Shown here one piece after another: positions 1 through 64,000 of a DNA stretch of 64,000 bases. Within the stretch, counting starts at the first letter, position 1; the number at the start of each line of letters is the position of its first letter. Origin of the DNA: Bacillota bacterium. Its GTDB lineage: Bacteria > Bacillota > UBA4882 > UBA10575. The notes beneath the pieces are model-generated. The model ran no database searches and had not been told where the DNA came from. It saw only the letters and a list, made by a program, of their open reading frames with translations. The stretch lies in contig JAAYGU010000124.1 in assembly GCA_012727535.1 (NCBI GenBank), positions 1-64,000 of the forward strand. Direction: 5' to 3'. A program made the translations under genes and the position numbers.

Positions 1-227
1 GTCCCGATCGGCGTGGTGATCGGTCCTTTCAAAGCCACTTTGTTCCGGCGAATGGAAGCCAGCACTGGATCCGGAAGGGGAGTTCCTTGTTCCGCCATGA
101 CATCGACCCCGGCGTGTTCAATCTCCCATTCAATCTCCACTACAGTCGCCTCAATCACTTTTTTGGTCGCTGCCGTCAGTTCGGGTCCGGTTCCGTCTCC
201 CGGGATTAAGGTAATCCGATAAGCCAA
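1..227 (-). CDS. Isocitrate/isopropylmalate dehydrogenase family protein (5' part only)
   Basis: The first 75 residues of a beta-decarboxylating dehydrogenase; the rest lies beyond the left edge. The N-terminus carries the family motif [13 protein letters not shown], and [11 protein letters not shown] near the edge. The ALKGP-TTP wording is more like NAD-dependent isocitrate dehydrogenase than LeuB, which usually has VGAVGGP there. Start chosen at a TTG (225-227) with AGGAGAG six bases upstream; no ATG is available. Expected role is oxidative decarboxylation of isocitrate to 2-oxoglutarate in the cytosol. The dCMP deaminase gene lies 64 bp upstream on the same strand and may be co-transcribed. 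Isocitrate versus homoisocitrate or tartrate specificity cannot be settled from this fragment. Confidence 0.8.
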
Positions 228-291
228 TTAAATCTCTCCTTCCGCAAGCTTTTTCATATTTTCCAGCGGTTACGCACCGCAATCCTTAGCC

Positions 292-789
292 TTAATAACC
301 GGTTATGTTATCGGGAGTCCATTCTCCGCGATCCTGTTTTACCCAGTCTTCTACCGAATAGCGGACAACCTCTCCTCCTGGTCCGTCGGCAACCACTGCC
401 TTTAGACCGGCATTAATAATCATCCTGGTACATAATTTACAAGGACGGACCCCAGTCACGCGTTGACCAGTCCGCGGGTCAAGACAGGCTAAATAGAGGG
501 TTGCCCCCAGCATTTCCTGGCGGGAAGCATGGATAATCGCATTCATCTCCGCATGCACGGAGCGGCATAATTCATATCTTTCCCCGGAAGGTATGCCCGC
601 CTTTTCCCGGGGACAATCATTTAAATCAAGGCAGTTAATACTGCCCCGCGGCGCTCCGACATAACCGGTACTGATAATTTGGTCGTCTTTGACGATAATC
701 GCGCCGAACTGCCGGCGTAAACAGGTTGCTCTCCTGGCCACCGCCGCCGCAATATCCAAGTAATAACGGGCTTTGTCTGGTCTAGTCAT
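292..789 (-). CDS. comEB: dCMP/cytidine deaminase family, ComEB-like
   Basis: A 165-residue zinc-dependent deaminase. The catalytic zinc signature is complete: His79-Ala-Glu81 and Cys117-Lys-Leu-Cys120. The N-terminal part (YYLDIAAAVARRATCLRRQFGA) and the Cys/Asp insertion around 53-60 are typical of deoxycytidylate deaminases, which turn dCMP into dUMP for thymidylate synthesis. In Bacillus the homologue is called ComEB because it sits in the competence operon; no comEA or comEC is near here, so the name implies only homology. It is followed by the dehydrogenase gene 64 bp downstream. Length is normal and nothing looks broken. Start at ATG 787-789. Confidence 0.9.
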   Translation of the reverse strand: MTRPDKARYYLDIAAAVARRATCLRRQFGAIIVKDDQIISTGYVGAPRGSINCLDLNDCPREKAGIPSGERYELCRSVHAEMNAIIHASRQEMLGATLYLACLDPRTGQRVTGVRPCKLCTRMIINAGLKAVVADGPGGEVVRYSVEDWVKQDRGEWTPDNITGY

Positions 790-813
790 CCGGTATCACC
801 TCAAATCTAAGGC

Positions 814-1416
814 TTACGGCCTTGTTCCTCCATTCTCCTCCGCTGAGTTCTGTGTATTAAATTTATTAGCCGCTAAGCCGGAGAGCAAAATCACTTCTTT
901 AGCTATACCGGGTTGTTGGTCCAGACTGAAGACGACCAGCAGTGTTTCGCGCTGTTGGGCAGAGATCCGACCGGAAAAAGCTAATGTTTTTACCTCTCCC
1001 GGTTCTAAAGCAGGTATCTCGACAACCCGGGACGTGGTCCGAAGCTGGTTGCCCCCCGGCGCCCGCAGATGGAAAAGCAACAGTCCGCTCGTGTTTGGTA
1101 CTGGTTGCGCCAAAGTGTTTTCCACGGTTGCAGTTAATTCATATGTCAACTGTTGTGCCCCATTCGGTAGAAAAACAACGGTCTCGGCCTGGAATTCCCT
1201 GATGATGACTCCGTCGGGCCGGGTCGCCGTCAATGCTTCGTTCGCTGTTTTGAGCTCCTGTACCGCTTCTTCTAGCTTCATCGTCTTTTCTTGCCATAAA
1301 TTACGTTCTTCCAACAATCTCAGATTCTCCCGGAAAAATCCGTTGACAATGATGAGGCAGAGCGTGATCAGAATTAGATTACCCACAATTTTCAGCCATC
1401 GATATTTGCCGGACAC
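814..1416 (-). CDS. Membrane-anchored hypothetical protein, coiled coil plus beta domain
   Basis: No family recognised. One transmembrane helix lies near the N-terminus (GNLILITLCLIIVNGF), followed by a charged coiled coil of about 35 residues (rich in LEE and KLEEAVQEL), then a predominantly beta domain of about 120 residues whose pattern (a possible Ig-like fold with LEPGEVKTLAFSG) resembles extracytoplasmic FxLYD/CARDB-type domains. The C-terminus is polar and low complexity. I prefer a GTG start at 1414-1416, which has the purine-rich AAGGGGGAAGGG just upstream; a TTG at 1441-1443 in the same frame would add nine residues. It overlaps the 3' end of the upstream DUF523 gene by about 25 bp, so the two are probably translationally coupled. 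Likely outside-facing. Confidence 0.6.
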   Translation of the reverse strand: MSGKYRWLKIVGNLILITLCLIIVNGFFRENLRLLEERNLWQEKTMKLEEAVQELKTANEALTATRPDGVIIREFQAETVVFLPNGAQQLTYELTATVENTLAQPVPNTSGLLLFHLRAPGGNQLRTTSRVVEIPALEPGEVKTLAFSGRISAQQRETLLVVFSLDQQPGIAKEVILLSGLAANKFNTQNSAEENGGTRP

Positions 1417-1910
1417 ATGCCCTTCCCCCTTGCTTTTAGCCAATTCTTTTCCGAAAAGACCGTAATCCCGTTACTTTTCAGCAAAGCACTGGTGACTCCC
1501 ATTCCCGGAACCAACCTTCCCCCAAAAGAACCGTCATGGATCCGAAGAGAACCACATGATGGACTGTGCTCTTTGAGAATCGCCATTTTTGCCCCGTATT
1601 TTTTACCTAGTTCTAATGTTCGCCGCGCGCCAGCTTTGAACTCAGCAGTAAGGTCAGCGCCGTCTTCCGTTTGCACCACGGCTTTTCCTTGCCAGAGGTC
1701 ACGCCCATCGCCCCCCACCAACTCAGCGGGTGGACGAGGCACCGGCAGTTCTCCTAATACCTCCGGACAAACAGGAATGACGGTAAACTCTCGTAAACTA
1801 TCGACCAAAACTGGCAAGTCATAACCTGTTCCATTATAACGGCACGGATTGCCCAATAAGCAAGCACTCACAAGCACCGGAGGCATAGTATGTTTACTAT
1901 TCATCATCAT
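1392..1910 (-). CDS. DUF523 family protein
   Basis: About 172 residues of the DUF523 family, recognised by the N-terminal VSACLLGNPCRYNG motif, the VCPEVLGELPVPRPPAE block and the later LKEHSPSCG motif. The three conserved cysteines (SACLLG-NPCR, VCPE, SPSCG) suggest metal or thiol chemistry, but no function is firmly known for the family. In other genomes it may be fused to DUF1722. Start placed at the ATG at 1908-1910, the first of three consecutive ATGs, because the upstream part of the frame (MAMLFCLNLPLEAGKER) lies before the AAGAG purine tract and does not match the family. The downstream neighbour overlaps its 3' end. Confidence 0.82.
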   Translation of the reverse strand: MMMNSKHTMPPVLVSACLLGNPCRYNGTGYDLPVLVDSLREFTVIPVCPEVLGELPVPRPPAELVGGDGRDLWQGKAVVQTEDGADLTAEFKAGARRTLELGKKYGAKMAILKEHSPSCGSLRIHDGSFGGRLVPGMGVTSALLKSNGITVFSEKNWLKARGKGMCPANIDG

Positions 1911-2122
1911 CCGCTCTTTCCCTGCTTCCAGTGGTAGGTTTAAACAAAATAACATGGCCATATTCGTATACCCGAAAGATTGGCTAATATGCTCATGAAA
2001 ACAGTCGTGACGTAATAGTAATATAAATAAACGAGTTTTATATTAAGACTCAACCGAAAAAAACCGATCATCTTATTACAGCAAGGACTTTCATAACTCA
2101 CCTGTCCCAGGGAGGTATGATG

Positions 2123-2662
2123 ATGAAACCGATGGTCAGTCCACTAGCAAAACGGCACTTTATCAACTGGTTTCTCGATGCTTGGGAATTCCGAAGCGAA
2201 GCTCCAGCCACAATCCTCTCCGCACTCCTTAAGCAGGACTCCATCCTCGAGCAGATCAAGATTATTGAAAACGGATCGTTCCTCCGGCCGTTATTAGTCA
2301 TCTCCAGCTTAGGAACAGGGATGCCTCCCAGCCTGCTTTTAACATACGAGACCATGCTCACCAAAACCGAGGCGATCTTGGATTATCTATCGGCTTTTAA
2401 AAACGGCCATCTTTTTTTGACACTTTATTTCCCCAATCGTTCCCAATGCCTGTCTTTTGTTGATGTCTTAGAAGAGATCCCCCTGCCTTTAGAGGTAGAA
2501 AAAATCAGGAGTCTACAGATTGATTTGGAGCTTCAATTACTAAAAATCGAAGGAGAAAACGAAAACAAACGTAATCAGCTCCTGGCAGAGATTGATCAAG
2601 CATTAGCCAAAGGGAATAGAGGCGAATTTCACCGCCTCGTCAAACTGCTCAAAGAATACTAA
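2123..2662 (+). CDS. ypiB: YpiB family protein (UPF0302 with IDEAL-like C-terminus)
   Basis: About 179 residues matching the YpiB/UPF0302 layout. The N-terminal half has the family wording KRHFINWFLDAWEF and the ILSALLKQDSILEQIKIIE helix pair. The C-terminus (LLAEIDQALAKGNRGEFHRLVKLLKE) has the helical shape of the IDEAL domain found at the end of YpiB. The role is unclear; in Bacillus ypiB sits near the qcr operon. GGAGGT at 2111-2116 is directly followed by three ATGs; the third (2123) has the proper six-base spacing, so it is chosen over 2117. The gene ends four bases inside the convergent DUF362 gene. It is a lone plus-strand gene here. Confidence 0.75.
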   Translation: MKPMVSPLAKRHFINWFLDAWEFRSEAPATILSALLKQDSILEQIKIIENGSFLRPLLVISSLGTGMPPSLLLTYETMLTKTEAILDYLSAFKNGHLFLTLYFPNRSQCLSFVDVLEEIPLPLEVEKIRSLQIDLELQLLKIEGENENKRNQLLAEIDQALAKGNRGEFHRLVKLLKEY

Positions 2663-3780
2663 ATCAACCGCCCCCCAAAGGGAACCTTCAATTCAATCGC
2701 ATCATGAGGACAGAATTCCTGGCAACAATAACAACGGATACAATGTTGATCATCGATCACCATTTGCCCGTGGGCCACGGAAATCACTTTGGCCGGACAG
2801 GCCTGCATACAAACCAGACACCGCCGGCAATGCTCACGAATCACCGGATAGGGCGAGACAAAACGGCGGAACAGACGGACCACCCAGTCGGGAACCCGTA
2901 GATTGATCATGTTCTTGGCAGCCGGGACATTGAAATCAGGAATGAGCAAATCCTCAAGTTTCTCTCCCAAAAGCTCCATCTCGCTCTCCTTAATTCCCGT
3001 AATTCCTCTTTTCGCTGCTAACGCCAGTACCGGTACTTCTGTTGGTTCCAAGCCGACCAAGCGGGCAATCGCCGCATCAACTGCAAAGGGATTTTCACCG
3101 GCTAGAATTAAACCCATAAACCGCAGATCGCCATTCCGGGGACCTGCTCCCTCCATGGCCATCACCCCATCAACCAGGGTCAGCGCTGGTTTAACCGTGA
3201 GGGCAAGATCAATTAACATCTCTTGAAAAACGTCAGCTCTTTGCAGCCGGAAATGCATCTCACCTTTATGTAAGCCGACCACGCAACCGAAAAGGTTTTT
3301 CACCGCGCCGGTTAAGCGGGTTAAGCCGTGTGTTTTTACTCGGGGTAGATTAATCACCACATCAACTTCTGTAACCTCCCGCGCCAACGGAAAGCTTTTT
3401 AAGATCTTTCCGTCCGGGGCGGTACGTACTTCCACTTCCTCGTTAAAAGCTGCTAAAGGAACACCAAGTTCACGGCAGGCGGCAGCGATTCCCGCCTTCT
3501 CCGCGGCCCGCGCCAGACTACCTACGCCCGGACTGTCGCCAACGATTGGCCTGGCCCCGCTTTCCAGGAGCGCCTTCAAAACTGCGCGTACGACTTCCGG
3601 GTGGGTGTCCACTCCTTTCTCCGGAGGCTCGGCGGCTAAAATGTTTGGTTTCACCAATACTTTTTGCCCTGGGGCAATCCAACGCCCAAGGCCGCCAAGC
3701 TCAGCCAGGCATTGGTGGACAGCCTTTTCAACCTCATTTCGTTCGTAACTTCCACACCGGGCCAACGCAATTTTGTTCAT
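2659..3780 (-). CDS. DUF362 protein with two 4Fe-4S clusters
   Basis: A 373-residue protein with an N-terminal DUF362 domain (residues about 1-300; VLVKPNILAAEPPEKGVDTHPEVV and VINLPRVKTHGLTRLTGAVKNLFG are typical) and a C-terminal 2[4Fe-4S] ferredoxin domain. The two cluster motifs are CRRCLVCMQACP and CIRCYCCQEFCP near residues 318-355. DUF362 proteins are cytoplasmic iron-sulphur proteins common in anaerobes whose reaction is not established. This supports an anaerobic lifestyle. ATG start with AAGGAGAAG just upstream. Its end converges on and overlaps ypiB by four bases. A terminator hairpin at 3813-3845 separates it from upstream murC. Confidence 0.88.
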   Translation of the reverse strand: MNKIALARCGSYERNEVEKAVHQCLAELGGLGRWIAPGQKVLVKPNILAAEPPEKGVDTHPEVVRAVLKALLESGARPIVGDSPGVGSLARAAEKAGIAAACRELGVPLAAFNEEVEVRTAPDGKILKSFPLAREVTEVDVVINLPRVKTHGLTRLTGAVKNLFGCVVGLHKGEMHFRLQRADVFQEMLIDLALTVKPALTLVDGVMAMEGAGPRNGDLRFMGLILAGENPFAVDAAIARLVGLEPTEVPVLALAAKRGITGIKESEMELLGEKLEDLLIPDFNVPAAKNMINLRVPDWVVRLFRRFVSPYPVIREHCRRCLVCMQACPAKVISVAHGQMVIDDQHCIRCYCCQEFCPHDAIELKVPFGGRLI

Positions 3781-3812
3781 CTTCTTCTCCTTTGATCGAC
3801 AATCTATTACGG

Positions 3813-3845
3813 TAAAAAAAATCCTCTGGTTAATTTCACCAGAGA
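3813..3845 (-). terminator. Rho-independent terminator of murC
   Basis: On the minus strand a seven-base stem CTCTGGT / ACCAGAG with a seven-base loop is followed by G-A and a run of eight T. It sits about 35 bp after the murC stop codon and before the DUF362 start. Confidence 0.85.
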
Positions 3846-3877
3846 ATAAAGGGACTCCTTTTCCTACAGGATAATTT

Positions 3878-5266
3878 TTACCTGGACTTAAGACTTTCCG
3901 TTTTTGCCTGGATAAATTGCTCCCCTACTTTATATATATCACCGGCCCCCATTGTAATCACCATGTCACCCGGGCGGGTCGCCGTTAGCAAATGGTCTTT
4001 AATCTTCTCTAAGTCACCGATATACCTAACGTCAGGATGATGCTTCTTCGTTTCCTCCGATAATAGTTGACTGGAGATATCGCCCGGATCAGTCTCCCTG
4101 GCGGCGTAGATATCAGCCAAGACAAGTACATCAGCATCCTGAAAAGCATGCACAAAATCGGAGAAGAGATACTTCGTCCTACTATAAAGATGAGGTTGGA
4201 AAACACACCAGATTCGCCCCGCAAACTGCTGCTTCGCAGCGGCTAGTATGTTTTTAACGGCCAGCGGATGATGGGCATAATCATCGACCACTAAAACTCC
4301 CCCGACCTCACCTTTTACTTCAAACCGTCTCCGCACGCCGGTAAATTTCTGAATGTAAGTCAGCGCTTCGCCAATCGGAACACCCACTTCGGTCACCGTC
4401 GCCACCGCGGCCAAGGCATTAAGAAGGTTATATTCTCCGGGCACTTTTAGTCTTAGTTCACCGACCTCTTGACCGGCATGATAGAGCCGACCCTTAATCC
4501 CAAGCGGTGCACAGGGTTCAATCTGTTGACAATACCAATCGGCCTCCGGTGACAGACCGAAGGTTCTAAGCGGTGCCCGCGAGGCGGCAGCCAACTCTGA
4601 AAAATGGGGATCCTCACGCCAACAGACCAATCTTCCCTTTGGAGGCACTAAAGAAATAAACTCTTTAAAAGTCTGCACCACATCACCGGCCGTGGGAAAA
4701 CAATCCGGGTGATCCCAATCAACATTGGTAATCACCGCAATTTTTGGAGAAAGGTGAAGGAAAGAACGGCGGAACTCACAAGCTTCGACCACGAAATAGG
4801 GGCTTTTTCCGGTTCGGTAGTTGCCAAGCAACTCCTTCATCTCGCCACCCACTTCCACGGTCGGGTCTTTACCCCCTTCGATTAAGAGTAATGCAATCAT
4901 CGCTGTTGTGGTCGTCTTCCCATGGGTCCCGGCCACCGCGATCCCTACACCCTTCTCCTTCATGAGCGTGCCTAACAGCTCCGCCCCTTCATAAACGGGG
5001 AGCTTTTTTTTCCTGGCCTTTACTAGCTCCGGATTCTGTTCACCGACAGCATTCGTATAAACAACAACATCAATCTCATCAGTAATCTGCCGTTCATCAT
5101 GGCCATAATGGATTCTAATCCCCTTCTTCTCAAGTTCGATCGTACTTCTACTGCGTGTCCGGTCAGAACCGGATACTTGATACCCACTTTCTAGTAAAAT
5201 TTTGGCCAAAGCGCTTAGGCGCGCACCGCCAATCCCTATAAAATAAATATGATCACCTAGCTTCAA
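3878..5266 (-). CDS. murC: UDP-N-acetylmuramate--L-alanine ligase
   Basis: A 462-residue Mur ligase that adds L-alanine to UDP-MurNAc with ATP, the first amino-acid step of the peptidoglycan stem. Seen: an N-terminal Rossmann motif (IYFIGIGGARLSALA), the ATP loop GTHGKTTTT at 113-121, a central VITNVDWDHPDCF block, and the C-terminal DDYAHHP and FQPHLYSRT motifs typical of MurC. The usual GM of the first glycine motif is RL here, a mild deviation. TTG start at 5264-5266 with a GGACGG site. It stands outside any division/cell-wall cluster, between a zinc-ribbon gene and a DUF362 gene, and ends in its own terminator. Mpl is an alternative, but length and context favour MurC. Confidence 0.93.
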   Translation of the reverse strand: MKLGDHIYFIGIGGARLSALAKILLESGYQVSGSDRTRSRSTIELEKKGIRIHYGHDERQITDEIDVVVYTNAVGEQNPELVKARKKKLPVYEGAELLGTLMKEKGVGIAVAGTHGKTTTTAMIALLLIEGGKDPTVEVGGEMKELLGNYRTGKSPYFVVEACEFRRSFLHLSPKIAVITNVDWDHPDCFPTAGDVVQTFKEFISLVPPKGRLVCWREDPHFSELAAASRAPLRTFGLSPEADWYCQQIEPCAPLGIKGRLYHAGQEVGELRLKVPGEYNLLNALAAVATVTEVGVPIGEALTYIQKFTGVRRRFEVKGEVGGVLVVDDYAHHPLAVKNILAAAKQQFAGRIWCVFQPHLYSRTKYLFSDFVHAFQDADVLVLADIYAARETDPGDISSQLLSEETKKHHPDVRYIGDLEKIKDHLLTATRPGDMVITMGAGDIYKVGEQFIQAKTESLKSR

Positions 5267-5471
5267 CCCGATCCGTCCTTTCTTCAGCCACTCCTCCGTA
5301 TATTCTCACTTTTTCTATTCTATGACGAAAAAAGGCATAAAACAATAGCCTTTCGATAATAATTCCTGAAACTAGTATTTTCCTACAAAAATAAGCTACA
5401 TTTTTTGGTATTTCAAGGATATTATAACCATTTTTTGTTATAATAATCTACTGCTGTCTTAACAGGTTTAA

Positions 5472-5502
5472 AAAATGAAAAACCCGGGAAGCACCCGGGT
5501 AG
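5472..5502 (-). terminator. Rho-independent terminator of the small zinc-ribbon gene
   Basis: Minus-strand stem ACCCGGG / CCCGGGT with a short loop, followed by TTTTTCATTTTTT, about ten bases after the stop codon of the 65-residue protein. Confidence 0.85.
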
Positions 5503-5509
5503 AAGTTCT

Positions 5510-5707
5510 TTAATAATCTTCATTAGAAGCGTAAAAGGTATTGACTTCATCGGTTGGAATCTGTTCCTCGCAGACCGGACACATAATCATCGCCTCATCC
5601 TCATAGCCAAGTCCAATCATCATTCCACAAGACGGACATTTTACGCTTTCTTCAGAATTATCTGCCCGTTCTGGGTTGCTTAGGGGAAGTTTATCATCTT
5701 TGCTCAT
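5510..5707 (-). CDS. Small zinc-ribbon protein
   Basis: A 65-residue acidic protein with one probable zinc ribbon: Cys24-Pro-Ser-Cys27 and Cys43-Pro-Val-Cys46, each followed by Gly or Glu as in rubredoxin-type knuckles. The N-terminal 20 residues and the C-terminal tail (DEVNTFYASNEDY) are polar and probably disordered. No family name can be given. ATG start with GGGAGGTG seven bases upstream and a clear terminator make this a real single-gene unit. It lies between murC and the divergent SASP gene. Function unknown; a transcription- or translation-linked adaptor is possible but unsupported. Confidence 0.72.
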   Translation of the reverse strand: MSKDDKLPLSNPERADNSEESVKCPSCGMMIGLGYEDEAMIMCPVCEEQIPTDEVNTFYASNEDY

Positions 5708-5869
5708 CTTTTCACCTCCCTGTTTTTTTTATTTTTCTTAAAAAGATAATTACCTATTCACAATTTAATCGGTTAAATAATTACTTCCTTACCTTGGCCT
5801 TTCCTTAGGTAATAACTGAATGGTTTTTAGCTAAACGGAGCGGGGAAGATATGCTTGGGAGGTGTAGCT

Positions 5870-6061
5870 GTGGCCCGACGTAGTATCGTCTCCGATGAGG
5901 TCAAATACGAAATCGCCAAAGAACTCGGTTTCGCCGACCGGATTCGGCGCGAAGGGAATAACTACGACTACAGCAATCTCACTACCCGCGAAGCCGGCCT
6001 CATTGTTCGCGGCCTGATCGAAAAAGCCGAACAGATGATGAGCCGGAATGAGGGGCGTTAA
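5870..6061 (+). CDS. Small acid-soluble spore protein, alpha/beta type (SspF-like)
   Basis: A 63-residue DNA-binding spore protein. It has the KYEIAKELGF segment, which is the germination-protease cleavage region of alpha/beta SASPs, and the TTREAGLIVRGLIEKAEQ helix matching the second conserved block. The glycine-rich NGSVGG stretch of major SASPs is replaced by TTREAG, as in the minor SspF group. Such proteins coat and protect DNA in the forespore. The GTG start at 5870-5872 is fixed by GGGAGGT at 5857-5863, six bases upstream; the longer TTG start at 5855 would begin ahead of the ribosome site. It is a strong sign that the organism forms endospores. Confidence 0.9.
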   Translation: MARRSIVSDEVKYEIAKELGFADRIRREGNNYDYSNLTTREAGLIVRGLIEKAEQMMSRNEGR

Positions 6062-6075
6062 AAACGCCCCTCATT
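6047..6075 (+). terminator. Perfect hairpin at the end of the SASP gene
   Basis: AATGAGGGGCGTT and its exact complement AACGCCCCTCATT flank three A. The left arm covers the last codons and stop of the SASP gene. There is no following T-run, so it may stabilise the 3' end rather than terminate by itself. Confidence 0.55.
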
Positions 6076-6185
6076 CAACAGCTAGTCTTCATTTTCCATC
6101 CCTCCGCTGGCTACTCCCAGTTTTTACTGTCGTCAGACAAAATATTGATTAAATCAAGCCGTCTTATGGTTTACCATAAATTCCA

Positions 6186-6210
6186 AACCTGCCTTTAGCA
6201 GGGTTTTTTA
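6186..6210 (+). terminator. Rho-independent terminator after the SASP gene
   Basis: Stem CCTGC / GCAGG with loop CTTTA, followed by GTTTTTTATT on the plus strand, about 130 bp after the SASP stop. It separates the SASP gene from the beta-barrel gene. Confidence 0.75.
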
Positions 6211-6224
6211 TTAAAAAAGAGAAG

Positions 6225-6338
6225 CTAAAGAAGCAACCGGAGGGTTCACCGGTTTACTACCATCTTTGCCAAGAAATTACTATTTTTAAGGCAATCAACT
6301 GAGTTAGTAATCTCTTAACCACAAATCATGCACAGAAA
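6225..6338 (+). promoter_or_regulatory. Structured leader upstream of the beta-barrel gene
   Basis: The 140 bp after the terminator hold two inverted repeats: ACCGG-AGGGTTCA-CCGGT around 6237-6253, and AAGAAATTACTA (6271-6282) pairing with TAGTAATCTCTT (6305-6316), 11 of 12 positions. Both precede the ribosome site at 6340. I could not match this to a known riboswitch. Confidence 0.35.
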
Positions 6339-6352
6339 CGGAGGAAGAATCT

Positions 6353-7516
6353 TTGTTACACTCTACTACAAAAGTTCCCAAACTCCTTAGGTCGTTCTTA
6401 TTAATCTCCTGTTTAGTGTTGATGCTCATTCTGAGCACACCATGTCCGCGCGCCGAGGCGACCATCGCCAAACGCCTATCGAATTTAGAAAGCCGGTGGG
6501 GCCGTTTCCAACTGGGTGGAGAATTTAACTTGCTGGCCGACTATAAACAACGGGCTTATGAAGAGTACCGGACGCCGGATTTAAAAAACTATTTAAACAT
6601 CTATCTCGATTCACATATTGATCAGAACTTCTACTTTTATCTGCTCTTATCGCATTATGACAACTATGGTTATCTCAACCAATTATATGTCGATGAAGCA
6701 GCGGTCAGGTATCGCTCTTCCAATCTCCTGGCTGATCTCGGCAAGTTCAAATTTACCCTTGATCCGCTCGGTCTCATTGCCGACCATCGCGTCTCTCCCA
6801 TTCAGGGAATTGCCTTACAAACCGGCAATACCGACGTTTACTTTGGTGGCTACTATTCCCGTCTTTATTTAAACACGCGGGGTTTAAATGGGGAAAAGCT
6901 TGAAATCACCAGTGATGATCAGTTTGGGTTCCGGATTGCTCTCCCCAAACCTGGATATATGCTCGGTATGACCTTGGTGACCACGCCCAGCGGGGATTTG
7001 AGTGAAACCGCCATCGGTTTCGATCTGATCGCCAATGCTTACGGTGGTACCCTCCAAAGTGAAGTAGCATGGTATCGACCAGGAAAAGATAATTTCCAAG
7101 AATATAAACACCAAGGAGCTTTAGGAGGCTTAGTCTCCTGGAACAAAGCTGTAGCCGACAACATCTATAATGTTTATGCCTGGTATTTCGCCAAAGGATT
7201 TGCCCCGATCTCTTCCTCGCTAAATGATCTGGAGAAAGCTGAAATCTTCACCAGTAATTCTTATGGGATTGGCGGCGCCTGGCAACGAAAACTCACTAAC
7301 AACTGGGAGACCACCATCAAAAGCGGGCTGCTACTCTCTCCCGAACAGACTGGTTTTTCTGGGCCACAATTGGTCTTCTCTGGACGTCTCCGTAAATCCT
7401 TCTCTCCGGCCACTAGTCTAGATTTTGGGGTTGATTCCATCTTTGAACCAAGTGTCGACAAGCTGGAGCTCTCCCGCTATAATCGGTTATCGGTGCAGTT
7501 TGCCACCGCCTTTTAA
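6353..7516 (+). CDS. Predicted outer-membrane beta-barrel protein
   Basis: A 387-residue exported protein. Residues 1-36 form a long signal peptide (basic N-region, hydrophobic LLISCLVLMLILS core, AEA cleavage site). A short helical piece (IAKRLSNLESRWG) follows, then about 335 residues of alternating polar and aromatic/hydrophobic strands with many Tyr, Gly and Asn. It ends in RLSVQFATAF: a terminal Phe after an amphipathic strand is the BAM-type beta-signal of outer-membrane proteins. There is no SLH domain, unlike OmpM-type porins. TTG start at 6353 with GGAGGA eight bases upstream. It is followed 35 bp later by a cell-wall amidase, likely co-transcribed. No specific family name; the barrel call is inference from composition and the terminal motif. 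Confidence 0.72.
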   Translation: MLHSTTKVPKLLRSFLLISCLVLMLILSTPCPRAEATIAKRLSNLESRWGRFQLGGEFNLLADYKQRAYEEYRTPDLKNYLNIYLDSHIDQNFYFYLLLSHYDNYGYLNQLYVDEAAVRYRSSNLLADLGKFKFTLDPLGLIADHRVSPIQGIALQTGNTDVYFGGYYSRLYLNTRGLNGEKLEITSDDQFGFRIALPKPGYMLGMTLVTTPSGDLSETAIGFDLIANAYGGTLQSEVAWYRPGKDNFQEYKHQGALGGLVSWNKAVADNIYNVYAWYFAKGFAPISSSLNDLEKAEIFTSNSYGIGGAWQRKLTNNWETTIKSGLLLSPEQTGFSGPQLVFSGRLRKSFSPATSLDFGVDSIFEPSVDKLELSRYNRLSVQFATAF

Positions 7517-7551
7517 ACTGCACAGTGCTTGCGCTTAAAGGAGGAATTACT

Positions 7552-8187
7552 TTGAGGAAAAGAAAATTGATTATTCTCTATTTAACGATTACCCTGATTT
7601 TAGGGGTACAACTGACAACTGCTGCCGCAACAAAACCGCTCGCTGGTAAAAAATTCGTGGTTGATGCTGGTCACGGTGGTTGGGATCCGGGTGCTGTGGG
7701 AGTTAATGGTTTAACAGAAAAACAGATCAACTTACGCGTAGCCCAATCCCTCCGTAATTGTCTCATCGAATACGGTGGTGCCACCGTCGTCATGACCAGG
7801 GTTGATGATCGTTATATCTCCTTACAGTCCAGAGTCGCGAAGGCTAACACCAGCAAGGCTGAGCGTTTTATCTCGATTCATCATAACGGCTCGGTGAATC
7901 CGGCTCATAACGGCACCTCGGTTTATTCCGCAACCCACGCCCGCCCGCAAAGCCGCGATCTCCGCGATAAAGTGCAAAAAAATCTGTTGAAAATGACAAA
8001 ACTCCGCGATTTAGGCGCGAATTCCGCTAATTTCTATGTTCTCCGCCATACTACCATGCCGGCGATTCTGACGGAAGCCTCCTTTATTACCAATCCGCAG
8101 GAAGAGAAGAAATTACGGAATCCCGAATATCTTTGGCGGGAGGCATATTATATTTATCGCGGGATCGTCGAGCATATGGGAGACTGA
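7552..8187 (+). CDS. N-acetylmuramoyl-L-alanine amidase (Amidase_3)
   Basis: A 211-residue exported zinc amidase that cuts the bond between MurNAc and the stem peptide. After a signal peptide (about residues 1-25, LIILYLTITLILGV core) comes a single Amidase_3 domain. Zinc and catalytic residues are visible: DAGHGGWDPGAVG (His), LTEKQINL (Glu), ISIHHNGS (His) and ILTEASFITNPQEE (catalytic Glu). The TTG start at 7552 is set by AAAGGAGG at 7537-7544; the frame upstream is untranslated. It lacks SLH, LysM or AMIN domains. Size and layout resemble CwlD, the spore-cortex amidase, or minimal AmiC. It lies 35 bp after the beta-barrel gene and ends in a terminator. Confidence 0.9.
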   Translation: MRKRKLIILYLTITLILGVQLTTAAATKPLAGKKFVVDAGHGGWDPGAVGVNGLTEKQINLRVAQSLRNCLIEYGGATVVMTRVDDRYISLQSRVAKANTSKAERFISIHHNGSVNPAHNGTSVYSATHARPQSRDLRDKVQKNLLKMTKLRDLGANSANFYVLRHTTMPAILTEASFITNPQEEKKLRNPEYLWREAYYIYRGIVEHMGD

Positions 8188-8220
8188 ATTCTTCGTGAAC
8201 AAGCGGCTCCTTTAACAACC

Positions 8221-8248
8221 AAGGATACCTCCACGGTATCCTTTTTTT
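8221..8248 (+). terminator. Rho-independent terminator of the amidase gene
   Basis: Stem AAGGATACC / GGTATCC with loop TCCAC, followed by seven T, about 35 bp after the amidase stop codon. Confidence 0.9.
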
Positions 8249-8426
8249 ATTACTCGTTGTTAAGGCAAAGCGCTTTTTGAGCACAGTGCTCAGCCCGACC
8301 ATGCTTTCAGTTCCGAATCTGGACACCGGACAAGCCTGTTTTAGGAAAAGTGTTAAGCAAAGACGCATGCAGGAATCTTTGATTTTATGTCTAACTATTA
8401 CCACAAAAAGGGAGGTTTGTTATGTT

Positions 8427-9452
8427 TTGGTTGCTAAAAACAGATTACTCTGTCTGCTTTTGCTCCTCTTTTTCTTCCTGATCGGCAGCGCTTGTCTGAA
8501 AGAACCCTATTTCCCCGGTAAAGACCTTGCTACCCTCTGTCTCCATATCTCCCGGGCCGAGGAGGAAAAGGCCTTCAGTCTCTATGCGGCCGCCAGTGAG
8601 ATCAAGTCACTGCAGGCCACGATCAGTCATCATAAAATCCCGCCCCGCAGCAAAACAGTGGCTTACAGCGGTACGGGCGAGGAAACAATCGTCTTTGATT
8701 CTTTGTATCCTGGAACCTGGAAAATTGAAGTATTCGGGCTTGATGAGGATGAAGTTTCTATTTTTTACGGGGAATCTACCCTCAACATCAAGCCTGGGGA
8801 GACCGCAAATGTTTCCATCACAATTGGGCCGGCCCCCGGCCTGCTGCAAGTTAACATGGCAATTGCGGAACTACGCGCCACTGGAGTGGAGATTACAAAG
8901 GGGAAATTTTACTATTATCCTAATCCCGAAAACAACCAATCGGAATGGTTCGATCTGGAACTGGACGGAGACTGGTTGCGCGGTGAAGGCAAAATCCCGG
9001 AAGGGACTTATAATGGACATCTCTTTATACCACAAAAAAGCGGCCCTGTTTATTATCAGAGTCCTTATATTACCTTCACGATCCAGGCGGGAAAAAGCAG
9101 GCAGCTAACGATTGAAGCCAACGGGAGCGTAATGGTTGAGGGCAAAATCGACTCATCCCCGCCCCCTCCGGAGAATTTCAACATAAAGAAGATCGAACCG
9201 GGGATCATTGAGCTCAGTTGGGAAGGGGTCAATCTCTCCGACCTGGCCGGATACACGATCCTCCGTACCGATAAGGAAGGACGCTTTATCTACCGTGATA
9301 AAGTGCCACCAGGAATCCATTCTTATGTCGATGCAATCGAGGCCAAGATGTTCTGGAATGGAAAACTGGGCTACGCCGTCTACAGCTTCGACCAAGGCGG
9401 TAATAAAAGTTTTTGGAGTGAACAAAAATTCATCTCACTGGATGAATTGTAA
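8427..9452 (+). CDS. Exported hypothetical protein with C-terminal FN3-like domain
   Basis: About 341 residues. The N-terminus is basic then very hydrophobic (RLLCLLLLLFFFLIGSAC), a signal peptide; the Cys after GSA could be lipidated, although Gly at -3 is unusual for a lipobox. A first beta domain (about residues 30-130) has carbohydrate-binding or carboxypeptidase-regulatory-like wording (LYPGTWKIEVFGLDEDE, INIKPGETANVSITIG style). The C-terminal 95 residues (PPPENFNIKKIEPG, WEGVNLSDLAGYTILR, YAVYSFDQGGNKS) look like a fibronectin type III domain. The only in-frame start after GGGAGGT (8410-8416) is TTG 8427, with a rather long spacing of ten. No family or function recognised. Confidence 0.62.
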   Translation: MVAKNRLLCLLLLLFFFLIGSACLKEPYFPGKDLATLCLHISRAEEEKAFSLYAAASEIKSLQATISHHKIPPRSKTVAYSGTGEETIVFDSLYPGTWKIEVFGLDEDEVSIFYGESTLNIKPGETANVSITIGPAPGLLQVNMAIAELRATGVEITKGKFYYYPNPENNQSEWFDLELDGDWLRGEGKIPEGTYNGHLFIPQKSGPVYYQSPYITFTIQAGKSRQLTIEANGSVMVEGKIDSSPPPPENFNIKKIEPGIIELSWEGVNLSDLAGYTILRTDKEGRFIYRDKVPPGIHSYVDAIEAKMFWNGKLGYAVYSFDQGGNKSFWSEQKFISLDEL

Positions 9453-9478
9453 AGGAGGCGGACTTATCCCGCCTCCTT
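9452..9478 (+). terminator. Strong hairpin after the FN3-like gene
   Basis: AAGGAGGCGG (9452-9461) pairs exactly with CCGCCTCCTT (9469-9478). It immediately follows the stop codon. No T-run follows, so termination is likely but not certain. Confidence 0.5.
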
Positions 9479-9539
9479 AATGCTAATAACAACATACCCG
9501 TAAAAGACCAAGTAGAATGGTTTTGGGCTCCGTGTTACC

Positions 9540-10922
9540 TTATTGCTCTTTTTCCGTGAGGTAACGGTCAATCGCTCGCGCCGCTTTTTTCCCAGCTCCC
9601 ATAGCGGCAATCACCGTCGCCGCACCCGTAACAATATCACCACCGGCAAAGACCCCGGGAATACTGGTCATTTGCGTTTCCGGATCAACTTCGATGTAAC
9701 CCCACTTATTAAGGGCTAGACCCTCGGTTCCTTGTAGCAAAATTGGGTTCGGTCCCTGACCGATCGCGATCACTACTGTGTCGACCGGAAGCTCAAATTC
9801 CGAGTCGGGGATCGGTACGGGGCGCCGACGACCAGAAGCATCTGCTTCCCCAAGGGCCATCTTTTGACAGACCATGGTAGTAACATCACCGTCTTCATTC
9901 CCCTCCAGCCGGAGCGGATTGGTCAACAGGCGGAAGATAACCCCTTCTTCTTCCGCGTTTTCGATCTCTTCCAAGCGGGCAGGCATTTCTTCGCGGGAAC
10001 GGCGGTACACGATACTTACTTCCTCCGCGCCAAGGCGTAAAGCCGTCCGCGCCGCATCCATCGCCACATTCCCTGCCCCCACCACGGCCACACGTTGACC
10101 GAGGCGAATCGGTGTATCATACTCCGGGAACTTATAGGCTTTCATTAAGTTAACCCGGGTTAAAAACTCATTGGCCGAGTAAACCCCATTAAGATTCTCA
10201 CCGGGAATCCCGAGGAAATATGGGAGGCCGGCACCGGTCCCGACAAAACTCGCTTGATAACCTTGGTCAAAAAGCTCGTTAAGGGTAAGCGTTTTCCCGA
10301 TCAAATAGTTGGTTTTAATCTCCACTCCCAATTTAGCCAGGTTTTTTACCTCATATTCAACGATCTCTTTGGGCAGCCGGAACTCGGGGATACCGTACTG
10401 TAACACCCCGCCCGGGGCATGCAAGGATTCAAAGACGGTTACCTGGTAGCCCATTTGCGCCAGATCGGCAGCGGCGGTCAGACCAGCGGGACCGGAACCA
10501 ATGACCGCGACCTTACCTTTGGTCGCCTCAACTTTTTGCACAGGCTCATCACTCTGGTGCGCCCGACCCCAATCGGCACTGTACCGTTCTAATGCCCCGA
10601 TCGCAATTGGCTCCCCTTTTCTCCCCAAGATACACAGTTTTTCACACTGATTCTCCTGCGGACAGACCCGGCCGCAGATCGCCGGTAAGCTATTTTTCTC
10701 TTTAATCGTCGCCAGCGCCGCCTCTGGATCACCCTCCGCCAGCTGCATGATGAATTTGGGAATATTAATTTCCACCGGACAGCCCTGTACACACAGTGGT
10801 TTTTTGCAGTTTAAGCAACGCTTCGCTTCAGCTTGAGCTTGAGTACTGGTAAATCCGAGCGCTACTTCGTCAAAATTCTTCCGTCGGAGCTGTGGATCCT
10901 GTTTTGGCATTTGTTCTCTCAT
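9540..10922 (-). CDS. nfnB: NADPH-binding flavoprotein subunit, NfnB / GltA type
   Basis: A 460-residue flavin oxidoreductase related to the glutamate synthase small subunit. Seen: an N-terminal 2[4Fe-4S] domain (CLNCKKPLCVQGCP, and CGRVCPQENQCEKLC near 85-100), a FAD fold (VAVIGSGPAGLTAAADLAQMG), an NADPH fold (VAVVGAGNVAMDAARTALRLG), and a C-terminal GVFAGGDIVTGAATVI. It is paired with the overlapping upstream subunit gene (four-base ATGA overlap). This pairing, with no glutamate synthase large subunit nearby, points to NfnAB, the electron-bifurcating NADH-dependent ferredoxin:NADP+ oxidoreductase of anaerobes, rather than to GOGAT. Start ATG 10922 has GAGGAGG upstream. Confidence 0.88.
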   Translation of the reverse strand: MREQMPKQDPQLRRKNFDEVALGFTSTQAQAEAKRCLNCKKPLCVQGCPVEINIPKFIMQLAEGDPEAALATIKEKNSLPAICGRVCPQENQCEKLCILGRKGEPIAIGALERYSADWGRAHQSDEPVQKVEATKGKVAVIGSGPAGLTAAADLAQMGYQVTVFESLHAPGGVLQYGIPEFRLPKEIVEYEVKNLAKLGVEIKTNYLIGKTLTLNELFDQGYQASFVGTGAGLPYFLGIPGENLNGVYSANEFLTRVNLMKAYKFPEYDTPIRLGQRVAVVGAGNVAMDAARTALRLGAEEVSIVYRRSREEMPARLEEIENAEEEGVIFRLLTNPLRLEGNEDGDVTTMVCQKMALGEADASGRRRPVPIPDSEFELPVDTVVIAIGQGPNPILLQGTEGLALNKWGYIEVDPETQMTSIPGVFAGGDIVTGAATVIAAMGAGKKAARAIDRYLTEKEQ

Positions 10923-11749
10923 TTTCCAGCCTCCTCTAGTCGACAGCGGTGTAATGCTTCTTGTTCTTGTTCATGGTAATACCTTTGTCTGGACATTAAT
11001 TCCTTGAAGTCCACTAAGGCGCCGTCAAAAGCCGGACCGTCTACGCAGCAGAATTTGGTCTCCCCACCGACGGTCACCCGGCAACCGCCACACATCCCGG
11101 TGCCATCAATCATCAAAGCGTTTAGACTTACCACAATCGGTACCTTAAATTCTTTAGCGACTTTAACAGCGGCCGCCATCATCGGCACCGGTCCAACCGC
11201 CACAATTTCCTGAACATCTTCTTTCTCCAATGTTTGCCGGAGAAGATCAGTGACGAAACCATGATGTCCGAAACTGCCATCATCGGTGCTAAAACTGATC
11301 TGATCGCTGACCGCCGTCATCTCCTCCGTCATGATCAGCATCTCTTTACGCTGAGCTCCAATCATACTGAGGACGCGATTACCGGCTTGATGCAAAGCCT
11401 TTGCTTTGGGATAGAGCGGAGCGACCCCTAACCCACCGGCCACACAAGCGACCGTTCCCACTTTTTTAATGGGGTAGGCTATTCCGAGCGGACCTAACAG
11501 ATCCAAAAAGGCCTCTCCTTTTTGCATCTCGTTGATTTCCTGCGTACTTTTACCGATTCCCTGACAAACCAGGGTAATAGTTCCTTGTTCCCGGTCAAAA
11601 TCAGCAATCGTAAGGGGGATTCGTTCTCCCTCTTCTTTATGCCGTAGAATGATAAAGTTTCCCGGTTCGGCTTTTTCCGCGATTAAAGGCGCTTCAACAA
11701 GAAACTGCACAATTCCAGGCGCGAGTTGCTTCTTATCAATGATCTTCAA
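10919..11749 (-). CDS. nfnA: NfnA-type ferredoxin-NADP+ reductase subunit
   Basis: About 276 residues of the dihydroorotate dehydrogenase electron-transfer (PyrK-like) family. It has a FAD-binding barrel (PGNFIILRHKEEGERIPLTIAD), a nucleotide-binding half (GGLGVAPLYPKAKAL) and a C-terminal [2Fe-2S] cluster motif (GMCGGCRVTVGGETKFCCVDGP). With NfnB it should form the bifurcating complex that couples NADH, reduced ferredoxin and NADP+. The TTG at 11747-11749 is chosen as start: GGAGGAG lies six bases upstream, and MKIIDKKQLAPGIVQF matches family N-termini, whereas the longer frame adds an unrelated segment. PyrK is an alternative, but no pyrD is present. Confidence 0.88.
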   Translation of the reverse strand: MKIIDKKQLAPGIVQFLVEAPLIAEKAEPGNFIILRHKEEGERIPLTIADFDREQGTITLVCQGIGKSTQEINEMQKGEAFLDLLGPLGIAYPIKKVGTVACVAGGLGVAPLYPKAKALHQAGNRVLSMIGAQRKEMLIMTEEMTAVSDQISFSTDDGSFGHHGFVTDLLRQTLEKEDVQEIVAVGPVPMMAAAVKVAKEFKVPIVVSLNALMIDGTGMCGGCRVTVGGETKFCCVDGPAFDGALVDFKELMSRQRYYHEQEQEALHRCRLEEAGK

Positions 11750-11901
11750 CTTGTTCTCCTCCATTACAAATGATCGACATTGATATTGTATCATTATTTG
11801 TGTGGTTTGAAAATATCATGATCTCGCTGTTTACATATTATATAATTAACCCTGAAACTTTTTTGCGCCAGATCACGATCGGCTACTCCAAAGGACCAGC
11901 A

Positions 11902-11929
11902 TGAAAAAAGAGTGGAAACCCACTCTTAA
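11902..11929 (-). terminator. Rho-independent terminator of the glutamate dehydrogenase gene
   Basis: Minus-strand stem AAGAGTGG / CCACTCTT with loop GTTT, followed by six T. The left arm overlaps the last codons and stop region of the gene. Confidence 0.88.
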
Positions 11930-13170
11930 ACCCAGCCGCGCAGCTTAATAGCTTCCGCTAAACGCGCAATGGAAAGCATATAAGCTGCCATGCGTAGAGT
12001 GACCTGATATTCCTGGCTCATTTGATAGACGGAATCGAACGCCGCAACCATTTTCTGTTCTAGTCGGGAATTTATTTCTTCCTCCGTCCAATAGTAATTC
12101 ATGATATTCTGTACCCATTCAAAGTAAGAGACGGTAACACCGCCGGCATTCGTCATAATATCTGGAGTAACCGTTATCCCTCTTTCCGCTAGAATCGCAT
12201 CGGCTTCCGGAGTGGTTGGTCCATTAGCAGCTTCCGCGACTAACTTGGCTCTCACCCGACCGGCATTTTCTTTAGTAATTTGATTCTCTAGCGCAGCCGG
12301 CACGAGCAGATCACATTCTAAGCTAAACAGCTCTTCATTGTCAATCGGCCTGCTGCCCGGATAACCATTGATCGTCCCGGCTTTTTTTCTATATTCCAGT
12401 AAATCCAGAGGATCAATGCCTTCGGGATTATAAATACCCCCATCAATCTCCATAATTGCGATGATTTTGACCCCTTCCTTGGCCAAAAACAGCGCGGTGG
12501 CACTGCCGACATTACCAAAGCCTTGAATAACGGCAGTCGCACCCTGAAGCTTTATTCCCAGGCGTTTGGCGGCTTCCCTGATGATAATCACGCAACCACG
12601 GCCTGTAGCTTCACTGCGTCCGAGGGAACCGCCGACAATAATCGGTTTACCGGTAACTACTCCCGGATAAGTTACCCCGCCTTTAACTTTGCTAAACTCA
12701 TCCATCATCCAGGCCATAATCTGGGGATTGGTACCCACATCAGGCGCTGGGATATCCCGCTCCGGACCGACGATGGGGGCAACTGCCGCCATATAACCCC
12801 GACTCAGACGTTCTAGTTCCGCCGGGGAAAGAGTTTGCGGATCAACGGCCACGCCACCCTTTCCGCCACCGTAGGGCAAACATAAGACACCGCATTTAAA
12901 GGTCATCCACATCGAAAGTGCTTTAACCTCATCCATCGTTACGTCCGGATGGAAACGTATTCCACCCTTAGCGGGTCCGATCGCATCATTATGCTGAGCC
13001 CGGTATCCTTTAAAGACCCTAAGCGAACCATCGTCCATCTTCACCGGGATACTGACTTCCAGGACACGCGTTGGTTCGCGCAGGATGGCGTGGATCTTCG
13101 GATCGAGTTGCAGTTTTTCCGCCGCCATATCTAGTTGTTGCTGGGCGACAGTTAAGGGATTTGCTTCCAT
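11926..13170 (-). CDS. gdhA: Glutamate dehydrogenase (Glu/Leu/Phe/Val family)
   Basis: A 414-residue dehydrogenase of the usual length for the hexameric bacterial enzyme. It interconverts glutamate with 2-oxoglutarate and ammonia. The substrate-binding part shows KGGIRFHP, CGVLCLPYGGGKGGVAVDP (catalytic Lys) and ERDIPAPDVGTNPQIMAWMMDEFS; the nucleotide domain has VIQGFGNVGSATALFLAKEG, and GGVTVSYFEWVQN follows. The acidic residue EIDGG after the second beta strand of the Rossmann domain suggests NAD rather than NADP use. ATG start with GGAGG ten bases upstream. Its placement upstream of nfnAB suggests a redox-linked amino-acid metabolism region, but terminators and a promoter region separate them. 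Confidence 0.93.
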   Translation of the reverse strand: MEANPLTVAQQQLDMAAEKLQLDPKIHAILREPTRVLEVSIPVKMDDGSLRVFKGYRAQHNDAIGPAKGGIRFHPDVTMDEVKALSMWMTFKCGVLCLPYGGGKGGVAVDPQTLSPAELERLSRGYMAAVAPIVGPERDIPAPDVGTNPQIMAWMMDEFSKVKGGVTYPGVVTGKPIIVGGSLGRSEATGRGCVIIIREAAKRLGIKLQGATAVIQGFGNVGSATALFLAKEGVKIIAIMEIDGGIYNPEGIDPLDLLEYRKKAGTINGYPGSRPIDNEELFSLECDLLVPAALENQITKENAGRVRAKLVAEAANGPTTPEADAILAERGITVTPDIMTNAGGVTVSYFEWVQNIMNYYWTEEEINSRLEQKMVAAFDSVYQMSQEYQVTLRMAAYMLSIARLAEAIKLRGWV

Positions 13171-13513
13171 CTTTGTCCAACCTCCATTTTTTTATCTCCA
13201 GATTAAAAGATGATCTGACTGCTTCAGGTAATAACTTCAAGAACCCGTATATATGGTCATCCCCTGTGGGTATAACTCTAAAAATTTACTCAAGTATAAG
13301 TATAAAAGTTATATAAGTTGCGGTAATTCTCTTGTTTAACTTATAAAGCATATTCAAAGCATATTCTTAGAATAATTAATTCAAACGGTAAAGTCAATAA
13401 TATAATCACCCACGGAACAAGTATATAGTATACACGAGCTAAACTAGCTCCGCATAGTTTTAAAACCACAGTAAATAATAGAATAGATTGACGAAGGAGA
13501 CTCAGGAGTAAAG
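13171..13513. other. AT-rich divergent intergenic region with repeats
   Basis: A 343-bp gap between the divergent gdhA and DUF421 genes, with no convincing coding frame. It contains an exact tandem repeat of 11 bp (AAAGCATATTC at 13345-13355 and 13356-13366), an inverted repeat GTATA-TAG-TATAC (13421-13433) and an inverted repeat GAGCTA-AAC-TAGCTC (13436-13450). These are likely promoter or operator elements, but I could not assign a regulator. AGGAG at 13505-13509 serves the DUF421 gene. Confidence 0.5.
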
Positions 13514-14208
13514 ATGCTGGTCATTTTCTTTCGTACGCTCATCCTTTACCTGTTAGTAGTCATTATCACCCGTTTAATGGGGAAACGACAGATTGGACAG
13601 TTACAACCCTATGAATTTGTGATCACTATTATGATCGCAGACCTGGTTGCTGTTCCGATGCAAGATCGCGGTTAGCACTCTTAAATGGAGTGATTCCGGT
13701 ATTTACCTTGCTGCTGACCCAGGTCGCCTTCTCCTTTTTTACCCTGAAAAGCCAACGCTTTCGGCGGATGCTCTGTGGACAACCCAGTGTCATTATTGAA
13801 AATGGCATCATCAACTGGGATGAGATGCATAAAAACCTCTATCACCTCAATGATCTCCTAGAACAATTAAGAGCACAAGGTTATTTTAACCTTACGGATG
13901 TTGAATTTGCCCTCTTGGAAACCAACGGCACTTTGACCATCCTTCCTAAATCAATTAAGCAGCCGGTCACCCGGGAAGATTTGCATCTGAAACCACCGAG
14001 CGAAAGGCTGCCTACTGCTTTAGTTTTAGATGGCCGTCTCGAACAAAAGAACCTAGCCGAGATTGGACTTTCCGAAGAGTGGTTGCGTCAAGAACTGAAA
14101 AAACACGGAGTAACAGACCTTCAGTCAGTATTAATCGCCATGCTTGATACAGAAGGCAGACTCTTTTACCAACTTAAACACCAACGCCCTGAAGTGAAGG
14201 AAGCCTAG
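13514..14208 (+). pseudogene. DUF421/YetF-family membrane protein, frameshifted
   Basis: The reading frame from ATG 13514 encodes the N-terminus of a YetF-type protein (FFRTLILYLLVVIITRLMGK, QLQPYEFVITIMIADL) but stops at TAG 13673-13675 after 53 codons. The rest continues one frame over (LLNGVIPVFTLLLTQV, then the cytoplasmic domain with MLCGQPSVIIENGIINWDEM) to 14208. One missing base near 13670-13673 explains the break: restoring it would give about 231 residues, the family norm. DUF421 proteins have an N-terminal membrane part and a conserved C-terminal domain; the role is uncertain. The downstream gene encodes DUF4363, a frequent partner. Either a genuine recent frameshift or a sequence error. 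Confidence 0.82.
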
Positions 14209-14237
14209 TAAATAATGATCAAGCAGAGGGAAGACGA

Positions 14238-14618
14238 ATGAAACTTTTTATCTATGTAGTTATTCTAACTTTAGTTTTCCTCGGGTTAGGATGGTATTCC
14301 GAAATCTTAATTGCCCAACAGGCCGAGACCATCCTTTCCGAACTGGAAAACCTGGCTTCATCTGTTAAAGACGGAAAAACCGCCGAGATCGATCAGCATC
14401 TCGAGCGGATCAATCATTTCTGGCTAACTTCAAGGCGGATCTGGGTTTTACTCATTGACCATCACGACCTGGACGATTTTGAGCTGTATCTCGCCCGCAC
14501 CAAATCTCACCTGGCCAATAACGCTCATATTCTCGCCCTGGCCGGGATCGCCGAAATGAAACAGACGATTAACCGAATTCCGGATCAGTTACGCCTTAAT
14601 TTAGAAAATATCTTTTAA
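14238..14618 (+). CDS. DUF4363 family protein
   Basis: A 126-residue protein with one N-terminal hydrophobic segment (LFIYVVILTLVFLGLGWY) and an otherwise helical, extracytoplasmic body containing WYSE, LxxLENLASSVKDGK and the central HFWLTSRRIWVLLIDHHDLDD block that is typical of DUF4363. Members are often encoded next to DUF421 genes in spore-formers, as here, 29 bp downstream of the broken DUF421 gene. The start ATG has AGAGGGAAGACG just upstream. Function is not known; the pairing suggests a shared membrane role. Converges on ftsY with ten bases between stops. Confidence 0.78.
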   Translation: MKLFIYVVILTLVFLGLGWYSEILIAQQAETILSELENLASSVKDGKTAEIDQHLERINHFWLTSRRIWVLLIDHHDLDDFELYLARTKSHLANNAHILALAGIAEMKQTINRIPDQLRLNLENIF

Positions 14619-14628
14619 GGCCGAAGAT

Positions 14629-15552
14629 TCAATCTTCTCCGGCAAACAGTAAGGTGACAAACTCCTCAGGGTCAAAGCGTTTAAGATCTTCCACCTGTTC
14701 CCCAACACCCAACCAAAGCAAGGGTAAACCCAATTCCGCTGTGATTGCCAAAACCATTCCTCCCCGGGCGGTACCGTCCAGCTTGGTAAGGATGATTCCG
14801 TCCACGCCCACCGCCTCGTGAAAGGTACGGCCCTGGGAAAGTGCATTTTGACCCGTGGTCGCGTCCAGAACTAAGAGGGTCAATAGTTTTCTCCCTCCGC
14901 TGTTTTGGTTGACAACACGCTGAATCTTTTGTAATTCCGCCATTAAATTGACTTTGGTATGTAAGCGTCCGGCTGTATCAAAGATCACTACATCAGTCTT
15001 CCGAGCGTTCGCGGCCGTAATTCCGTCAAACGCTACCGCTCCCGGATCAGAGCCTTCTTGGTGACGAACCAACGTCACCCCCAGTCGTTCGCTCCAGATC
15101 GCCAATTGGTCGATGGCGGCAGCCCGGAACGTATCCCCCGCCACCAAGAGGCAGGATTTTCCCTTCTGTTTATAATACTCTGTCAATTTAGCGATCGAGG
15201 TGGTTTTTCCTACCCCGTTCACACCTACCACCAAAAGTCCTAACGGGTCTTTCGCTTCCAACCCGGCAGGAGCCGGAACGGTCAAGAGATCAATCATTAT
15301 TTCGCGGAGGTAGGCTTTGACTTTCTCGGTTTCGTCAACCTTCTCCTGCTTAACCTGTTCCTTCAGTCGTTCTAGAAGCAAAACTGTTGTCGGATAGCCT
15401 ACATCTGCCATAATTAGAATTTCTTCGAGCTCCTCATAGAACTCGGGATTTATTTTTTTATGGGAGAGTACTGCTTCTTCCAGTGGCGCCAGCAATTTTT
15501 GTCTGGTCTTATTTAAACTCGCTTTAAGACGCGAAACAAATCCCTCGGCCAT
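14629..15552 (-). CDS. ftsY: Signal recognition particle receptor FtsY
   Basis: A 307-residue SRP GTPase, the membrane receptor that takes ribosome-nascent chains from Ffh to the Sec translocon. The N-domain helices (about 1-85) are followed by the G domain: GVNGVGKTTSIAKL (P-loop), DTFRAAAIDQL, DTAGRLHTKVNLMAEL, TKLDGTARGG and the C-terminal LGVGEQVEDLKRFDPEEFV. There is almost no acidic A domain, which is usual in Firmicutes. ATG start with GGAGGAACTGTA upstream. It follows smc by 12 bp, the common smc-ftsY order. Confidence 0.97.
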   Translation of the reverse strand: MAEGFVSRLKASLNKTRQKLLAPLEEAVLSHKKINPEFYEELEEILIMADVGYPTTVLLLERLKEQVKQEKVDETEKVKAYLREIMIDLLTVPAPAGLEAKDPLGLLVVGVNGVGKTTSIAKLTEYYKQKGKSCLLVAGDTFRAAAIDQLAIWSERLGVTLVRHQEGSDPGAVAFDGITAANARKTDVVIFDTAGRLHTKVNLMAELQKIQRVVNQNSGGRKLLTLLVLDATTGQNALSQGRTFHEAVGVDGIILTKLDGTARGGMVLAITAELGLPLLWLGVGEQVEDLKRFDPEEFVTLLFAGED

Positions 15553-15564
15553 TACAGTTCCTCC

Positions 15565-18500
15565 TTAACCTGCTGCTTGCTTTAGCTCGAGTGAGATCAT
15601 TTTGCTGATCCCTTTTTCCTCCATGGTCACCCCATAAAGTGCGTCAGCTACTTCCATCGTTCGGCGGCGATGCGTAATCACAACAAACTGTAGTTCCTCG
15701 CTGAAAATCTTCAGTAATTCGGTAAAGCGTTTGACATTAGCATCATCCAAGGTGGCATCAATCTCATCCAAAATACAAAATGGTGAGGGCTTAATCCGCA
15801 GGATGGCAAAGAGCAGAGCAATCGCTGTCATCGCTCTTTCGCCTCCCGATAAGAGGGAAAGATTCTGTAACCTCTTCCCGGGTGGTTGCGCAAACACTTC
15901 GATCCCGGAGTCTAAGGGGTTATCAGGGTCCATCAACTCCAGATCAGCCTTTCCACCTTCAAACAACTCTTCAAATAACTTAATAAATTCCTTCCTTACT
16001 TGATAAAATGTTTCTGTAAATCTTTTTTTAATAGTCTGTTCAATGACCCTGATCACTTTTTCTAATGATTCTCGCGCCTCCGTCAAATCAGTAATTTGTT
16101 GCGAAAGAAAATCCACTCTTTCTTTTAAAGCTTGATACTCTTCAATCGCCTGCAGATTAACCGGCTCAAGCTCCTTCATCTTCCTTTTGCAGCGCGTAAT
16201 CTCCAGCCTCGGATGGGACGGCGCTTGCCAATCAGCGATCGCCTCCAACGCCCAGTCCTCTCCATAAGCCTCGCTTAAATTCGTAGAAATACTCTCTTCG
16301 TTCATTCTTAACCTGTTTAACTGCAGCTCCAGACGGTGTAATTCCGACACTATTTCTCCATTCTTTCTTTGTCGGTCACGCAGACGCTCTTCGAGCTGAT
16401 TGAGGAGGGAAAGCGCTTCCTGCCAGGATGTTTTTAAATTTTGAATCTCCGCTTCATGCGCTGCCTGCTCCCTGGTCGTCGTCAGCACTTTACTTTCCAT
16501 TTGCGTTTTTTGCTCTACTAAAAACTCCATCTCTTCCTGGGCTTGAGTCAATTCAAGTTGGCGCTTGCGAATCTCGGCGGTCAGTTCAGAAAGGGAATTG
16601 GCATATCCCTGAAGATTCTCCTTTTTGCCTTGCCATTCTTTGGTCACCCCGGCCAACTGGGAAGCAAGCTCAGAGAGCACGCGTAGGTTCTGTTCCCGCT
16701 CTTCCACCATTTTAGTTTCCCACTCTTCCAGCGCATTAATCTCTCCGGTTGTATATTCCAACTCCGCTTCTTCCTGTTTAAGCTTTTCCTCCAGACTGTC
16801 AACCACCGAATTTTGGCGGGAACTTTCCTCTTCCAATTTGACGAGCACTTGTTGGAGCTTCTCCCGGCGGTCCCGGATGCTCTGTTCCTGAGCAAGCAAA
16901 ACCTCCAGATCTTTCAAGGCGGAATTCAGGTCCAAATTTAAGGTTTCGCGTAAAGTTTTTTGTTCTTCATACTCTTTAGTCAACCGGCTAATCGCCTCTT
17001 CGTACTTCTTTTCCGCGGCTAACCCATTATTCATAAAGACCAGCAGGTCCTCTTTTTCCTGTTGCAACCGGGAAATCTCCCCTTTTCTGCTCAGCAGGCC
17101 GACTTGGCGCCGTTCGATGTTTCCCCCGGTGATCGCTCCGCCCGGCGCGATTACCTCCCCTTCAACCGTGACCAGACGAAATCTTTTCCCGGTCTGTTCG
17201 GTGATTGCCACTGCTGTTTTAAGGTCCGGCGCAATAATCGTCCCGCGTAATAAGTGATTGATAATGGCGGCATAACGTTGATCGTACAAAACAACTTCCG
17301 TCGCCGGTCGGGCGTTATATTTCGTTAATACGTTTTTTACCTCCAACAAGCGATCTGTTTTTTCCTCGATCAGATTAAGCGGTAAGAAAGTTGCCCTCCC
17401 TAAGGAATTTCTCTTTAGATAGGCAATCGCCTGACGGGCATCACGATCATGGGTAATCACCAAATACTGTAGTGAAGTACCCATTGCGACATCAAGCGCT
17501 AATTCAAAGCCTTTTTCGACTTTAATCAGATCTGCGACGATCCCATGAATTTCTCGGCGGAATGGTTCCTTTTTGGCTTCCAACAGTGCTTTTACCCCTT
17601 GAAAGTAACCTTGGTGGCTCCGTTCCATCTCGGTCAGTAAGGTTAGTTTTGATTCCAAGCCATGGAGCCGGCCCCGTAGCTCCTGGTTATTTTCCACCTG
17701 ACGCACCAGGTATGTTTGGTTTTTATTCACTTCCTCCGCGAGCGCCTTTTCTTGCTCTTTTACGTCAGCCAACTGTTGTTGAAGTTCCTGCAAGCGTCGT
17801 TGGCCTTCTTTAATCTGTTCCGCTTTTTCCGCCAGTTCTCTATGGAGCGCCTCCAGCTCTTCTCGCACTTCGGTCACTTTCTCAAAACGCACGTCTTTTT
17901 GTACGTTGCTCTCACCAATCTTCTGTTTCAAGAGGGATACTTGGTCTAACTTATCGGTAAAAAGCTGTTTCTTAGCGTTAAGCTCAACCCGGACCGTTTT
18001 AATTTTCTCTTCCGTAGCGGCGATTAATTCTTTTAATTGGTTAACCTCTAGGGTCAAACGGTCCTTTTCCCGCTCAACCTCCGCGACTAACCGAACCAGT
18101 GTTTCTTTTTTCTCTTCTAGTTCACCAGCTTTGGCGGTCTGCTGGGTAATCATCGCCTCCAGTTCTTGCAGACGCAGCTCTAAAGCGCGCTTTCTTTCCG
18201 CAAAGAGGTTTAGCTCTCCCAAAGCCCGTTCTCGCAGTGTTGTTTCTTCTAACAACTGTTGCTGTTTGGTACCAATCTCTGCTTCCATATGGTTGGCACG
18301 GGCTTTGACGGAATGGACCTGGTGGGTTAAACTCTCTTCTTCGGCTTTCAAAGCAGATAGTTCTTTGTTTTTTTCTGTTTGCTCCTCTTCCAACTGTTGC
18401 AATTTTAGTTTTATCTCGGTTAACTCCGCATTAAAGTGGTTAATCTCCAGTTTGCGGAGCTCTGTTTGGAGCTTAAGATACTCCTCGGCTTTGGCGGCTT

Positions 18501-19122
18501 GCTCCGCTAATGGTCCCAACTGTCCCGCCAGCTCTTGTAATAGATCTTGAATCCGAAGAATATTATTCTCGGTCTCCGCCAGTTTTTTCATTGTTAAGTT
18601 TTTCTTGACTTTATATCTCATGACGCCGGCGGCTTCTTCAAAGACACTTCTCCGCTCTTCGGGGCGGAGCGAAAGAATCGCATCGATCTTCCCCTGGCTG
18701 ATTACCGAATAAGCTTCTTTACCTAAACCCGTATCAAAGAACAGCTCCTGGATATCTTTGAGCCGCACCGGAGAACGGTTGATTAAAAATTCACTCTCCC
18801 CGGACCGGTATACTCTCCGGGCTACTGCCACCTCGGTAAAGTCTAAAGGCAATGTCCCGTCCGTATTATCTAAGACTAGAGTAACTTCAGCCATCCCCAA
18901 GGGCTTCCGTGTTTCGCTGCCGGCAAAGATAATATCTTCGAAGCGGACTCCCCTTATATTGCGCAGATTATTCTCCCCCATCACCCAGCGGAGACTATCC
19001 GCAATATTACTTTTACCACTGCCGTTTGGTCCAACAATGGCGGTAATCCCTGGTTGAAACGACAATACTGTCCGGTCCGCAAAAGATTTAAATCCATGAA
19101 TTTCCAGACGTTTCAGCTGCAC
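15565..19122 (-). CDS. smc: Chromosome segregation ATPase SMC
   Basis: About 1185 residues, normal for bacterial SMC. Residues 31-39 carry Walker A (GPNGSGKSN), followed by the Q-loop region; long coiled coils flank a hinge around 500-660 (with GYFQGVKALLEAK and VITGGNIERR); the C-terminal head has the signature LSGGERAMTAIALLFAI and Walker B FCILDEIDATLDDAN. SMC with ScpAB organises and separates chromosomes. The GTG start at 19120-19122 has AGGAGG seven bases upstream and begins MQLKRLEIHGFKSF, the standard N-terminus; the 13 extra residues upstream are rejected. First gene of smc-ftsY, downstream of the sigma-factor terminator region. Confidence 0.97.
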   Translation of the reverse strand: MQLKRLEIHGFKSFADRTVLSFQPGITAIVGPNGSGKSNIADSLRWVMGENNLRNIRGVRFEDIIFAGSETRKPLGMAEVTLVLDNTDGTLPLDFTEVAVARRVYRSGESEFLINRSPVRLKDIQELFFDTGLGKEAYSVISQGKIDAILSLRPEERRSVFEEAAGVMRYKVKKNLTMKKLAETENNILRIQDLLQELAGQLGPLAEQAAKAEEYLKLQTELRKLEINHFNAELTEIKLKLQQLEEEQTEKNKELSALKAEEESLTHQVHSVKARANHMEAEIGTKQQQLLEETTLRERALGELNLFAERKRALELRLQELEAMITQQTAKAGELEEKKETLVRLVAEVEREKDRLTLEVNQLKELIAATEEKIKTVRVELNAKKQLFTDKLDQVSLLKQKIGESNVQKDVRFEKVTEVREELEALHRELAEKAEQIKEGQRRLQELQQQLADVKEQEKALAEEVNKNQTYLVRQVENNQELRGRLHGLESKLTLLTEMERSHQGYFQGVKALLEAKKEPFRREIHGIVADLIKVEKGFELALDVAMGTSLQYLVITHDRDARQAIAYLKRNSLGRATFLPLNLIEEKTDRLLEVKNVLTKYNARPATEVVLYDQRYAAIINHLLRGTIIAPDLKTAVAITEQTGKRFRLVTVEGEVIAPGGAITGGNIERRQVGLLSRKGEISRLQQEKEDLLVFMNNGLAAEKKYEEAISRLTKEYEEQKTLRETLNLDLNSALKDLEVLLAQEQSIRDRREKLQQVLVKLEEESSRQNSVVDSLEEKLKQEEAELEYTTGEINALEEWETKMVEEREQNLRVLSELASQLAGVTKEWQGKKENLQGYANSLSELTAEIRKRQLELTQAQEEMEFLVEQKTQMESKVLTTTREQAAHEAEIQNLKTSWQEALSLLNQLEERLRDRQRKNGEIVSELHRLELQLNRLRMNEESISTNLSEAYGEDWALEAIADWQAPSHPRLEITRCKRKMKELEPVNLQAIEEYQALKERVDFLSQQITDLTEARESLEKVIRVIEQTIKKRFTETFYQVRKEFIKLFEELFEGGKADLELMDPDNPLDSGIEVFAQPPGKRLQNLSLLSGGERAMTAIALLFAILRIKPSPFCILDEIDATLDDANVKRFTELLKIFSEELQFVVITHRRRTMEVADALYGVTMEEKGISKMISLELKQAAG

Positions 19123-19243
19123 AGATGCCCCTCCTGAAATATAAAATAAGTTGCAACCCATCCAATTCTATTTATTTTACCATATTTTGCGCAAAAATAC
19201 ATCAGCCATAGGCAATGGATTGTGACAAAAGTATTAGCGGCAA

Positions 19244-19271
19244 TAAAAAATCCCCGGATTTCCGGGGTTTG
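19244..19271 (-). terminator. Rho-independent terminator of the SigH-like gene
   Basis: Minus-strand stem AACCCCGGA / TCCGGGGAT followed by six T, 30 bp after the sigma-factor stop codon and before smc. Confidence 0.88.
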
Positions 19272-19298
19272 CTATCGCGCTAAGTTTTTTTCCGGCGC

Positions 19299-19991
19299 TT
19301 AACCAACATTAACCTTGATGGCTAAATCCATCCGTTTTCTCGCCTGCAAGGGCAGACAGCGGTTGAAAAGAGAACCATATTCCTCAACTAACTTTTGGAG
19401 TTTATACCGTGCCCTGGTGCGGGCATTATCAACCACTTTTTTTTCCAATTGCAAGCTTTCACTAATCTCACGGCAGTTTAAACCTTGAAGATACATCAAA
19501 AAAACTCTATATTCAACGGGCGAAAGATACGCCTCAAGCACCCGCTTTAAATGCTTAACCGATAACTTTTCCAGCACCGCCTCCAGGGGATCCGCGGACT
19601 GGTCACCAACCAAATCCAGCAAAGAGCGTGAATCTTCATCCTCAGAAGACCGGTATAAAGAGAGAGGATTGCCAGTATGGTAATGCTTGATCGTAGAAAA
19701 GTACTTTTGGATATTAATGATCCTCCTTAAGATACAGAGATAAGCAAAAGTGCTAAATTTGATCGCATATTGCTCTCCATTGTAGTTATCAATCGCCTTT
19801 AATAGGCTGATTGAACCTTCCTGCACTAAATCATCAAATTCGCCGCGTTGGTCATATTTTTTTTGGACTATATGTTTGACCATTGGCAGATACTTATCGA
19901 CCAGTTCTTCTTTGGCCGCTTCATCCTGTCCATTCCTGATCCGTTCCAGCAGCTCTAGATCTCTTTTCTGGTTTGGAGTGGCCAACCTCAA
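19299..19991 (-). CDS. sigH: RNA polymerase sigma factor, SigH-like
   Basis: About 230 residues of a sigma-70 family factor with regions 2 and 4. Region 2 shows DDLVQEGSISLLKAIDNYN and FSTFAYLCILRRIINI; the linker contains NPLSLYRSSEDEDSRSLLDLV, close in style to B. subtilis SigH (SLDKPIFDEES...RTLLDVI); region 4 has LSPVEYRVFLMYLQGLNCREISESL with a helix-turn-helix. SigH drives early sporulation genes. The TTG at 19989-19991 is chosen because AGGGGGTG lies six bases upstream; a GTG nine bases earlier overlaps that site. It lies downstream of spoVS, whose promoter matches the SigH consensus. It may be a paralogue rather than the main SigH. Confidence 0.8.
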   Translation of the reverse strand: MRLATPNQKRDLELLERIRNGQDEAAKEELVDKYLPMVKHIVQKKYDQRGEFDDLVQEGSISLLKAIDNYNGEQYAIKFSTFAYLCILRRIINIQKYFSTIKHYHTGNPLSLYRSSEDEDSRSLLDLVGDQSADPLEAVLEKLSVKHLKRVLEAYLSPVEYRVFLMYLQGLNCREISESLQLEKKVVDNARTRARYKLQKLVEEYGSLFNRCLPLQARKRMDLAIKVNVG

Positions 19992-20065
19992 CCCGTACAC
20001 CCCCTACCATTAAAGTTAAGTTCTGATCAATTTATATGGCTGGTTTGTCCCTTTTATGCTTCTAA

Positions 20066-20092
20066 ATAAAAAAAACGCCCGAACGGGCGTTA
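20066..20092 (-). terminator. Rho-independent terminator of spoVS
   Basis: Minus-strand stem AACGCCCG / CGGGCGTT with loop TT, followed by eight T, directly after the spoVS stop codon and before the SigH-like gene. Confidence 0.92.
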
Positions 20093-20095
20093 CCT

Positions 20096-20356
20096 CTAGC
20101 GTGGTTGGACTATAAACCTGATCGCTGTTCTTTCCTCTCCATCAATCACTATTTCCGAAAAAGCTGGAACACAAATTAAATTAATTCCATTAGGAGCGAC
20201 ATAACCACGGGCGATGGCGATGGCTTTGATGCTTTGATTAACAGCGCCCGCTCCGACCGCCTGAAGTTCGACACTTGTGTTTTCTCGGACGACCGCTGCC
20301 AACGCTCCTGCAACTGATTTAGGATTAGAGCTAGCTGAGACTTTTAGGATCTCCAA
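20096..20356 (-). CDS. spoVS: Stage V sporulation protein S
   Basis: An 86-residue Alba-fold-like protein with the near-invariant SpoVS sequence: LKVSASSNPKSVAGALAAV, LQAVGAGAVNQSIKAIAIARG and FSEIVIDGEERTAIRFIV. In Bacillus it is needed for late sporulation (coat and cortex assembly) and affects septation; it probably binds nucleic acid. TTG start (20354-20356) with AGGAGG nine bases upstream. A SigH-type promoter lies about 56 bp before the start codon, and a strong terminator follows. It sits between rnc and the SigH-like sigma gene. Confidence 0.96.
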   Translation of the reverse strand: MEILKVSASSNPKSVAGALAAVVRENTSVELQAVGAGAVNQSIKAIAIARGYVAPNGINLICVPAFSEIVIDGEERTAIRFIVQPR

Positions 20357-20411
20357 ATAGTTAACCCTCCTATGTAAAAAATATTAATCTATTTAATATA
20401 GTTAGATAATC

Positions 20412-20436
20412 ATTCCACAATTAGTGATAAATTCCT
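20412..20436 (-). promoter_or_regulatory. SigH-type promoter of spoVS
   Basis: Minus-strand AGGAATT (20436-20430), 14 bases, then GAAT (20415-20412), preceded by GTG. This matches the SigH consensus and spacing as I recall it from the B. subtilis spoVG promoter. It lies between the rnc stop codon and the spoVS start. Confidence 0.7.
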
Positions 20437-20458
20437 CCTTTGTTCCAATTTTTTATCC

Positions 20459-21163
20459 TTACTCTGGAAATTTAGCCAAAAATTTAAGAGCTTCCTCGGC
20501 CGCTTCCTGCTCAGCTTGTTTCTTACTTTGGCCGCTTCCTTTGCCGATCAATCTTTGCTGATCATAGACTGCCATCGTATAAATCCGGTTATGGTCGGGA
20601 CCTTCCATCTTGATTAATTGATACTGGGGAACGGAACCCTTACTCTGTAAAGCTTCTTGTAAAAGTGTCTTGGGATCAAGTGGTTGTTTATATTTATTCA
20701 TTAAGGTAAGATATGGTTCCCATTGCTCAATAATGAACGCTTTCACCTGTTCCCAACCATATTCAAGATAAACGGCCGCGATGATCGCCTCCATCGTATC
20801 GGCAAGTATGGATTTTCTTTCCCGCCCACCGTACTTATCTTCGCCGTGGCCTAACAACAAATATCGGCCGAGCTCTATTTTTTTCGCGATCTTCGCTAAG
20901 GTTTTGGCGCTAACAAGGTAAGCCCGCCATTTGGAAAGCTCCCCCTCGGATTTATGAGGGAAATGCTGATAAATATATTCACTAATCACTAACGAAAGAA
21001 CGGAGTCACCTAAAAACTCCAAACGTTCGTTGGATTCTCCCCCTGCTTCGTGACTATAAGAACGATGGGCCAGGGCCCTCATGAGCACGGGAAGTTTATT
21101 ATGAAAGAGTCCTAGTTTATTCGCTAAGTACGCTATTTTTGTTAATGGATCACCTGAATTCAT
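20459..21163 (-). CDS. rnc: Ribonuclease III
   Basis: About 234 residues. The N-terminal RNase III domain carries the signature NERLEFLGDSVLSLVISEYI and the later LADTMEAIIAAVYL with the catalytic Glu/Asp; the C-terminal double-stranded RNA-binding domain runs DPKTLLQEALQSKGSVPQY to GSGQSKKQAEQEAAEEAL. It processes rRNA and double-stranded RNA. Start set at ATG 21161-21163 (MNSGDPLTKIAYLANKLG), because the 47 residues upstream in frame are not family-like and cover an inverted repeat; AAGGGCG lies upstream. It follows fabF, as in many Firmicutes (acpP-fabF-rnc-smc-ftsY), with about 215 bp between. Confidence 0.95.
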   Translation of the reverse strand: MNSGDPLTKIAYLANKLGLFHNKLPVLMRALAHRSYSHEAGGESNERLEFLGDSVLSLVISEYIYQHFPHKSEGELSKWRAYLVSAKTLAKIAKKIELGRYLLLGHGEDKYGGRERKSILADTMEAIIAAVYLEYGWEQVKAFIIEQWEPYLTLMNKYKQPLDPKTLLQEALQSKGSVPQYQLIKMEGPDHNRIYTMAVYDQQRLIGKGSGQSKKQAEQEAAEEALKFLAKFPE

Positions 21164-21213
21164 TCTTTTTCGCCCTTCACTTCTTATTACGCTTTTTACA
21201 TTGTTCTTACTTT

Positions 21214-21256
21214 TAAAGAGCCCTGTATCATATATATGGTCTCGGGCTCTTTTTTT
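21214..21256. terminator. Hairpin between fabF and rnc
   Basis: AAAGAGCCC and GGGCTCTTT flank about 25 bases. Read on the minus strand the right side is followed by TTTAAAAG, a weak U-tract; on the plus strand by seven T. It may attenuate read-through from fabF into rnc. Confidence 0.45.
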
Positions 21257-21347
21257 AGAAGACACCACAAGAAAAGCACTACTAAAGTTTCCTTTCCTCA
21301 CCACCGAGCCCGACTTTAGATTAACCGATTAAGGCTCATAAGAACGT

Positions 21348-21370
21348 GGTCCCCCATGGCTGGGGGACCA
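21348..21370. terminator. Perfect hairpin just after fabF
   Basis: GGTCCCCC and GGGGGACC with a six-base ATGGCT-type centre, eight bases after the fabF stop codon. There is no T-run on the minus strand, so a terminator function is possible but not proven. Confidence 0.45.
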
Positions 21371-21377
21371 TCTGCAC

Positions 21378-22616
21378 CTATTGGTACCTGGCAAAAGCTA
21401 AAGTTGCATTATGACCGCCGAAGCCAAAAGAATTTGAGAGCGCACAGTTAATGGTCTGCTCCCTGGCTTTGTTGGGAACATAATCTAAGTCGCACTCCGG
21501 ATCGGGAACTTCATAGTTAATGGTCGGAGGAATAATCCCGTGTTGCAGCGCAAGTAAACAGATGATCGCTTCCACTCCCCCGGCTGCCCCCAAAAGATGT
21601 CCGGTCATAGACTTCGTGGAGCTCACAGCCAGACGCCGCGCCTCTTCTTTAAACAGCTGTTTGATAGCCTTCGTTTCCAAGAGATCATTCTGGAGCGTGG
21701 ATGTCCCGTGCGCATTAATATAATCAACCTGCTCCAGTTGCCAGCCGGCATCTTTTATCGCCATCTCCATGGCCTTCAGCGCGCCTCTTCCTTCTGGGTG
21801 GGGGGAAGTAATGTGGTAGGCATCGCCCGTGAGACCATACCCGACAATTTCACCATAAATTTTGGCGCCTCGGGCTCGAGCATGTTCAAGTTCCTCCAGA
21901 ATCAAAATACCGGCACCTTCACCCATCACAAAACCGTCCCTCGTGGCGTCAAACGGCCGACTCGCCTTTTCCGGATGAGCATTCTGTTTTGATAAGGCAC
22001 CGGCCGAAATAAAGCCAGCCATCGCCAGTCCGGTAATGGTTGCTTCGGTGCCGCCGGTAATCATCATCTGCGCATCCCCATACTGAATAATCCGCAAGGC
22101 CTCGCCAATCGCATGTGCACTAGAAGCACAAGCAGTCACTGCCGTTAAATTAGGGCCTTGTGCTCCCGTATAGATGGAAACTTGTCCGGAAGCCATATCG
22201 GGGATCATCATGGGAATAAAAAACGGACTGACCCGGCGGGGACCTTTCTCAAACAGATTCCGGGCTTGTTCTTCTAGGGTGTTCATTCCCCCAATCCCAG
22301 AACCAATTAATACCCCTATCTCGTGGGCATTCTCCTCGGTGATTTCGAAGTTGGAATCTTTCAGCGCCTGCAGGGCTGCCACGACGGCAAACTGGACAAA
22401 CCGATCCATTCGCCGCGCTTCTTTTTTCGATAAATAATCGGTTGGCTGAAAATCTTTTACCTCAGCGGCGATTTTTGTATCAAACTCAGTGGTATCAAAA
22501 GATTCTACCAGAGACACGCCAGATTTCCCCTGAATAATGTTGGACCAGAAAGTCTGTACGTCAAGTCCAAGGGAGGAGATGATGCCCATCCCGGTAACGA
22601 CTACCCTTCTTTTCAT
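21378..22616 (-). CDS. fabF: Beta-ketoacyl-ACP synthase II
   Basis: About 412 residues. Condenses acyl-ACP with malonyl-ACP in fatty-acid elongation. Catalytic Cys in the [14 protein letters not shown] motif, the two His in [15 protein letters not shown] and [15 protein letters not shown], and C-terminal [14 protein letters not shown] are all present. The start ATG 22614-22616 has AGAGGTGAG upstream and begins [17 protein letters not shown]; the seven upstream residues in frame are dropped. It is the last gene of the plsX-fabD-fabG-acpP-fabF set, with a hairpin-bearing 120-bp gap after acpP. Confidence 0.97.
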
Positions 22617-22649
22617 TGGCTCACCTCTTTTAACCAAAATAAATTAACA

Positions 22650-22682
22650 ATTATAAAATACCCCACCAAATTATGGCGGGGA
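22650..22682 (-). terminator. Attenuator-like hairpin between acpP and fabF
   Basis: Minus-strand CCCCGCC / GGTGGGG stem (22681-22675 with 22667-22661), followed by TATTTTATAATT. It lies just upstream of the fabF ribosome site and may lower read-through so that acpP is made in excess. Confidence 0.5.
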
Positions 22683-22708
22683 AAAAAAGATAAGACCGTT
22701 TTGTGGTA

Positions 22709-22730
22709 AGTCCCGAGCTTACCCGGGACT
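22709..22730 (-). repeat. Hairpin downstream of acpP
   Basis: AGTCCCG (22709-22715) pairs with CGGGACT (22724-22730). It lies seven bases after the acpP stop codon. No U-tract follows on the minus strand; it may protect the abundant acpP message from decay. Confidence 0.5.
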
Positions 22731-22736
22731 CACTTC

Positions 22737-22970
22737 CTACTGATTCTCTTTAATGTATCTCACCGCATCACCAACAGTAACAATCTTTTCGGCCTCCTCA
22801 TCCGGAATTTCCATCTCAAATTCCTCTTCGAAAGCCATAATTAATTCCACTATATCCAAAGAATCTGCACCTAAATCATCTACAAAAGAGGCCTTTTCGT
22901 TTACCTCTTCCTCCTCTACCCCCAGTTGATCAACGACAATTTCCTTTACTTTTTCCAGAATCTTCTCCAA
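22737..22970 (-). CDS. acpP: Acyl carrier protein
   Basis: A 77-residue acidic helical protein. Ser in [20 protein letters not shown] is the attachment site for 4'-phosphopantetheine; it carries growing acyl chains to the Fab enzymes. The TTG start at 22968-22970 lies eight bases after GGAGG and gives the usual length of 77; the GTG at 22977-22979 overlaps the ribosome site. Flanked by fabG upstream (about 90 bp) and fabF downstream. A hairpin follows closely. Confidence 0.96.
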
Positions 22971-23060
22971 CTGCTTCACCTCCTTCCACTATTACGTAGA
23001 CTATATAGAGTTTAATTTTGCAAAATTATAGGATTAGTTATGTTTGGCCGAATGCTTTAT

Positions 23061-23798
23061 CTACATCACCATTCCGCCATCAACATTCAAGACCTGCCCG
23101 GTGATGTATTCAGCATCGGGAGAAACTAAAAAGGTAACCGCTTTCGCGACATCCTCCGGTTTTCCCAAGCGCACGAGCGGGATCTGTTTCTCCATCTCTG
23201 CCTTGACCTTCTCCGGTAAAACATCGGTCATTTTCGATTGGATAAAACCGGGAGCTACCGCATTAGCGCGGATTCCCCGGGAAGCTACTTCTTTCGCCAC
23301 CGATTTGGTAAAGGCAATCACCCCGGCCTTTGAAGCCGCATAATTAGCTTGACCGGCATTACCAATTTCCCCAATAATCGACGCAATATTCACTATTTTT
23401 CCACTTCTACGTTTAATCATATGTTTAAGCGCAGCTTTCGTCAAGTTAAAAGTACCGGTCAAATTGATATCGATGACTTTCCGCCAATCCTCTTCGGACA
23501 TACGTAATAATAGATTATCCCGGGTAATTCCGGCATTATTCACAACAATATCAACTTGTCCAAATTGATTGAGCGTTGCTTCGACGATGCGCTCCGCATC
23601 CTGGAACCGGGAAACATCACCGGTCACCGCGAAGGTTTGGTAACCTGCTTGCATTAATTCGTCAGCCGTGGTCTGCACATCAGGCAGGAGGTCTGCCAAC
23701 ACAACCTTAGCGCCTTCGGCGGCTAACGCCTGGGCAATCGCCCGCCCGATCCCGCGCGCCGCACCGGTTACAATCGCTACTTCCTGAGCTAACTTCAT
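23061..23798 (-). CDS. fabG: 3-oxoacyl-ACP reductase
   Basis: A 245-residue short-chain dehydrogenase. It reduces 3-ketoacyl-ACP with NADPH. The cofactor motif TGAARGIGRAIAQALA, NNAGITRD, the catalytic Ser in IVNIASIIGEIGN, YAASK (Tyr and Lys) and the C-terminal ITGQVLNVDGGMVM are all in place. ATG with AAGGAGG nine bases upstream. It lies 16 bp after fabD and is part of the same operon. Confidence 0.97.
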   Translation of the reverse strand: MKLAQEVAIVTGAARGIGRAIAQALAAEGAKVVLADLLPDVQTTADELMQAGYQTFAVTGDVSRFQDAERIVEATLNQFGQVDIVVNNAGITRDNLLLRMSEEDWRKVIDINLTGTFNLTKAALKHMIKRRSGKIVNIASIIGEIGNAGQANYAASKAGVIAFTKSVAKEVASRGIRANAVAPGFIQSKMTDVLPEKVKAEMEKQIPLVRLGKPEDVAKAVTFLVSPDAEYITGQVLNVDGGMVM

Positions 23799-23813
23799 AT
23801 TACTAAACCTCCT

Positions 23814-24734
23814 TTACTTTTGCAAGTATTTTTTTAAATCCCGGCTTTCCCGCAAGGCGTAAGACTTAGCGGCGGGTAATATCTTCTTGACCATCCCAGT
23901 GAGGATCTTTCCTCCAAGTTCAAAAAATATATTACATCCTAATGAGGCCAGCTTTTCAATACTCTCCGTCCACCGAACGGGAGAATAAATTTGCTTTTCT
24001 AATAACAACGGTAATTGGTCAGAAGACAAAACCGCCTCAGCTGTTACGTTAGAGATAATTGGCGTTTTCAGTGCGGAAAAGCTTGTCTTTTTTAAGTCAA
24101 GCCGGAAGTTTTCCGCGGCTGGTTTCATGATGGGAGAGTGAAAGGCCCCTTCCACTTCCAGAGGAACAACCCTCCCCTCACCTTCCTCTTTAATTTTCTC
24201 CACTAACTGATTCACCAACTTTTTCTCCCCGGAGATGACGATTTGTGTCGGAGTGTTGTAATTGGCGAGCACAATCGTCCCCTCCGTTTGCAGGTCTTGA
24301 ACCATTTTTTCCAGTCGGTCAACTGGCAGGTTTAAAACGGCGGCCATTCCTCCCTCTACTTGTACCGCGGCCATATGTGCGGCTCGCTTCTTCACCAGTG
24401 CTAAGGCCGCGGCAAAGGAAAGAGCGCCAGCGGCAATTAAGGCAGCATATTCGCCGAGGCTATGCCCGGCAACCCAGGCGGGCTCAATTCCCTCTTCTTT
24501 TAGGAGCCGCAAGATGATATATTCGACTGTCAAAATCGCCGGTTGAGCAATTTCAGTCCGCGTCAATTGCGCGAGCGGCCCTTCAAAACAATATTGCCGT
24601 AGGGGTAAACCTGTAATCTCTTCTGCTTCGGAAAAGATCGTTTTAGCCAGCGCAAATTCTTGGTATAAGGAAGACCCCATCCCCACATACTGGGAGCCTT
24701 GGCCGGGAAAGAGAAAGGCAACTTGCTCAGACAT
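23814..24734 (-). CDS. fabD: Malonyl-CoA--ACP transacylase
   Basis: About 306 residues. Moves malonyl from CoA to ACP. Seen: AFLFPGQGSQYVGMG, the nucleophile motif GHSLGEYAALIAAGA and the later GAFHSPIM with the catalytic His. Start at ATG 24732-24734 (MSEQVAFLFPGQG): AGGAGG lies six bases upstream; another ATG three bases earlier is less well spaced. The gene overlaps the end of plsX by eight bases, so translation is coupled. Confidence 0.97.
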   Translation of the reverse strand: MSEQVAFLFPGQGSQYVGMGSSLYQEFALAKTIFSEAEEITGLPLRQYCFEGPLAQLTRTEIAQPAILTVEYIILRLLKEEGIEPAWVAGHSLGEYAALIAAGALSFAAALALVKKRAAHMAAVQVEGGMAAVLNLPVDRLEKMVQDLQTEGTIVLANYNTPTQIVISGEKKLVNQLVEKIKEEGEGRVVPLEVEGAFHSPIMKPAAENFRLDLKKTSFSALKTPIISNVTAEAVLSSDQLPLLLEKQIYSPVRWTESIEKLASLGCNIFFELGGKILTGMVKKILPAAKSYALRESRDLKKYLQK

Positions 24735-25740
24735 CATCTTCCTCCTGGTTCCGTTCTTCAATCGCAGTGCGAATTTTTCCGATCATATCTTGCTTTACCC
24801 CATTGGCTGCTGCAATAATCGCGTTTTTAAAGGCTTTGGCATCGGAACGTCCATGACTGATCAGACTCACCCCGTTAACCCCTAATAGCGGCGCACCGCC
24901 GTATTCGGAGTAATCAAAGCGGTCTTTGAGCCTCTGTAAACTTGGCTTAATGATGAGCGCTCCCATTTTCGTCCAGGCAGACTCCGTGACTGCCTCTTTC
25001 ATCATCCGAAAGAGCGCAGCAGCCATTCCTTCGGCAAACTTTAGAATGACATTACCCGTAAATCCATCACAGACCGCCACCTCGCACCGGCCCATTGGTA
25101 GATCATTACCCTCAATATTCCCGATAAATTCTAAATTACTCTCTTTAAACAGCCGGTGGGTTTCCAGGACCAGTTTATTCCCCTTCGTTTCTTCTTCGCC
25201 AATACTTAATAAGCCTATTTTCGGTGAAGCTAAACCAAGGACTGCTTCAGCATAAATCGAACCCATAATCCCAAACTGCAGAAGGTCGCGCGGGTCATTC
25301 TCCGCATTCGCTCCAGCGTCCAGCAGGACAGTCACCCCGTTTAGGGTCGGTAAAGGAATGGCAATCGCCGGTCTAGCAATCCCACGGATCCGGCCCAGAA
25401 CAAACAAGGAAGCAGTCATCGCCGCCCCCGTACTGCCGGCGGAAACGACCGCAGCCGCTTCTCCTTTCTTGACTAGCGAGTTGGCGACTACAATTGAAGA
25501 ATCACGTTTTTTACGGACCGCCACGGCGGGCTGATCTGTGATTTCCACCACTTCCCGTGCCTCTTGGATCGTGATTAACTCACGGGGAAAATCTTCTAGT
25601 TGCGATAATTCCTGATTAAGCTCCTCGCTTTTTCCGACCAAGACCGAAGGGATTTGTGCCTCCTTCGCCGCCAAAACCGCACCTAAAACTGCTGCTTTCG
25701 GTGCCAGATCACCACCCATCGCATCAACAGCAATTTGCAT
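24727..25740 (-). CDS. plsX: Phosphate acyltransferase PlsX
   Basis: A 337-residue soluble enzyme that makes acyl-phosphate from acyl-ACP for phospholipid synthesis. Typical motifs are IAVDAMGGDLAPKAAVLGA, VSAGSTGAAMTASLFVLGRI, LDAGANAENDPRDLLQFG, GNIEGNDLPMG and CDGFTGNVILKFAEG. ATG start with AGAAGGAGGTG upstream. It is the first gene of the fatty-acid operon. Its promoter carries a FapR-like operator; the fapR gene that often precedes plsX is absent here. A terminator separates it from rpmF. Confidence 0.97.
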   Translation of the reverse strand: MQIAVDAMGGDLAPKAAVLGAVLAAKEAQIPSVLVGKSEELNQELSQLEDFPRELITIQEAREVVEITDQPAVAVRKKRDSSIVVANSLVKKGEAAAVVSAGSTGAAMTASLFVLGRIRGIARPAIAIPLPTLNGVTVLLDAGANAENDPRDLLQFGIMGSIYAEAVLGLASPKIGLLSIGEEETKGNKLVLETHRLFKESNLEFIGNIEGNDLPMGRCEVAVCDGFTGNVILKFAEGMAAALFRMMKEAVTESAWTKMGALIIKPSLQRLKDRFDYSEYGGAPLLGVNGVSLISHGRSDAKAFKNAIIAAANGVKQDMIGKIRTAIEERNQEEDDV

Positions 25741-25754
25741 GGTTACACCTCCTT

Positions 25755-25771
25755 CTAGTATCTAGTACTAA
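25755..25771 (-). promoter_or_regulatory. FapR-like operator over the plsX start site
   Basis: Minus-strand TTAGTACTAGATACTAG: half-sites TTAGTA and TACTAG around a five-base centre, close to the inverted repeat known for FapR in Bacillus. It starts nine bases after the -10 element, so a bound repressor would cover the transcription start. Confidence 0.65.
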
Positions 25772-25780
25772 TATAGAATG

Positions 25781-25809
25781 AGTATAACAAAGAAAAAAGA
25801 GGGAGTAAA
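25781..25809 (-). promoter_or_regulatory. Promoter of the plsX-fab operon
   Basis: Minus-strand -35 TTTACT (25809-25804), 17-base spacer, -10 TATACT (25786-25781). The FapR-like box follows directly downstream. Confidence 0.7.
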
Positions 25810-25879
25810 GCTATTATATACTATTTTTCGGATATTTTTTTATTCCAACTCCTGTTTTCCCGTAACTTTTCGCGAGAAA

Positions 25880-25907
25880 GAAAAAAAGGTCGTTTTAAAG
25901 ACCTTTT
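25880..25907 (-). terminator. Rho-independent terminator of rpmF
   Basis: Minus-strand stem AAAGGTC / GACCTTT with an eight-base loop TTTAAAAC-type centre, continued by a T-run. It lies shortly after the rpmF stop codon and before the plsX promoter. Confidence 0.85.
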
Positions 25908-25922
25908 TCCTTTATTTTGGTT

Positions 25923-26102
25923 TTACGATTCTACCGCCACAACCTGGCGCCCCCGGTAATACCCACAACTTGGACAGGCCCGGTGGGCCAATTTAGGTGC
26001 CTGACACTGTCCACAACGGGATACCGTTGATGTTTTTAATTTCCAGTGTGTTCTACGCAGCCTCTTCTGCGTACGCGAACTTCTGCCTTTAGGATTGGCC
26101 AC
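25923..26102 (-). CDS. rpmF: 50S ribosomal protein L32
   Basis: A 59-residue ribosomal protein. N-terminal ANPKGRSSRTQKRLRRTHW is the L32 signature and four cysteines (CGQC and CPSC) form the zinc-binding version. GTG start at 26100-26102, eight bases after AGGAGG, gives the normal MANPKG N-terminus. It overlaps the end of the upstream yceD gene by about 14 bases, the standard yceD-rpmF pair, and has a terminator behind it. Confidence 0.96.
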   Translation of the reverse strand: MANPKGRSSRTQKRLRRTHWKLKTSTVSRCGQCQAPKLAHRACPSCGYYRGRQVVAVES

Positions 26103-26637
26103 CACTTCCACCTCCTTCTTGTTCCTTCCACTTGAGAAGTCCTGCCAATCTGGGGTCGAAAGCTTCCTTTTGACAGTTACAGGTGTGGGTATTTAAATCG
26201 ATCCCACAAACCGGACACAGCCCTTTACAATCCAAAGAGCAAACATTCTTCATGGGAAGCTTTAAGTTGATCGCTTCAAGTAACAACGGCGTTAAATCAA
26301 GTTCATCCCCGGTATAAGCCAGACCTTCTTCAGGTGGAAAGTGGTCACCATCCGGATAATAGAGCGCGAATAACTCGGTATCCATTGGCAAACGGACTTT
26401 TTCCAAGCACCGGTCGCAGGATAATTCATAATTACCGGTTAGTCTACCGCTCACTTGAAAACGCTGGTTGAGACTGGTGACCTGAAGCTCCAATACCCAA
26501 GGATTGATCATCTCGATTAACCGGTTACCTACCCCAGTTAAATTAGGAATCGACAGCTTCGTATGAAATTCCATCGTCTCCCCGGGTGCATCCTGCAGTG
26601 GGGAGATATTCACTTTAAAAAGTGATTCCAAGTTCAT
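26089..26637 (-). CDS. yceD: YceD/DUF177 family protein
   Basis: A 182-residue protein of the YceD (DUF177) family. Its core has the CDRCLEKVRLPM motif and the later CSLDCKGLCPVCGIDLNTHTCNC cysteine cluster that binds metal in Firmicute members. It is linked to 23S rRNA and ribosome assembly and is almost always encoded upstream of rpmF, as here. The annotated ATG at 26635-26637 has AGAGGTG just upstream, but a consensus promoter is so close that the message would be nearly leaderless; a GTG at residue nine is another possible start. C-terminal tail is Gly/Ser rich. Confidence 0.92.
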   Translation of the reverse strand: MNLESLFKVNISPLQDAPGETMEFHTKLSIPNLTGVGNRLIEMINPWVLELQVTSLNQRFQVSGRLTGNYELSCDRCLEKVRLPMDTELFALYYPDGDHFPPEEGLAYTGDELDLTPLLLEAINLKLPMKNVCSLDCKGLCPVCGIDLNTHTCNCQKEAFDPRLAGLLKWKEQEGGGSGGQS

Positions 26638-26648
26638 TTCACCTCTGT

Positions 26649-26678
26649 ATTATAAACGAGTAAGGGAGTGGTTGTCAA
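26649..26678 (-). promoter_or_regulatory. Consensus promoter of yceD-rpmF
   Basis: Minus-strand TTGACA (26678-26673), 18-base spacer, TATAAT (26654-26649): a perfect match in both hexamers. The expected transcription start near 26642 is only about five bases before the annotated ATG. Confidence 0.85.
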
Positions 26679-26732
26679 TTTTATCTTCTAGATTTAAGCA
26701 TTAAGTGTATTCTCTAATCCGCCAAGAAGAAC

Positions 26733-27428
26733 TTATTGGCCCGGACCGGGAAGGAAAATCCCCGCCACCCCTAAAACGCCGATAATCACTAGAAGCAGGC
26801 GGTTCGTCCGCTTTTCCTTGGCCAACTGCTCGTTCAGATCGGCAATTGCTTTCGCCTGCTGCGCCTGGGTCTCCTGGACAGCCGTTAATTGGAGATCAAG
26901 ATCATCCACGCGTCTTTTTTCTTCTAAAATCTGCGCCGCAATCGCACCGACCTCTCTTTGCAAGTCGGTGAGCTCTTCCTGTAGCGTTTTTACCCCTGAG
27001 GTAGTCAGGGTTTGATCCTCTGCTAAAATCAACCTTTCTTCCTCAATTTTCGCTAAGCGTTTCTCCAGTTCCTGATCTTTAATCGTCAGTAAGACTAATT
27101 CATTCTGAAATTCATTGGATAGTTGGCGTTGAAGTCTAAGATCATCGCGGCTGGCCGGTGCCACCCCTTCACCCATATTTACCAGCAGCTTAGCTACGAC
27201 CATTGCCAGCGTATACCGGTCCGCCGGATTATTCCCTCGAAAGGTCCCATCCTCGTAAAGTTCTAAGTAGCCACCATCCACCAGCTTCTTGACCGCCTGA
27301 TAAGCCCAGTCCGGAACATCGGAGAACGGACGCGCCCCAGCGACCGACCCGGCAAGCAATAATAGGACTAAACCGGGTACCAGCAAAAATTTTACCACCC
27401 GTTTACCGGTCAATTTTAAATGTACCAA
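26733..27428 (-). CDS. SLH domain / coiled-coil / C-terminal helix envelope protein (Omp-alpha-like)
   Basis: A 231-residue exported protein. Layout: signal peptide (about 1-32, LLVPGLVLLLLAGSVAGA), one SLH domain (34-82: FSDVPDWAYQAVKKLVDGGYL, DGTFRGNNPADRYTLAM), a continuous charged coiled coil (about 96-208) and a single hydrophobic segment at the very end (LLLVIIGVLGVAGIFLPG, 211-228). This is the plan of Omp-alpha of Thermotoga, whose SLH part binds cell wall and whose rod ends in the outer membrane; here the rod is shorter. Inner-membrane anchoring is the alternative. TTG start with GGGGGGAG upstream, overlapping the previous gene by 26 bases. Last gene of the exbB-exbD-tonB operon. Confidence 0.8.
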   Translation of the reverse strand: MVHLKLTGKRVVKFLLVPGLVLLLLAGSVAGARPFSDVPDWAYQAVKKLVDGGYLELYEDGTFRGNNPADRYTLAMVVAKLLVNMGEGVAPASRDDLRLQRQLSNEFQNELVLLTIKDQELEKRLAKIEEERLILAEDQTLTTSGVKTLQEELTDLQREVGAIAAQILEEKRRVDDLDLQLTAVQETQAQQAKAIADLNEQLAKEKRTNRLLLVIIGVLGVAGIFLPGPGQ

Positions 27429-29511
27429 TTGTCACTCCCCCCTGCTCATTTATCCTAATTTTCAGGCCTTCCACCACAAAGGCCGGTATTTTATCCTGGT
27501 CACTTTGGAGCTTGATATTCGCCGGCAACAGTTCCCATTCGCCGGGCTCTGTTCCTAATTGACAATAAAAGGTCGCGACCGAAGCATTTCCAGTAGCGGT
27601 GGAGGTTCTCGTCCCGCCAATCCCGCTGATTTTCCCGGCGGAAGAATCGATCGTCCCCGGATGCCAGGGCGTCATGGCTTGCTGATCAACAAAGAAGAGT
27701 CCTCTTGACACCCTAATTATCTCCATAAACGCCGGATTATAAAGTAAGTCAAATTCTACGCCGCTGAGCACGGGGAAATGATCGACTCGGGCTTCAAGGA
27801 TAAGTAATTCACCGGCTTGGGGCTTGTTTAAAGCTGTCAAGCGCAGCTTAGGCGTGAGCACCGGTAAACGAACACCCGCTATATACATTACTGGTTTCGT
27901 CGAGTTCGATTCAAATTGGATGCCAAGATAAGACCGTTTACCGATCCCTTCCGGCCGCAAATACCAGGTCAATTCATATTCTTCTCCCGGTTTTAAATTA
28001 CCTACATACCGACGGAGAATCTCTTTCGGTGCCGGTTCCATTCCTTCGCCCAGTTGCAAACTGCCCACGACCCCGTAGGCTTCCGATTCACCCGTATTTT
28101 TAATGCGCGCAGTAATTGGATAAGGATCTGGCGTTACCTGTTCATTTACTACTTTTAACGTTGCCGGAGGGTTAACCGCCAGCGTTAATTTGGGTGGACC
28201 GACAACAGTGACACTTCTTTCCACTCTATTTTCCGGAATATTAATCGCGGAAGCTACCACCGAGAAGGGCATGAGTTTACCGAAAGTCCCGGTTGGCTTG
28301 ACCTCCCAGTGTAATTGGGTCATCTCTCCCGGTTCCAACCGTCCAATATAAATTTCCAGTGGTTTCTTTCCCGTGAGCGCCAGGCCAGTCGGGGGTAGAT
28401 TAAGCCGCGCCCTAGTACTCATCGCTGGACCTGCTCCGGTATTCTGAATATAGGCGACAATCGAAAATGAACGCTCACTCTCGTCCCATAAAACCTCCGC
28501 CGGCGAGCTTACCCCTAACTGCAGTTGACCGGGGACCACCGTTACCCCGCCCAATCCGTAATACATGACATAAGTGGAACTACCGGCGGCCGGTACGGTT
28601 ACCGGTTGCCACATATAAACCGCCGCGCTGTCCAATTCGAACTCGCCAGCCCGAGTAAAATCACGCTCCGGTTCCAGGGGAACATCCCAATGTGAGTCAG
28701 CCACACTACCCCAGTTGGTAAAGTACAGAAAATCCGGCGGGGTCGCCTCTCGCCCCTTCAGGGTACCCTGGGCAATCACTTTTGGCGCGGTTAGGGTATC
28801 AAATGCCTGCCAAAACTCGGGCAGCTGACTTTGCTCTCTCACCGCATCCGTTTGAATTGCGGTCTCGCCAATCCGGAAGGGAGCGCCGTCATTTTCTCCG
28901 AGCATCGTATCGATCACGACCCTCAGCCCAATTTCATGCGCCACCGTATCCCGGTTGATGATGGAATATTTGATCTTCGCCGTATCCGGATAGCCGGTCG
29001 TCGTACTTTCGACAATGGAGATTTCTTGGATGACATCAACCAAGCCTATGCGGCAGGTCATCGTGATACTCCTGAGTTCGGGATCCCAGGTCGGCGGGCT
29101 AACCACCGTTCCGTATTCGCCTGTTCCCCCGGAGCGCTTCTTGGTCGGTCCGCCAAATATGTAGTTCTGCCCATCGATCCGCACCGTGGTAAACGAAGTC
29201 CAGGGTCGCTCAAAACCATAAATTAATACCTGTCCATCATCGTCGGTGCGCAAAGGATCGCCTTGGGTCACCTTCACCCCGAAGCGACCGGTCGCATCGG
29301 CTGAATTATTAACAGCGACCGCAATATAGTCATTTTCTAAAATCAATCTTTCTTGATTCGTTGTATTTAAAAAGAAATCCATCTCCGGCTCTTCCTCTGG
29401 TGGTTCCACAATTGTCACCCCGGGAAGCTGACCCTTTAACCCGGGAGTCACCAGGAAAAGGGTCAAGGCCAGTAGGATAAAGAAGCGGCATTTACGGGTC
29501 TTTGCTTTCAT
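27403..29511 (-). CDS. Large exported protein with CARDB-like and C-terminal cohesin-like domains
   Basis: A 702-residue protein with a signal peptide (about 1-27) and no lipobox. Residues 50-325 form a beta-rich domain that I do not recognise. Residues 335-440 and 441-550 look like two CARDB/Ig-like repeats (each with N-TGEG/ NTGAGPA, then a P-T-W/ HWEVKPTG type strand). The last part (about 555-685) resembles a cohesin: LILEARVDHFPVLSGVEFDLL, YNPAFMEII, then AGKISGIGGTRTSTATGNASVATF. Cohesins bind dockerins in cellulosomes or serve as adhesion modules. ATG with GGAGGAG upstream, overlapping tonB by 20 bases. The position between tonB and the SLH gene implies an envelope role coupled to TonB. 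Confidence 0.7.
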   Translation of the reverse strand: MKAKTRKCRFFILLALTLFLVTPGLKGQLPGVTIVEPPEEEPEMDFFLNTTNQERLILENDYIAVAVNNSADATGRFGVKVTQGDPLRTDDDGQVLIYGFERPWTSFTTVRIDGQNYIFGGPTKKRSGGTGEYGTVVSPPTWDPELRSITMTCRIGLVDVIQEISIVESTTTGYPDTAKIKYSIINRDTVAHEIGLRVVIDTMLGENDGAPFRIGETAIQTDAVREQSQLPEFWQAFDTLTAPKVIAQGTLKGREATPPDFLYFTNWGSVADSHWDVPLEPERDFTRAGEFELDSAAVYMWQPVTVPAAGSSTYVMYYGLGGVTVVPGQLQLGVSSPAEVLWDESERSFSIVAYIQNTGAGPAMSTRARLNLPPTGLALTGKKPLEIYIGRLEPGEMTQLHWEVKPTGTFGKLMPFSVVASAINIPENRVERSVTVVGPPKLTLAVNPPATLKVVNEQVTPDPYPITARIKNTGESEAYGVVGSLQLGEGMEPAPKEILRRYVGNLKPGEEYELTWYLRPEGIGKRSYLGIQFESNSTKPVMYIAGVRLPVLTPKLRLTALNKPQAGELLILEARVDHFPVLSGVEFDLLYNPAFMEIIRVSRGLFFVDQQAMTPWHPGTIDSSAGKISGIGGTRTSTATGNASVATFYCQLGTEPGEWELLPANIKLQSDQDKIPAFVVEGLKIRINEQGGVTIGTFKIDR

Positions 29512-30298
29512 TAATTTCTCCTCCTTCCTCCGGTGAAAGGTAAACGGCCTCCCCGATGTATCTGGGTTCTACTTTATAATCTTCAAAACGAACTTCGAAG
29601 AGAATCTTGTAAGGTTGGGGTGCCGGTTTGAACTTCCATTCCCCGGATTTTAAAATCCTTAAACAATAATCATCCAAAAGGGTATGTCCCGAAGAGACAA
29701 GAATCTGCGGTTCGGACAAAAGTCTCCCTTCCGGGTTAAGATACAGTTCTAATTGGACGGTTCCTTCCAGCCCACGATGTTCGGCACTTTTCGGGTAGGA
29801 AAAACCAGGAGCAAAGAGGACCATTCCCCCGGCGCTGCCTAACGGTGGCAAAGCAGGTACCTCCGGTGCTTGTACAGTCTGGGCTTCACCGGTCTCCGCC
29901 TCGGTCTCGCTCGGCGGAGCAGGCTCTTCCGGTCTGGTCGTAACCGGCTCTCCCGGTTCGGCTTTTGTTTCCCGGGACGCCGGTTGTTCTTGATGCACCT
30001 CTTCCAACCGCGCTACTGCTTCCTCGATTGACCGAGCGGGTGGTTCCGCTGGTGCCGGAGGCTTGGGCTGCGGTGCCGTCTTTTCCTCCGGGGTAACCTT
30101 AACCTGTGCTGTTCGTGCCGCTGCTTTGGGCGGTTCGAGTTCAATCACCCGGGGATGAATCAGCGTATAGTCCAGGCCGCCACCGCTCGCCCCCCAGATT
30201 CCGTTGATCTGCAACAGAAAAAGCAGGGCGTGCAACCCTACAGCCAGCAGAAAAGAGCCGACCACTCTATTTAATTCTCTGGAGCGGAGCTTATTCAT
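29492..30298 (-). CDS. tonB: TonB family protein
   Basis: A 268-residue energy-transducing protein. A single N-terminal membrane helix (VVGSFLLAVGLHALLFLL) contains His23, comparable to the essential TonB His20. A long Pro/Glu/Ala-rich spacer (about 55-155) can span the periplasm. The C-terminal domain (about 166-240) has the TonB pattern FSYPKSAEHRGLEGTVQLEL, LNPEGRLLSEPQILVSSGH, LDDYCLRILKSGEWKFKPAP. It would carry proton-motive energy from ExbBD to outer-membrane partners. ATG with AGGAGG eight bases upstream, 34 bp after exbD. Presence in a Firmicute strongly implies an outer membrane. No TonB-dependent receptor is in the window. Confidence 0.92.
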   Translation of the reverse strand: MNKLRSRELNRVVGSFLLAVGLHALLFLLQINGIWGASGGGLDYTLIHPRVIELEPPKAAARTAQVKVTPEEKTAPQPKPPAPAEPPARSIEEAVARLEEVHQEQPASRETKAEPGEPVTTRPEEPAPPSETEAETGEAQTVQAPEVPALPPLGSAGGMVLFAPGFSYPKSAEHRGLEGTVQLELYLNPEGRLLSEPQILVSSGHTLLDDYCLRILKSGEWKFKPAPQPYKILFEVRFEDYKVEPRYIGEAVYLSPEEGGEINESKDP

Positions 30299-30332
30299 TG
30301 TTTAAACCTCCTAGCTGAACACGCCCCCCAGT

Positions 30333-30740
30333 TTAGCGCTTATTCTTCCTTTCTACCCCAAAGGCCGGTTGGGAAACCCCGGCATCGGTAACCGCATCCA
30401 TCACAGAAATTACTTTTCCATAACTAACTTGCGCGTCAGCATTAATGATCACTAATAAGTTAGGATCCTTGCTCGCTAACGGCGCCAAGGTCCGGGTCAG
30501 TTGGTCAAGGGAGACTGGTTCGGCGCCGTAATAGACCGTCTCCTTTTGGTCAATCGTCACGACAATGCGGTTTTGTTCCAAGCTGACAGCTCGGCTAGAG
30601 GATGGCAGATTCAGCGGGACCCCAGAGACCGCAGTTTTGAACGTCGTAAAATACATAAAAAAGACCAGTACAAAAAAGAGCACATCGATCATCGGGACAA
30701 TATCCAAACGAGGAGTTTTGGGTTTTCGGCTGAACATCAT
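30333..30740 (-). CDS. exbD: ExbD/TolR family biopolymer transport protein
   Basis: A 135-residue protein with a short basic N-terminus, one membrane helix (residues about 14-33) and a periplasmic domain. The helix holds Asp19 in IVPMIDVLFFVLVFFMY, the proton-carrying Asp of the family. The C-terminal fold contains LTRTLAPLASKDPNLLVIINADAQVSYGKVISVMDAVTDAG, typical of ExbD/TolR. With ExbB it forms the proton-driven motor for TonB. The ATG overlaps the exbB stop by four bases. Confidence 0.95.
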   Translation of the reverse strand: MMFSRKPKTPRLDIVPMIDVLFFVLVFFMYFTTFKTAVSGVPLNLPSSSRAVSLEQNRIVVTIDQKETVYYGAEPVSLDQLTRTLAPLASKDPNLLVIINADAQVSYGKVISVMDAVTDAGVSQPAFGVERKNKR

Positions 30741-31354
30741 AATTGTTCACCCCTGTTTCCGTAGTTCTCCAAAAACTCTTTACTCATTTGGTTCATGTTG
30801 GTCAGATTTTTATCGATCATCCGATTGAACCAGTGCATCAGGAAGAGGGAGGGAATGGCGATGATTAGACCGAAAGCAGTAGTAATTAGCGCTTCGGCAA
30901 TTCCCCGACTAAGATCCGCCGCCGAAGGTAAACCCTGCGCTGCCGAGAGAACGTTAAAGCTATCGATAATCCCCGTTACTGTTCCCAACAAGCCCAGCAA
31001 AGGAGCAGCCGTGATAATCACATCGAGTAGACCCAAACCCCGCTCCATCTTCTTAATCTCCAGTTCACCGGAGTCACGCAGACTAGTCTCGATCTGCGCC
31101 CGGTCTTTGCCGTAATATAACAAAGCAGCTTGATACATCCGGGCTACCGGCTGATTCAGTTTTTGCAAATATTGAATTGCTTCCAGGGGAGCATCCTTTT
31201 CCATTAAACGAAAAACGATTCTTCTTATTTCCTCGAGATCTCCACGCTGACTAAGGAAATACCATAGACGCTCAATGGTAATGGTCATAACCAACACCGA
31301 ACATAATAACAGAGGGTACATAACCGGACCACCGCTTAAAAATATTTGCCACAT
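30737..31354 (-). CDS. exbB: ExbB/TolQ/MotA family proton channel protein
   Basis: A 205-residue inner-membrane protein with three helices (about 10-33, 113-132 and 155-175). The family signature AAPLLGLLGTVTGIIDSFN spans the second helix, and ALITTAFGLIIAIPSLF the third, with the conserved small and Thr residues. It stabilises ExbD and TonB and forms the channel. ATG with GAGGAGGAG upstream. First gene of the five-gene envelope operon; a TTGACA hexamer about 80 bp upstream (31437-31432) could be its -35, though the matching -10 is weak. TolQ is an alternative name, but the tonB neighbour supports ExbB. Confidence 0.94.
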   Translation of the reverse strand: MWQIFLSGGPVMYPLLLCSVLVMTITIERLWYFLSQRGDLEEIRRIVFRLMEKDAPLEAIQYLQKLNQPVARMYQAALLYYGKDRAQIETSLRDSGELEIKKMERGLGLLDVIITAAPLLGLLGTVTGIIDSFNVLSAAQGLPSAADLSRGIAEALITTAFGLIIAIPSLFLMHWFNRMIDKNLTNMNQMSKEFLENYGNRGEQL

Positions 31355-31613
31355 TTTCTTCTCCTCCTCAGCATTAAACTACTGGATAGTCATAGGTAAC
31401 TACTTCCATTACTGGTTTTTAACGTTTGCACTGTCAAGAAATACAAGTCATATGTATAAGTTATCACTTTTTTAAGATTTCTATGATCAACCGGAAAATC
31501 CTCCCGTTAATCATCGAGTTAAAATTTGGTTTTACGCTGCTTTTCTTCTTCATTTCATCTGCTCAACGGTGGTCGATAACTTTCGTAAGGGAATTACTGG
31601 GGAAGAGCATACG

Positions 31614-31627
31614 GTATACATGTATAC
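31614..31627. promoter_or_regulatory. Perfect 14-bp palindrome upstream of the aminotransferase promoter
   Basis: GTATACATGTATAC reads the same on both strands. It ends 14 bases before the -35 element, a common place for an activator or repressor site. The regulator is unknown. Confidence 0.5.
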
Positions 31628-31641
31628 TTTTTCTACCTTTG

Positions 31642-31670
31642 TTGCTTTTAAATCCCGCCTCTCTTATAAT
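31642..31670 (+). promoter_or_regulatory. Promoter of the aspartate aminotransferase gene
   Basis: -35 TTGCTT (31642-31647), 17-base spacer, -10 TATAAT (31665-31670), 40 bp before the start codon. Confidence 0.72.
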
Positions 31671-31710
31671 GAGTATAATAACTATATACAAACTGTTCAG
31701 GGGGATTTAG

Positions 31711-33033
31711 ATGGCTGGCTTTTTAACGTTAGACACTGCTACCCTGAGTAGTCTCCACCGGAAACTACTCCTGGAGTACGAAGGGTTTAAAAAGAAAAAC
31801 TTAAAACTCGATATGTCCCGTGGCAAACCATGCCCCGAGCAATTGGACTTAACCAATGGGTTACTCTCCAGTCTTGATGGAAATTACCTGGCGGAAGATG
31901 GAACCGACTGCCGGAATTACGGTGGGGTTGAAGGATTACCGGAAGCCCGCCGCCTCTTTGCCGCCTGTTTAGGAGTACAGCCAGAGGAGATTATGGTCAA
32001 TGGCAACTCCAGCTTGGCTTTGATGCATGACCTGATTGCCCGTGCCATGCTCTTTGGGGTTGACGACCAAGAACGCCCCTGGGGGGAAAGACCAGTAAAG
32101 TTCCTCTGTCCTAGCCCGGGTTATGACCGGCATTTTGCCTTGTGTGAGCTTTTTAAGATTGAAATGATTCCAATTCCCATGCAGCAAGATGGTCCCGCCA
32201 TGGAAGAAGTGGAAGAATTGGTCGCGCACGATGAAAGCATTAAGGGAATCTGGTGTGTGCCCATGTATAGCAATCCCACAGGCGTCACCTACTCAGACGA
32301 AGTGGTCACCCGCCTGGCTACCATGAAAACCAAAGCCTCGGATTTCCGGATCTTCTGGGATAATGCCTATGCTTTACATCATTTGACTGATCAGCCGGAT
32401 CGTCTGCTTAATATTCTTCAGGCTTGTAAAGAGGCGAATAACCCGGACCGCGTTTATATTTTTAGTTCTACTTCCAAGATCTCTTACGCCGGAGCGGGAG
32501 TAGCCATGCTCGCCTCCAGTGTCAAGAATATTCGCCGCCTGGCCAAATTAATGTCCTTTCAAACGATCGGTCCGAACAAATTAAACCAATTATGCCATGT
32601 ACGCTTCTTTAAAGATGTGGCCAACATCCAAGCTCATATGAAAAAGCACGCTGCGCTCCTGAGACCGAAATTCGATTTAGTGCTTGAGATTCTCCAGACG
32701 GAACTGGGTAATAAAAACATCGCTACTTGGACCAAACCAAACGGCGGATATTTCATTAGCCTTAACACCCTGGAAGGTTGTGCCAAAAAAGTAGTCCGGC
32801 TGGCAGCCGAAGCTGGGGTCATCTTTACCAAAGCGGGAGCAACTTTTCCTTACGGCTACGATCCCCGCGACCAAAACATTCGAATCGCTCCTACCTATCC
32901 TCCGCTCCACGAGTTAAAATTGGCAATGGAACTATTTACGATCTGCCTGCAACTCGCCAGTATTGAAAAGATCCTTAATGACCGGACCACCCAGTCCGTA
33001 ACTTTGTCCACGATAAAAGCAAAAATCGTTTGA
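31711..33033 (+). CDS. PLP-dependent aspartate aminotransferase, type Ic-like
   Basis: A 440-residue aminotransferase of the group first described from Corynebacterium AspB. Characteristic are LDMSRGKPCPEQLDLTNGLL, the short-loop YGGVEGLPEARRLFAA, CPSPGYDRHF, CVPMYSNPTGVTYSDE, DNAYALHHL and the PLP lysine in FSSTSKISYAGAGVAM; NGGYFISLNTLEG and the arginine region follow. Expected to exchange amino groups between aspartate and 2-oxoglutarate. ATG with GGGGGAT upstream; own promoter and terminator. The plus-strand aspartokinase gene is 1.4 kb further on, consistent with aspartate-family biosynthesis. Confidence 0.88.
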   Translation: MAGFLTLDTATLSSLHRKLLLEYEGFKKKNLKLDMSRGKPCPEQLDLTNGLLSSLDGNYLAEDGTDCRNYGGVEGLPEARRLFAACLGVQPEEIMVNGNSSLALMHDLIARAMLFGVDDQERPWGERPVKFLCPSPGYDRHFALCELFKIEMIPIPMQQDGPAMEEVEELVAHDESIKGIWCVPMYSNPTGVTYSDEVVTRLATMKTKASDFRIFWDNAYALHHLTDQPDRLLNILQACKEANNPDRVYIFSSTSKISYAGAGVAMLASSVKNIRRLAKLMSFQTIGPNKLNQLCHVRFFKDVANIQAHMKKHAALLRPKFDLVLEILQTELGNKNIATWTKPNGGYFISLNTLEGCAKKVVRLAAEAGVIFTKAGATFPYGYDPRDQNIRIAPTYPPLHELKLAMELFTICLQLASIEKILNDRTTQSVTLSTIKAKIV

Positions 33034-33060
33034 CCGGCCTCCGCCGGTCTTTTTTTTTGT
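33032..33060 (+). terminator. Rho-independent terminator of the aminotransferase gene
   Basis: Stem GACCGGC / GCCGGTC with loop CTCC, then a run of nine T, overlapping the stop codon region. Confidence 0.92.
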
Positions 33061-33070
33061 CCTTTTAAGT

Positions 33071-34276
33071 TTATTTGGGGGTTCTGTCCGCTTCCCTTTT
33101 TTCCACCGTTAGCTGATAAAGACCCCAAATCAAGACTCCTCCTGCTAGTAAGATTAAACGCAATGGTTGGTAGATCAGCGCTAGTCCCACTAAAAATCCG
33201 AAAACGCCCCCGGAAGTCTGGATGAAAACCAATTCTCCAGAGACATTAGAGGTTAATAGTTTCTCTAAAGCCGCCGCATCCAACCGCTCCAATTGCCCGC
33301 GGATCACTGCTTCTAAATCAAGACTGCGCACGCCGTCAATGATCGCGCCGGCGACAAGAGATTCAAGGGCCGGCCCGCCTGCTTCGATTTTTTGGGGGAG
33401 TGTTTGAAGGTAGGCTTCAATCCGGGGAAAAACTGCCTCAACGATTCTGGGAACCTCCGGCAAAAAGCCGAGCGCTTCTTTACGAACAACCTCACCCCAA
33501 AATTGTTTGGTCCACTCGATCATCTTCTCCCCTAAGCTTCCGCCCCGCCACTCCTCGATCGCCTGTGCCAGATACTGATCCACCGCTTCCCGGGTTCTAG
33601 GGTTGTTAACCAACCGGTCTACCAAGTTAAACAAGGCCGCTTTTAATTCTGCTCGAAACTCCGCCTCTTGGAATACCTCCTCTAGCGTAGAGGAGAAACC
33701 GGCGGTTAGTTTTCCGTAGATTCCTTCTTCGCGGAGGTAAAGATCGACGATTTCCGGAGAAATTAAAGATGACATGATACCGGCAGCCATACTCTCAATA
33801 AGCGCCTCCCGGCGGGCATGAATCAACCCCTGCCAAACTGCATTCGGGTGGCGGGGATGAAAAAGCATTTTAATCGCCAACCAGTTCGTCCAGTAGCCTA
33901 CCACCGCCGGACTCAGAACAGAGATGAGGGGAGCGCTATAGGCTTGGAGCGGTTGGAATAAATCCACCGGCAGCGTACGCTGGAGAATTGGTTCGGCCAA
34001 CAACCAGAGCACCAGCAAGATCCCTAAGAAAAACAAGGGATAATTTAGTAAATTGAATAAAAAAGCGAGCCTTAAAGAGAGTGGTTTTTTCCCGGGCTTA
34101 GTTGCAGAACCGTCTTTTTTCCCAGTTCCACGCTCTACAATAAGCCTGGTCCGAAAATCAGCCGCCACTCTCCCCCCCCATTTTTCGATAAAGCGCTGTT
34201 CAATGGAGAAGTCATTAACAACCGCCGGTTCTTCCGGCGCCGCTATACGAGTCGGCTCTTTCTGCTTGGCGATCAT
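33071..34276 (-). CDS. DUF445 family membrane protein
   Basis: A 401-residue protein with a charged cytoplasmic N-terminus (about 1-65), two membrane helices (LFNLLNYPLFFLGILLVLWLL and a second around the family motif SPAVVGYWTNWLAIKMLFHPR), a long helical middle domain and a C-terminal pair of hydrophobic segments (SGGVFGFLVGLALIYQPL, LILLAGGVLIWGLYQLTV). The TNWLAIKMLFHP motif identifies DUF445 (YheB-type). Its role is not known; some spore-former members are linked with envelope functions. ATG start with GGAGG ten bases upstream. It is transcribed against the aminotransferase and aspartokinase genes. Confidence 0.85.
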   Translation of the reverse strand: MIAKQKEPTRIAAPEEPAVVNDFSIEQRFIEKWGGRVAADFRTRLIVERGTGKKDGSATKPGKKPLSLRLAFLFNLLNYPLFFLGILLVLWLLAEPILQRTLPVDLFQPLQAYSAPLISVLSPAVVGYWTNWLAIKMLFHPRHPNAVWQGLIHARREALIESMAAGIMSSLISPEIVDLYLREEGIYGKLTAGFSSTLEEVFQEAEFRAELKAALFNLVDRLVNNPRTREAVDQYLAQAIEEWRGGSLGEKMIEWTKQFWGEVVRKEALGFLPEVPRIVEAVFPRIEAYLQTLPQKIEAGGPALESLVAGAIIDGVRSLDLEAVIRGQLERLDAAALEKLLTSNVSGELVFIQTSGGVFGFLVGLALIYQPLRLILLAGGVLIWGLYQLTVEKREADRTPK

Positions 34277-34406
34277 TTATCCTTGGCCTCCAGTCTAAAT
34301 ATTAAATTTTAAACATTAAAAATTAGTTAAGCGAAAGGGCGATAACAAGTTAATGGATAATACATTTAGGATATACGTGTTAGTATCCACCAAAAGGAGG
34401 AACCAG

Positions 34407-35717
34407 ATGAGTATCAAAGTCGCCAAATTTGGGGGATCTTCCCTGGCCGATGCCGAACAGTTTCGCAAAGTCCGGTCGATTGTGGAGGCCGACCGGAGTC
34501 GTCGCTATATTGTTCCCTCCGCCCCAGGTAAACGTCATCCCCAAGACCACAAGATCACCGATCTCCTCTACCAATGTTACGACCATGTACAACAAGGGCT
34601 CTCGTTTGCGGATATTTTTTCTTTAATTGCAGACCGATATTTAGGGATCATCAGAGAATTAGGCCTAAATCTGGATTTGGCACCCACCCTTGAACAGATT
34701 AAGAATGAGATCGCCGCCGGTGCTACCCTCGACTATACCGTGAGCCGCGGCGAGTATCTTAATGGATTAATCCTCGCCAACTATCTTGGCTTTGAGTTTG
34801 TTGATCCGGCAACCTTAATCTTCTTCGATACGCAGGGACATTTAGCGATCGAAAAGACCCAAACCATGATCAGCAAAGAATTAACCCCCAAAAAATATGC
34901 GGTGATCCCGGGGTTTTATGGTTCTACGCTCGACGGCCGGGTACAAACCTTCTCACGCGGCGGCTCCGATATCACCGGTGCGCTGATCGCTCGGGGCGTT
35001 GAGGCTGATCTTTATGAAAACTGGACTGATGTTTCCGGTTTCATGATGGCCGATCCCCGGATCGTCAAAAACCCCAAGCCGATTGAGCAGATTACTTACC
35101 GTGAACTCCGCGAACTAGCCTATATGGGCGCCTCGGTCTTGCATGAGGAAGCCAATTTTCCTGTACGGGAAGCCCGGATCCCGATCCATATAAAAAATAC
35201 TAACCGCCCAACTGATCCGGGAACTTTAATTGTTAAAGATAACGGCGAATTAAAAAGACCGGGTTCGATCACTGGGATCGCTGGTCGGAAAGGCTTTACA
35301 ATTATCGCCGTCGAAAAAACACTGATGCATTCGGAGTTAGGTTTTGGCCGCCGGCTCCTCTCCGTCATCGAAAATAATGGCATTTCCTTTGAACATATGC
35401 CGTCCGGAATCGACACTATTTCTTTAGTAATCGCCGACACACAGCTCAATAACAAACTGGACAAAGTATTGGCCGAGATTAAACGGGACTGCCAACCGGA
35501 TGCGATTGATGTTTTCCATGATATTGCTCTGATTGCCACCGTCGGCCTCGGGATGGCTTATACCCCGGGCATTGCCGGTCGTCTCTTTTCCGCCCTCTCC
35601 GAAGTAAATGTGCGTATGATCGACCAAGGTTCCAGCGAGATTAATATTATTATCGGCGTTGAAAATAAGGATTTCGAAGAAGCAGTGCGCCGGATTTACC
35701 ACGCTTTCGTAGAATAA
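34407..35717 (+). CDS. Aspartate kinase
   Basis: About 436 residues. Catalyses phosphorylation of aspartate, the first step toward lysine, threonine and methionine. The kinase domain has VAKFGGSSLADAEQF, the TVSRGEYLNG and GFYGSTLDGRVQTFSRGGSDITGALIA motifs, NWTDVSGFMMADPR; two ACT domains follow (IIAVEKTLMHSE and the second with ALIATVGLGMAYTPGIAGRLFSAL). ATG 34407 has AAAGGAGG seven bases upstream; the longer frame from 34353 is rejected. No lysine riboswitch or T-box structure was seen in the 130-bp leader. Ends in a bidirectional terminator. Confidence 0.95.
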   Translation: MSIKVAKFGGSSLADAEQFRKVRSIVEADRSRRYIVPSAPGKRHPQDHKITDLLYQCYDHVQQGLSFADIFSLIADRYLGIIRELGLNLDLAPTLEQIKNEIAAGATLDYTVSRGEYLNGLILANYLGFEFVDPATLIFFDTQGHLAIEKTQTMISKELTPKKYAVIPGFYGSTLDGRVQTFSRGGSDITGALIARGVEADLYENWTDVSGFMMADPRIVKNPKPIEQITYRELRELAYMGASVLHEEANFPVREARIPIHIKNTNRPTDPGTLIVKDNGELKRPGSITGIAGRKGFTIIAVEKTLMHSELGFGRRLLSVIENNGISFEHMPSGIDTISLVIADTQLNNKLDKVLAEIKRDCQPDAIDVFHDIALIATVGLGMAYTPGIAGRLFSALSEVNVRMIDQGSSEINIIIGVENKDFEEAVRRIYHAFVE

Positions 35718-35758
35718 ACCCTCTATGCTGCGTACCTGAAAAGCCAGATTAATCCGTT

Positions 35759-35792
35759 AAAAAATCCCCGGAGTTTAAATCCGGGGTTTTTC
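35759..35792. terminator. Bidirectional terminator between aspartate kinase and HisG-like genes
   Basis: ATCCCCGGA / TCCGGGGTT stem flanked by A-run on the left and TTTTTC on the right, so it can work in both directions. It overlaps the stop of the minus-strand gene. Confidence 0.82.
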
Positions 35793-36917
35793 ATATTCTT
35801 TTTCGATCAAGGCCAGACTCCTGAGGACCAACGCCACTGCTTCCTCCACCTTATAATTGTCCGAAGGCACCCATCCTCTGGTTCTAAGCCGGTATGGGCG
35901 TAACCCGTTTTTCATTTCTTCCAGGGTACAGAAGATCTCACCGGGCGAAGGTTTGTTGATCCAGCTATCTTGTAAGTTGGCCGCTAAGGCTTTAAACCAC
36001 GCCACGTAATTAATAATGTGTTCACGGTCAAAATAACCGAGGGGTTTTAAATAAGCAAGCAACCGGCGGAACTTTTCACTCTTTTGGTAACGGTGATAGT
36101 CGGCCACATACAGGCTTTCCGAGAGGAAGAGGGGGGGGCCATAAACCGATAACCCCTTCTCCTTGATCGTCGTACCGGATTGAATGATCTCAATTCCGAC
36201 ACTCCCTTTGTTGGCCAACACTGCATCTTCGACGTTCTCGACAGAAACGGTATTGGAGCCGGGCAACAGCGTATGCACCACCCCTTGATAGCGTCCTTTG
36301 ACGAAGATGGGAACGCCGTGCCGGATTAATTTCTCGTAACCAAGGTTGTAGTCGATCGAATCACGATTAGCAATCAGAAAAAAGCCGACAAAATCAGTAA
36401 TCTCCCGGCCGGCAAGGGAGTTAAAGGCTTTTAGATTTGCCGAACCGGCAATCCGAAGGTCGGTATCCTTATCAATATTGTAGTTATACATTCCCCATTT
36501 TCGGACCAACTCCGGACAGCGTAGAAAGTGCTGATTCATGGAGAGCAGTTCATCCATACCGACCACGGTCAGATCAACCTCATCCAGCTTGATCAGAGAA
36601 GAGCCGTTATGCGGTTCATCTCCCTCCAGTCGTACAACCAGATCACCGATCCTTACCTCCATCCCTAAAAATCCGACCCGGTAGTACCGCTCCGTCCGTT
36701 TGCGATCCGGAGCCAACGTAAGATAGGGACAGTCAAGCTCGTCCAGATACCGTCTGGCCTGGACTGGATCGACTGTGGCGTGCTTTTTCCCGGCGGCCAC
36801 CAGCTCTCTGACCCAGTCAAGCTCTGCTTTGTCCGGTGAAAGAGCTGCCATCTTTTTCATCATATTTTGAAACGTTCTCCCCCATCTGGGAATAACACAG
36901 GTTACATCATAAGCCAT
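35775..36917 (-). CDS. Orphan HisG-like (ATP phosphoribosyltransferase-like) protein
   Basis: About 380 residues, no family name recognised with certainty. The centre (about 108-278) resembles the HisG catalytic core: LDEVDLTVVGMDEL corresponds to the G-D-G-V-G-D-L strand, and SVGIEIIQSGTTIKEKGLSVYG matches the PRPP loop region (D/E-I-V-x-S/T-G-T-T-L-K-E-N-G-L). The N-terminal 100 residues and the C-terminal 100 (DREHIINYVAWFKALAANLQ, RTRGWVPSDNYKVEEAVALVL) are extra. No other his genes are here. ATG 36915-36917 with GGAGAAG is chosen over an upstream frame. It could be a nucleotide- or PRPP-linked enzyme, or a periplasmic-binding-fold sensor without catalytic role. Confidence 0.5.
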   Translation of the reverse strand: MAYDVTCVIPRWGRTFQNMMKKMAALSPDKAELDWVRELVAAGKKHATVDPVQARRYLDELDCPYLTLAPDRKRTERYYRVGFLGMEVRIGDLVVRLEGDEPHNGSSLIKLDEVDLTVVGMDELLSMNQHFLRCPELVRKWGMYNYNIDKDTDLRIAGSANLKAFNSLAGREITDFVGFFLIANRDSIDYNLGYEKLIRHGVPIFVKGRYQGVVHTLLPGSNTVSVENVEDAVLANKGSVGIEIIQSGTTIKEKGLSVYGPPLFLSESLYVADYHRYQKSEKFRRLLAYLKPLGYFDREHIINYVAWFKALAANLQDSWINKPSPGEIFCTLEEMKNGLRPYRLRTRGWVPSDNYKVEEAVALVLRSLALIEKEYEKPRI

Positions 36918-36978
36918 AACTTCTCCAACTTTCATTAATCGTAATAATAACAAAAATCAGGAAATAATATCACTTATC

Positions 36979-38382
36979 TTACCCCTGATTGAGCGCCAGC
37001 ACCTGCTCCTTAAAAAGATCACCACGTTCTTTATAGTTTTTAAAAAGGTCGAAACTGGCACAAGCGGTAGACAAAAGAACCACATCACCCGGGGTGGCGT
37101 ATTGATTAGCCTGCGCAACGATGGACTTCATATCACTACCCCCGTTAACCAGTAACGGCGGGCGGCGCTTTGTCTTTTCTGCCCTCTGTTTAATGGCCTC
37201 ACGAATCACTGGTCCCATTCTCCCAATCAAAATTACTACTTTAACTGTACTTTTAAGAATTTCTTCGGCTAAACCGCTATAATCCGTACCCTTATCGGCA
37301 CCGCCGGCGATCAGGATCACCGGTTCTGTGAAAGCACGTAAGGCTACGATGGTTGGTTCTGGAGAGGTGGCAAATGAATCATCAAAGAAGTGCACCCCGT
37401 TGATCGTCGTTACATACTCTAAACGATGCTCCAACCCCTTATATTCTGAAATCGCTTGGGTAATTGATTCGCGGTCGGCACCAGCAGTGTAGCTGGCTAA
37501 AGCCGCTGCCGCGATGTTTAAGAGGTTATGTTCGCCCCGGAGTTTAATCTCTTTACTGGTAATCAGTAATTCAGGCGCACCGGTTAGATTCCAGTAAACG
37601 GCATACTCGCCACTCGGCAACTGCTCATACCACGCGCCAGCCGGTGGCGGAACGCTGCCGTAGAGCAGTAAGCGACCATGAACTAAGGAAGCCAGCTCCC
37701 GGCAGGTCCGGTCATCTTGGTTCAGAATCGTGACCCCGGAAGGAGATTGATACCGTAAGAGATTCGTTTTCGCCTGCACGTAAGCTTCACGGGATTGATG
37801 GTAATTCGGATTTACCGGATCGGCCGGGGCCAGATGGTCTTCGGTAATATTGGTGAAGACCGCAATATCCACATTTTCCTCCAGATCTTCCAACTGAAAA
37901 CTGGATAATTCTAAAACTACCAGATCATCGGGTTGTAGTAAAGTAAAGAAAGAAAATGGCGCGATCCCGATAATCCCGCCCAAATAAACCCGGGCTCCCT
38001 TCTGGCGCTGGCTCCGCTCCAACATACGATGGATCAAAGTCGCAGTGGTTCCCTTGCCCTTCGTGCCGGTCACTCCAATCACCGGGCAAGGGCATAGTTG
38101 CAGAAAGAGCCGCATCGCGCTGGTCACTTTCACGCCGTTAGCCCTGGCTTTAATTAAGGCGGGGTGAAATAAAGGTAAACCGGGGGAACGATACAGCATG
38201 GCAAAATCATCAAGCTGTTCCAGGCTCCTTGCCCCCAGCCGGAAATCTACACCCCGAGCAGCCAGTCTCTGGTAGCGCTCGCCCAGTTCCTCTGCGCTCC
38301 GGTTGTCACAAACCGTCACTTTTTCTCCCTGCCCAATAAGATAATCCGCTAAGGCTAAGTTTTCAATCCCCAGCCCCAGCAC
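36979..38382 (-). CDS. murD: UDP-N-acetylmuramoylalanine--D-glutamate ligase
   Basis: A Mur ligase of 467 residues or more. It adds D-glutamate to UDP-MurNAc-L-Ala. Motifs: VIGVTGTKGKGTTATL (ATP loop), LVVLELSSFQLEDL and FTNITEDHLAP, FFDDSFATSPEPTIVALRAF and the C-terminal LLSTACASFDLFKNY, all of MurD type. The GTG at 38380-38382 starts only two residues before the GLGIENLALA glycine motif, so the first beta strand would be lost. The in-frame codons before it (K-K-G-V-A-V) supply that strand, and the likely initiator is ATT at 38401-38403 with GGAAGGTG upstream. Not in a division cluster; murC is 31 kb away. Confidence 0.92.
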   Translation of the reverse strand: MLGLGIENLALADYLIGQGEKVTVCDNRSAEELGERYQRLAARGVDFRLGARSLEQLDDFAMLYRSPGLPLFHPALIKARANGVKVTSAMRLFLQLCPCPVIGVTGTKGKGTTATLIHRMLERSQRQKGARVYLGGIIGIAPFSFFTLLQPDDLVVLELSSFQLEDLEENVDIAVFTNITEDHLAPADPVNPNYHQSREAYVQAKTNLLRYQSPSGVTILNQDDRTCRELASLVHGRLLLYGSVPPPAGAWYEQLPSGEYAVYWNLTGAPELLITSKEIKLRGEHNLLNIAAAALASYTAGADRESITQAISEYKGLEHRLEYVTTINGVHFFDDSFATSPEPTIVALRAFTEPVILIAGGADKGTDYSGLAEEILKSTVKVVILIGRMGPVIREAIKQRAEKTKRRPPLLVNGGSDMKSIVAQANQYATPGDVVLLSTACASFDLFKNYKERGDLFKEQVLALNQG

Positions 38383-38519
38383 AGCTACACCCTTTTTCAG
38401 AATAAAACACCTTCCTTCCCCTCCCGGACCAAGCTCCCGGGGGAAGTTTTCTTATTTATCTTATTACAAGGGACACACAGTTGACAATAGGTTATTTCGA
38501 GCAAGGCCTTTTTTGCTTC

Positions 38520-38768
38520 TTATTTGTTGGTTAAGTTTTTGATGCGACCGAAGACAAGGGTCGCCTGCTCACGGATTTGGGAACGATAAGTTCGCATTCT
38601 GGTAACAAACCGGTAGATCGGCTCTTTACTCTTTAAATTGGCCACTAGTTCCTTATATTGTCCGCGATATCTTCTCCACCACAGTTGCAATAACCAACCG
38701 ACGATGACAAAAGTAGAAATCTTCTGCAGATTCCAGAAGAATAGATCTACATTATATAACCATTTCAT
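38520..38768 (-). CDS. Small hypothetical membrane-associated protein
   Basis: An 82-residue basic protein, no family recognised. The N-terminal half is hydrophobic and aromatic (VDLFFWNLQKISTFVIVGWLLQLWW), one likely membrane helix with a WW edge. The C-terminal half is basic and helical (RRYRGQYKELVANLK, RFVTRMRTYRSQIREQ), probably cytoplasmic. ATG at 38766-38768 with GGTGGAG eight bases upstream; a GTG three codons earlier overlaps the ribosome site. It is between murD and the SpeE-like gene, on the murD strand but with about 120 bp gap. Confidence 0.55.
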   Translation of the reverse strand: MKWLYNVDLFFWNLQKISTFVIVGWLLQLWWRRYRGQYKELVANLKSKEPIYRFVTRMRTYRSQIREQATLVFGRIKNLTNK

Positions 38769-38943
38769 CTTGATCACTCCACCACCTTACTTGGATTTTA
38801 GTATATCCAAGCGTGATGGAAAAATTCCCCTTACGGTAAACCGATCAGCGACAGGAGATTCTCGCTTCTCCGCCGAATTGGTTGTTAAGAAATATAAACG
38901 CTTAGTATGCTAAGGGAGATAATTTTCTCAAGAGGTGTAGTGC

Positions 38944-39912
38944 TTGGGCATGTCAATCATCCTTCTGATCTTGCTTTTGGGGTTAATTTGGATCTCATCC
39001 GCTGCCGTTGGGGAAGCTTCCGGGAATAAAGTTCTTTATGAGCGGAACTCTCCATACCAGCGGATCAGCGTGGTCCAAAGCGGCAACCTCCGCTACTTGC
39101 GCTTTAAAAATTCCAACCAAAGCGCGCTCGATTTAGAGGATCCCTTGCGGATGGTATTTCCTTACACTTCCTATCTGCACTTAGGAGTGGTCGCCCACCC
39201 CCAACCAACCAAAGCGCTTTTTATCGGTCTCGGCGGCGGTTCTGCCCCAAGAAAATTTCTCCACGATTACCCCTCTTTAACGGCCGTGGATGTGGTGGAG
39301 ATCGATCCGGACGTCGTAAAAATTGCCCGCACCTATTTTGACCTCCCGGATGATCCGCGCCTCAAGGTGAAGATCGAAGACGGACGATTGTTCGTTGAAG
39401 AAAGCGGACCGGCGATCGCCGCCGGTCGCACCAACCCTTACGATTTGGTCATCATCGATGCCTATTCCGCCAGTAACATCCCGTACCACCTCGTCACTTT
39501 TGAATTTCTACGGGCGGTACGTAAAATCCTCTCCCCGGACGGCGTGGTCGTTTCCACCCTGATCGGCGCCCTCAGCGGCTCCCACAGCCGGTTCTTTCGC
39601 TCCATGGCCCGCACCTATAGTGTGGTTTTTCCGCAGAAATATCTCTTTCCCGTCGGGGGCTGGTCGGGAGAGAGTGACACCTCGGTGCGGAATATTATCT
39701 TAATTGCTACTTTAAGCCCGGACAAATGGAATCAGGATGTTTGGCAAAAACAGGCAAAGGCCTGCTACGAACAGAAGCTGATCACTGAAGAGGTACCTGA
39801 TTTTGTCAATACGTTAGTCGAGGAGACAGAGCTTGAAACGATCTGGTTAGAAGATATACCGGTACTCACCGACGATTACGTTCCATACGATCCCCGTTAC
39901 CACCGGCTCTGA
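38944..39912 (+). CDS. Spermidine synthase-like protein with N-terminal membrane segment
   Basis: A 322-residue SpeE-fold methyltransferase-like protein. The SAM/dcSAM loop is ALFIGLGGGSAPRKF (about 92-105), followed by VDVVEIDPDVVKIARTYF with the acidic residue, EDGR and VIIDAYSASNIPYHL. The C-terminus (LTDDYVPYDPRYHRL) matches the family end. Unlike cytosolic SpeE it begins with an uncharged hydrophobic stretch (IILLILLLGLIWISSAA). The lack of N-terminal positive charge and the basic residues after the helix suggest N-out/C-in topology. Role in polyamine synthesis is uncertain; similar enzymes are fused to transporters in other bacteria. TTG start with AGAGGTG eight bases upstream. Confidence 0.72.
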   Translation: MGMSIILLILLLGLIWISSAAVGEASGNKVLYERNSPYQRISVVQSGNLRYLRFKNSNQSALDLEDPLRMVFPYTSYLHLGVVAHPQPTKALFIGLGGGSAPRKFLHDYPSLTAVDVVEIDPDVVKIARTYFDLPDDPRLKVKIEDGRLFVEESGPAIAAGRTNPYDLVIIDAYSASNIPYHLVTFEFLRAVRKILSPDGVVVSTLIGALSGSHSRFFRSMARTYSVVFPQKYLFPVGGWSGESDTSVRNIILIATLSPDKWNQDVWQKQAKACYEQKLITEEVPDFVNTLVEETELETIWLEDIPVLTDDYVPYDPRYHRL

Positions 39913-39978
39913 GCCGTTACTGAAGAGTAATCCGCTTTCTTGGTGCTTTCCACGGAAAAGGCCGTTCAACCAGAAACT

Positions 39979-41001
39979 TCACCTCTCTGCTCTCAGCTTT
40001 GCCAACCACTTCAACACCCTCCTTTGGACTAAAACGAGCAGAATAGAAGTGGAGAGCACAACCAACAGAGCCGAAATTCCATAAGCCGCCGTCGCTTTAT
40101 TACCCCCAGTGTTCAGATAGAACCGTGTAAATTGAGTGAGCATAAAGACATGGACCAGAAAAATCTCATAGGAAATGGTCGAGAGAAAGGATAAGAACGA
40201 CTTCACTGCTGCCGGCCAGGCAGAAGAGGACCAAACCCAAAGACCAACCAGCAAACTGTAGATGAGCACACTAGGGCGCATTTGCGTCAAAGAAAGGTTC
40301 AAGCCCCGACCAAACTTGAGATAAATAAATGCTTCAATGGTCACTCCGCCGAGCACAACCAATAAGAGGAAGAAGATTATTGACTGTTTTTGTTTTACAC
40401 AGCGTTCCAGGAGCGCCGGTCGGGAGGCGCTCCAAATCCCTAACGCAAAATAAAAAACCCAACTTAAAAAATTTCTTTGGTCAATCAAGTAAGCCCACGG
40501 TGTTGGAAGCGACAGATACATGTTAGTAAATTGGATGGCAACAGTAATAGCTAAAGAGACCAAAAGACCGGTAGTTCGCTGTAAATATTGATTTAGGAAG
40601 GGAAAAACCAAATAAAACTGGACAATCAGCGGGATAAAATATAAATGGTAGGCAGCATCACCGCTGATTAACGCCCAGCTGATTCTGTACAGAGCCGGCG
40701 GTTGACCGGTAGAATCATCCACGATTAAATAAATGATGCTCCACAGACAATAGAGCGGTAGAACCCTGCGGAGCCGATACCAGACAAAGTGCAGATAACC
40801 CCGCTTCTGTTTTCGGGAAAGACTTAACCCCATTCCAGAGAGAAAAATGAAAACCGGAACGGCAAAACGGATGAGTTGGTTAAAATAAAGACCAATGAGG
40901 GTAATTTTTGCATAGAGCGTTTCGGCGCTGATATGCCCAATCACCACACCTAAAATGGCCATTCCGCGTAATAAATCCATAGGCTCGATCCGTGTTGACA
41001 A
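39979..41001 (-). CDS. Acyltransferase 3 family membrane protein
   Basis: A 340-residue integral membrane protein of the OafA/YrhL family. The family N-terminus is clear: MDLLRGMAILGVVIGHIS (with the conserved R and H), PVFIFLSGMGLSLSRK, and about ten hydrophobic helices through LVLVQRRVLKWL. Members move acetyl or other acyl groups onto surface polysaccharides or peptidoglycan. TTG start (41001) with GGAGGAAGC upstream; the next ATG is seven codons later at MDLLRG. It stands alone on the minus strand between two plus-strand genes. Substrate unknown. Confidence 0.87.
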   Translation of the reverse strand: MSTRIEPMDLLRGMAILGVVIGHISAETLYAKITLIGLYFNQLIRFAVPVFIFLSGMGLSLSRKQKRGYLHFVWYRLRRVLPLYCLWSIIYLIVDDSTGQPPALYRISWALISGDAAYHLYFIPLIVQFYLVFPFLNQYLQRTTGLLVSLAITVAIQFTNMYLSLPTPWAYLIDQRNFLSWVFYFALGIWSASRPALLERCVKQKQSIIFFLLLVVLGGVTIEAFIYLKFGRGLNLSLTQMRPSVLIYSLLVGLWVWSSSAWPAAVKSFLSFLSTISYEIFLVHVFMLTQFTRFYLNTGGNKATAAYGISALLVVLSTSILLVLVQRRVLKWLAKLRAER

Positions 41002-41160
41002 GAGCTTCCTCCAACCCTAATTCTCCGCTGCTTATCACCTCAAATATTATTTCTCCACCGCTCCCAGCTATACCTCAATCCTCCCCCTTCTCCAACTGGT
41101 TATAGTTTTCGTCCGTTTTTGGGCAATTTAAAGACATGACCAACACTGGAGGAGGATCCG

Positions 41161-43254
41161 ATGCGGCACACGAAAAAACCAAATCGGCTGATTAATGAGA
41201 AAAGCCCCTATCTTCTGCAGCACGCTTATAACCCGGTCGACTGGTTCCCCTGGGGGCCGGAGGCCTTTACCAAGGCCAAAGAGGAGGACAAGCCGGTCTT
41301 GCTTTCGATCGGTTATAGTACCTGCCACTGGTGCCACGTGATGGAGAAAGAATCCTTTGCCGATCACGAGGTGGCGGCTGTACTCAATGAAGCTTTTGTC
41401 CCCATTAAGGTTGACCGGGAGGAGCGACCAGATCTCGATCTTCTTTATATGTCGGTCTGTCAGGCGATGACCGGTAGTGGCGGTTGGCCGTTAACGGTCT
41501 TCTTGACCCCCGACCAAAAGCCATTTTTCGCCGGAACCTATTTCCCAAAGCAAAGCAGGTTTGGCCGGATCGGAATGCTTGAATTAGCCGCCCAGATCAA
41601 AGAGCTCTGGGCGACCCGCCGCCCCGAAATCCTCCAAATGGCCGAAAAGAACATCTCTGCCTTAAAAGCCGCGACCGTTATCCCGCCAGGCGATGAATTA
41701 GGCCAAGAAACCTTAGATACAGCATTTCAACAGTTGGAGGAGTTATACGATGAACACCACGGTGGCTTTGGCTATGCGCCAAAGTTTCCCACTCCCCACC
41801 ATCTACTCTTTTTAATGCGGTATTGGCGGCGAACCGGAAAGAAAAAAGCCCTGCAGATGGTGGAGAAGACCCTCACCGCCATGCGTTACGGTGGAATCTA
41901 CGATCAGATTGGTTTCGGTTTTCATCGTTATTCCACCGACAATCACTGGTTTGTACCTCATTTTGAAAAGATGCTTTATGATCAAGCCCTCCTCGCCCTA
42001 GCCTACCTTGAGGCCTTTCAAATTACCGGTGCCGCCCTCTACCGCCAAACCGCCACTGAAATCTTCACGTATGTCTGTACCGTTATGGCCGATGAAAACG
42101 GGGGGTTTTATACCGCAGAAGATGCCGATAGCGAGGGCGTTGAAGGCAAGTTTTATCTCTGGGACTACCCTCAGCTTCGCACTGCCTTAACGCCAGAAGA
42201 AGCAGAACTGATAATTGCTTATTTCAATCTAAAAGAAAAGGGTAATTACCCGCCAACTCCAGAGCTGGGGAACGGGAAGAACCTTCCTTATTTAACCGGC
42301 ACGCTGGCGGAGACAGCCCGCCATCTTCAGATCGAACCGGAGACGGCCAACCGCTTATTTAATTCCGCCCGCCAAAAACTTTATCTACTCCGAGAAAAAA
42401 GAGTACACCCTTATAAAGACGATAAAATCCTCACCGACTGGAACGGTCTCCTCCTGGCCGCACTGGCGAAGGGCGGGCGGGTGTTAAAAGAGGCTAAGTG
42501 GACGGCAGCCGCAGAAAAAGCAGCCACCTTTTTCCTCACCAACATGCGCACCGCGGACGGAGGCCTTTGGCACCGTTATCGCCAAGGAGAGCCGGCAATC
42601 CCAGCCTTTCTGGATGATTACGCCTTTTTGATCTGGGGTTTGTTAGAACTCTACGAAACGACTTTTCACCTTCGCTATCTGGAAGCAGCACTCGAACTTA
42701 ATACCTACGTCCGGCGCCACTTTACCGATGAGGAAAACGGGGGGTTCTTTCAAGTAGCAAGTGGTAATCAGGATTTATTATTACGCCAGAAAGAGAGCTA
42801 TGACGGGGCTATCCCTTCCGGTAATTCAGTCATGATGCTGAATCTAATCCGGTTAGCGCGGTTCACAGCCGATCCTGCTCTAGAAAAAGAAGCCGGCCGC
42901 CTCACCAAGGCTTTTGCCCAGGTAATCTCATCAGCACCGGCTAACCATACTCAGCTCCTTTGTGCTTTAGACTTTGCGCTCGGACCTTCACAAGAGATCG
43001 TAATCGTCGGCCGTCGGCACGAAAAAACCACCGAACAAATGCTTGCGGTGGTCGCCGAAGATTTCCATCCGAATAAAGTCGTCCTCTTCCTGCCGCTCAA
43101 CGAGGAGGCCTCCCTCCTGACCAAAATCGCTCCTTTTACCAACTTAAAAGCGCTTGACGGTCAAGCAACGGCCTACGTTTGCCAAAACTACCATTGCCAT
43201 TCTCCCACCACCAATCCGGACCATTTACGGAAGTATATAGCCGGAGAGGATTAA
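41161..43254 (+). CDS. DUF255/YyaL family thioredoxin-domain protein
   Basis: A 697-residue protein. The N-terminal thioredoxin-like domain (DUF255) has [25 protein letters not shown], the CHWCHVME motif and [12 protein letters not shown]; the rest is an (alpha/alpha)6-barrel like N-acylglucosamine 2-epimerases ([72 protein letters not shown]). Function is not settled; it is cytoplasmic and widespread. ATG with GGAGGAGGATCCG upstream. It overlaps the convergent TPR gene by four bases. Confidence 0.92.
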
Positions 43255-44090
43255 TCCGCCGTCTGCTCTGTTTTTAGTGCTCGCGCTTTTTCAAGCCACT
43301 CCTGCGCTTCATTAACCGGAACATCTGACAACAATGGATCTTCGGTTATGCGCTGGACGGCCGTCTCCAAGTGGGAAACAGCTTCGTCGAGCAGCCCTAA
43401 GGCTAACTCGGAGCGGCCCAACCAATAATAAGACTCCACCGGCCAAGAAGTATTGGCGATGCTCCATTCATAATCGTCCTTCGCCGCCTGGTAATCCTCC
43501 AGCGCAAAATGGATCTTACCGAGAAGCAATACCGGTTCAACCGCACTTATATTTAAGGCCCGCGCCTTCTTCGCTGCCGTCAATGCCTCCGCTAAACGGC
43601 CTACTTTAAAATGGATGAAAGCTTGATTGAGATAGACCGCTCCGTGCGAGTAACCATCCTTGAGCAGTTTATCAAGCAGCGCTAAGGCCTTTTCATCTTC
43701 TCCTGCTTCCCGGTAACACACCGATAACAGATTTTGAAAACGAGGTGCCAACTGTTTACCCGGTTTCTCTCTTGCTTCTTCGAATAAGCGAGCAGCTTCC
43801 GGCCATTTTTTCTGCCTAGCCTTGAGGATTGCCAAATTAATATCCGGTCGGGGGGAAGCTGGCCGATAAGAAAGGGCCTTATTCAGCAAATCTTCCCTTT
43901 TCTCTGGATTAAGATTGAAAAGAGCAATTAAATTCCAGAAAATTCCTGGAGCGGTAAAGTATAACAGAAAAAACCAGATCAATACACCTCCGCCGACGGT
44001 CAACCATCCGGGACGGGCAAGAACGGAAAAGACCAGCCATACAAGTATAGCCCCAATAATATTCTCTTCCCATAAGCGTTTAAAACTCAT
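43251..44090 (-). CDS. TPR-repeat membrane protein
   Basis: About 279 residues. Two N-terminal membrane helices ([15 protein letters not shown] and [20 protein letters not shown]) are followed by about five tetratricopeptide-like repeats ([115 protein letters not shown]). It probably scaffolds other proteins at the membrane. ATG 44088-44090 with GGGGGATAGACAG upstream; an ATG five codons earlier has no better site. Its end overlaps the convergent yyaL-like gene. No family name. Confidence 0.75.
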
Positions 44091-44298
44091 CTGTCTATCC
44101 CCCATCGCTCATCAGTTAAAGACCTAAAACAAGAGTAGCCCTCCCCAGAGCGGTACCCCAACGGCTACAAAAGCCCCAAAATCACAATTCCCGCGAAATG
44201 GAACAAATTTAAGATTATTATAAAGGATTAGACCGTTTTCTTCAAGAAATTAAAAGCACCTCTCTCCCCTGGCCAGCGCCCCTTCTTGCCCGGCCAAT

Positions 44299-44421
44299 CT
44301 AACCTTCCGTTCCAGGGGGTTCATCCGCCGCCCGGTCCTCGGAAAAAATCAAAACCAACAGGATAAAGATTAAAAAAAGAGTAAAGGGGGAAACAGGTAA
44401 ATCAGCAAACCTTAAACACAT
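44299..44421 (-). CDS. Small 40-residue membrane peptide
   Basis: A short frame with an unusually good ribosome site, GGGAGGGG about ten bases before ATG 44419-44421. The product is one hydrophobic helix (SPFTLFLIFILLVLIF) with a short N-terminus and an acidic C-terminal tail (SEDRAADEPPGTEG). The helix wording resembles YjcZ-type small sporulation membrane proteins (FALILVLFILL), though the Tyr/Gly N-terminus of that family is missing. It lies in the intergenic gap upstream of the TPR gene. The same frame extended to 44496 lacks a ribosome site. Unnamed. Confidence 0.5.
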   Translation of the reverse strand: MCLRFADLPVSPFTLFLIFILLVLIFSEDRAADEPPGTEG

Positions 44422-44568
44422 TTTAACACCCCTCCCGTCAAACCGTCCGGGTCCATTTACCCAAAGATTGCGCGGTGACCTTGCACCGAACTTCAATGTA
44501 ACTATAGTTTACGATTATTATATGAGCCAACGCTCGGATCAGGGAACAGACAATCATGCCATTTTACA

Positions 44569-44613
44569 TTCATTATACGAATGAACTTTTTTAGTGTATA
44601 ATAAGTGTATAAT
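44569..44613 (+). promoter_or_regulatory. Promoter region of the AraC-family gene with operator-like repeats
   Basis: An inverted repeat TTCATT-ATACG-AATGAA (44569-44585) is followed by an exact tandem repeat of AGTGTATAATA (44593-44603 and 44604-44614), which places two TATAAT hexamers at 44597-44602 and 44608-44613. Likely the start and self-control region of the AraC-family gene. Confidence 0.5.
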
Positions 44614-44631
44614 ATTAATGAGGTGAGCTTC

Positions 44632-45474
44632 TTGAAGGAACCCGCTGTTGATCCGAATCTTTTCCGTATTGAGTGGGAGAAAAAAACGACTCCTTATAGT
44701 ATGTCTTCCAAACATTATCACGATTATTATGAGTTATATTACCTTTGGTCCGGTGAAAGACTTTATTTTATCAAAAACCGTACTTATCACGTACACCAAG
44801 GAGATTTGGTTCTGATCAATCTAAATGAAATACATAAAACTATAGAGGCTGGTTCGGATAGTCATGAACGAATTCTGATCTATTTTCGTGAAGAGTTTAT
44901 TAAAGATCTGTTGGTCGGCCAGGATTATAATCCGTTATCTTGCTTTAGTGGGACCAAAGTAATCCGTCCGGAAAAACAGGATACCACTCTCATTGAGAAT
45001 TTACTCTTTCGTATGATCGACGAACATAAAAAAAACTTACCAGAAACCAATCTCTATCTCCGGGTCTTATTACTCGAAATGTTAATTACCGTTCATCGAC
45101 TACAAAGTTATCAACAGGATGATTCCGCTGAATTCCCGGGATTAATGCATAAAAAAGTCTCGGAGATTGTTCGCTATATCAATGACCATTATGCGCAGCA
45201 TCAGTCCTTAAAAGTTGTCGCCGCCAAGTTCAATATCAGCCCTTATTATCTCAGCCGGATTTTTAATAAGGCCACCGGTTTCTCCTTTGTCGAATATTTA
45301 AATAGTATCCGGGTTAAAGAAGCACAGAAACTATTGAAGGAAACATCCTTAACCATTACGGAAATTGCCGAAAAGGTCGGTTATGAAAGCTTAACTCATT
45401 TTGGAAGGGTTTTTAAGTCCATTACCGGGCTTTCCCCGATGAAATACCGGAAATCCACCCAGCATCCCCTCTAA
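44632..45474 (+). CDS. AraC family transcriptional regulator
   Basis: About 280 residues. An N-terminal cupin domain (HYHDYYELYYLWSGERLYFIKNRTYHVHQGDLVLINLNEIHKT) senses a ligand; the C-terminal 100 residues hold two helix-turn-helix motifs (SLKVVAAKFNISPYYLSRIFNKATGFSFVEYLNSIRVKEAQKLL; ITEIAEKVGYESLTHFGRVFKSITGLSPMKYRK), the AraC/XylS signature. TTG at 44632-44634 is set as start, with GAGGTG six bases upstream. It has no obvious target operon next to it: neighbours are a small peptide and, on the other strand, a TrkA-C protein. Sugar or carbohydrate response is common in this subfamily but unproven. Confidence 0.9.
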   Translation: MKEPAVDPNLFRIEWEKKTTPYSMSSKHYHDYYELYYLWSGERLYFIKNRTYHVHQGDLVLINLNEIHKTIEAGSDSHERILIYFREEFIKDLLVGQDYNPLSCFSGTKVIRPEKQDTTLIENLLFRMIDEHKKNLPETNLYLRVLLLEMLITVHRLQSYQQDDSAEFPGLMHKKVSEIVRYINDHYAQHQSLKVVAAKFNISPYYLSRIFNKATGFSFVEYLNSIRVKEAQKLLKETSLTITEIAEKVGYESLTHFGRVFKSITGLSPMKYRKSTQHPL

Positions 45475-45584
45475 CCCCACCCGGAAGTTCATAAATCGTT
45501 CCGGCCAAGCTTCAGTAAAAGATCTTCCCCATAATTTAAGTGCTCCGTAGGCAACGGGTTGCTTCCCCATCTACCTCGGTTAAA

Positions 45585-46208
45585 TTAAGACTCCATTGCT
45601 TCCTGCCGCGTAGACAACGGCAGGGTCGTGTTTTTACCAAAAACCAATAAATGATCACCAGCCAACAAAATCTCCGGGCCTTTGGGAAAAACAATTACTT
45701 TTCCGGCGCGAAGGACCGAAAGAACTAATAGATCTTTTTTACGGAGATCGAGTTCGGCTAAGGTAGCGCCGATCCACTCTCCACAAAATCCACCGGGCGC
45801 CAAGACAATTTCATAAACTCCAAATTCGCCGGAAAGTGTATAGACACTCCGGTAACCGGTATGGCGTTCATCTTTGAAAAAGAACAGATAATAAAGGGCA
45901 CTCCCCAGGGCTAAAAGGAGCAGAATCAGTAAGACCGCCTCTGCCCGCCGGGCAAAGATCACCACTCTCAGCAGGAGGGAAAATAACAGTATTTTTCCCA
46001 CCTTTATCATTAAGAAGATCCCGAAAAATAAGCGGCGATGCTCATCCTCCCGGTCGTTAAAGTCGAGAGGATAACGACTAAATACACAGCGCCGGAGATA
46101 AGAAGTGACTGTCGATAAGCCCAGCTGTTTGTGGAGTGCGTGCAGTTGGAGGTAAAAACCGGTAATCCATAAGACAAAGAAGAGAAGAAAAAGAAAGAAA
46201 CTACTCAT
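45585..46208 (-). CDS. Membrane protein with C-terminal TrkA-C (RCK_C) domain
   Basis: About 207 residues. Three membrane helices are visible: SSFFLFLLFFVLWITGFYL, LFFGIFLMIKVGKILLFSLLLRVV and AVLLILLLLALGSALYYLFF. The last 85 residues (YEIVLAPGGFCGEWIGATLAELDLRKKDLLVLSVLRAGKVIVFPKGPEILLAGDHLLVFG) are a TrkA-C domain, which binds small ligands and usually regulates ion channels or transporters. No channel pore or TrkA-N domain is present. ATG 46206-46208 with GGAGGGTG six bases upstream. It follows malic enzyme by about 70 bp on the same strand and may be co-transcribed. No named family. Confidence 0.75.
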   Translation of the reverse strand: MSSFFLFLLFFVLWITGFYLQLHALHKQLGLSTVTSYLRRCVFSRYPLDFNDREDEHRRLFFGIFLMIKVGKILLFSLLLRVVIFARRAEAVLLILLLLALGSALYYLFFFKDERHTGYRSVYTLSGEFGVYEIVLAPGGFCGEWIGATLAELDLRKKDLLVLSVLRAGKVIVFPKGPEILLAGDHLLVFGKNTTLPLSTRQEAMES

Positions 46209-46275
46209 CAGGTCCACCCTCCTCTGTGCCAAAACTCTTTATAAGCTATGATTTTGGCGGAGGGTTTATGTCTTT

Positions 46276-47505
46276 TTATTCCCAGGGACCGAATCGTTCC
46301 ACCAGCCCCGCCTTCAACTCTTCGACACTGAGCGCTAAACCCGCCAAGCCTTCTTTCAGCGCTTGGACCCCGACCGCCAAAGCGACCACCGGGACCACAC
46401 GCCGGTCAAAAGGACTAGGTACCACATAATCCACGGAGAGCTCTTCCGGTTTGATCAGACCGGCAATCGCCCGCGCCGCTGCCATCATCATTCCTTCGGA
46501 AATTTTTTTCGCCCGCACATCAAGGGCACCCCGGAAGATGCCGGGGAAACCGAGCAGATTGTTAATCTGGTTTGGTTGATCAGAACGACCAGTGCCGACT
46601 ATGGCAGCTCCGTTTAGTTTTGCTTCTGCCGGATCAATCTCCGGGTCCGGATTTGCCATGGCGAAAATAATCGCCCGGGGCGCCATTGCCTTCACCATTT
46701 CCCCGGTGACAATATGACCGGTCGATACACCAATCAAGACATCGGCTCCTTGCAGCGCGAAGCTTAAATCTCCTTGTTCCCCTTCAGCATTGGTAAGCTC
46801 GGCCAACCTCCGTTGGTGCGGGTCAATCCCCTCTAAATTAGGATAAAGGATTCCCGGTAAATCGCAAATCCGTAAGCGGCGGGCACCCGCCTTGTAGAGT
46901 AGCCTGGTGATGGCCTGGCCGGCCGCACCGGCACCGTTTACTACGATCTTAACCTCTTCAATTTTCTTCCCTACGACCCGCAAGGCATTGAGGAGACCAG
47001 CCAACACAATCACCGCTGTGCCGTGTTGATCATCATGAAAAACCGGAATCTTAAGCCTCGCGTCCAATTTTTCCTCAATCGAAAAACAACGGGGGGCGGA
47101 AATGTCTTCCAGATTGATCCCGGCAAAGCTGGGAGCCAGCCGGGCTATGGTCTCGACGATCTCTTCCTCCTTCTGGGTGTTTAAACAAAGCGGAAAAGCA
47201 TCGATATCGGCAAATTCCTTGAATAAAAGTGCTTTACCCTCCATCACCGGCAAGGCCGCTTCCGGTCCGATGTTCCCTAAACCAAGCACCGCAGTACCGT
47301 CGGTGATCACAGCCACCGTATTCCCTTTATTCGTATATTCATAGGCTAAAGAAGGATCTCTGCTGATCTCCCGGCAGGGTTCGGCGACCCCCGGTGAATA
47401 AGCCAGACTTAGATCGTAACGCTCTTCAATCTTTACTTTACTGCGCATTTCGATCTTTCCCCGCTTGCTTTTATGTAGGTTTAAAGCAGCCATACGTAAA
47501 TCCAT
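46276..47505 (-). CDS. NAD(P)-dependent malic enzyme
   Basis: A 409-residue small-type malic enzyme. Oxidatively decarboxylates malate to pyruvate. The N-terminal part has RYDLSLAYSPGVAEPCREI and the NKGNTVAVITDGTAVLGLGNIG motif; VFHDDQHGTAVIVLAGLLNAL carries the metal-binding Asp; VNGAGAAGQAITRLL binds the nucleotide; FAMANPDPEI follows. It lacks the phosphotransacetylase extension of MaeB. ATG directly follows the stop of the rRNA methyltransferase gene, so these two are coupled; AAAGGGG lies upstream. Cofactor preference cannot be told safely. Confidence 0.94.
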   Translation of the reverse strand: MDLRMAALNLHKSKRGKIEMRSKVKIEERYDLSLAYSPGVAEPCREISRDPSLAYEYTNKGNTVAVITDGTAVLGLGNIGPEAALPVMEGKALLFKEFADIDAFPLCLNTQKEEEIVETIARLAPSFAGINLEDISAPRCFSIEEKLDARLKIPVFHDDQHGTAVIVLAGLLNALRVVGKKIEEVKIVVNGAGAAGQAITRLLYKAGARRLRICDLPGILYPNLEGIDPHQRRLAELTNAEGEQGDLSFALQGADVLIGVSTGHIVTGEMVKAMAPRAIIFAMANPDPEIDPAEAKLNGAAIVGTGRSDQPNQINNLLGFPGIFRGALDVRAKKISEGMMMAAARAIAGLIKPEELSVDYVVPSPFDRRVVPVVALAVGVQALKEGLAGLALSVEELKAGLVERFGPWE

Positions 47506-48342
47506 TTACTCTACCCCTTTATCACTTAATTTGCCCGCCGGGATTTCCTGGGGAAACCGCTGGCGTAAAGCCTCGTAGAGCAAAATCCCGGCTGAGATCG
47601 CCACGTTCAAAGAGTCGGCACCGCCCGGCAGGGGGATTCTGACCCGCTTAACAGTCGACTGATCTAGGGAACCCGTTAACGCAAAGCCATGCGCTTCATT
47701 GCCAAATAAAAACAGAGTGGGCCCGGTATAATCCGCCTGAAAATACAAGAGCCGACCGCAGGGATCGGCCGCCCAGAGCTTAATCCTCTCCTCTTTGGCC
47801 CAGGATAAAAGCTCCGGTAAAGAGGCAGGGTAGATCCGCAGATTAAAAATCCCGCCTTGCGAAGCGCGGACTACTTTTCCGCCATAAGGGTCAACTGTTC
47901 CCGGTGTAATAAAAATATGCTGAAAGCCAGCTGCCCAGGCCGTACGGAGAATCGTTCCCAGATTACCCGGATCTTGAATTTGCACCAAAACTAAGCCTAA
48001 AAAGTCCTGCTCAACCGGGGGAAACCCCGACGGTTCAGGCGGTTGGGCAACCACTCCCAAGAGCGCTTGCGGGTTTTCTGTCTCCGTCAGTTCGTTAAAC
48101 AGCTTGGGAGCAACAGTATACACCGGTATTCTCTGCGCTTCGATTTGCTCCCATATTCTACCCTCCCGCTTTAACTCTCCTTTCGTCAGTACCGCTTTCA
48201 CTTCATAACTGGATTTTAACGCTTCTTCCAACAAGTGAGGACCCTCTGCCAAAAATTGTTGATGCTTTTTTCGGCCCTTTCGGGTTTGTAGCGCAATAAC
48301 GGTTTTGATGAAAGCATTATCTCTACTGGTTAAGAAGGCCAA
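47506..48342 (-). CDS. TrmH/SpoU family RNA 2'-O-methyltransferase
   Basis: A 278-residue SPOUT-class methyltransferase. An N-terminal substrate-binding domain (SRDNAFIKTVIALQTRKGRKKHQQFLAEG, 1-100) is followed by the knot domain with VLVQIQDPGNLGTILRTAWAAGF, FLFGNEAHG and VRIPLPGGADSLNVAISAGILLYEAL, the three SpoU motifs. Probably modifies 23S rRNA (RlmB/YsgA-type). TTG start with GGGGGC upstream. It lies just downstream of rplT (after a terminator), a common position for ysgA-like genes, and its stop abuts the malic enzyme start. Confidence 0.93.
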   Translation of the reverse strand: MAFLTSRDNAFIKTVIALQTRKGRKKHQQFLAEGPHLLEEALKSSYEVKAVLTKGELKREGRIWEQIEAQRIPVYTVAPKLFNELTETENPQALLGVVAQPPEPSGFPPVEQDFLGLVLVQIQDPGNLGTILRTAWAAGFQHIFITPGTVDPYGGKVVRASQGGIFNLRIYPASLPELLSWAKEERIKLWAADPCGRLLYFQADYTGPTLFLFGNEAHGFALTGSLDQSTVKRVRIPLPGGADSLNVAISAGILLYEALRQRFPQEIPAGKLSDKGVE

Positions 48343-48365
48343 ACGCTTGCCCCCTTATTTATCTT

Positions 48366-48392
48366 GATAAAAAACGGCCTTCCGGCCGTTTT
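48366..48392 (-). terminator. Rho-independent terminator of infC-rpmI-rplT
   Basis: Minus-strand stem AACGGCC / GGCCGTT with loop GGAA, then six T, beginning at the rplT stop codon. Confidence 0.92.
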
Positions 48393-48744
48393 ATTGTTGC
48401 TCTTTCGCAAGAGTTACTAATTGTTCAAAAGCGGGCCCATCATTGACAGCTAAATCTGCTAACACCTTACGATTAATTTGGACACCGGCTTTTTTCAATC
48501 CGCTGATGAACCGGCTGTAAGATAGACCGTTCATCCGGGCAGCGGCGTTTATCCGTGCAATCCAAAGCTTACGAAAATCCCGTTTTTTATTCCGCCGATC
48601 CCGATAAGCATAAGACAATGATTTTAGCACCTGCTGGTTAGCCACTCGAAAGAGACGGCCCTTCGCACCGCGATATCCTTTCGTTAGTTTTAATATCTTC
48701 TTATGACGTCGGCGTGTCACATAACCACCTTTAACGCGTGCCAA
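48391..48744 (-). CDS. rplT: 50S ribosomal protein L20
   Basis: A 117-residue ribosomal protein with the family sequence [42 protein letters not shown] and [22 protein letters not shown]20 nucleates 50S assembly and, in Firmicutes, binds the leader of its own operon to lower expression; a leader of that type is present upstream of infC. TTG start with AGGAG five bases upstream. Last gene of infC-rpmI-rplT, with a strong terminator. Confidence 0.98.
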
Positions 48745-48782
48745 AGTTACTCCTCCTATCCATCACCATGATTATGATCGTT

Positions 48783-48977
48783 TTATACTCCTAACATCCT
48801 CTTCACTCGTTTTTGATCCGCCGGACTTACTAAATCGGCTTTACGCAGTTTTCTTTTGCGGTCGGGTGACTTTTTCTCCAAAATATGACTGCGAAAAGCT
48901 CTGTTCTTTTTAATCTTCCCACTCCCGGTGAGGTTGAATCTTTTCGCCGCCCCCCGGTGAGTTTTCATTTTTGGCAT
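48783..48977 (-). CDS. rpmI: 50S ribosomal protein L35
   Basis: A 64-residue basic ribosomal protein. [36 protein letters not shown] and the C-terminal [19 protein letters not shown] are the L35 signature. ATG with GGGGAG upstream. Middle gene of the infC operon, with 38 bp gaps on both sides. Confidence 0.98.
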
Positions 48978-49015
48978 GATTTTCTCCCCTTATCAGTAGT
49001 ATTTAGATTCTGGTA

Positions 49016-49528
49016 TTATTCCTGTTTGGTGGAAAGAACCATCGTCATATTGCGACCTTCAACTTTCGGCGCTCTTTCCAGGGTAGCCTTTTCTTTAACG
49101 GCCTCGTAAAGCTGCATTAGAAGGCTTCTACCTAAATCGGCATGAACGATCTCTCGTCCTCTAAACCTTACAGTAACTTTTACTTTATCCCCACCATCTA
49201 AAAATTTCAATGCTTGCCTTACTTTAACATGGAAATCATGAGTTTCGATCTTCGGTGTTAACCTGATTTCTTTAATGTTAACTACTTTCTGGCGCTTGCG
49301 GGCCTCCCGCTCCCGTCTGCTCTGCTCATACCGATACTTGCCATAATCCATAATCTTACATACTGGTGGTTTTGCCGTAGGTGCTACCTCCACCAAGTCC
49401 AGATCTTTCTCCCGGGCGATGCGGAGTGCTTCTTTAACAGGTAAGATCCCCAACTGTTCACCATCGGCACTCACTACTCTTACCTCTCTTGCCCGGATAT
49501 CTTCGTTTACACGCAGCTCAATGTTAAT
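49016..49528 (-). CDS. infC: Translation initiation factor IF-3 (ATT start)
   Basis: About 170 residues. The N-domain (INIELRVNEDIRAREVRVVSADGEQLGILPVKEAL) and C-domain (KVVNIKEIRLTPKIETHDFHVKVRQALKFL, VTVRFRGREIVHADLG) are complete. IF-3 proofreads start codons. The natural initiator appears to be ATT at 49526-49528: AGGAGGT lies eight bases before it, and the only near-cognate alternative, a TTG seven codons upstream, lies before the ribosome site. An AUU start is the classic self-control device of infC. First gene of infC-rpmI-rplT, preceded by a promoter and an attenuated leader. Confidence 0.96.
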   Translation of the reverse strand: MNIELRVNEDIRAREVRVVSADGEQLGILPVKEALRIAREKDLDLVEVAPTAKPPVCKIMDYGKYRYEQSRREREARKRQKVVNIKEIRLTPKIETHDFHVKVRQALKFLDGGDKVKVTVRFRGREIVHADLGRSLLMQLYEAVKEKATLERAPKVEGRNMTMVLSTKQE

Positions 49529-49573
49529 CAGCCGCCACCTCCTACCCAATAATAAAAATTTGCTTAAAACAAA

Positions 49574-49711
49574 CGAAAAATAAAACGAGCAAAACCTCTG
49601 CTCGCTCTAACAAATATCCAGCACTATTCTTCGCGCTTAACTTTAACCCAAGCTGGTAAAGACCGCTGGGTGAGAAGCAGAGGCTTCTACTTAACAAAAT
49701 CTACTTTTTTC
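49574..49711 (-). promoter_or_regulatory. L20-type leader with attenuator upstream of infC
   Basis: Minus-strand leader RNA of about 180 bases. It starts with hairpin AGAAGC-CTC-(T)GCTTCT (49698-49674 region), then CCCAGCGGTC...CCAGCTTGGG, and ends in a terminator, CGAGCA (49604-49599) pairing with TGCTCG (49591-49586) followed by TTTTATTTTT, 45 bp before the infC start. This is the layout of the Firmicute L20 leader, in which L20 binding favours termination. Confidence 0.75.
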
Positions 49712-49717
49712 ATAAAG

Positions 49718-49746
49718 AGTATATCATTATTAGCTTCAATGGTCAA
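49718..49746 (-). promoter_or_regulatory. Promoter of the infC operon
   Basis: Minus-strand -35 TTGACC (49746-49741), 17-base spacer, -10 TATACT (49723-49718), eight bases after the rluD-type gene. Confidence 0.82.
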
Positions 49747-49753
49747 GTAAATC

Positions 49754-50677
49754 TCATTTTTTTTCCCATTTTTTCCGGCAATAAGCAAGCACCCGTTGAA
49801 AATCGGAGGGGAGCGGTGCGGTAAACTCCATCAACTGACCGGTCCGGGGATGAAGTAAACGTAAAGTAGCAGCATGGAGTGCCTGTCCCTCAATGGTAAA
49901 CGGTTCTGTCCTGCGGCCATAAACTTGGTCCCCGGCCACCGGATGTCCGAGGTACTGGAGATGCACACGGATCTGATGTGTGCGGCCGGTGCTCAATTGA
50001 ACCTGAAGCAAGGTGTAAGGACCAAGTTCCTCTAGAATCCGGTAATACGTGGTGGCCGGACGCCCCTCGGCGCTCACCGCCATCCTTTTACGGTGCACAG
50101 GATGGCGTCCAATTGGCGCACTAATCGTACCTTCCACTGCCGAGGGGCGTCCATGCACCAGAGCTAAATAGAGCCGGACCATTGTCCTCTGCTTTAACTG
50201 CCGCGCCAAGGACAGATGTGACTGGTCATGCTTGGCCACCACCAACACCCCGGAAGTATCCTTATCCAAGCGGTGGACAATGCCCGGTCGGATCACCCCG
50301 CCAATACCGGAAAGATCCTTACAATAATTCAAGAGGGCATTAACTAGAGTCCCACGCTGATTTCCGGGCGCCGGATGGACAACCATGCCGCGGGGTTTAT
50401 TCACCACGACCAGATCCTGATCTTCATAGAGAATATCCAAAGGTATATCCTCGGCTTCGACCGTCGGCGGCTTTGGTTCTTCAAAATCGACCGTGACCAG
50501 GTCGCCCTTTTGCAGAAGGTAGCTAGGTTTAACCGTCTGGGCATTCACCGTAACCCGCCCGTTCTTCAGCAGTTTCTGGACAAAGGTACGGGAAGGTAAC
50601 TCGGATGTCCGGGCGAGAAAGATATCAATCCTTAAGCCTTCATCTTCCTGGTTAACGGTATACCTTAGAAGAGGCAT
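49754..50677 (-). CDS. rluD: RluD-type pseudouridine synthase
   Basis: A 307-residue pseudouridine synthase for 23S rRNA. N-terminal S4 RNA-binding domain (about 12-75: LRIDIFLARTSELPSRTFVQKLLKNGRVTVN) and the catalytic domain with RPGIVHRLDKDTSGVLVVAK (Asp nucleophile), GRTHQIRVHLQYLGHPVAGDQVYG and LHAATLRLLHPRTGQ. ATG overlaps the end of lgt by 26 bases, so the genes are coupled. In Firmicutes the same gene (ylyB) follows lspA. Confidence 0.95.
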   Translation of the reverse strand: MPLLRYTVNQEDEGLRIDIFLARTSELPSRTFVQKLLKNGRVTVNAQTVKPSYLLQKGDLVTVDFEEPKPPTVEAEDIPLDILYEDQDLVVVNKPRGMVVHPAPGNQRGTLVNALLNYCKDLSGIGGVIRPGIVHRLDKDTSGVLVVAKHDQSHLSLARQLKQRTMVRLYLALVHGRPSAVEGTISAPIGRHPVHRKRMAVSAEGRPATTYYRILEELGPYTLLQVQLSTGRTHQIRVHLQYLGHPVAGDQVYGRRTEPFTIEGQALHAATLRLLHPRTGQLMEFTAPLPSDFQRVLAYCRKKWEKK

Positions 50678-51443
50678 GCTGCTCTTTCCCTGCTCTCTTT
50701 TTCATCCGGAAACCAATATAAACGAAGACCACCACCGCAATCAACAAAGACCATACCTGCGTCGTCCGCAACCAACCAAAAGCAAAAATCTGGCTCTCCC
50801 GAAAAGCCTCAACCACGATCCGGAGCAAACAATAAAATCCGACATAAAGCCAGAAGATGAATCCAGGAAAATAGCCGGCTTCACGCTTTTCTTGCCGTCG
50901 GCTGATCAAAAGCAAAACGGCAAAGAGGAGGAGATTACCGATCATCTCATAGATCTGAGTCGGATGACGGAGCAAGTGATCGGAAGCAGCACACGGCAAC
51001 GCCCAGGGGCGCGCCGATACCACCCCATAACAGCATCCGCCTAACAAGCAACCGATCCGGCCTAAGATATGCCCAAGGGGGACATAAAGAGCAACAATAT
51101 CCGCCAACCGCCAGGTATCGATCTTAGCCCGCTTTGTATAGTAGACGCCCAGTAAAAGTCCACCGATCACCGCCCCGAAAAAGGAGCCGGAAAAACCGGA
51201 GAAAATGGCCAATAGGTCGTGGCGGTAGGTCTCAAATTCATAGAAGACATGAACTAGTTTAGCAAAGATAAATCCCCCGATGATCACATAGAGCGCCAAA
51301 TCAATGATCTGATCGAAGGTCGCAACCTTTCTTTTCTGAGCTGTTTTTCCTACCCAGAGGATCCCGAAGAGCAGGGCCACGGCCACCATCAGACCCCAGG
51401 AGTAAATCTGAAATCTGCCGACCGAGAACAGTACCGGATACAT
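50652..51443 (-). CDS. lgt: Prolipoprotein diacylglyceryl transferase
   Basis: A 263-residue polytopic membrane enzyme. Attaches diacylglycerol to the lipobox Cys of preprolipoproteins. Seven helices; FSGFSGSFFGAVIGGLLLG, GRIGCLLGGCCYG and HPTQIYEMIGNLLLF correspond to conserved blocks, although the usual H-G-G-L motif is replaced by S-G-S-F. C-terminus is basic. ATG with AAGGGGG upstream. Lies between lspA and rluD, so both lipoprotein-processing enzymes are in one operon. Confidence 0.9.
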   Translation of the reverse strand: MYPVLFSVGRFQIYSWGLMVAVALLFGILWVGKTAQKRKVATFDQIIDLALYVIIGGFIFAKLVHVFYEFETYRHDLLAIFSGFSGSFFGAVIGGLLLGVYYTKRAKIDTWRLADIVALYVPLGHILGRIGCLLGGCCYGVVSARPWALPCAASDHLLRHPTQIYEMIGNLLLFAVLLLISRRQEKREAGYFPGFIFWLYVGFYCLLRIVVEAFRESQIFAFGWLRTTQVWSLLIAVVVFVYIGFRMKKRAGKEQHASSKVYR

Positions 51444-51471
51444 CTAATAACCCCCTTGTTACTTTTTCTTT

Positions 51472-51939
51472 CTAGTCATCACCGGTCGTTCGTTCCTGCT
51501 CGCGCAAATACCACAAGATAAGCAGTACGCCACAGGAAATGGCCAGATCGGCGATGTTAAAGATCGGAAACTTTTCCATCGGCCAGAAACGTAAATCGAT
51601 GAAATCTACTACTCCGCCGAACCGCAACCGGTCGATCAGATTCCCGGCGGCTCCCCCTAACCCCAGCGCTAAACCACAGCGCAAAATTAATGGTTTGCGG
51701 GGGATCCGGTGTCGAAAAAGAAAGACTAAAAAGAAAAGGAGGAATGTCAGCACAACCAACAAGACCGTTTTGTACGGTAAAATCCCAAACGCCGCGCCCG
51801 GGTTATTGATGTAGGTAAGGGATAAAACTCCGGAAAGAACTGTTATTCCTCCGTTTAAAGGTAGTAAGCTTTGGACATAGTACTTTGTAATCTGGTCGAG
51901 GAAAACCACAAGCAGGAAAATCAGATAAAAATCAAGCAA
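51472..51939 (-). CDS. lspA: Lipoprotein signal peptidase
   Basis: A 155-residue aspartyl peptidase with four membrane helices. It removes the signal peptide from diacylglyceryl-lipoproteins. Conserved: VVFLDQITKYYVQSLLPLN, YINNPGAAFGIL, LALGLGGAAGNLIDRLRFGGVVDFIDL (first catalytic Asp) and FPIFNIADLAISCGV (second). TTG start with GGAGG upstream, spacing nine. Starts an operon with lgt and the rluD-type gene. Confidence 0.96.
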   Translation of the reverse strand: MLDFYLIFLLVVFLDQITKYYVQSLLPLNGGITVLSGVLSLTYINNPGAAFGILPYKTVLLVVLTFLLFFLVFLFRHRIPRKPLILRCGLALGLGGAAGNLIDRLRFGGVVDFIDLRFWPMEKFPIFNIADLAISCGVLLILWYLREQERTTGDD

Positions 51940-52034
51940 GACGAAACCTCCATGTAGCCTAAGCTAATCCTATTATTAATGAGATAAAATTCTTTGTCAA
52001 GCATCTCTTTTAGCGCCAGCCTCTTTTTCTCTTC

Positions 52035-55000
52035 TTAAAACAGGGTGAGTTGGTTGGTCTCCGGCAATCCCTTGAGACAACCCTGTTCTGTTAAAACCTC
52101 AATCACGTTGGAAGAAAGACGGGCCCGATTTTTCAGATCCTCAATCGAGACAAACTCTCCTTCCGCACGAGCCTTGACAACGGCCTGGGCAGCAGTCTCA
52201 CCTAAGCCGGGAATCGAAACCAGCGGCATCAATAAACCGTCCGGGGTGATAAGGAATCTAGTGGCATCAGACTGATAAAGATCGACCGGGAGAAATTTGA
52301 TCTTTCTCAGCATCGCTTCACGCGCTACTTCCAGAATGGCATAGAGACTCTTTTCTTTGGCCGTTAGCCCGTTACCTTTGGCATCAAGTTCCTTGAGATA
52401 GTTCTTGATGTACTCCTCCCCCTGTAAGACGAGTTCGGCATTGAACTCATTGGCCCGGGTCGAAAAATAGGCGGCGTAAAAAGCTTCCGGATAATACACT
52501 TTGTAGTAGGCAATCCGGAACCCCATCATCACATAGGCAGCGGCATGGGCTTTGGGAAAGAGATATTTAATTTTTAGACAGGAATCAATATACCAGTCGG
52601 GAATCTCGTACTCCTGCAAAAGTTGAATATCTTCCGCGTCAAGGTTACGGCCTTTCCGGACTTTCTCCATAATCGTAAATGCTTGTTTAGGTGGGACTCC
52701 GCGGAAAATAAGATCATTCATAATTTTGTCCCGGGTCGAAATAACCTCTGACAAGGTTGCTTGCTCTGCTTTAATCAATTCCTGCGCGTTCCCTAACCAA
52801 ACATTAGTCCCGTGTGAAAGTCCCGAGATACAGAGCAACTCCGAAAAAGTTTGTGGTTTGGTCTCTTCTAACATCTGCCGGGCAAAACCAGTCCCGAACT
52901 CTGGGATGCCCAATGTCCCCAAGTCAAAACCAAGCTGTTCGGGGGTGAGTCCCAGTGGTTCCGCCGAAGAAAAAAGCTTCATGGTACGGGGCTCATCAAA
53001 AGGAATGGTTAAGGGATCAACCCCGGTAAAATCGTAGAGCATACGGATGACCGTCGGATCATCATGCCCCAGAATATCCAGTTTGACCAAACGCCCCTCC
53101 AAAGCGTTATGGTAATCAAAATGGGTCGTCACCCACTCGGCCTTCTGATCATTCGCCGGATATTGGATGGGGGTAAACTTGTAGATCTCTTGGTCTTGGG
53201 GGAGTACGATCATGCCCCCGGGATGTTGCCCGGTCGAACGACGCACACCCGTACAACCCTGGACCAACCGGTTAATCTCCGCCTGACGTGGATTAATTCC
53301 TCTTTCTTCTAAATAACTCCGGACGAAACCATATGCGGTCTTCTCCGCCAGCCCGGTGATTGTTCCCGCACGGAACACATAGCCTTTCCCTAATAACTCT
53401 TCCGTATAGCGATGGACAACCGGCTGATACTCCCCAGAAAAATTAAGGTCAATATCGGGCTCCTTATCCCCTTCAAACCCCATAAAGGTGGCAAACGGAA
53501 TATCCTGACCATCCTTCACCAGCAGTTGGCCACACTGGGGACAATCTTTCTCTGGTAAATCGAAACCGGAACCGACCGCTCCCGTCTCCATAAACTCGCT
53601 ATAATGACAGTGTGGACAACGGTAATGCGCAGGGAGCGGATTAACTTCCGTAATCCCACACATCGTCGCCACCAGCGAAGAGCCGACCGAACCCCGCGAA
53701 CCAACCAGATAACCGTCGTCGAGGGACTTTTTGACCAGTTTTTGCGCAATTAAATATAGAACAGCATAGCCATGGCCGATAATACTCTTCAGCTCCAGCT
53801 CCAAACGGTCGGCCACCAATTGCGGCAGGGGCTTACCGTATAATTCTTCCGCCCGCCGGTAAGTGGTCGACCGGATCTCTTCCTCGGCTCCAGGGAGCTT
53901 CGGTGGGTAAAACCGGTCTGGGACCGGCTTTACTTCGCCAATCTCCGCCGCGATCTGCTGGGGATTGGCCACCACCACTTGGTGAGCCAATTCTTCTCCC
54001 AGGTAAGAGAATTCGGCCAGCATCTCTTCGGTCGTCCGCAGGTAGAGCAGGGGTTGCTCTTCGGCATCGGCGTAACCCTGACCGGCCATCAGAATCCGGC
54101 GGAAAATCTCATCTTCCGGCCGGAGAAAATGCACATCACCAGTGGCCACCACCGGTTTGCCCAGTTTTTCCCCCAGACGGCAGATCTGACGGTTCAACTC
54201 GATCAATTCCTCTTTCGTCAGCCGGTCTTCCCGGACCAGGAACTCATTATTGGTCAAGGGTTGGATCTCAAGAAAATCATAAAACGCAGCAATCCTTTCG
54301 ACCTGCTGTTCCTCTACTCCGTTCAGCAATGCCGAAAAAAGCTCCCCGGCCTCACAAGCGGTACCCAGGAGTAAACCTTCACGATACTCTGCCAACAAGG
54401 AGCGGGGGATCCGGGGATGACGATGAAAGTATTTTAAATGCGACTCCGAAACAAGTTTATATAAGTTTTTTAAACCGGTCTGGTCCTTCACCAACAGAAG
54501 TATATGGTAGGGATGCAAATTTTCCGGCTGGACCTCAGTGCTTAAAGCATTAAGGTCCGACCACTTATGGTAGGAACGTTCCCGGCAACGCTCCAGGCTT
54601 TTCTCTAAAATCTTCCAAGCAGTCAGGGCATCATCGCCTGCCCGGTGATGCTGTTCCTGAATAATCCCCAGCCCTTTAGCGACCGCATCCAAGCGGTGAC
54701 TTTTCCACTCCGGCCATAAAGCCCGGCTTAACGCCAGTGTATCGACGGTCGGCGGCGCAAACTCCTCCTCTAAATATTGTTTAAACTTGACCCGTAAAAA
54801 ACCGAGATCAAAGCGGGCATTGTGGGCGACGAAGATTGCTCCGGCGGCAAATTCTTTAAAGCGGCTTAGGACCTCCGCCGGCCTGGCCGCATCCTTCACC
54901 ATCTCCTCTGTAATCCCAGTTAGTTGTGTGATCTTATAGGGAATGGGACGCTTTGGCCGGACTAACTCATTAAAGACTGCGGTTACTTCACCCTTCTCCA

Positions 55001-56297
55001 CTTTGACGGCACCGATTTCCAACAGTTCCGCCCGCTGCGGATTTAAGCCGGTGGTTTCAATATCCACGACTACCAACGGAAGGTCTGAAAAAGCACAATC
55101 CGGAGCCGCGGTTACGATTGGTTCCCGATCATTCACTAAATATCCTTCCATCCCGTAAATAATCTTAATTCCATATTTTCTTCCTAACCGGGCTGCCTCC
55201 GGAAAAGCCTGGACCACCCCGTGGTCGGTGATAGCGATCGCTTCATGCCCCCATCCGGCAGCAGTTTTAATGGCTTTCTCTAAGTCCACCAAACCATCCA
55301 TCGCGGACATTTTGGTATGTAAGTGTAATTCGATCCGTTTCTCGGCAGCCTCATCTCGGCGCTCCGGCGCGGCAACAATCTGAATACTCTGCGCCATCAA
55401 AATTACTTCTTTGGCATAATCATCATATTGCAGAGTACCCTTGACCTTCAGCCACATTCCTTTTTGTACGGTCGTGGAAGGATCATATTTCTTGGTGGCA
55501 AAAGCTTTAACTGTGATCGAATCAGAGAAGTCTGTTAGATCAAAGAGCAATAAATTACGGCCGGATTTCAAGTTCCGGACCTCTGTCGTAAGCACTTCCC
55601 CTTCGATCACTACCTTATCTTCCACCACAGAGATATCCTTAATCGCGCTGGCTTCTTCGCGGATCTTTGCACCTAAAAGCACTGGCCCCGGAGCGGTGGG
55701 CGCGGGCGGGGGAGGCGCTGCTGGTGGAGTCGGTTCCTCAATGATGGGATATTCCTCAGGAAGTACCGGGAGTGGCCTCTCCTCCTCCACTACTTCATAG
55801 CGGAGTTTGAGTTTTTTCCCGGTCAGTTCTTGTAAACAGTCTACCAACTGGCTCTCCCGCGGCCTGAGATATTCCAAGGCCAGGGAAGAGTTGATTCGGA
55901 CGACCAGCGTCTCCTCTCCCTCCCAAGCTAGCGGTGTTGAGGTTAGCCAGGCATAAACTCCGGGAAAGCGCTTTTTGATCGTCTCCGCCAGTTGTTCAAG
56001 GCTAGAGCATGATTCTTTATTTAAAGGTCTAACTTTCTCCTCAAGCAGTTTGATTTTACACTCCGCCTGCAATTTGTGGGCAATATGCCGTTCAATCTCA
56101 GCGCGGAGCTGTTCATCAAGAGCAGTAGGTGTTTTCAGACATAAGGTTACATCCTTAGTTTGGCAATTGATCAAAACCTTTTCGATTTCGATCTTCTTCA
56201 GCAAATGTTGATCGTGAAACAAAAGGGAGATCTCTTCCATCCCCCTTAATTCCAAAAGATTTTTAAATTTAGGTTGTAGTATGTACTGCTTTGCCAT
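52035..56297 (-). CDS. polC: DNA polymerase III alpha subunit, PolC type
   Basis: About 1420 residues. The replicative polymerase of Firmicutes. Order: N-terminal domain (1-220, with a proline-rich link), OB-fold (about 220-310), PHP domain (RIELHLHTKMSAMDG near 322) split by a DnaQ-type 3'-5' exonuclease (VVVDIETTGLNP, catalytic Asp/Glu at about 412/414), then polymerase with four Cys zinc site (CPHCHYSEF, CPQCG), PDIDLNFSGEYQP and the fingers. ATG 56295-56297 with GGAGGT four bases upstream is preferred to the longer start. Downstream of proS and a glycosyltransferase; the ispG-proS-polC order is common in Firmicutes. Confidence 0.97.
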   Translation of the reverse strand: MAKQYILQPKFKNLLELRGMEEISLLFHDQHLLKKIEIEKVLINCQTKDVTLCLKTPTALDEQLRAEIERHIAHKLQAECKIKLLEEKVRPLNKESCSSLEQLAETIKKRFPGVYAWLTSTPLAWEGEETLVVRINSSLALEYLRPRESQLVDCLQELTGKKLKLRYEVVEEERPLPVLPEEYPIIEEPTPPAAPPPPAPTAPGPVLLGAKIREEASAIKDISVVEDKVVIEGEVLTTEVRNLKSGRNLLLFDLTDFSDSITVKAFATKKYDPSTTVQKGMWLKVKGTLQYDDYAKEVILMAQSIQIVAAPERRDEAAEKRIELHLHTKMSAMDGLVDLEKAIKTAAGWGHEAIAITDHGVVQAFPEAARLGRKYGIKIIYGMEGYLVNDREPIVTAAPDCAFSDLPLVVVDIETTGLNPQRAELLEIGAVKVEKGEVTAVFNELVRPKRPIPYKITQLTGITEEMVKDAARPAEVLSRFKEFAAGAIFVAHNARFDLGFLRVKFKQYLEEEFAPPTVDTLALSRALWPEWKSHRLDAVAKGLGIIQEQHHRAGDDALTAWKILEKSLERCRERSYHKWSDLNALSTEVQPENLHPYHILLLVKDQTGLKNLYKLVSESHLKYFHRHPRIPRSLLAEYREGLLLGTACEAGELFSALLNGVEEQQVERIAAFYDFLEIQPLTNNEFLVREDRLTKEELIELNRQICRLGEKLGKPVVATGDVHFLRPEDEIFRRILMAGQGYADAEEQPLLYLRTTEEMLAEFSYLGEELAHQVVVANPQQIAAEIGEVKPVPDRFYPPKLPGAEEEIRSTTYRRAEELYGKPLPQLVADRLELELKSIIGHGYAVLYLIAQKLVKKSLDDGYLVGSRGSVGSSLVATMCGITEVNPLPAHYRCPHCHYSEFMETGAVGSGFDLPEKDCPQCGQLLVKDGQDIPFATFMGFEGDKEPDIDLNFSGEYQPVVHRYTEELLGKGYVFRAGTITGLAEKTAYGFVRSYLEERGINPRQAEINRLVQGCTGVRRSTGQHPGGMIVLPQDQEIYKFTPIQYPANDQKAEWVTTHFDYHNALEGRLVKLDILGHDDPTVIRMLYDFTGVDPLTIPFDEPRTMKLFSSAEPLGLTPEQLGFDLGTLGIPEFGTGFARQMLEETKPQTFSELLCISGLSHGTNVWLGNAQELIKAEQATLSEVISTRDKIMNDLIFRGVPPKQAFTIMEKVRKGRNLDAEDIQLLQEYEIPDWYIDSCLKIKYLFPKAHAAAYVMMGFRIAYYKVYYPEAFYAAYFSTRANEFNAELVLQGEEYIKNYLKELDAKGNGLTAKEKSLYAILEVAREAMLRKIKFLPVDLYQSDATRFLITPDGLLMPLVSIPGLGETAAQAVVKARAEGEFVSIEDLKNRARLSSNVIEVLTEQGCLKGLPETNQLTLF

Positions 56298-56435
56298 GAT
56301 GACCTCCAGGTTCTCGTGAATCGCTGGGAGCAACGGTCTACTTCATCAGCCAGACCGTCCTTGCTATTGATTCTTCCGTAACGACTGGGTGGAGAGAAAA
56401 GCCACAGCCTTTGAGCTTTTCCGGCAAGATAGAGT

Positions 56436-57074
56436 TTAAAGTGTTTTGGTGGCCACCAACACTTTAATAATCTGCCAATACATGCGGAGACGCGCTTTAA
56501 ACCCCCGGTAAAAACCGAGCTTTTCTTCTTTCATCACTTGTGTAAGTTTCGGCAGCGGAACCCGGACCACCTTACAGTGGTGGGTACGGGCGTAACGGGT
56601 TAAGACCACCTCAATCCCATATTTAGTGTGATCCAGATCCGGAAGCGACATCAACAGTTCCCTCCGGACTGCTCTTTGGCCGTTTAAAACCGGTGCTACC
56701 TGTTGTGACAAGTCCGTACTGATCCTTCCCTCCGTGAACACCCCAATCGCCATCATTGCCTCTTCTTTGATGACCGGGGAAAGGAGGGCAGTGATATGTA
56801 CCGGCGTCAACCCGACCAGATCGGCATCGAGTAAAAGAATGATCTCAGCAGAGGTGGCTGCCACCCCGGCCATGACGGCCGCCCCTTTTCCCTGATTATA
56901 AGGTAAAACAATTAATTCTGCCCCCATTTCCCTGGCAATTTCGGCAGTCCGGTCCGTAGAACCATCGCTGACGACAATTACTTGCGATAATTCGTCGCAT
57001 TGCATAACCGGTTCCAAGACGCCGGGAAGAGTAAGCTCTTCATTATACGCCGGGATTACGGCAGCAATTTTCAT
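56436..57074 (-). CDS. Family 2 glycosyltransferase
   Basis: About 212 residues. A GT-A fold enzyme: AAVIPAYNEELTLPGVLEPV, VVSDGSTDRTAEIAREMGAEL, YNQGKGAAVMAGVAAT and LLLDADLVGLTPVHI (metal-binding DxD). No membrane helices, so cytoplasmic or membrane-associated. Dolichyl-phosphate-sugar-type enzymes or polysaccharide enzymes are alternatives. Four ATG/GTG codons in a row follow AAGGTG; the last (57072-57074) has the right spacing. It is inserted between proS and polC, an unusual neighbour in that conserved cluster. Confidence 0.88.
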   Translation of the reverse strand: MKIAAVIPAYNEELTLPGVLEPVMQCDELSQVIVVSDGSTDRTAEIAREMGAELIVLPYNQGKGAAVMAGVAATSAEIILLLDADLVGLTPVHITALLSPVIKEEAMMAIGVFTEGRISTDLSQQVAPVLNGQRAVRRELLMSLPDLDHTKYGIEVVLTRYARTHHCKVVRVPLPKLTQVMKEEKLGFYRGFKARLRMYWQIIKVLVATKTL

Positions 57075-57185
57075 CATCATCACCTTACTTTCTTTTAGTA
57101 ATGTGAATTACCTATAGCAGGGAACTCTCCGATGTATTCACGCCTCTTAAAAACCTCACCCCACTCTGTTTCCAATCCGCAGACC

Positions 57186-57211
57186 ACCCGCCCCTTCTGG
57201 CCGGGGCGGGT
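57186..57211. repeat. Strong GC-rich hairpin between the glycosyltransferase gene and proS
   Basis: ACCCGCCCC (57186-57194) pairs with GGGGCGGGT (57203-57211). Only the plus-strand side is followed by a T-rich stretch, and no plus-strand gene is upstream, so its role (RNA stabilisation or terminator) is unclear. Confidence 0.5.
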
Positions 57212-57258
57212 TATTCTGTTATCTTTTATTTTTATTCTTTATTCTCTATATGCTTCTG

Positions 57259-58971
57259 TCACTTTGCCTCCGGCGTATTCTCCTGCAAAAAGGCCAAGAC
57301 TTGGGAGGTAACCTCCGCCAGCGGCCAGCGCAACTCCTCGCCGGTCATCCGAACTTTAACTTCAACTTCCCCCTGGGCCAGGCCTTTGGGGCCAACTGTG
57401 ATCCGCAGGGGAATCCCGATTAGATCGGCATCTTTAAACTTCACACCGGCGCGTTCCTCCCGGTCGTCCAGGAGCACCTCGACACCCGCAGCGCGAAGTT
57501 GTTGATAAATCTCTTCCGCCGTCGCCAATTGTTCGCTGTTAATCGGCAGGATCAGGACCTGGAAAGGCGCAATCGGCACCGGCCATTTGATTCCATCCTG
57601 ATCATTATTCTGTTCAATTGCCGCAGCAACAATCCGGCTAACTCCAATCCCGTAGCAGCCCATGATGAACGGTTTTTCCTCCCCTTGTTCATCCCGGAAA
57701 TGAGCCCGGAGCGCACTACTGTATTTGGTCCCCAGTTTAAAAATATGGCCGACTTCCACCCCTCGGGTTTCCTGTAGGGGTTGTTGACAGTGGGGGCAAG
57801 GATCTCCTGCTTTCGCCAACCGTAGATCGGCAAATGTATCCACGGAAAAATCACGTTCTAGGTTAACATTCCGGAGGTGATAATCACGGCGGTTAGCACC
57901 GCAAACCACATTAACCATTGTTTTAATGCGGAGGTCAGCAATAATTTTAACCTCTTTTTCGCGGAGTCCAACCGGACCAACATAACCAACGGGGAGGTCC
58001 AACCGCTCGGCAACCTCCTCGGGCGGGGCTAACCGGTATGGTTGATTGAACAGATTCCCTAATTTGATCTCATTGAGTTCATCATCCCCCCGGACCAACA
58101 CCGCAACCAGCTCCTCCCCTACTTGGTAGAAGAGCGTCTTGACAAGCTTCGACGGCTCAACGCCAAGATAAGCGGTGACCGCCGGGACTGTCGTCTGCTC
58201 CGGAGTATGTACCTGCTCAATGGGTAAAAATGCTTCTTCGACCTTAACCGGAAGAGCGGCCGATGCTTTTTCGTTATTGGCAGCATAGGCACATTCCTCA
58301 CAGTAGAGGATGACCGATTCGCCGGAGGGGGCCAGCACCATAAACTCATGACTAACATCTCCCCCAATCGCCCCCGAATCAGCTTCCACCGCCCGAAACT
58401 TCAGACCAAGACGTGTAAAGATCCGCGTATAAGCCTCGTACATCGCTTCATAACTGCGGTTCAAACCTTCTTCATCACGGTCAAAAGAATAAAGATCTTT
58501 CATGATAAACTCCCGGGCCCGCATCACCCCATAGCGGGGCCTGATCTCATCTCGGTATTTATTCTGAATCTGGTAAAGCCGGAGCGGAAGTTCACGGTAG
58601 GAACGGACTTCATTCTTAACCAGAGTGGTAATCATCTCTTCATGGGTAGGACCTAAACAGAAATCGCGCTTGTGCCGGTCTTGCAAACGAAACATCTCAT
58701 CGCCATAAACGTCCCATCTCCCGGTTTGATGCCAGATGTCGGCCGGTTGCACAATCGGGAGAAGCACTTGCAGACCGCCGGCCCGGTCCATCTCTTCCTC
58801 CACAATTTTAGTAATCTTTTGGAGAACCCGGTAGGCTAAAGGGAGAAAACTATACATCCCAGCGGCTGCTTTCCGGATCATCCCGGCGCGCAACATCAGT
58901 TTATGACTGTCGATCTCCGCCTCGGCCGGGATTTCGCGCAAGGTTGGAATATAATATTGTGAGTACCTCAT
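57259..58971 (-). CDS. proS: Prolyl-tRNA synthetase
   Basis: A 570-residue bacterial-type class II synthetase with the editing insertion. Motif 2 (RPRYGVMRAREFIMKDLYSFD), GPTHEEMITTLVKNEVRSYRELP, the insertion domain (about 225-380) and motif 3 (IMGCYGIGVSRIVAAAIEQ) are present; the C-terminal anticodon domain ends in LAEVTSQVLAFLQ. The ATG overlaps the ispG stop by four bases (ATGA), with GGAGGT upstream. Part of the dxr-rseP-ispG-proS-polC block. Confidence 0.97.
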   Translation of the reverse strand: MRYSQYYIPTLREIPAEAEIDSHKLMLRAGMIRKAAAGMYSFLPLAYRVLQKITKIVEEEMDRAGGLQVLLPIVQPADIWHQTGRWDVYGDEMFRLQDRHKRDFCLGPTHEEMITTLVKNEVRSYRELPLRLYQIQNKYRDEIRPRYGVMRAREFIMKDLYSFDRDEEGLNRSYEAMYEAYTRIFTRLGLKFRAVEADSGAIGGDVSHEFMVLAPSGESVILYCEECAYAANNEKASAALPVKVEEAFLPIEQVHTPEQTTVPAVTAYLGVEPSKLVKTLFYQVGEELVAVLVRGDDELNEIKLGNLFNQPYRLAPPEEVAERLDLPVGYVGPVGLREKEVKIIADLRIKTMVNVVCGANRRDYHLRNVNLERDFSVDTFADLRLAKAGDPCPHCQQPLQETRGVEVGHIFKLGTKYSSALRAHFRDEQGEEKPFIMGCYGIGVSRIVAAAIEQNNDQDGIKWPVPIAPFQVLILPINSEQLATAEEIYQQLRAAGVEVLLDDREERAGVKFKDADLIGIPLRITVGPKGLAQGEVEVKVRMTGEELRWPLAEVTSQVLAFLQENTPEAK

Positions 58972-60053
58972 AATAAAACCTCCGTTCCATACTTTTCCTT
59001 AATCAATTTGACCAATTCTTCTTCAAAGGCTGGCAAGAGATTATTCTCCGTTTCTTTACGGATTATTTTACCCTCCCGGAAGATGATGCCTTCTCCCTTA
59101 CCCCCAGCCAGTCCCAGATCGGCCCGGGAAGCCTCCCCCGGACCATTAACCACACACCCCATCACCGCTATATGCAGAGGATAAGGCAAAGCGCCGGTCA
59201 ATGCCTCAACCGCCTCGGCCAGCTTCTCCAGTCCAATCTGGCACCGACCACAGGTCGGGCAAGAGATGACCACCGGTCCCCGTTCCCGCAAGTGCAGCGC
59301 TTTAAGGATTTCATAGGCAGCTGTTACTTCATTGCGCGGATCACCAGTTAGCGAGACCCGCAAGGTATCCCCGATCCCTTGCGCAAGAAGAATCCCCAAG
59401 CCCACCGCGGAACGGATCGTTCCGCGCCACCTGGTTCCGGCTTCGGTTACCCCCAGATGGAGAGGGAAATCCCACTTGGTAGAGAATTCGGTACAAACCT
59501 GTACTGTCTGTAGAACATCAGAGGATTTAAGCGAGACTACAATCTGGTCAAATCCTTCTTCGGTCAATATATTAAGCTGGTCTTCGGCACTTAACAACAT
59601 AGCCTGTACAACATCGCCGCCGCTTTTCTCCAGATAACTGCGGTGAACCGAACCGGCATTCACCCCCACCCGGAGCGCGATCTGGTTTTCCTGCGCAGCG
59701 CGGAGAATCATTTTCACCCGGTCGGTACCGCCGATATTGCCGGGATTGATTCGCAATTTCGCTACCCCAGCCTCGATCGCCGCCAAGGCCAGGCGGTAGT
59801 CGAAATGAATATCAGCCGTCACCGGCAACGGAGAACGCTTGACGATCTCCCGCAAAGCATCAGCAGCTGCTTGGTCTGGCACCGCAACCCGGATTAATTC
59901 ACAGCCGACCGCAGCCAGATCGTGAATCTGGTTTAAGGTTGCGTCAATGTTTCTCGTATCAGTATTGGTCATTGATTGGACCACTACCGGGTGGCCGCCT
60001 CCGATGATCAACCGGCCTACTTTGACCGGCCGGGTGTTTCTTTTCTTCTGCAT
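58968..60053 (-). CDS. ispG: 4-hydroxy-3-methylbut-2-enyl diphosphate synthase
   Basis: A 361-residue iron-sulphur enzyme (GcpE) of the non-mevalonate isoprenoid route. N-terminal VQSMTNTDTRNIDATLNQI, VAVPDQAAADALREI, LRINPGNIG, and the C-terminal cluster cysteines in VISCPTCGRCQIGLEKLA and VMGCVVNGPGEASRADLGLAGG. ATG with AGAGGATGTAAG upstream. Works in the same pathway as dxr, two genes upstream, and precedes proS with a four-base overlap. Confidence 0.97.
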   Translation of the reverse strand: MQKKRNTRPVKVGRLIIGGGHPVVVQSMTNTDTRNIDATLNQIHDLAAVGCELIRVAVPDQAAADALREIVKRSPLPVTADIHFDYRLALAAIEAGVAKLRINPGNIGGTDRVKMILRAAQENQIALRVGVNAGSVHRSYLEKSGGDVVQAMLLSAEDQLNILTEEGFDQIVVSLKSSDVLQTVQVCTEFSTKWDFPLHLGVTEAGTRWRGTIRSAVGLGILLAQGIGDTLRVSLTGDPRNEVTAAYEILKALHLRERGPVVISCPTCGRCQIGLEKLAEAVEALTGALPYPLHIAVMGCVVNGPGEASRADLGLAGGKGEGIIFREGKIIRKETENNLLPAFEEELVKLIKEKYGTEVLL

Positions 60054-60171
60054 CTTACATCCTCTTTTTTCCTCATATCACCAGCCCCCACGGAAGCTTT
60101 GCTGGGGAAGAACTTGGTTCACTCAACTAGAGAAACGGGTGAACCCCAAACCAACAGGGGCTTGTCCTTTC

Positions 60172-60594
60172 TTAGGTCCTTTTCTGCATACAGGCCGCAC
60201 AAAAGCCTTTATTTTTACGGACTTGTCCCGGGGCTTCCTTACCACATTTGAGACAGAAATCGCCAATCGTTTGCGCGCAGTTCCGGCATAAACCAGCAGT
60301 TTCAACATATTGCGGGTCTGGTTTCCCGCAAGCCGGACAGAGGCACTTCCGGCAATAGCCACCTCCAGTTTTAACCTCTGCCGGCGCCCACCGCCCACAA
60401 CCAAGGCAGACCCAGTTTTTATCTTTCTTCCTTTTTAGTTCTTCCACACAGAATTCGCAAAGATTATGGGCTTTTAAGATTCTACTTTGTTGCACCGTGT
60501 TCCCGCAACGCGCACAGTAGCGTTTCGCCCGTCTCCCCCGCCCCTTCCCCTCCTTATTCGGATCAAGCCATGGATTTTTAATTTTTCCCGCCAT
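60172..60594 (-). CDS. Four-zinc-ribbon cysteine-rich protein
   Basis: A 140-residue basic protein with eight CxxC pairs at residues 27/30, 46/49, 63/66, 81/84, 86/89, 103/106, 114/117 and 132/135. They group into four consecutive zinc ribbons of about 20 residues each, separated by basic linkers (KRKKDKN). The first 22 residues are rich in Lys, Arg and Gly. This suggests nucleic-acid or ribosome binding, but no family is recognised. ATG with GGAGG seven bases upstream. It sits between rseP and ispG, in a position where no gene is usual in this conserved cluster. Confidence 0.68.
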   Translation of the reverse strand: MAGKIKNPWLDPNKEGKGRGRRAKRYCARCGNTVQQSRILKAHNLCEFCVEELKRKKDKNWVCLGCGRWAPAEVKTGGGYCRKCLCPACGKPDPQYVETAGLCRNCAQTIGDFCLKCGKEAPGQVRKNKGFCAACMQKRT

Positions 60595-60708
60595 CGTCGT
60601 TCCTCCGTTAGCTAGATCGGGCTTTTTTCCTTACTTTAAATTCCGATCCAATGTCATGAGCTTCTTACCCTTTTTAATGGATACTAGGTAAAAAGTTTAG
60701 AGCCTAAA

Positions 60709-61788
60709 CTAGCTTTTCGGAAGGAGTCTCCGGAGGACACTGGTCAGATCGCCGCCGATGACGGCCAGGTAAAAAGTTGCAATCAGCAATAAGCCAATCA
60801 TCTGGGCGGACGCTTTTTGTTCCGGTGTGAACTCCCTCCCTCTTAATCTCTCTAAAAGATAGAGTACAATCCAACCTCCATCCAATAGTGGAAGGGGAAT
60901 CGGCAATAAATTGAAGATCCCCAGGAAAAGGTTGAAACTGGCAAATACCGTAAAAAACAAGTACCAACCGGATTTTAAAGCCTGATCAACCACTCCGACC
61001 ATCCCGATCGGCCCAAGGAACTGCGCTCTTTCCTGCCCGAGAATAATTTTAAAGATCGTAACCGGCAGGGCCACTAGCTGATAACCGGTGACACCCACCC
61101 CGTAACGGATGGCCTCCCCCAGCGGGAGCCTTTTCACGGTATAAGCCGGTAGGATACCAATTCTCCCCGCTTTCAGGGCTGGATCGTATACCGGAATGAT
61201 CTCACGCGTAAAAATCTCTTCCCCCCGTTGAAACTTAATGATCAGTTTTTTCTGGGGAGAGTGGTGAATGATCCGGGCAAGCTCTTCCCAACTATTAATC
61301 GTCTGGCCATTGAGCTCAACAATCTCATCACCGGTCGACAGCCCCACCTCATAGGCCGGTGATTTCGGCTCGACAAAGCCGACTAGGGCCCGGTCGCTTT
61401 GGAGTTGATCAGGAAGACCCAAAGCCGCCGCAATGAAAATAAAGGTCAACATCGCTAATACCAGATTATTCAACGACCCGGCGGCTAAAACCATGATTTT
61501 TTTACCGAGGGGCAAGGCGCTGAAAAGACGCTCTCCCGGTTTTGGTTCGGTCTTTCCTTCGAGTGCGATCTCCATCCCGGCTACTTTGGCAAACCCCCCA
61601 AAAGGGATAGCACGAACCGAATATAAAATATCCTGACGCTTGGTTTGCCATAACACCGGACCAAGGCCGACCGAAAACTCATAAACCGTAACCCCAAATA
61701 AACGGGCAAAAAAGAAGTGTCCTAATTCGTGCACAACGACCAACACACCAAACAGAATGATAAAAACCGGAATCGTCGACCACGACAA
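60709..61788 (-). CDS. rseP: Site-2 zinc metalloprotease RseP
   Basis: A 359-residue membrane protease. The zinc motif HELGHFFFARLFG is in the first helix, a PDZ domain (about 170-235: GFVEPKSPAYEVGLSTGDEIVELNGQTI) in the middle, and NLFLGIFNLLPIPLLDGGWIV carries the third metal ligand. It cleaves membrane-spanning anti-sigma factors and signal-peptide remnants. TTG start (61786-61788) with GGAGGGG upstream. Normal order dxr-rseP. No rsiW or similar substrate gene is in the window. Confidence 0.95.
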   Translation of the reverse strand: MSWSTIPVFIILFGVLVVVHELGHFFFARLFGVTVYEFSVGLGPVLWQTKRQDILYSVRAIPFGGFAKVAGMEIALEGKTEPKPGERLFSALPLGKKIMVLAAGSLNNLVLAMLTFIFIAAALGLPDQLQSDRALVGFVEPKSPAYEVGLSTGDEIVELNGQTINSWEELARIIHHSPQKKLIIKFQRGEEIFTREIIPVYDPALKAGRIGILPAYTVKRLPLGEAIRYGVGVTGYQLVALPVTIFKIILGQERAQFLGPIGMVGVVDQALKSGWYLFFTVFASFNLFLGIFNLLPIPLPLLDGGWIVLYLLERLRGREFTPEQKASAQMIGLLLIATFYLAVIGGDLTSVLRRLLPKS

Positions 61789-61824
61789 AATAAACCCCTC
61801 CTTTGCCCATTAGCACCCGGCGAT

Positions 61825-62988
61825 TTAATCTGCCTTGATCAGTTGCCTGGTTAAACGCCGCGCCCATTGATCGGCTTCTAATATTCTCTCCAAATCTGGC
61901 TGCTTGCTCACCATCGGTATATGTTTATTCATCACTTGCGCAATGAGACGCGGGATCTGTAAAAAGCTGATTCTCCCCTCTAAAAACGAATAAACAGCCT
62001 CTTCGTTGGCCGCATTTAAAACGGCCGGCATGGTACCTCCAGTCTTTCCGGCTTCATAAGCCAATTCCAAACAAGGAAAGCGCTCGGGATCGGGCGGATA
62101 AAATTCTAAATTGGCCAGACGGTAAAGATCTAAGCGGGAGAACGGCTGTGGCCGCCGCTGCGGATAAGTCAAGGCTAGTTGGATCGGTAGTCGCATGTCA
62201 GCCGGTCCCAATTGGGCCAAAAATGAGCCATCCACCATTTCAATTAAAGAATGAACGATACTTTGGGGGTGAATAACAACTTTAATCCGTTCGTACTCCA
62301 TACCGAACAACCAATGGGCTTCGATCACCTCAAGCCCTTTATTCATCATCGTCGCCGAATCAACCGTGATCTTTCCCCCCATTTGCCAGGTTGGGTGCTG
62401 AAGCGCAGCTTCCGGGGTGATGCTCTCCATCTCTGTAAGTGACATTTGCCGGAAAGGGCCACCAGACGCCGTGAGATGAATCTGCTGCAGATCCTGTTTC
62501 GCACTTCCTTGCAAACATTGAAAGATCGCACTATGTTCGCTATCTACCGGCAGGAGGGTGGCACCACTAGTCTCGAGTGCTGGGATGATCACTTCCCCAG
62601 CCGCCACTAAACTCTCCTTGTTTGCTAAAGCAACCCTCTTCCCGGCCTGCACCGCTGCTAGGGTGGGCTGTATGCCAGCGGCGCCAACTAGGGCGGAGAC
62701 GACCAGATCTACTTTGGGATCGGTCACTAAAGCAAGCAAGCCTTCCGGGCCAGCCAAAAGCTCCCCTTCCCAACCGGAAACGGCCGCCGCTACTTTTTGA
62801 TAATGTTCAGGGTCCGTCACTACTGCTTTGGCCGGACGCCACCGTCTGATTTGTTCTGCCAATAGCCCACTCTGACGATGGGCGGACAATCCGTAGATCC
62901 TATATTCCGGGCCAAGTGCTTCCACCACTTCAATGGTCTGGCGTCCAATCGAACCGGTAGCACCGATAATTGCTATATTAATGGGCAC
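61825..62988 (-). CDS. dxr: 1-deoxy-D-xylulose-5-phosphate reductoisomerase
   Basis: A 387-residue NADPH enzyme, second step of the non-mevalonate isoprenoid route. INIAIIGATGSIGRQTIEVV binds NADPH; ALANKESLVAAGEVI and PVDSEHSAIFQCLQG hold metal ligands; LTASGGPFR and MGGKITVDSATMMNKGLEVIEAHWLF follow. GTG start (62986-62988) with AGGTGATT upstream. It lies 17 bp after the AI-2E family gene and 37 bp before rseP. Confidence 0.97.
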   Translation of the reverse strand: MPINIAIIGATGSIGRQTIEVVEALGPEYRIYGLSAHRQSGLLAEQIRRWRPAKAVVTDPEHYQKVAAAVSGWEGELLAGPEGLLALVTDPKVDLVVSALVGAAGIQPTLAAVQAGKRVALANKESLVAAGEVIIPALETSGATLLPVDSEHSAIFQCLQGSAKQDLQQIHLTASGGPFRQMSLTEMESITPEAALQHPTWQMGGKITVDSATMMNKGLEVIEAHWLFGMEYERIKVVIHPQSIVHSLIEMVDGSFLAQLGPADMRLPIQLALTYPQRRPQPFSRLDLYRLANLEFYPPDPERFPCLELAYEAGKTGGTMPAVLNAANEEAVYSFLEGRISFLQIPRLIAQVMNKHIPMVSKQPDLERILEADQWARRLTRQLIKAD

Positions 62989-63004
62989 GATTAATCACCT
63001 TTCA

Positions 63005-64000
63005 TCAGTTTAATACCTTTTCGTGAGCAAAAGAAGTGATCCCTTGGTAGCAGGAGCGAATCATAATAACCAGGAACGGACCGCCCAGAACACCAAAGCC
63101 ACCCATAATTTTAACTCCTAAATAGAGAGCGAGCAATACCAGCAGTGGATGTACACCAATTTTTTCGCCGACCAGTCTTATTTCTAAGAATTGTCGGACT
63201 CCAATCGTCACTAAAAAAATAATGACCAACACCAGTAAAGTTTTTAGATCGCCGGTGGCCAGTTCCCAGCCGATCCAAGGTAAATAAAGCAGCGCTGGGC
63301 CGAACACCGGAAGCAGATCCAGCAGACCGAGAAGTAAGCCAAAGAGCCAAGGCCGGGGAAGACCAAACAGCCACCAGCGCAAAATAGAGAGGAAGGCGGT
63401 GACTGTCCCTAAGCGGAGTTGAAGATTGATGTATCCGAAAACCGAACGGAGGATCTCTCGACCTGTCCGGAGGAGCGTTTTTTGCCACCGGTCCGGAAAG
63501 AGAGCGATGAAGCTTTGTTGGATTTTTTCTTGGTCCCGACTAAAAAAGTAGGCCGCTAATCCACTAAAAAAAAACTGGAAAAGAAAGGTCGGAAATCGCT
63601 TACCAAGATTTAAAGCCCCCTGCAGGAGACTACTGACGGTAGCGAAATAGTTTTCCGGTTTAAGTTTACTGAATTCCCAAAAACCCCCTGGTACCCGGAG
63701 CCAAGTCGCTATTTTACTGCTTAACCGCTCGACCCGTGCACTCCAGATGCCCACTTGCTCTGGTAAAAAAGATAATAATGAACGGACTTCTTGATAGAGG
63801 CGCGCCAGACAGAAGGTCAGCAGTAAGCCCACTGCCACCACGGTTATCACTAAAACCACCATCACCGCCACCCGGCGGCTAAAACCCAGACGACACTGGA
63901 TAAACTTAACCGGCCTTTTAATCAGGTAAGCAAGGGCTAAACCAAAAATAAACGGCGCCAGTATGGGGAATAAGTACTTAAGAAGGAAGAGAAAAACCAG
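63005..64000 (-). CDS. AI-2E transporter / YtvI-type membrane protein (5' end outside)
   Basis: At least 331 residues; the start lies beyond the right edge because the frame stays open to 64000 (FLLKYLFPILAPFIFGLALAYLIKRPVKFIQ reads on). It has about eight hydrophobic helices with the family middle region LLRTGREILRSVFGYINLQLRLGTVTAFLSIL, LPVFGPALLYLPWIGWEL and C-terminal IGVHPLLVLLALYLGVKIMGGFGVLGGPFLVIMI. The family covers autoinducer-2 exporters and the spore protein YtvI; the context of a spore-former and the size favour a YtvI-like role, but this is inference. It takes the place where cdsA is usual upstream of dxr. Confidence 0.82.
   Translation of the reverse strand: MVFLFLLKYLFPILAPFIFGLALAYLIKRPVKFIQCRLGFSRRVAVMVVLVITVVAVGLLLTFCLARLYQEVRSLLSFLPEQVGIWSARVERLSSKIATWLRVPGGFWEFSKLKPENYFATVSSLLQGALNLGKRFPTFLFQFFFSGLAAYFFSRDQEKIQQSFIALFPDRWQKTLLRTGREILRSVFGYINLQLRLGTVTAFLSILRWWLFGLPRPWLFGLLLGLLDLLPVFGPALLYLPWIGWELATGDLKTLLVLVIIFLVTIGVRQFLEIRLVGEKIGVHPLLVLLALYLGVKIMGGFGVLGGPFLVIMIRSCYQGITSFAHEKVLN

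Follow-up and report, generated by a model that had tools for sequence, protein, structure and literature searches.

A conserved five-gene operon of diderm Bacillota joins an ExbB-ExbD-TonB motor to an exported cohesin-bearing protein and an SLH rod

How energy reaches the attachment of the outer membrane in diderm Terrabacteria is the question that this locus addresses. Both the Tol-Pal system and Pal itself are reported from the Gracilicutes only (PMC12204202, PMC10628300). For atypical diderms, inner-membrane components of Tol-Pal are reported in the absence of tolB and pal (PMC8871954), and undiscovered outer-membrane-stabilising systems were predicted by a 2025 survey (PMC12204202). The window, the whole stretch of 64,000 nucleotides analysed here, comes from a Bacillota bacterium (assembly GCA_012727535.1, contig JAAYGU010000124.1) with a 2.23-Mb draft genome that is 98% complete. 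On its minus strand lie open reading frames for ExbB, ExbD, TonB, a 702-aa exported protein and an SLH protein. An earlier note had described these five genes as overlapping or closely spaced, and the arrangement is real, in the order given there and with a maximal gap of 34 nt. The unit and its nearest promoter are as follows:

30737..31354, minus strand: ExbB/TolQ-type stator subunit, 205 aa; PF01618 (MotA_ExbB) at 5e-31
30333..30740, minus strand: ExbD/TolR-type stator subunit, 135 aa; PF02472 at 1e-28; 4-nt overlap with ExbB
29492..30298, minus strand: TonB/TolA-type force transducer, 268 aa; PF03544 at 3e-13; 34-nt gap after ExbD
27403..29511, minus strand: 702-aa exported protein; CARDB at 2e-5 (Pfam); 20-nt overlap with TonB
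26733..27428, minus strand: SLH rod, 231 aa; Pfam SLH at 2e-5; 26-nt overlap with the gene of the 702-aa protein
26649..26678, minus strand: sigma-70-type promoter TTGACA-18-TATAAT, 12/12 consensus positions; a pattern match, not proof

The unit is flanked by a divergent aminotransferase gene on one side and by DUF177-plsX-fab genes on the other, and the promoter is placed between the SLH gene and the latter. Because the DUF177-plsX-fab genes thus have their own perfect sigma-70-type promoter, the SLH gene is probably the last gene of the five-gene unit.

To place the unit in a wider context, a scan of GTDB species genomes was performed, which returned 166 loci, the best 80 of which were kept for comparison. 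The order ExbB-ExbD-TonB-702-SLH was kept in all 80 of these best loci as far as the contigs reach, and all five genes were called in 66 of the 80; among the irregular loci, one had no called ExbD (L135) and another a split TonB frame (L086). The hosts are unclassified Bacillota metagenome-assembled genomes (MAGs), Hydrogenispora, Limnochordia and cultured Halanaerobiales, the last including Orenia, Halanaerobium, Halanaerobacter, Natroniella, Halonatronum and Frackibacter. Among 101 relatives the 702-aa protein was present in 47, with the operon-type protein in 43 of these, and in 35 relatives' neighbourhoods the same order was found wherever the contig extends; in some of them the gene flanked by ExbD and the 702-aa gene was taken as TonB. 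The shared gene order is not chance. The earlier note's proposal of a gene set conserved in diderm Bacillota is therefore borne out by the 80 best loci, and both the order and the cohesin fold, whose joint absence it had linked to a chance association, were clearly found.

The surroundings of the operon were also partly recurrent. A cell-wall hydrolase gene (PF07486) followed it, directly or after one gene, in 15 Halanaerobiales-type loci (for example L089:10586-11209 and L093:10684-11268; the intervening gene in L085 encodes a nucleoside diphosphate kinase), and this neighbour agrees with a role in wall remodelling. A second SLH protein was encoded shortly upstream of the operon at L053:4311-4901, L055:2033-2767 and L062:11072-11764.

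As judged from the sequences, the first three genes encode an ExbB-ExbD stator with complete motor residues and a TonB-type transducer. The channel threonines (TolQ T145/T178, ExbB T148/T181) were invariant in 69 of 69 operon ExbB homologues, and the proton-carrying aspartate (TolR D23/ExbD D25; D19 in the ExbD of the window) in 71 of 71 ExbD homologues. This conservation is not specific for Tol-Pal, since the same residues also define ExbB and ExbD. The TonB of the window has one transmembrane helix with His23, a proline-rich linker and a C-terminal TonB_C domain (29585-29803). Its motor-contacting histidine was invariant in 30 of 30 aligned sequences, within a helix motif that reads SxxxH in most relatives and AxxxH in the family of the window. 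TonB_C was clear in most members and strongly diverged in a few, where it is missed by Pfam (G035, G059, G067 and G081 among others). With the motor and transducer residues invariant, those of a working proton-driven motor are thus all present. Better NCBIfam scores for TolQ/TolR than for ExbB/ExbD were uninformative about the identity of the stator, because the receptor-linked motor of the same genome scores likewise. In an ExbB tree this receptor-linked ExbB was separate from the operon motors, but long branches leave a single origin of the latter unproven.

The fourth protein consists, from N to C terminus, of a signal peptide, a supersandwich, two Ig-like domains and a cohesin-like domain:

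28492..29370, minus strand: galactose-mutarotase-like supersandwich, residues about 48-340; separate model with pTM 0.86
27877..28488, minus strand: two Ig-like domains (CARDB / NPCBM_assoc type), residues about 342-545; Pfam matches in family members
27412..27864, minus strand: cohesin-like domain, residues about 550-700; family profile against the PDB, and PF00963

An AlphaFold2 model of the whole protein, built with 33 homologues as input, reached a mean pLDDT of 87.7. Since a whole-chain Foldseek search gave generic multi-Ig matches only, the N-terminal domain was modelled alone; it matched the N-terminal domains of GH94 and GH116, aldose epimerases and the periplasmic domain of YidC, with E values near 1e-6 and TM scores near 0.5. 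This supersandwich is the best conserved part of the protein and holds most of its invariant residues. The Ig region was recognized among 33 members by PF10633 (27/33) and PF07705 (16/33). For the C-terminal region, which the earlier note had suspected of a cohesin-like fold, the family profile matched type II cohesins in the PDB with E=2e-10 over its C-terminal positions, and PF00963 (Cohesin) was found in 16 of 33 members (best 4e-10), not including the 702-aa protein of the window itself. An N-terminal hydrophobic segment was present in 79 of 80 homologues and a lipobox-like motif in six. A stretch resembling a TonB box, located where the mature window protein begins, was not conserved among relatives. 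In two genomes (G020 and G022) an exported cohesin-only protein is encoded behind TonB at a second locus (L069:6037-7391, L162:3863-5196), and it is therefore the cohesin domain that appears to be tied to TonB. The supersandwich and Ig part also recurs inside open frames of ~1,200-2,600 aa in genomes that lack Omp85 (G203, G206, G177, G257, G039, G241, G352 and G391).

In the SLH rod of the window, the signal peptide is followed by a single SLH domain (27216-27329), a coiled coil and a C-terminal transmembrane helix (about 26754-26804). PF00395 was detected in 29 of 31 members. Hydrophobic helices were found at the N terminus in 75 of 76 rods and at the C terminus in 66, and a lipobox-like motif in just four. 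The coiled coil is very variable in length, with whole rods of 168-1447 aa. Matching lengths of TonB and rod, as if both spanned one periplasm, were considered at first (rho 0.60) and dropped when independent contrasts gave r=0.07 (p=0.59). The layout of SLH domain, coiled coil and C-terminal hydrophobic helix is that of Omp-alpha (PMC3387000, PMC9388160), and the SLH/coiled-coil tether of the earlier note is thus confirmed as a rod of Omp-alpha architecture. Specifically, the rod shares a signal peptide, an N-terminal SLH domain and a coiled coil with both Thermotoga Omp-alpha (OmpA1) and OmpM/SlpA, and the C-terminal hydrophobic helix with Omp-alpha; it lacks the beta-barrel of OmpM. Operon rods aligned to the por_somb (SLH-porin) profile over positions about 5-110, as against about 7-58 for ordinary SLH proteins, and no por_somb/OmpM match rose above the family cut-off in the 101 genomes. 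Unlike Omp-alpha and OmpM, the rod is linked to a motor operon, and its proposed place in the outer membrane is by analogy. Three SLH proteins were found in the genome of the window, two of which are rods of this type, and the third a 400-aa S-layer-type protein. The second rod (L157:5041-5670; 209 aa, SLH-coiled-coil-helix) shares a neighbourhood (L157:2155-5670 on G000:C61) with a TagA-type transferase and a CsaB-like pyruvyl transferase, the CsaB-like match lying just under the family cut-off; the transferases could possibly form a ligand pathway beside the SLH protein.

We compared the distribution of the operon-type 702-aa protein with that of Omp85 in an even sample of 399 Bacillota genomes, where they occurred in 88 and 102 genomes, respectively. 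Both were present in 87 genomes and neither in 296. The sole carrier without Omp85 was a fragmented MAG (G382). Of the 15 Omp85-positive genomes without the protein, 14 belong to three families (f33, f64 and f75), which are probably Negativicutes, and the other is 84% complete (G223). The operon is thus strictly linked to the outer membrane, nearly genome for genome, and the three families indicate that it is dispensable in some diderms of the group. Together with the conserved motor residues, this supports the energised envelope role that the earlier note had proposed.

A TonB protein raises the question of its receptor. No transporter or receptor gene was found inside the operon in any locus examined, in agreement with the earlier note's statement that a TonB-dependent receptor is lacking; for the genome as a whole this statement does not hold, as one BtuB-like receptor is encoded on another contig, in a receptor-TonB-ExbB-ExbD cluster (L155:312-3982 on G000:C9). 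This separate Ton system, the ExbB of which is unusually short (147 aa), had been overlooked by the note, as had the parallel to the tol-pal gene order. A receptor plug domain was undetected in 19 of 43 operon-carrying genomes, where the operon is nevertheless kept, and most receptor-bearing carriers have a second, stronger TonB_C match near the receptor on the same contig. From this we infer that the operon TonB is dedicated and distinct from that of the receptor. Cross-talk may still occur, since about half of the carriers have a TonB-dependent receptor. A dedicated TonB would also answer a remark in the 2009 genome paper on Halothermothrix orenii, namely that an ExbB-ExbD-TonB set lacking receptors 'may have a different function' (PMC2626281); the 2025 survey reported Ton systems among diderm Firmicutes in Negativicutes only (PMC12204202).

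The closest parallel is the Escherichia coli order tolQ-tolR-tolA-tolB-pal, which matches the unit position by position: stator, stator, transducer, exported protein, wall-binding protein. The two systems share a TolQ/TolR-type motor, a TolA/TonB-type transducer always beside the motor, an exported periplasmic partner and a wall-binding, membrane-linked protein. They differ in the partners themselves. The fourth is a beta-propeller in Tol-Pal and a supersandwich with Ig and cohesin domains in the operon, the model showing beta-sandwiches and no propeller; TolB (PF04052, TolB_N) was found in none of 101 genomes. The fifth is a lipoprotein with an OmpA-type domain in Tol-Pal, whereas in the operon it has an SLH domain in place of the Pal-type OmpA domain, a coiled-coil rod and a C-terminal helix. 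In addition, the operon is without CpoB and is found in Terrabacteria. Since TolB and Pal are both missing, we judge the unit to be Tol-Pal-like and not a member of Tol-Pal. The Ton system has the same motor, the TonB_C domain and the transmembrane histidine, while the operon lacks a receptor, has two extra fixed partners and stands apart from the receptor-linked TonB-ExbB-ExbD of the genome. PorE and vWA force-transducer systems were likewise proposed from genome context and predicted structure (PMC12204202), but comprise other proteins in other taxa.

With a probability of about one half, we read the operon as coding for a trans-envelope machine, powered by protons, that functions in the manner of Tol-Pal but with unrelated partner proteins. 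This reading is suggested by the conserved gene order and its match to tol-pal, the co-occurrence with Omp85, the dedicated TonB, the invariant motor residues, the Omp-alpha layout of the rod, the small number of SLH proteins and the lack of a por_somb/OmpM match above the cut-off in the genome of the window, the TonB-cohesin loci, the absence of TolB, the literature confining Tol-Pal to Gracilicutes, and the hydrolase neighbour. In such a machine the stator would pull or rock TonB across the periplasm, and the C-terminal domain of TonB would engage the 702-aa protein (in the TolB position), most likely near its cohesin domain. The SLH rod (in the Pal position) would bind the cell wall via its SLH domain, and its C-terminal helix would enter a membrane, the outer one by analogy with Thermotoga Omp-alpha. 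The pull would then move or tension the link between wall and membrane, so that the outer membrane stays attached, perhaps when the cell divides.

The classical targets of TonB C-terminal domains are outer-membrane transporters, and uptake or export of the Ton type would follow if the 702-aa protein were the periplasmic partner of an outer-membrane channel, with the supersandwich binding a glycan whose passage is powered by TonB and the SLH rod merely positioning the complex. Galactose-mutarotase-like folds are often sugar-binding, and the concentration of invariant residues in the supersandwich would fit. We nonetheless consider this unlikely, because a transporter gene is absent from the operon in every locus, the operon is present in genomes without a detectable plug domain, and its universal presence across diverse lifestyles suits a housekeeping function better than a single substrate. 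About as unlikely is a motor driven by the proton-motive force for another trans-envelope job, such as secretion, gliding, cell-wall synthesis or the control of hydrolases. Motors of the TolQR kind are used by many systems (PMC12204202), and the hydrolase gene behind the operon in Halanaerobiales-type genomes would suit this reading too, but the almost perfect match between carriers and Omp85, and a tether-like rod as part of the unit, speak for outer-membrane attachment.

The earlier note had also raised an energised surface scaffold, in which the cohesin would display dockerin-bearing enzymes and the SLH protein would serve as anchor. The cohesin-like domain is genuine, and SLH domains are the anchors of cellulosome scaffoldins elsewhere in the Firmicutes. 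However, no dockerin (PF00404) was detected in the genome of the window, there is a single cohesin-like domain, and its usual setting is with TonB and an Omp-alpha-type rod. The constant pairing with TonB, also at the cohesin-only loci, points inwards, and we regard a surface scaffold as very improbable.

No prior description of the five-gene system was found in the open literature that was searched; an earlier mention elsewhere is possible. More tentatively than for the Tol-Pal-like working itself, we suggest that most diderm Bacillota, with the exception of a few families (probably the Negativicutes), may have a functional counterpart of Tol-Pal in which an SLH rod and a periplasmic protein with a cohesin domain are the core and which energises their outer-membrane attachment; force-driven attachment would then have arisen at least twice or predate the split between Terrabacteria and Gracilicutes. 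With a fixed operon, dedicated partners and a near-perfect match to Omp85, the question of energy input becomes directly testable in cultured Halanaerobiales, and the operon bears on how Firmicutes kept or lost their outer membrane.
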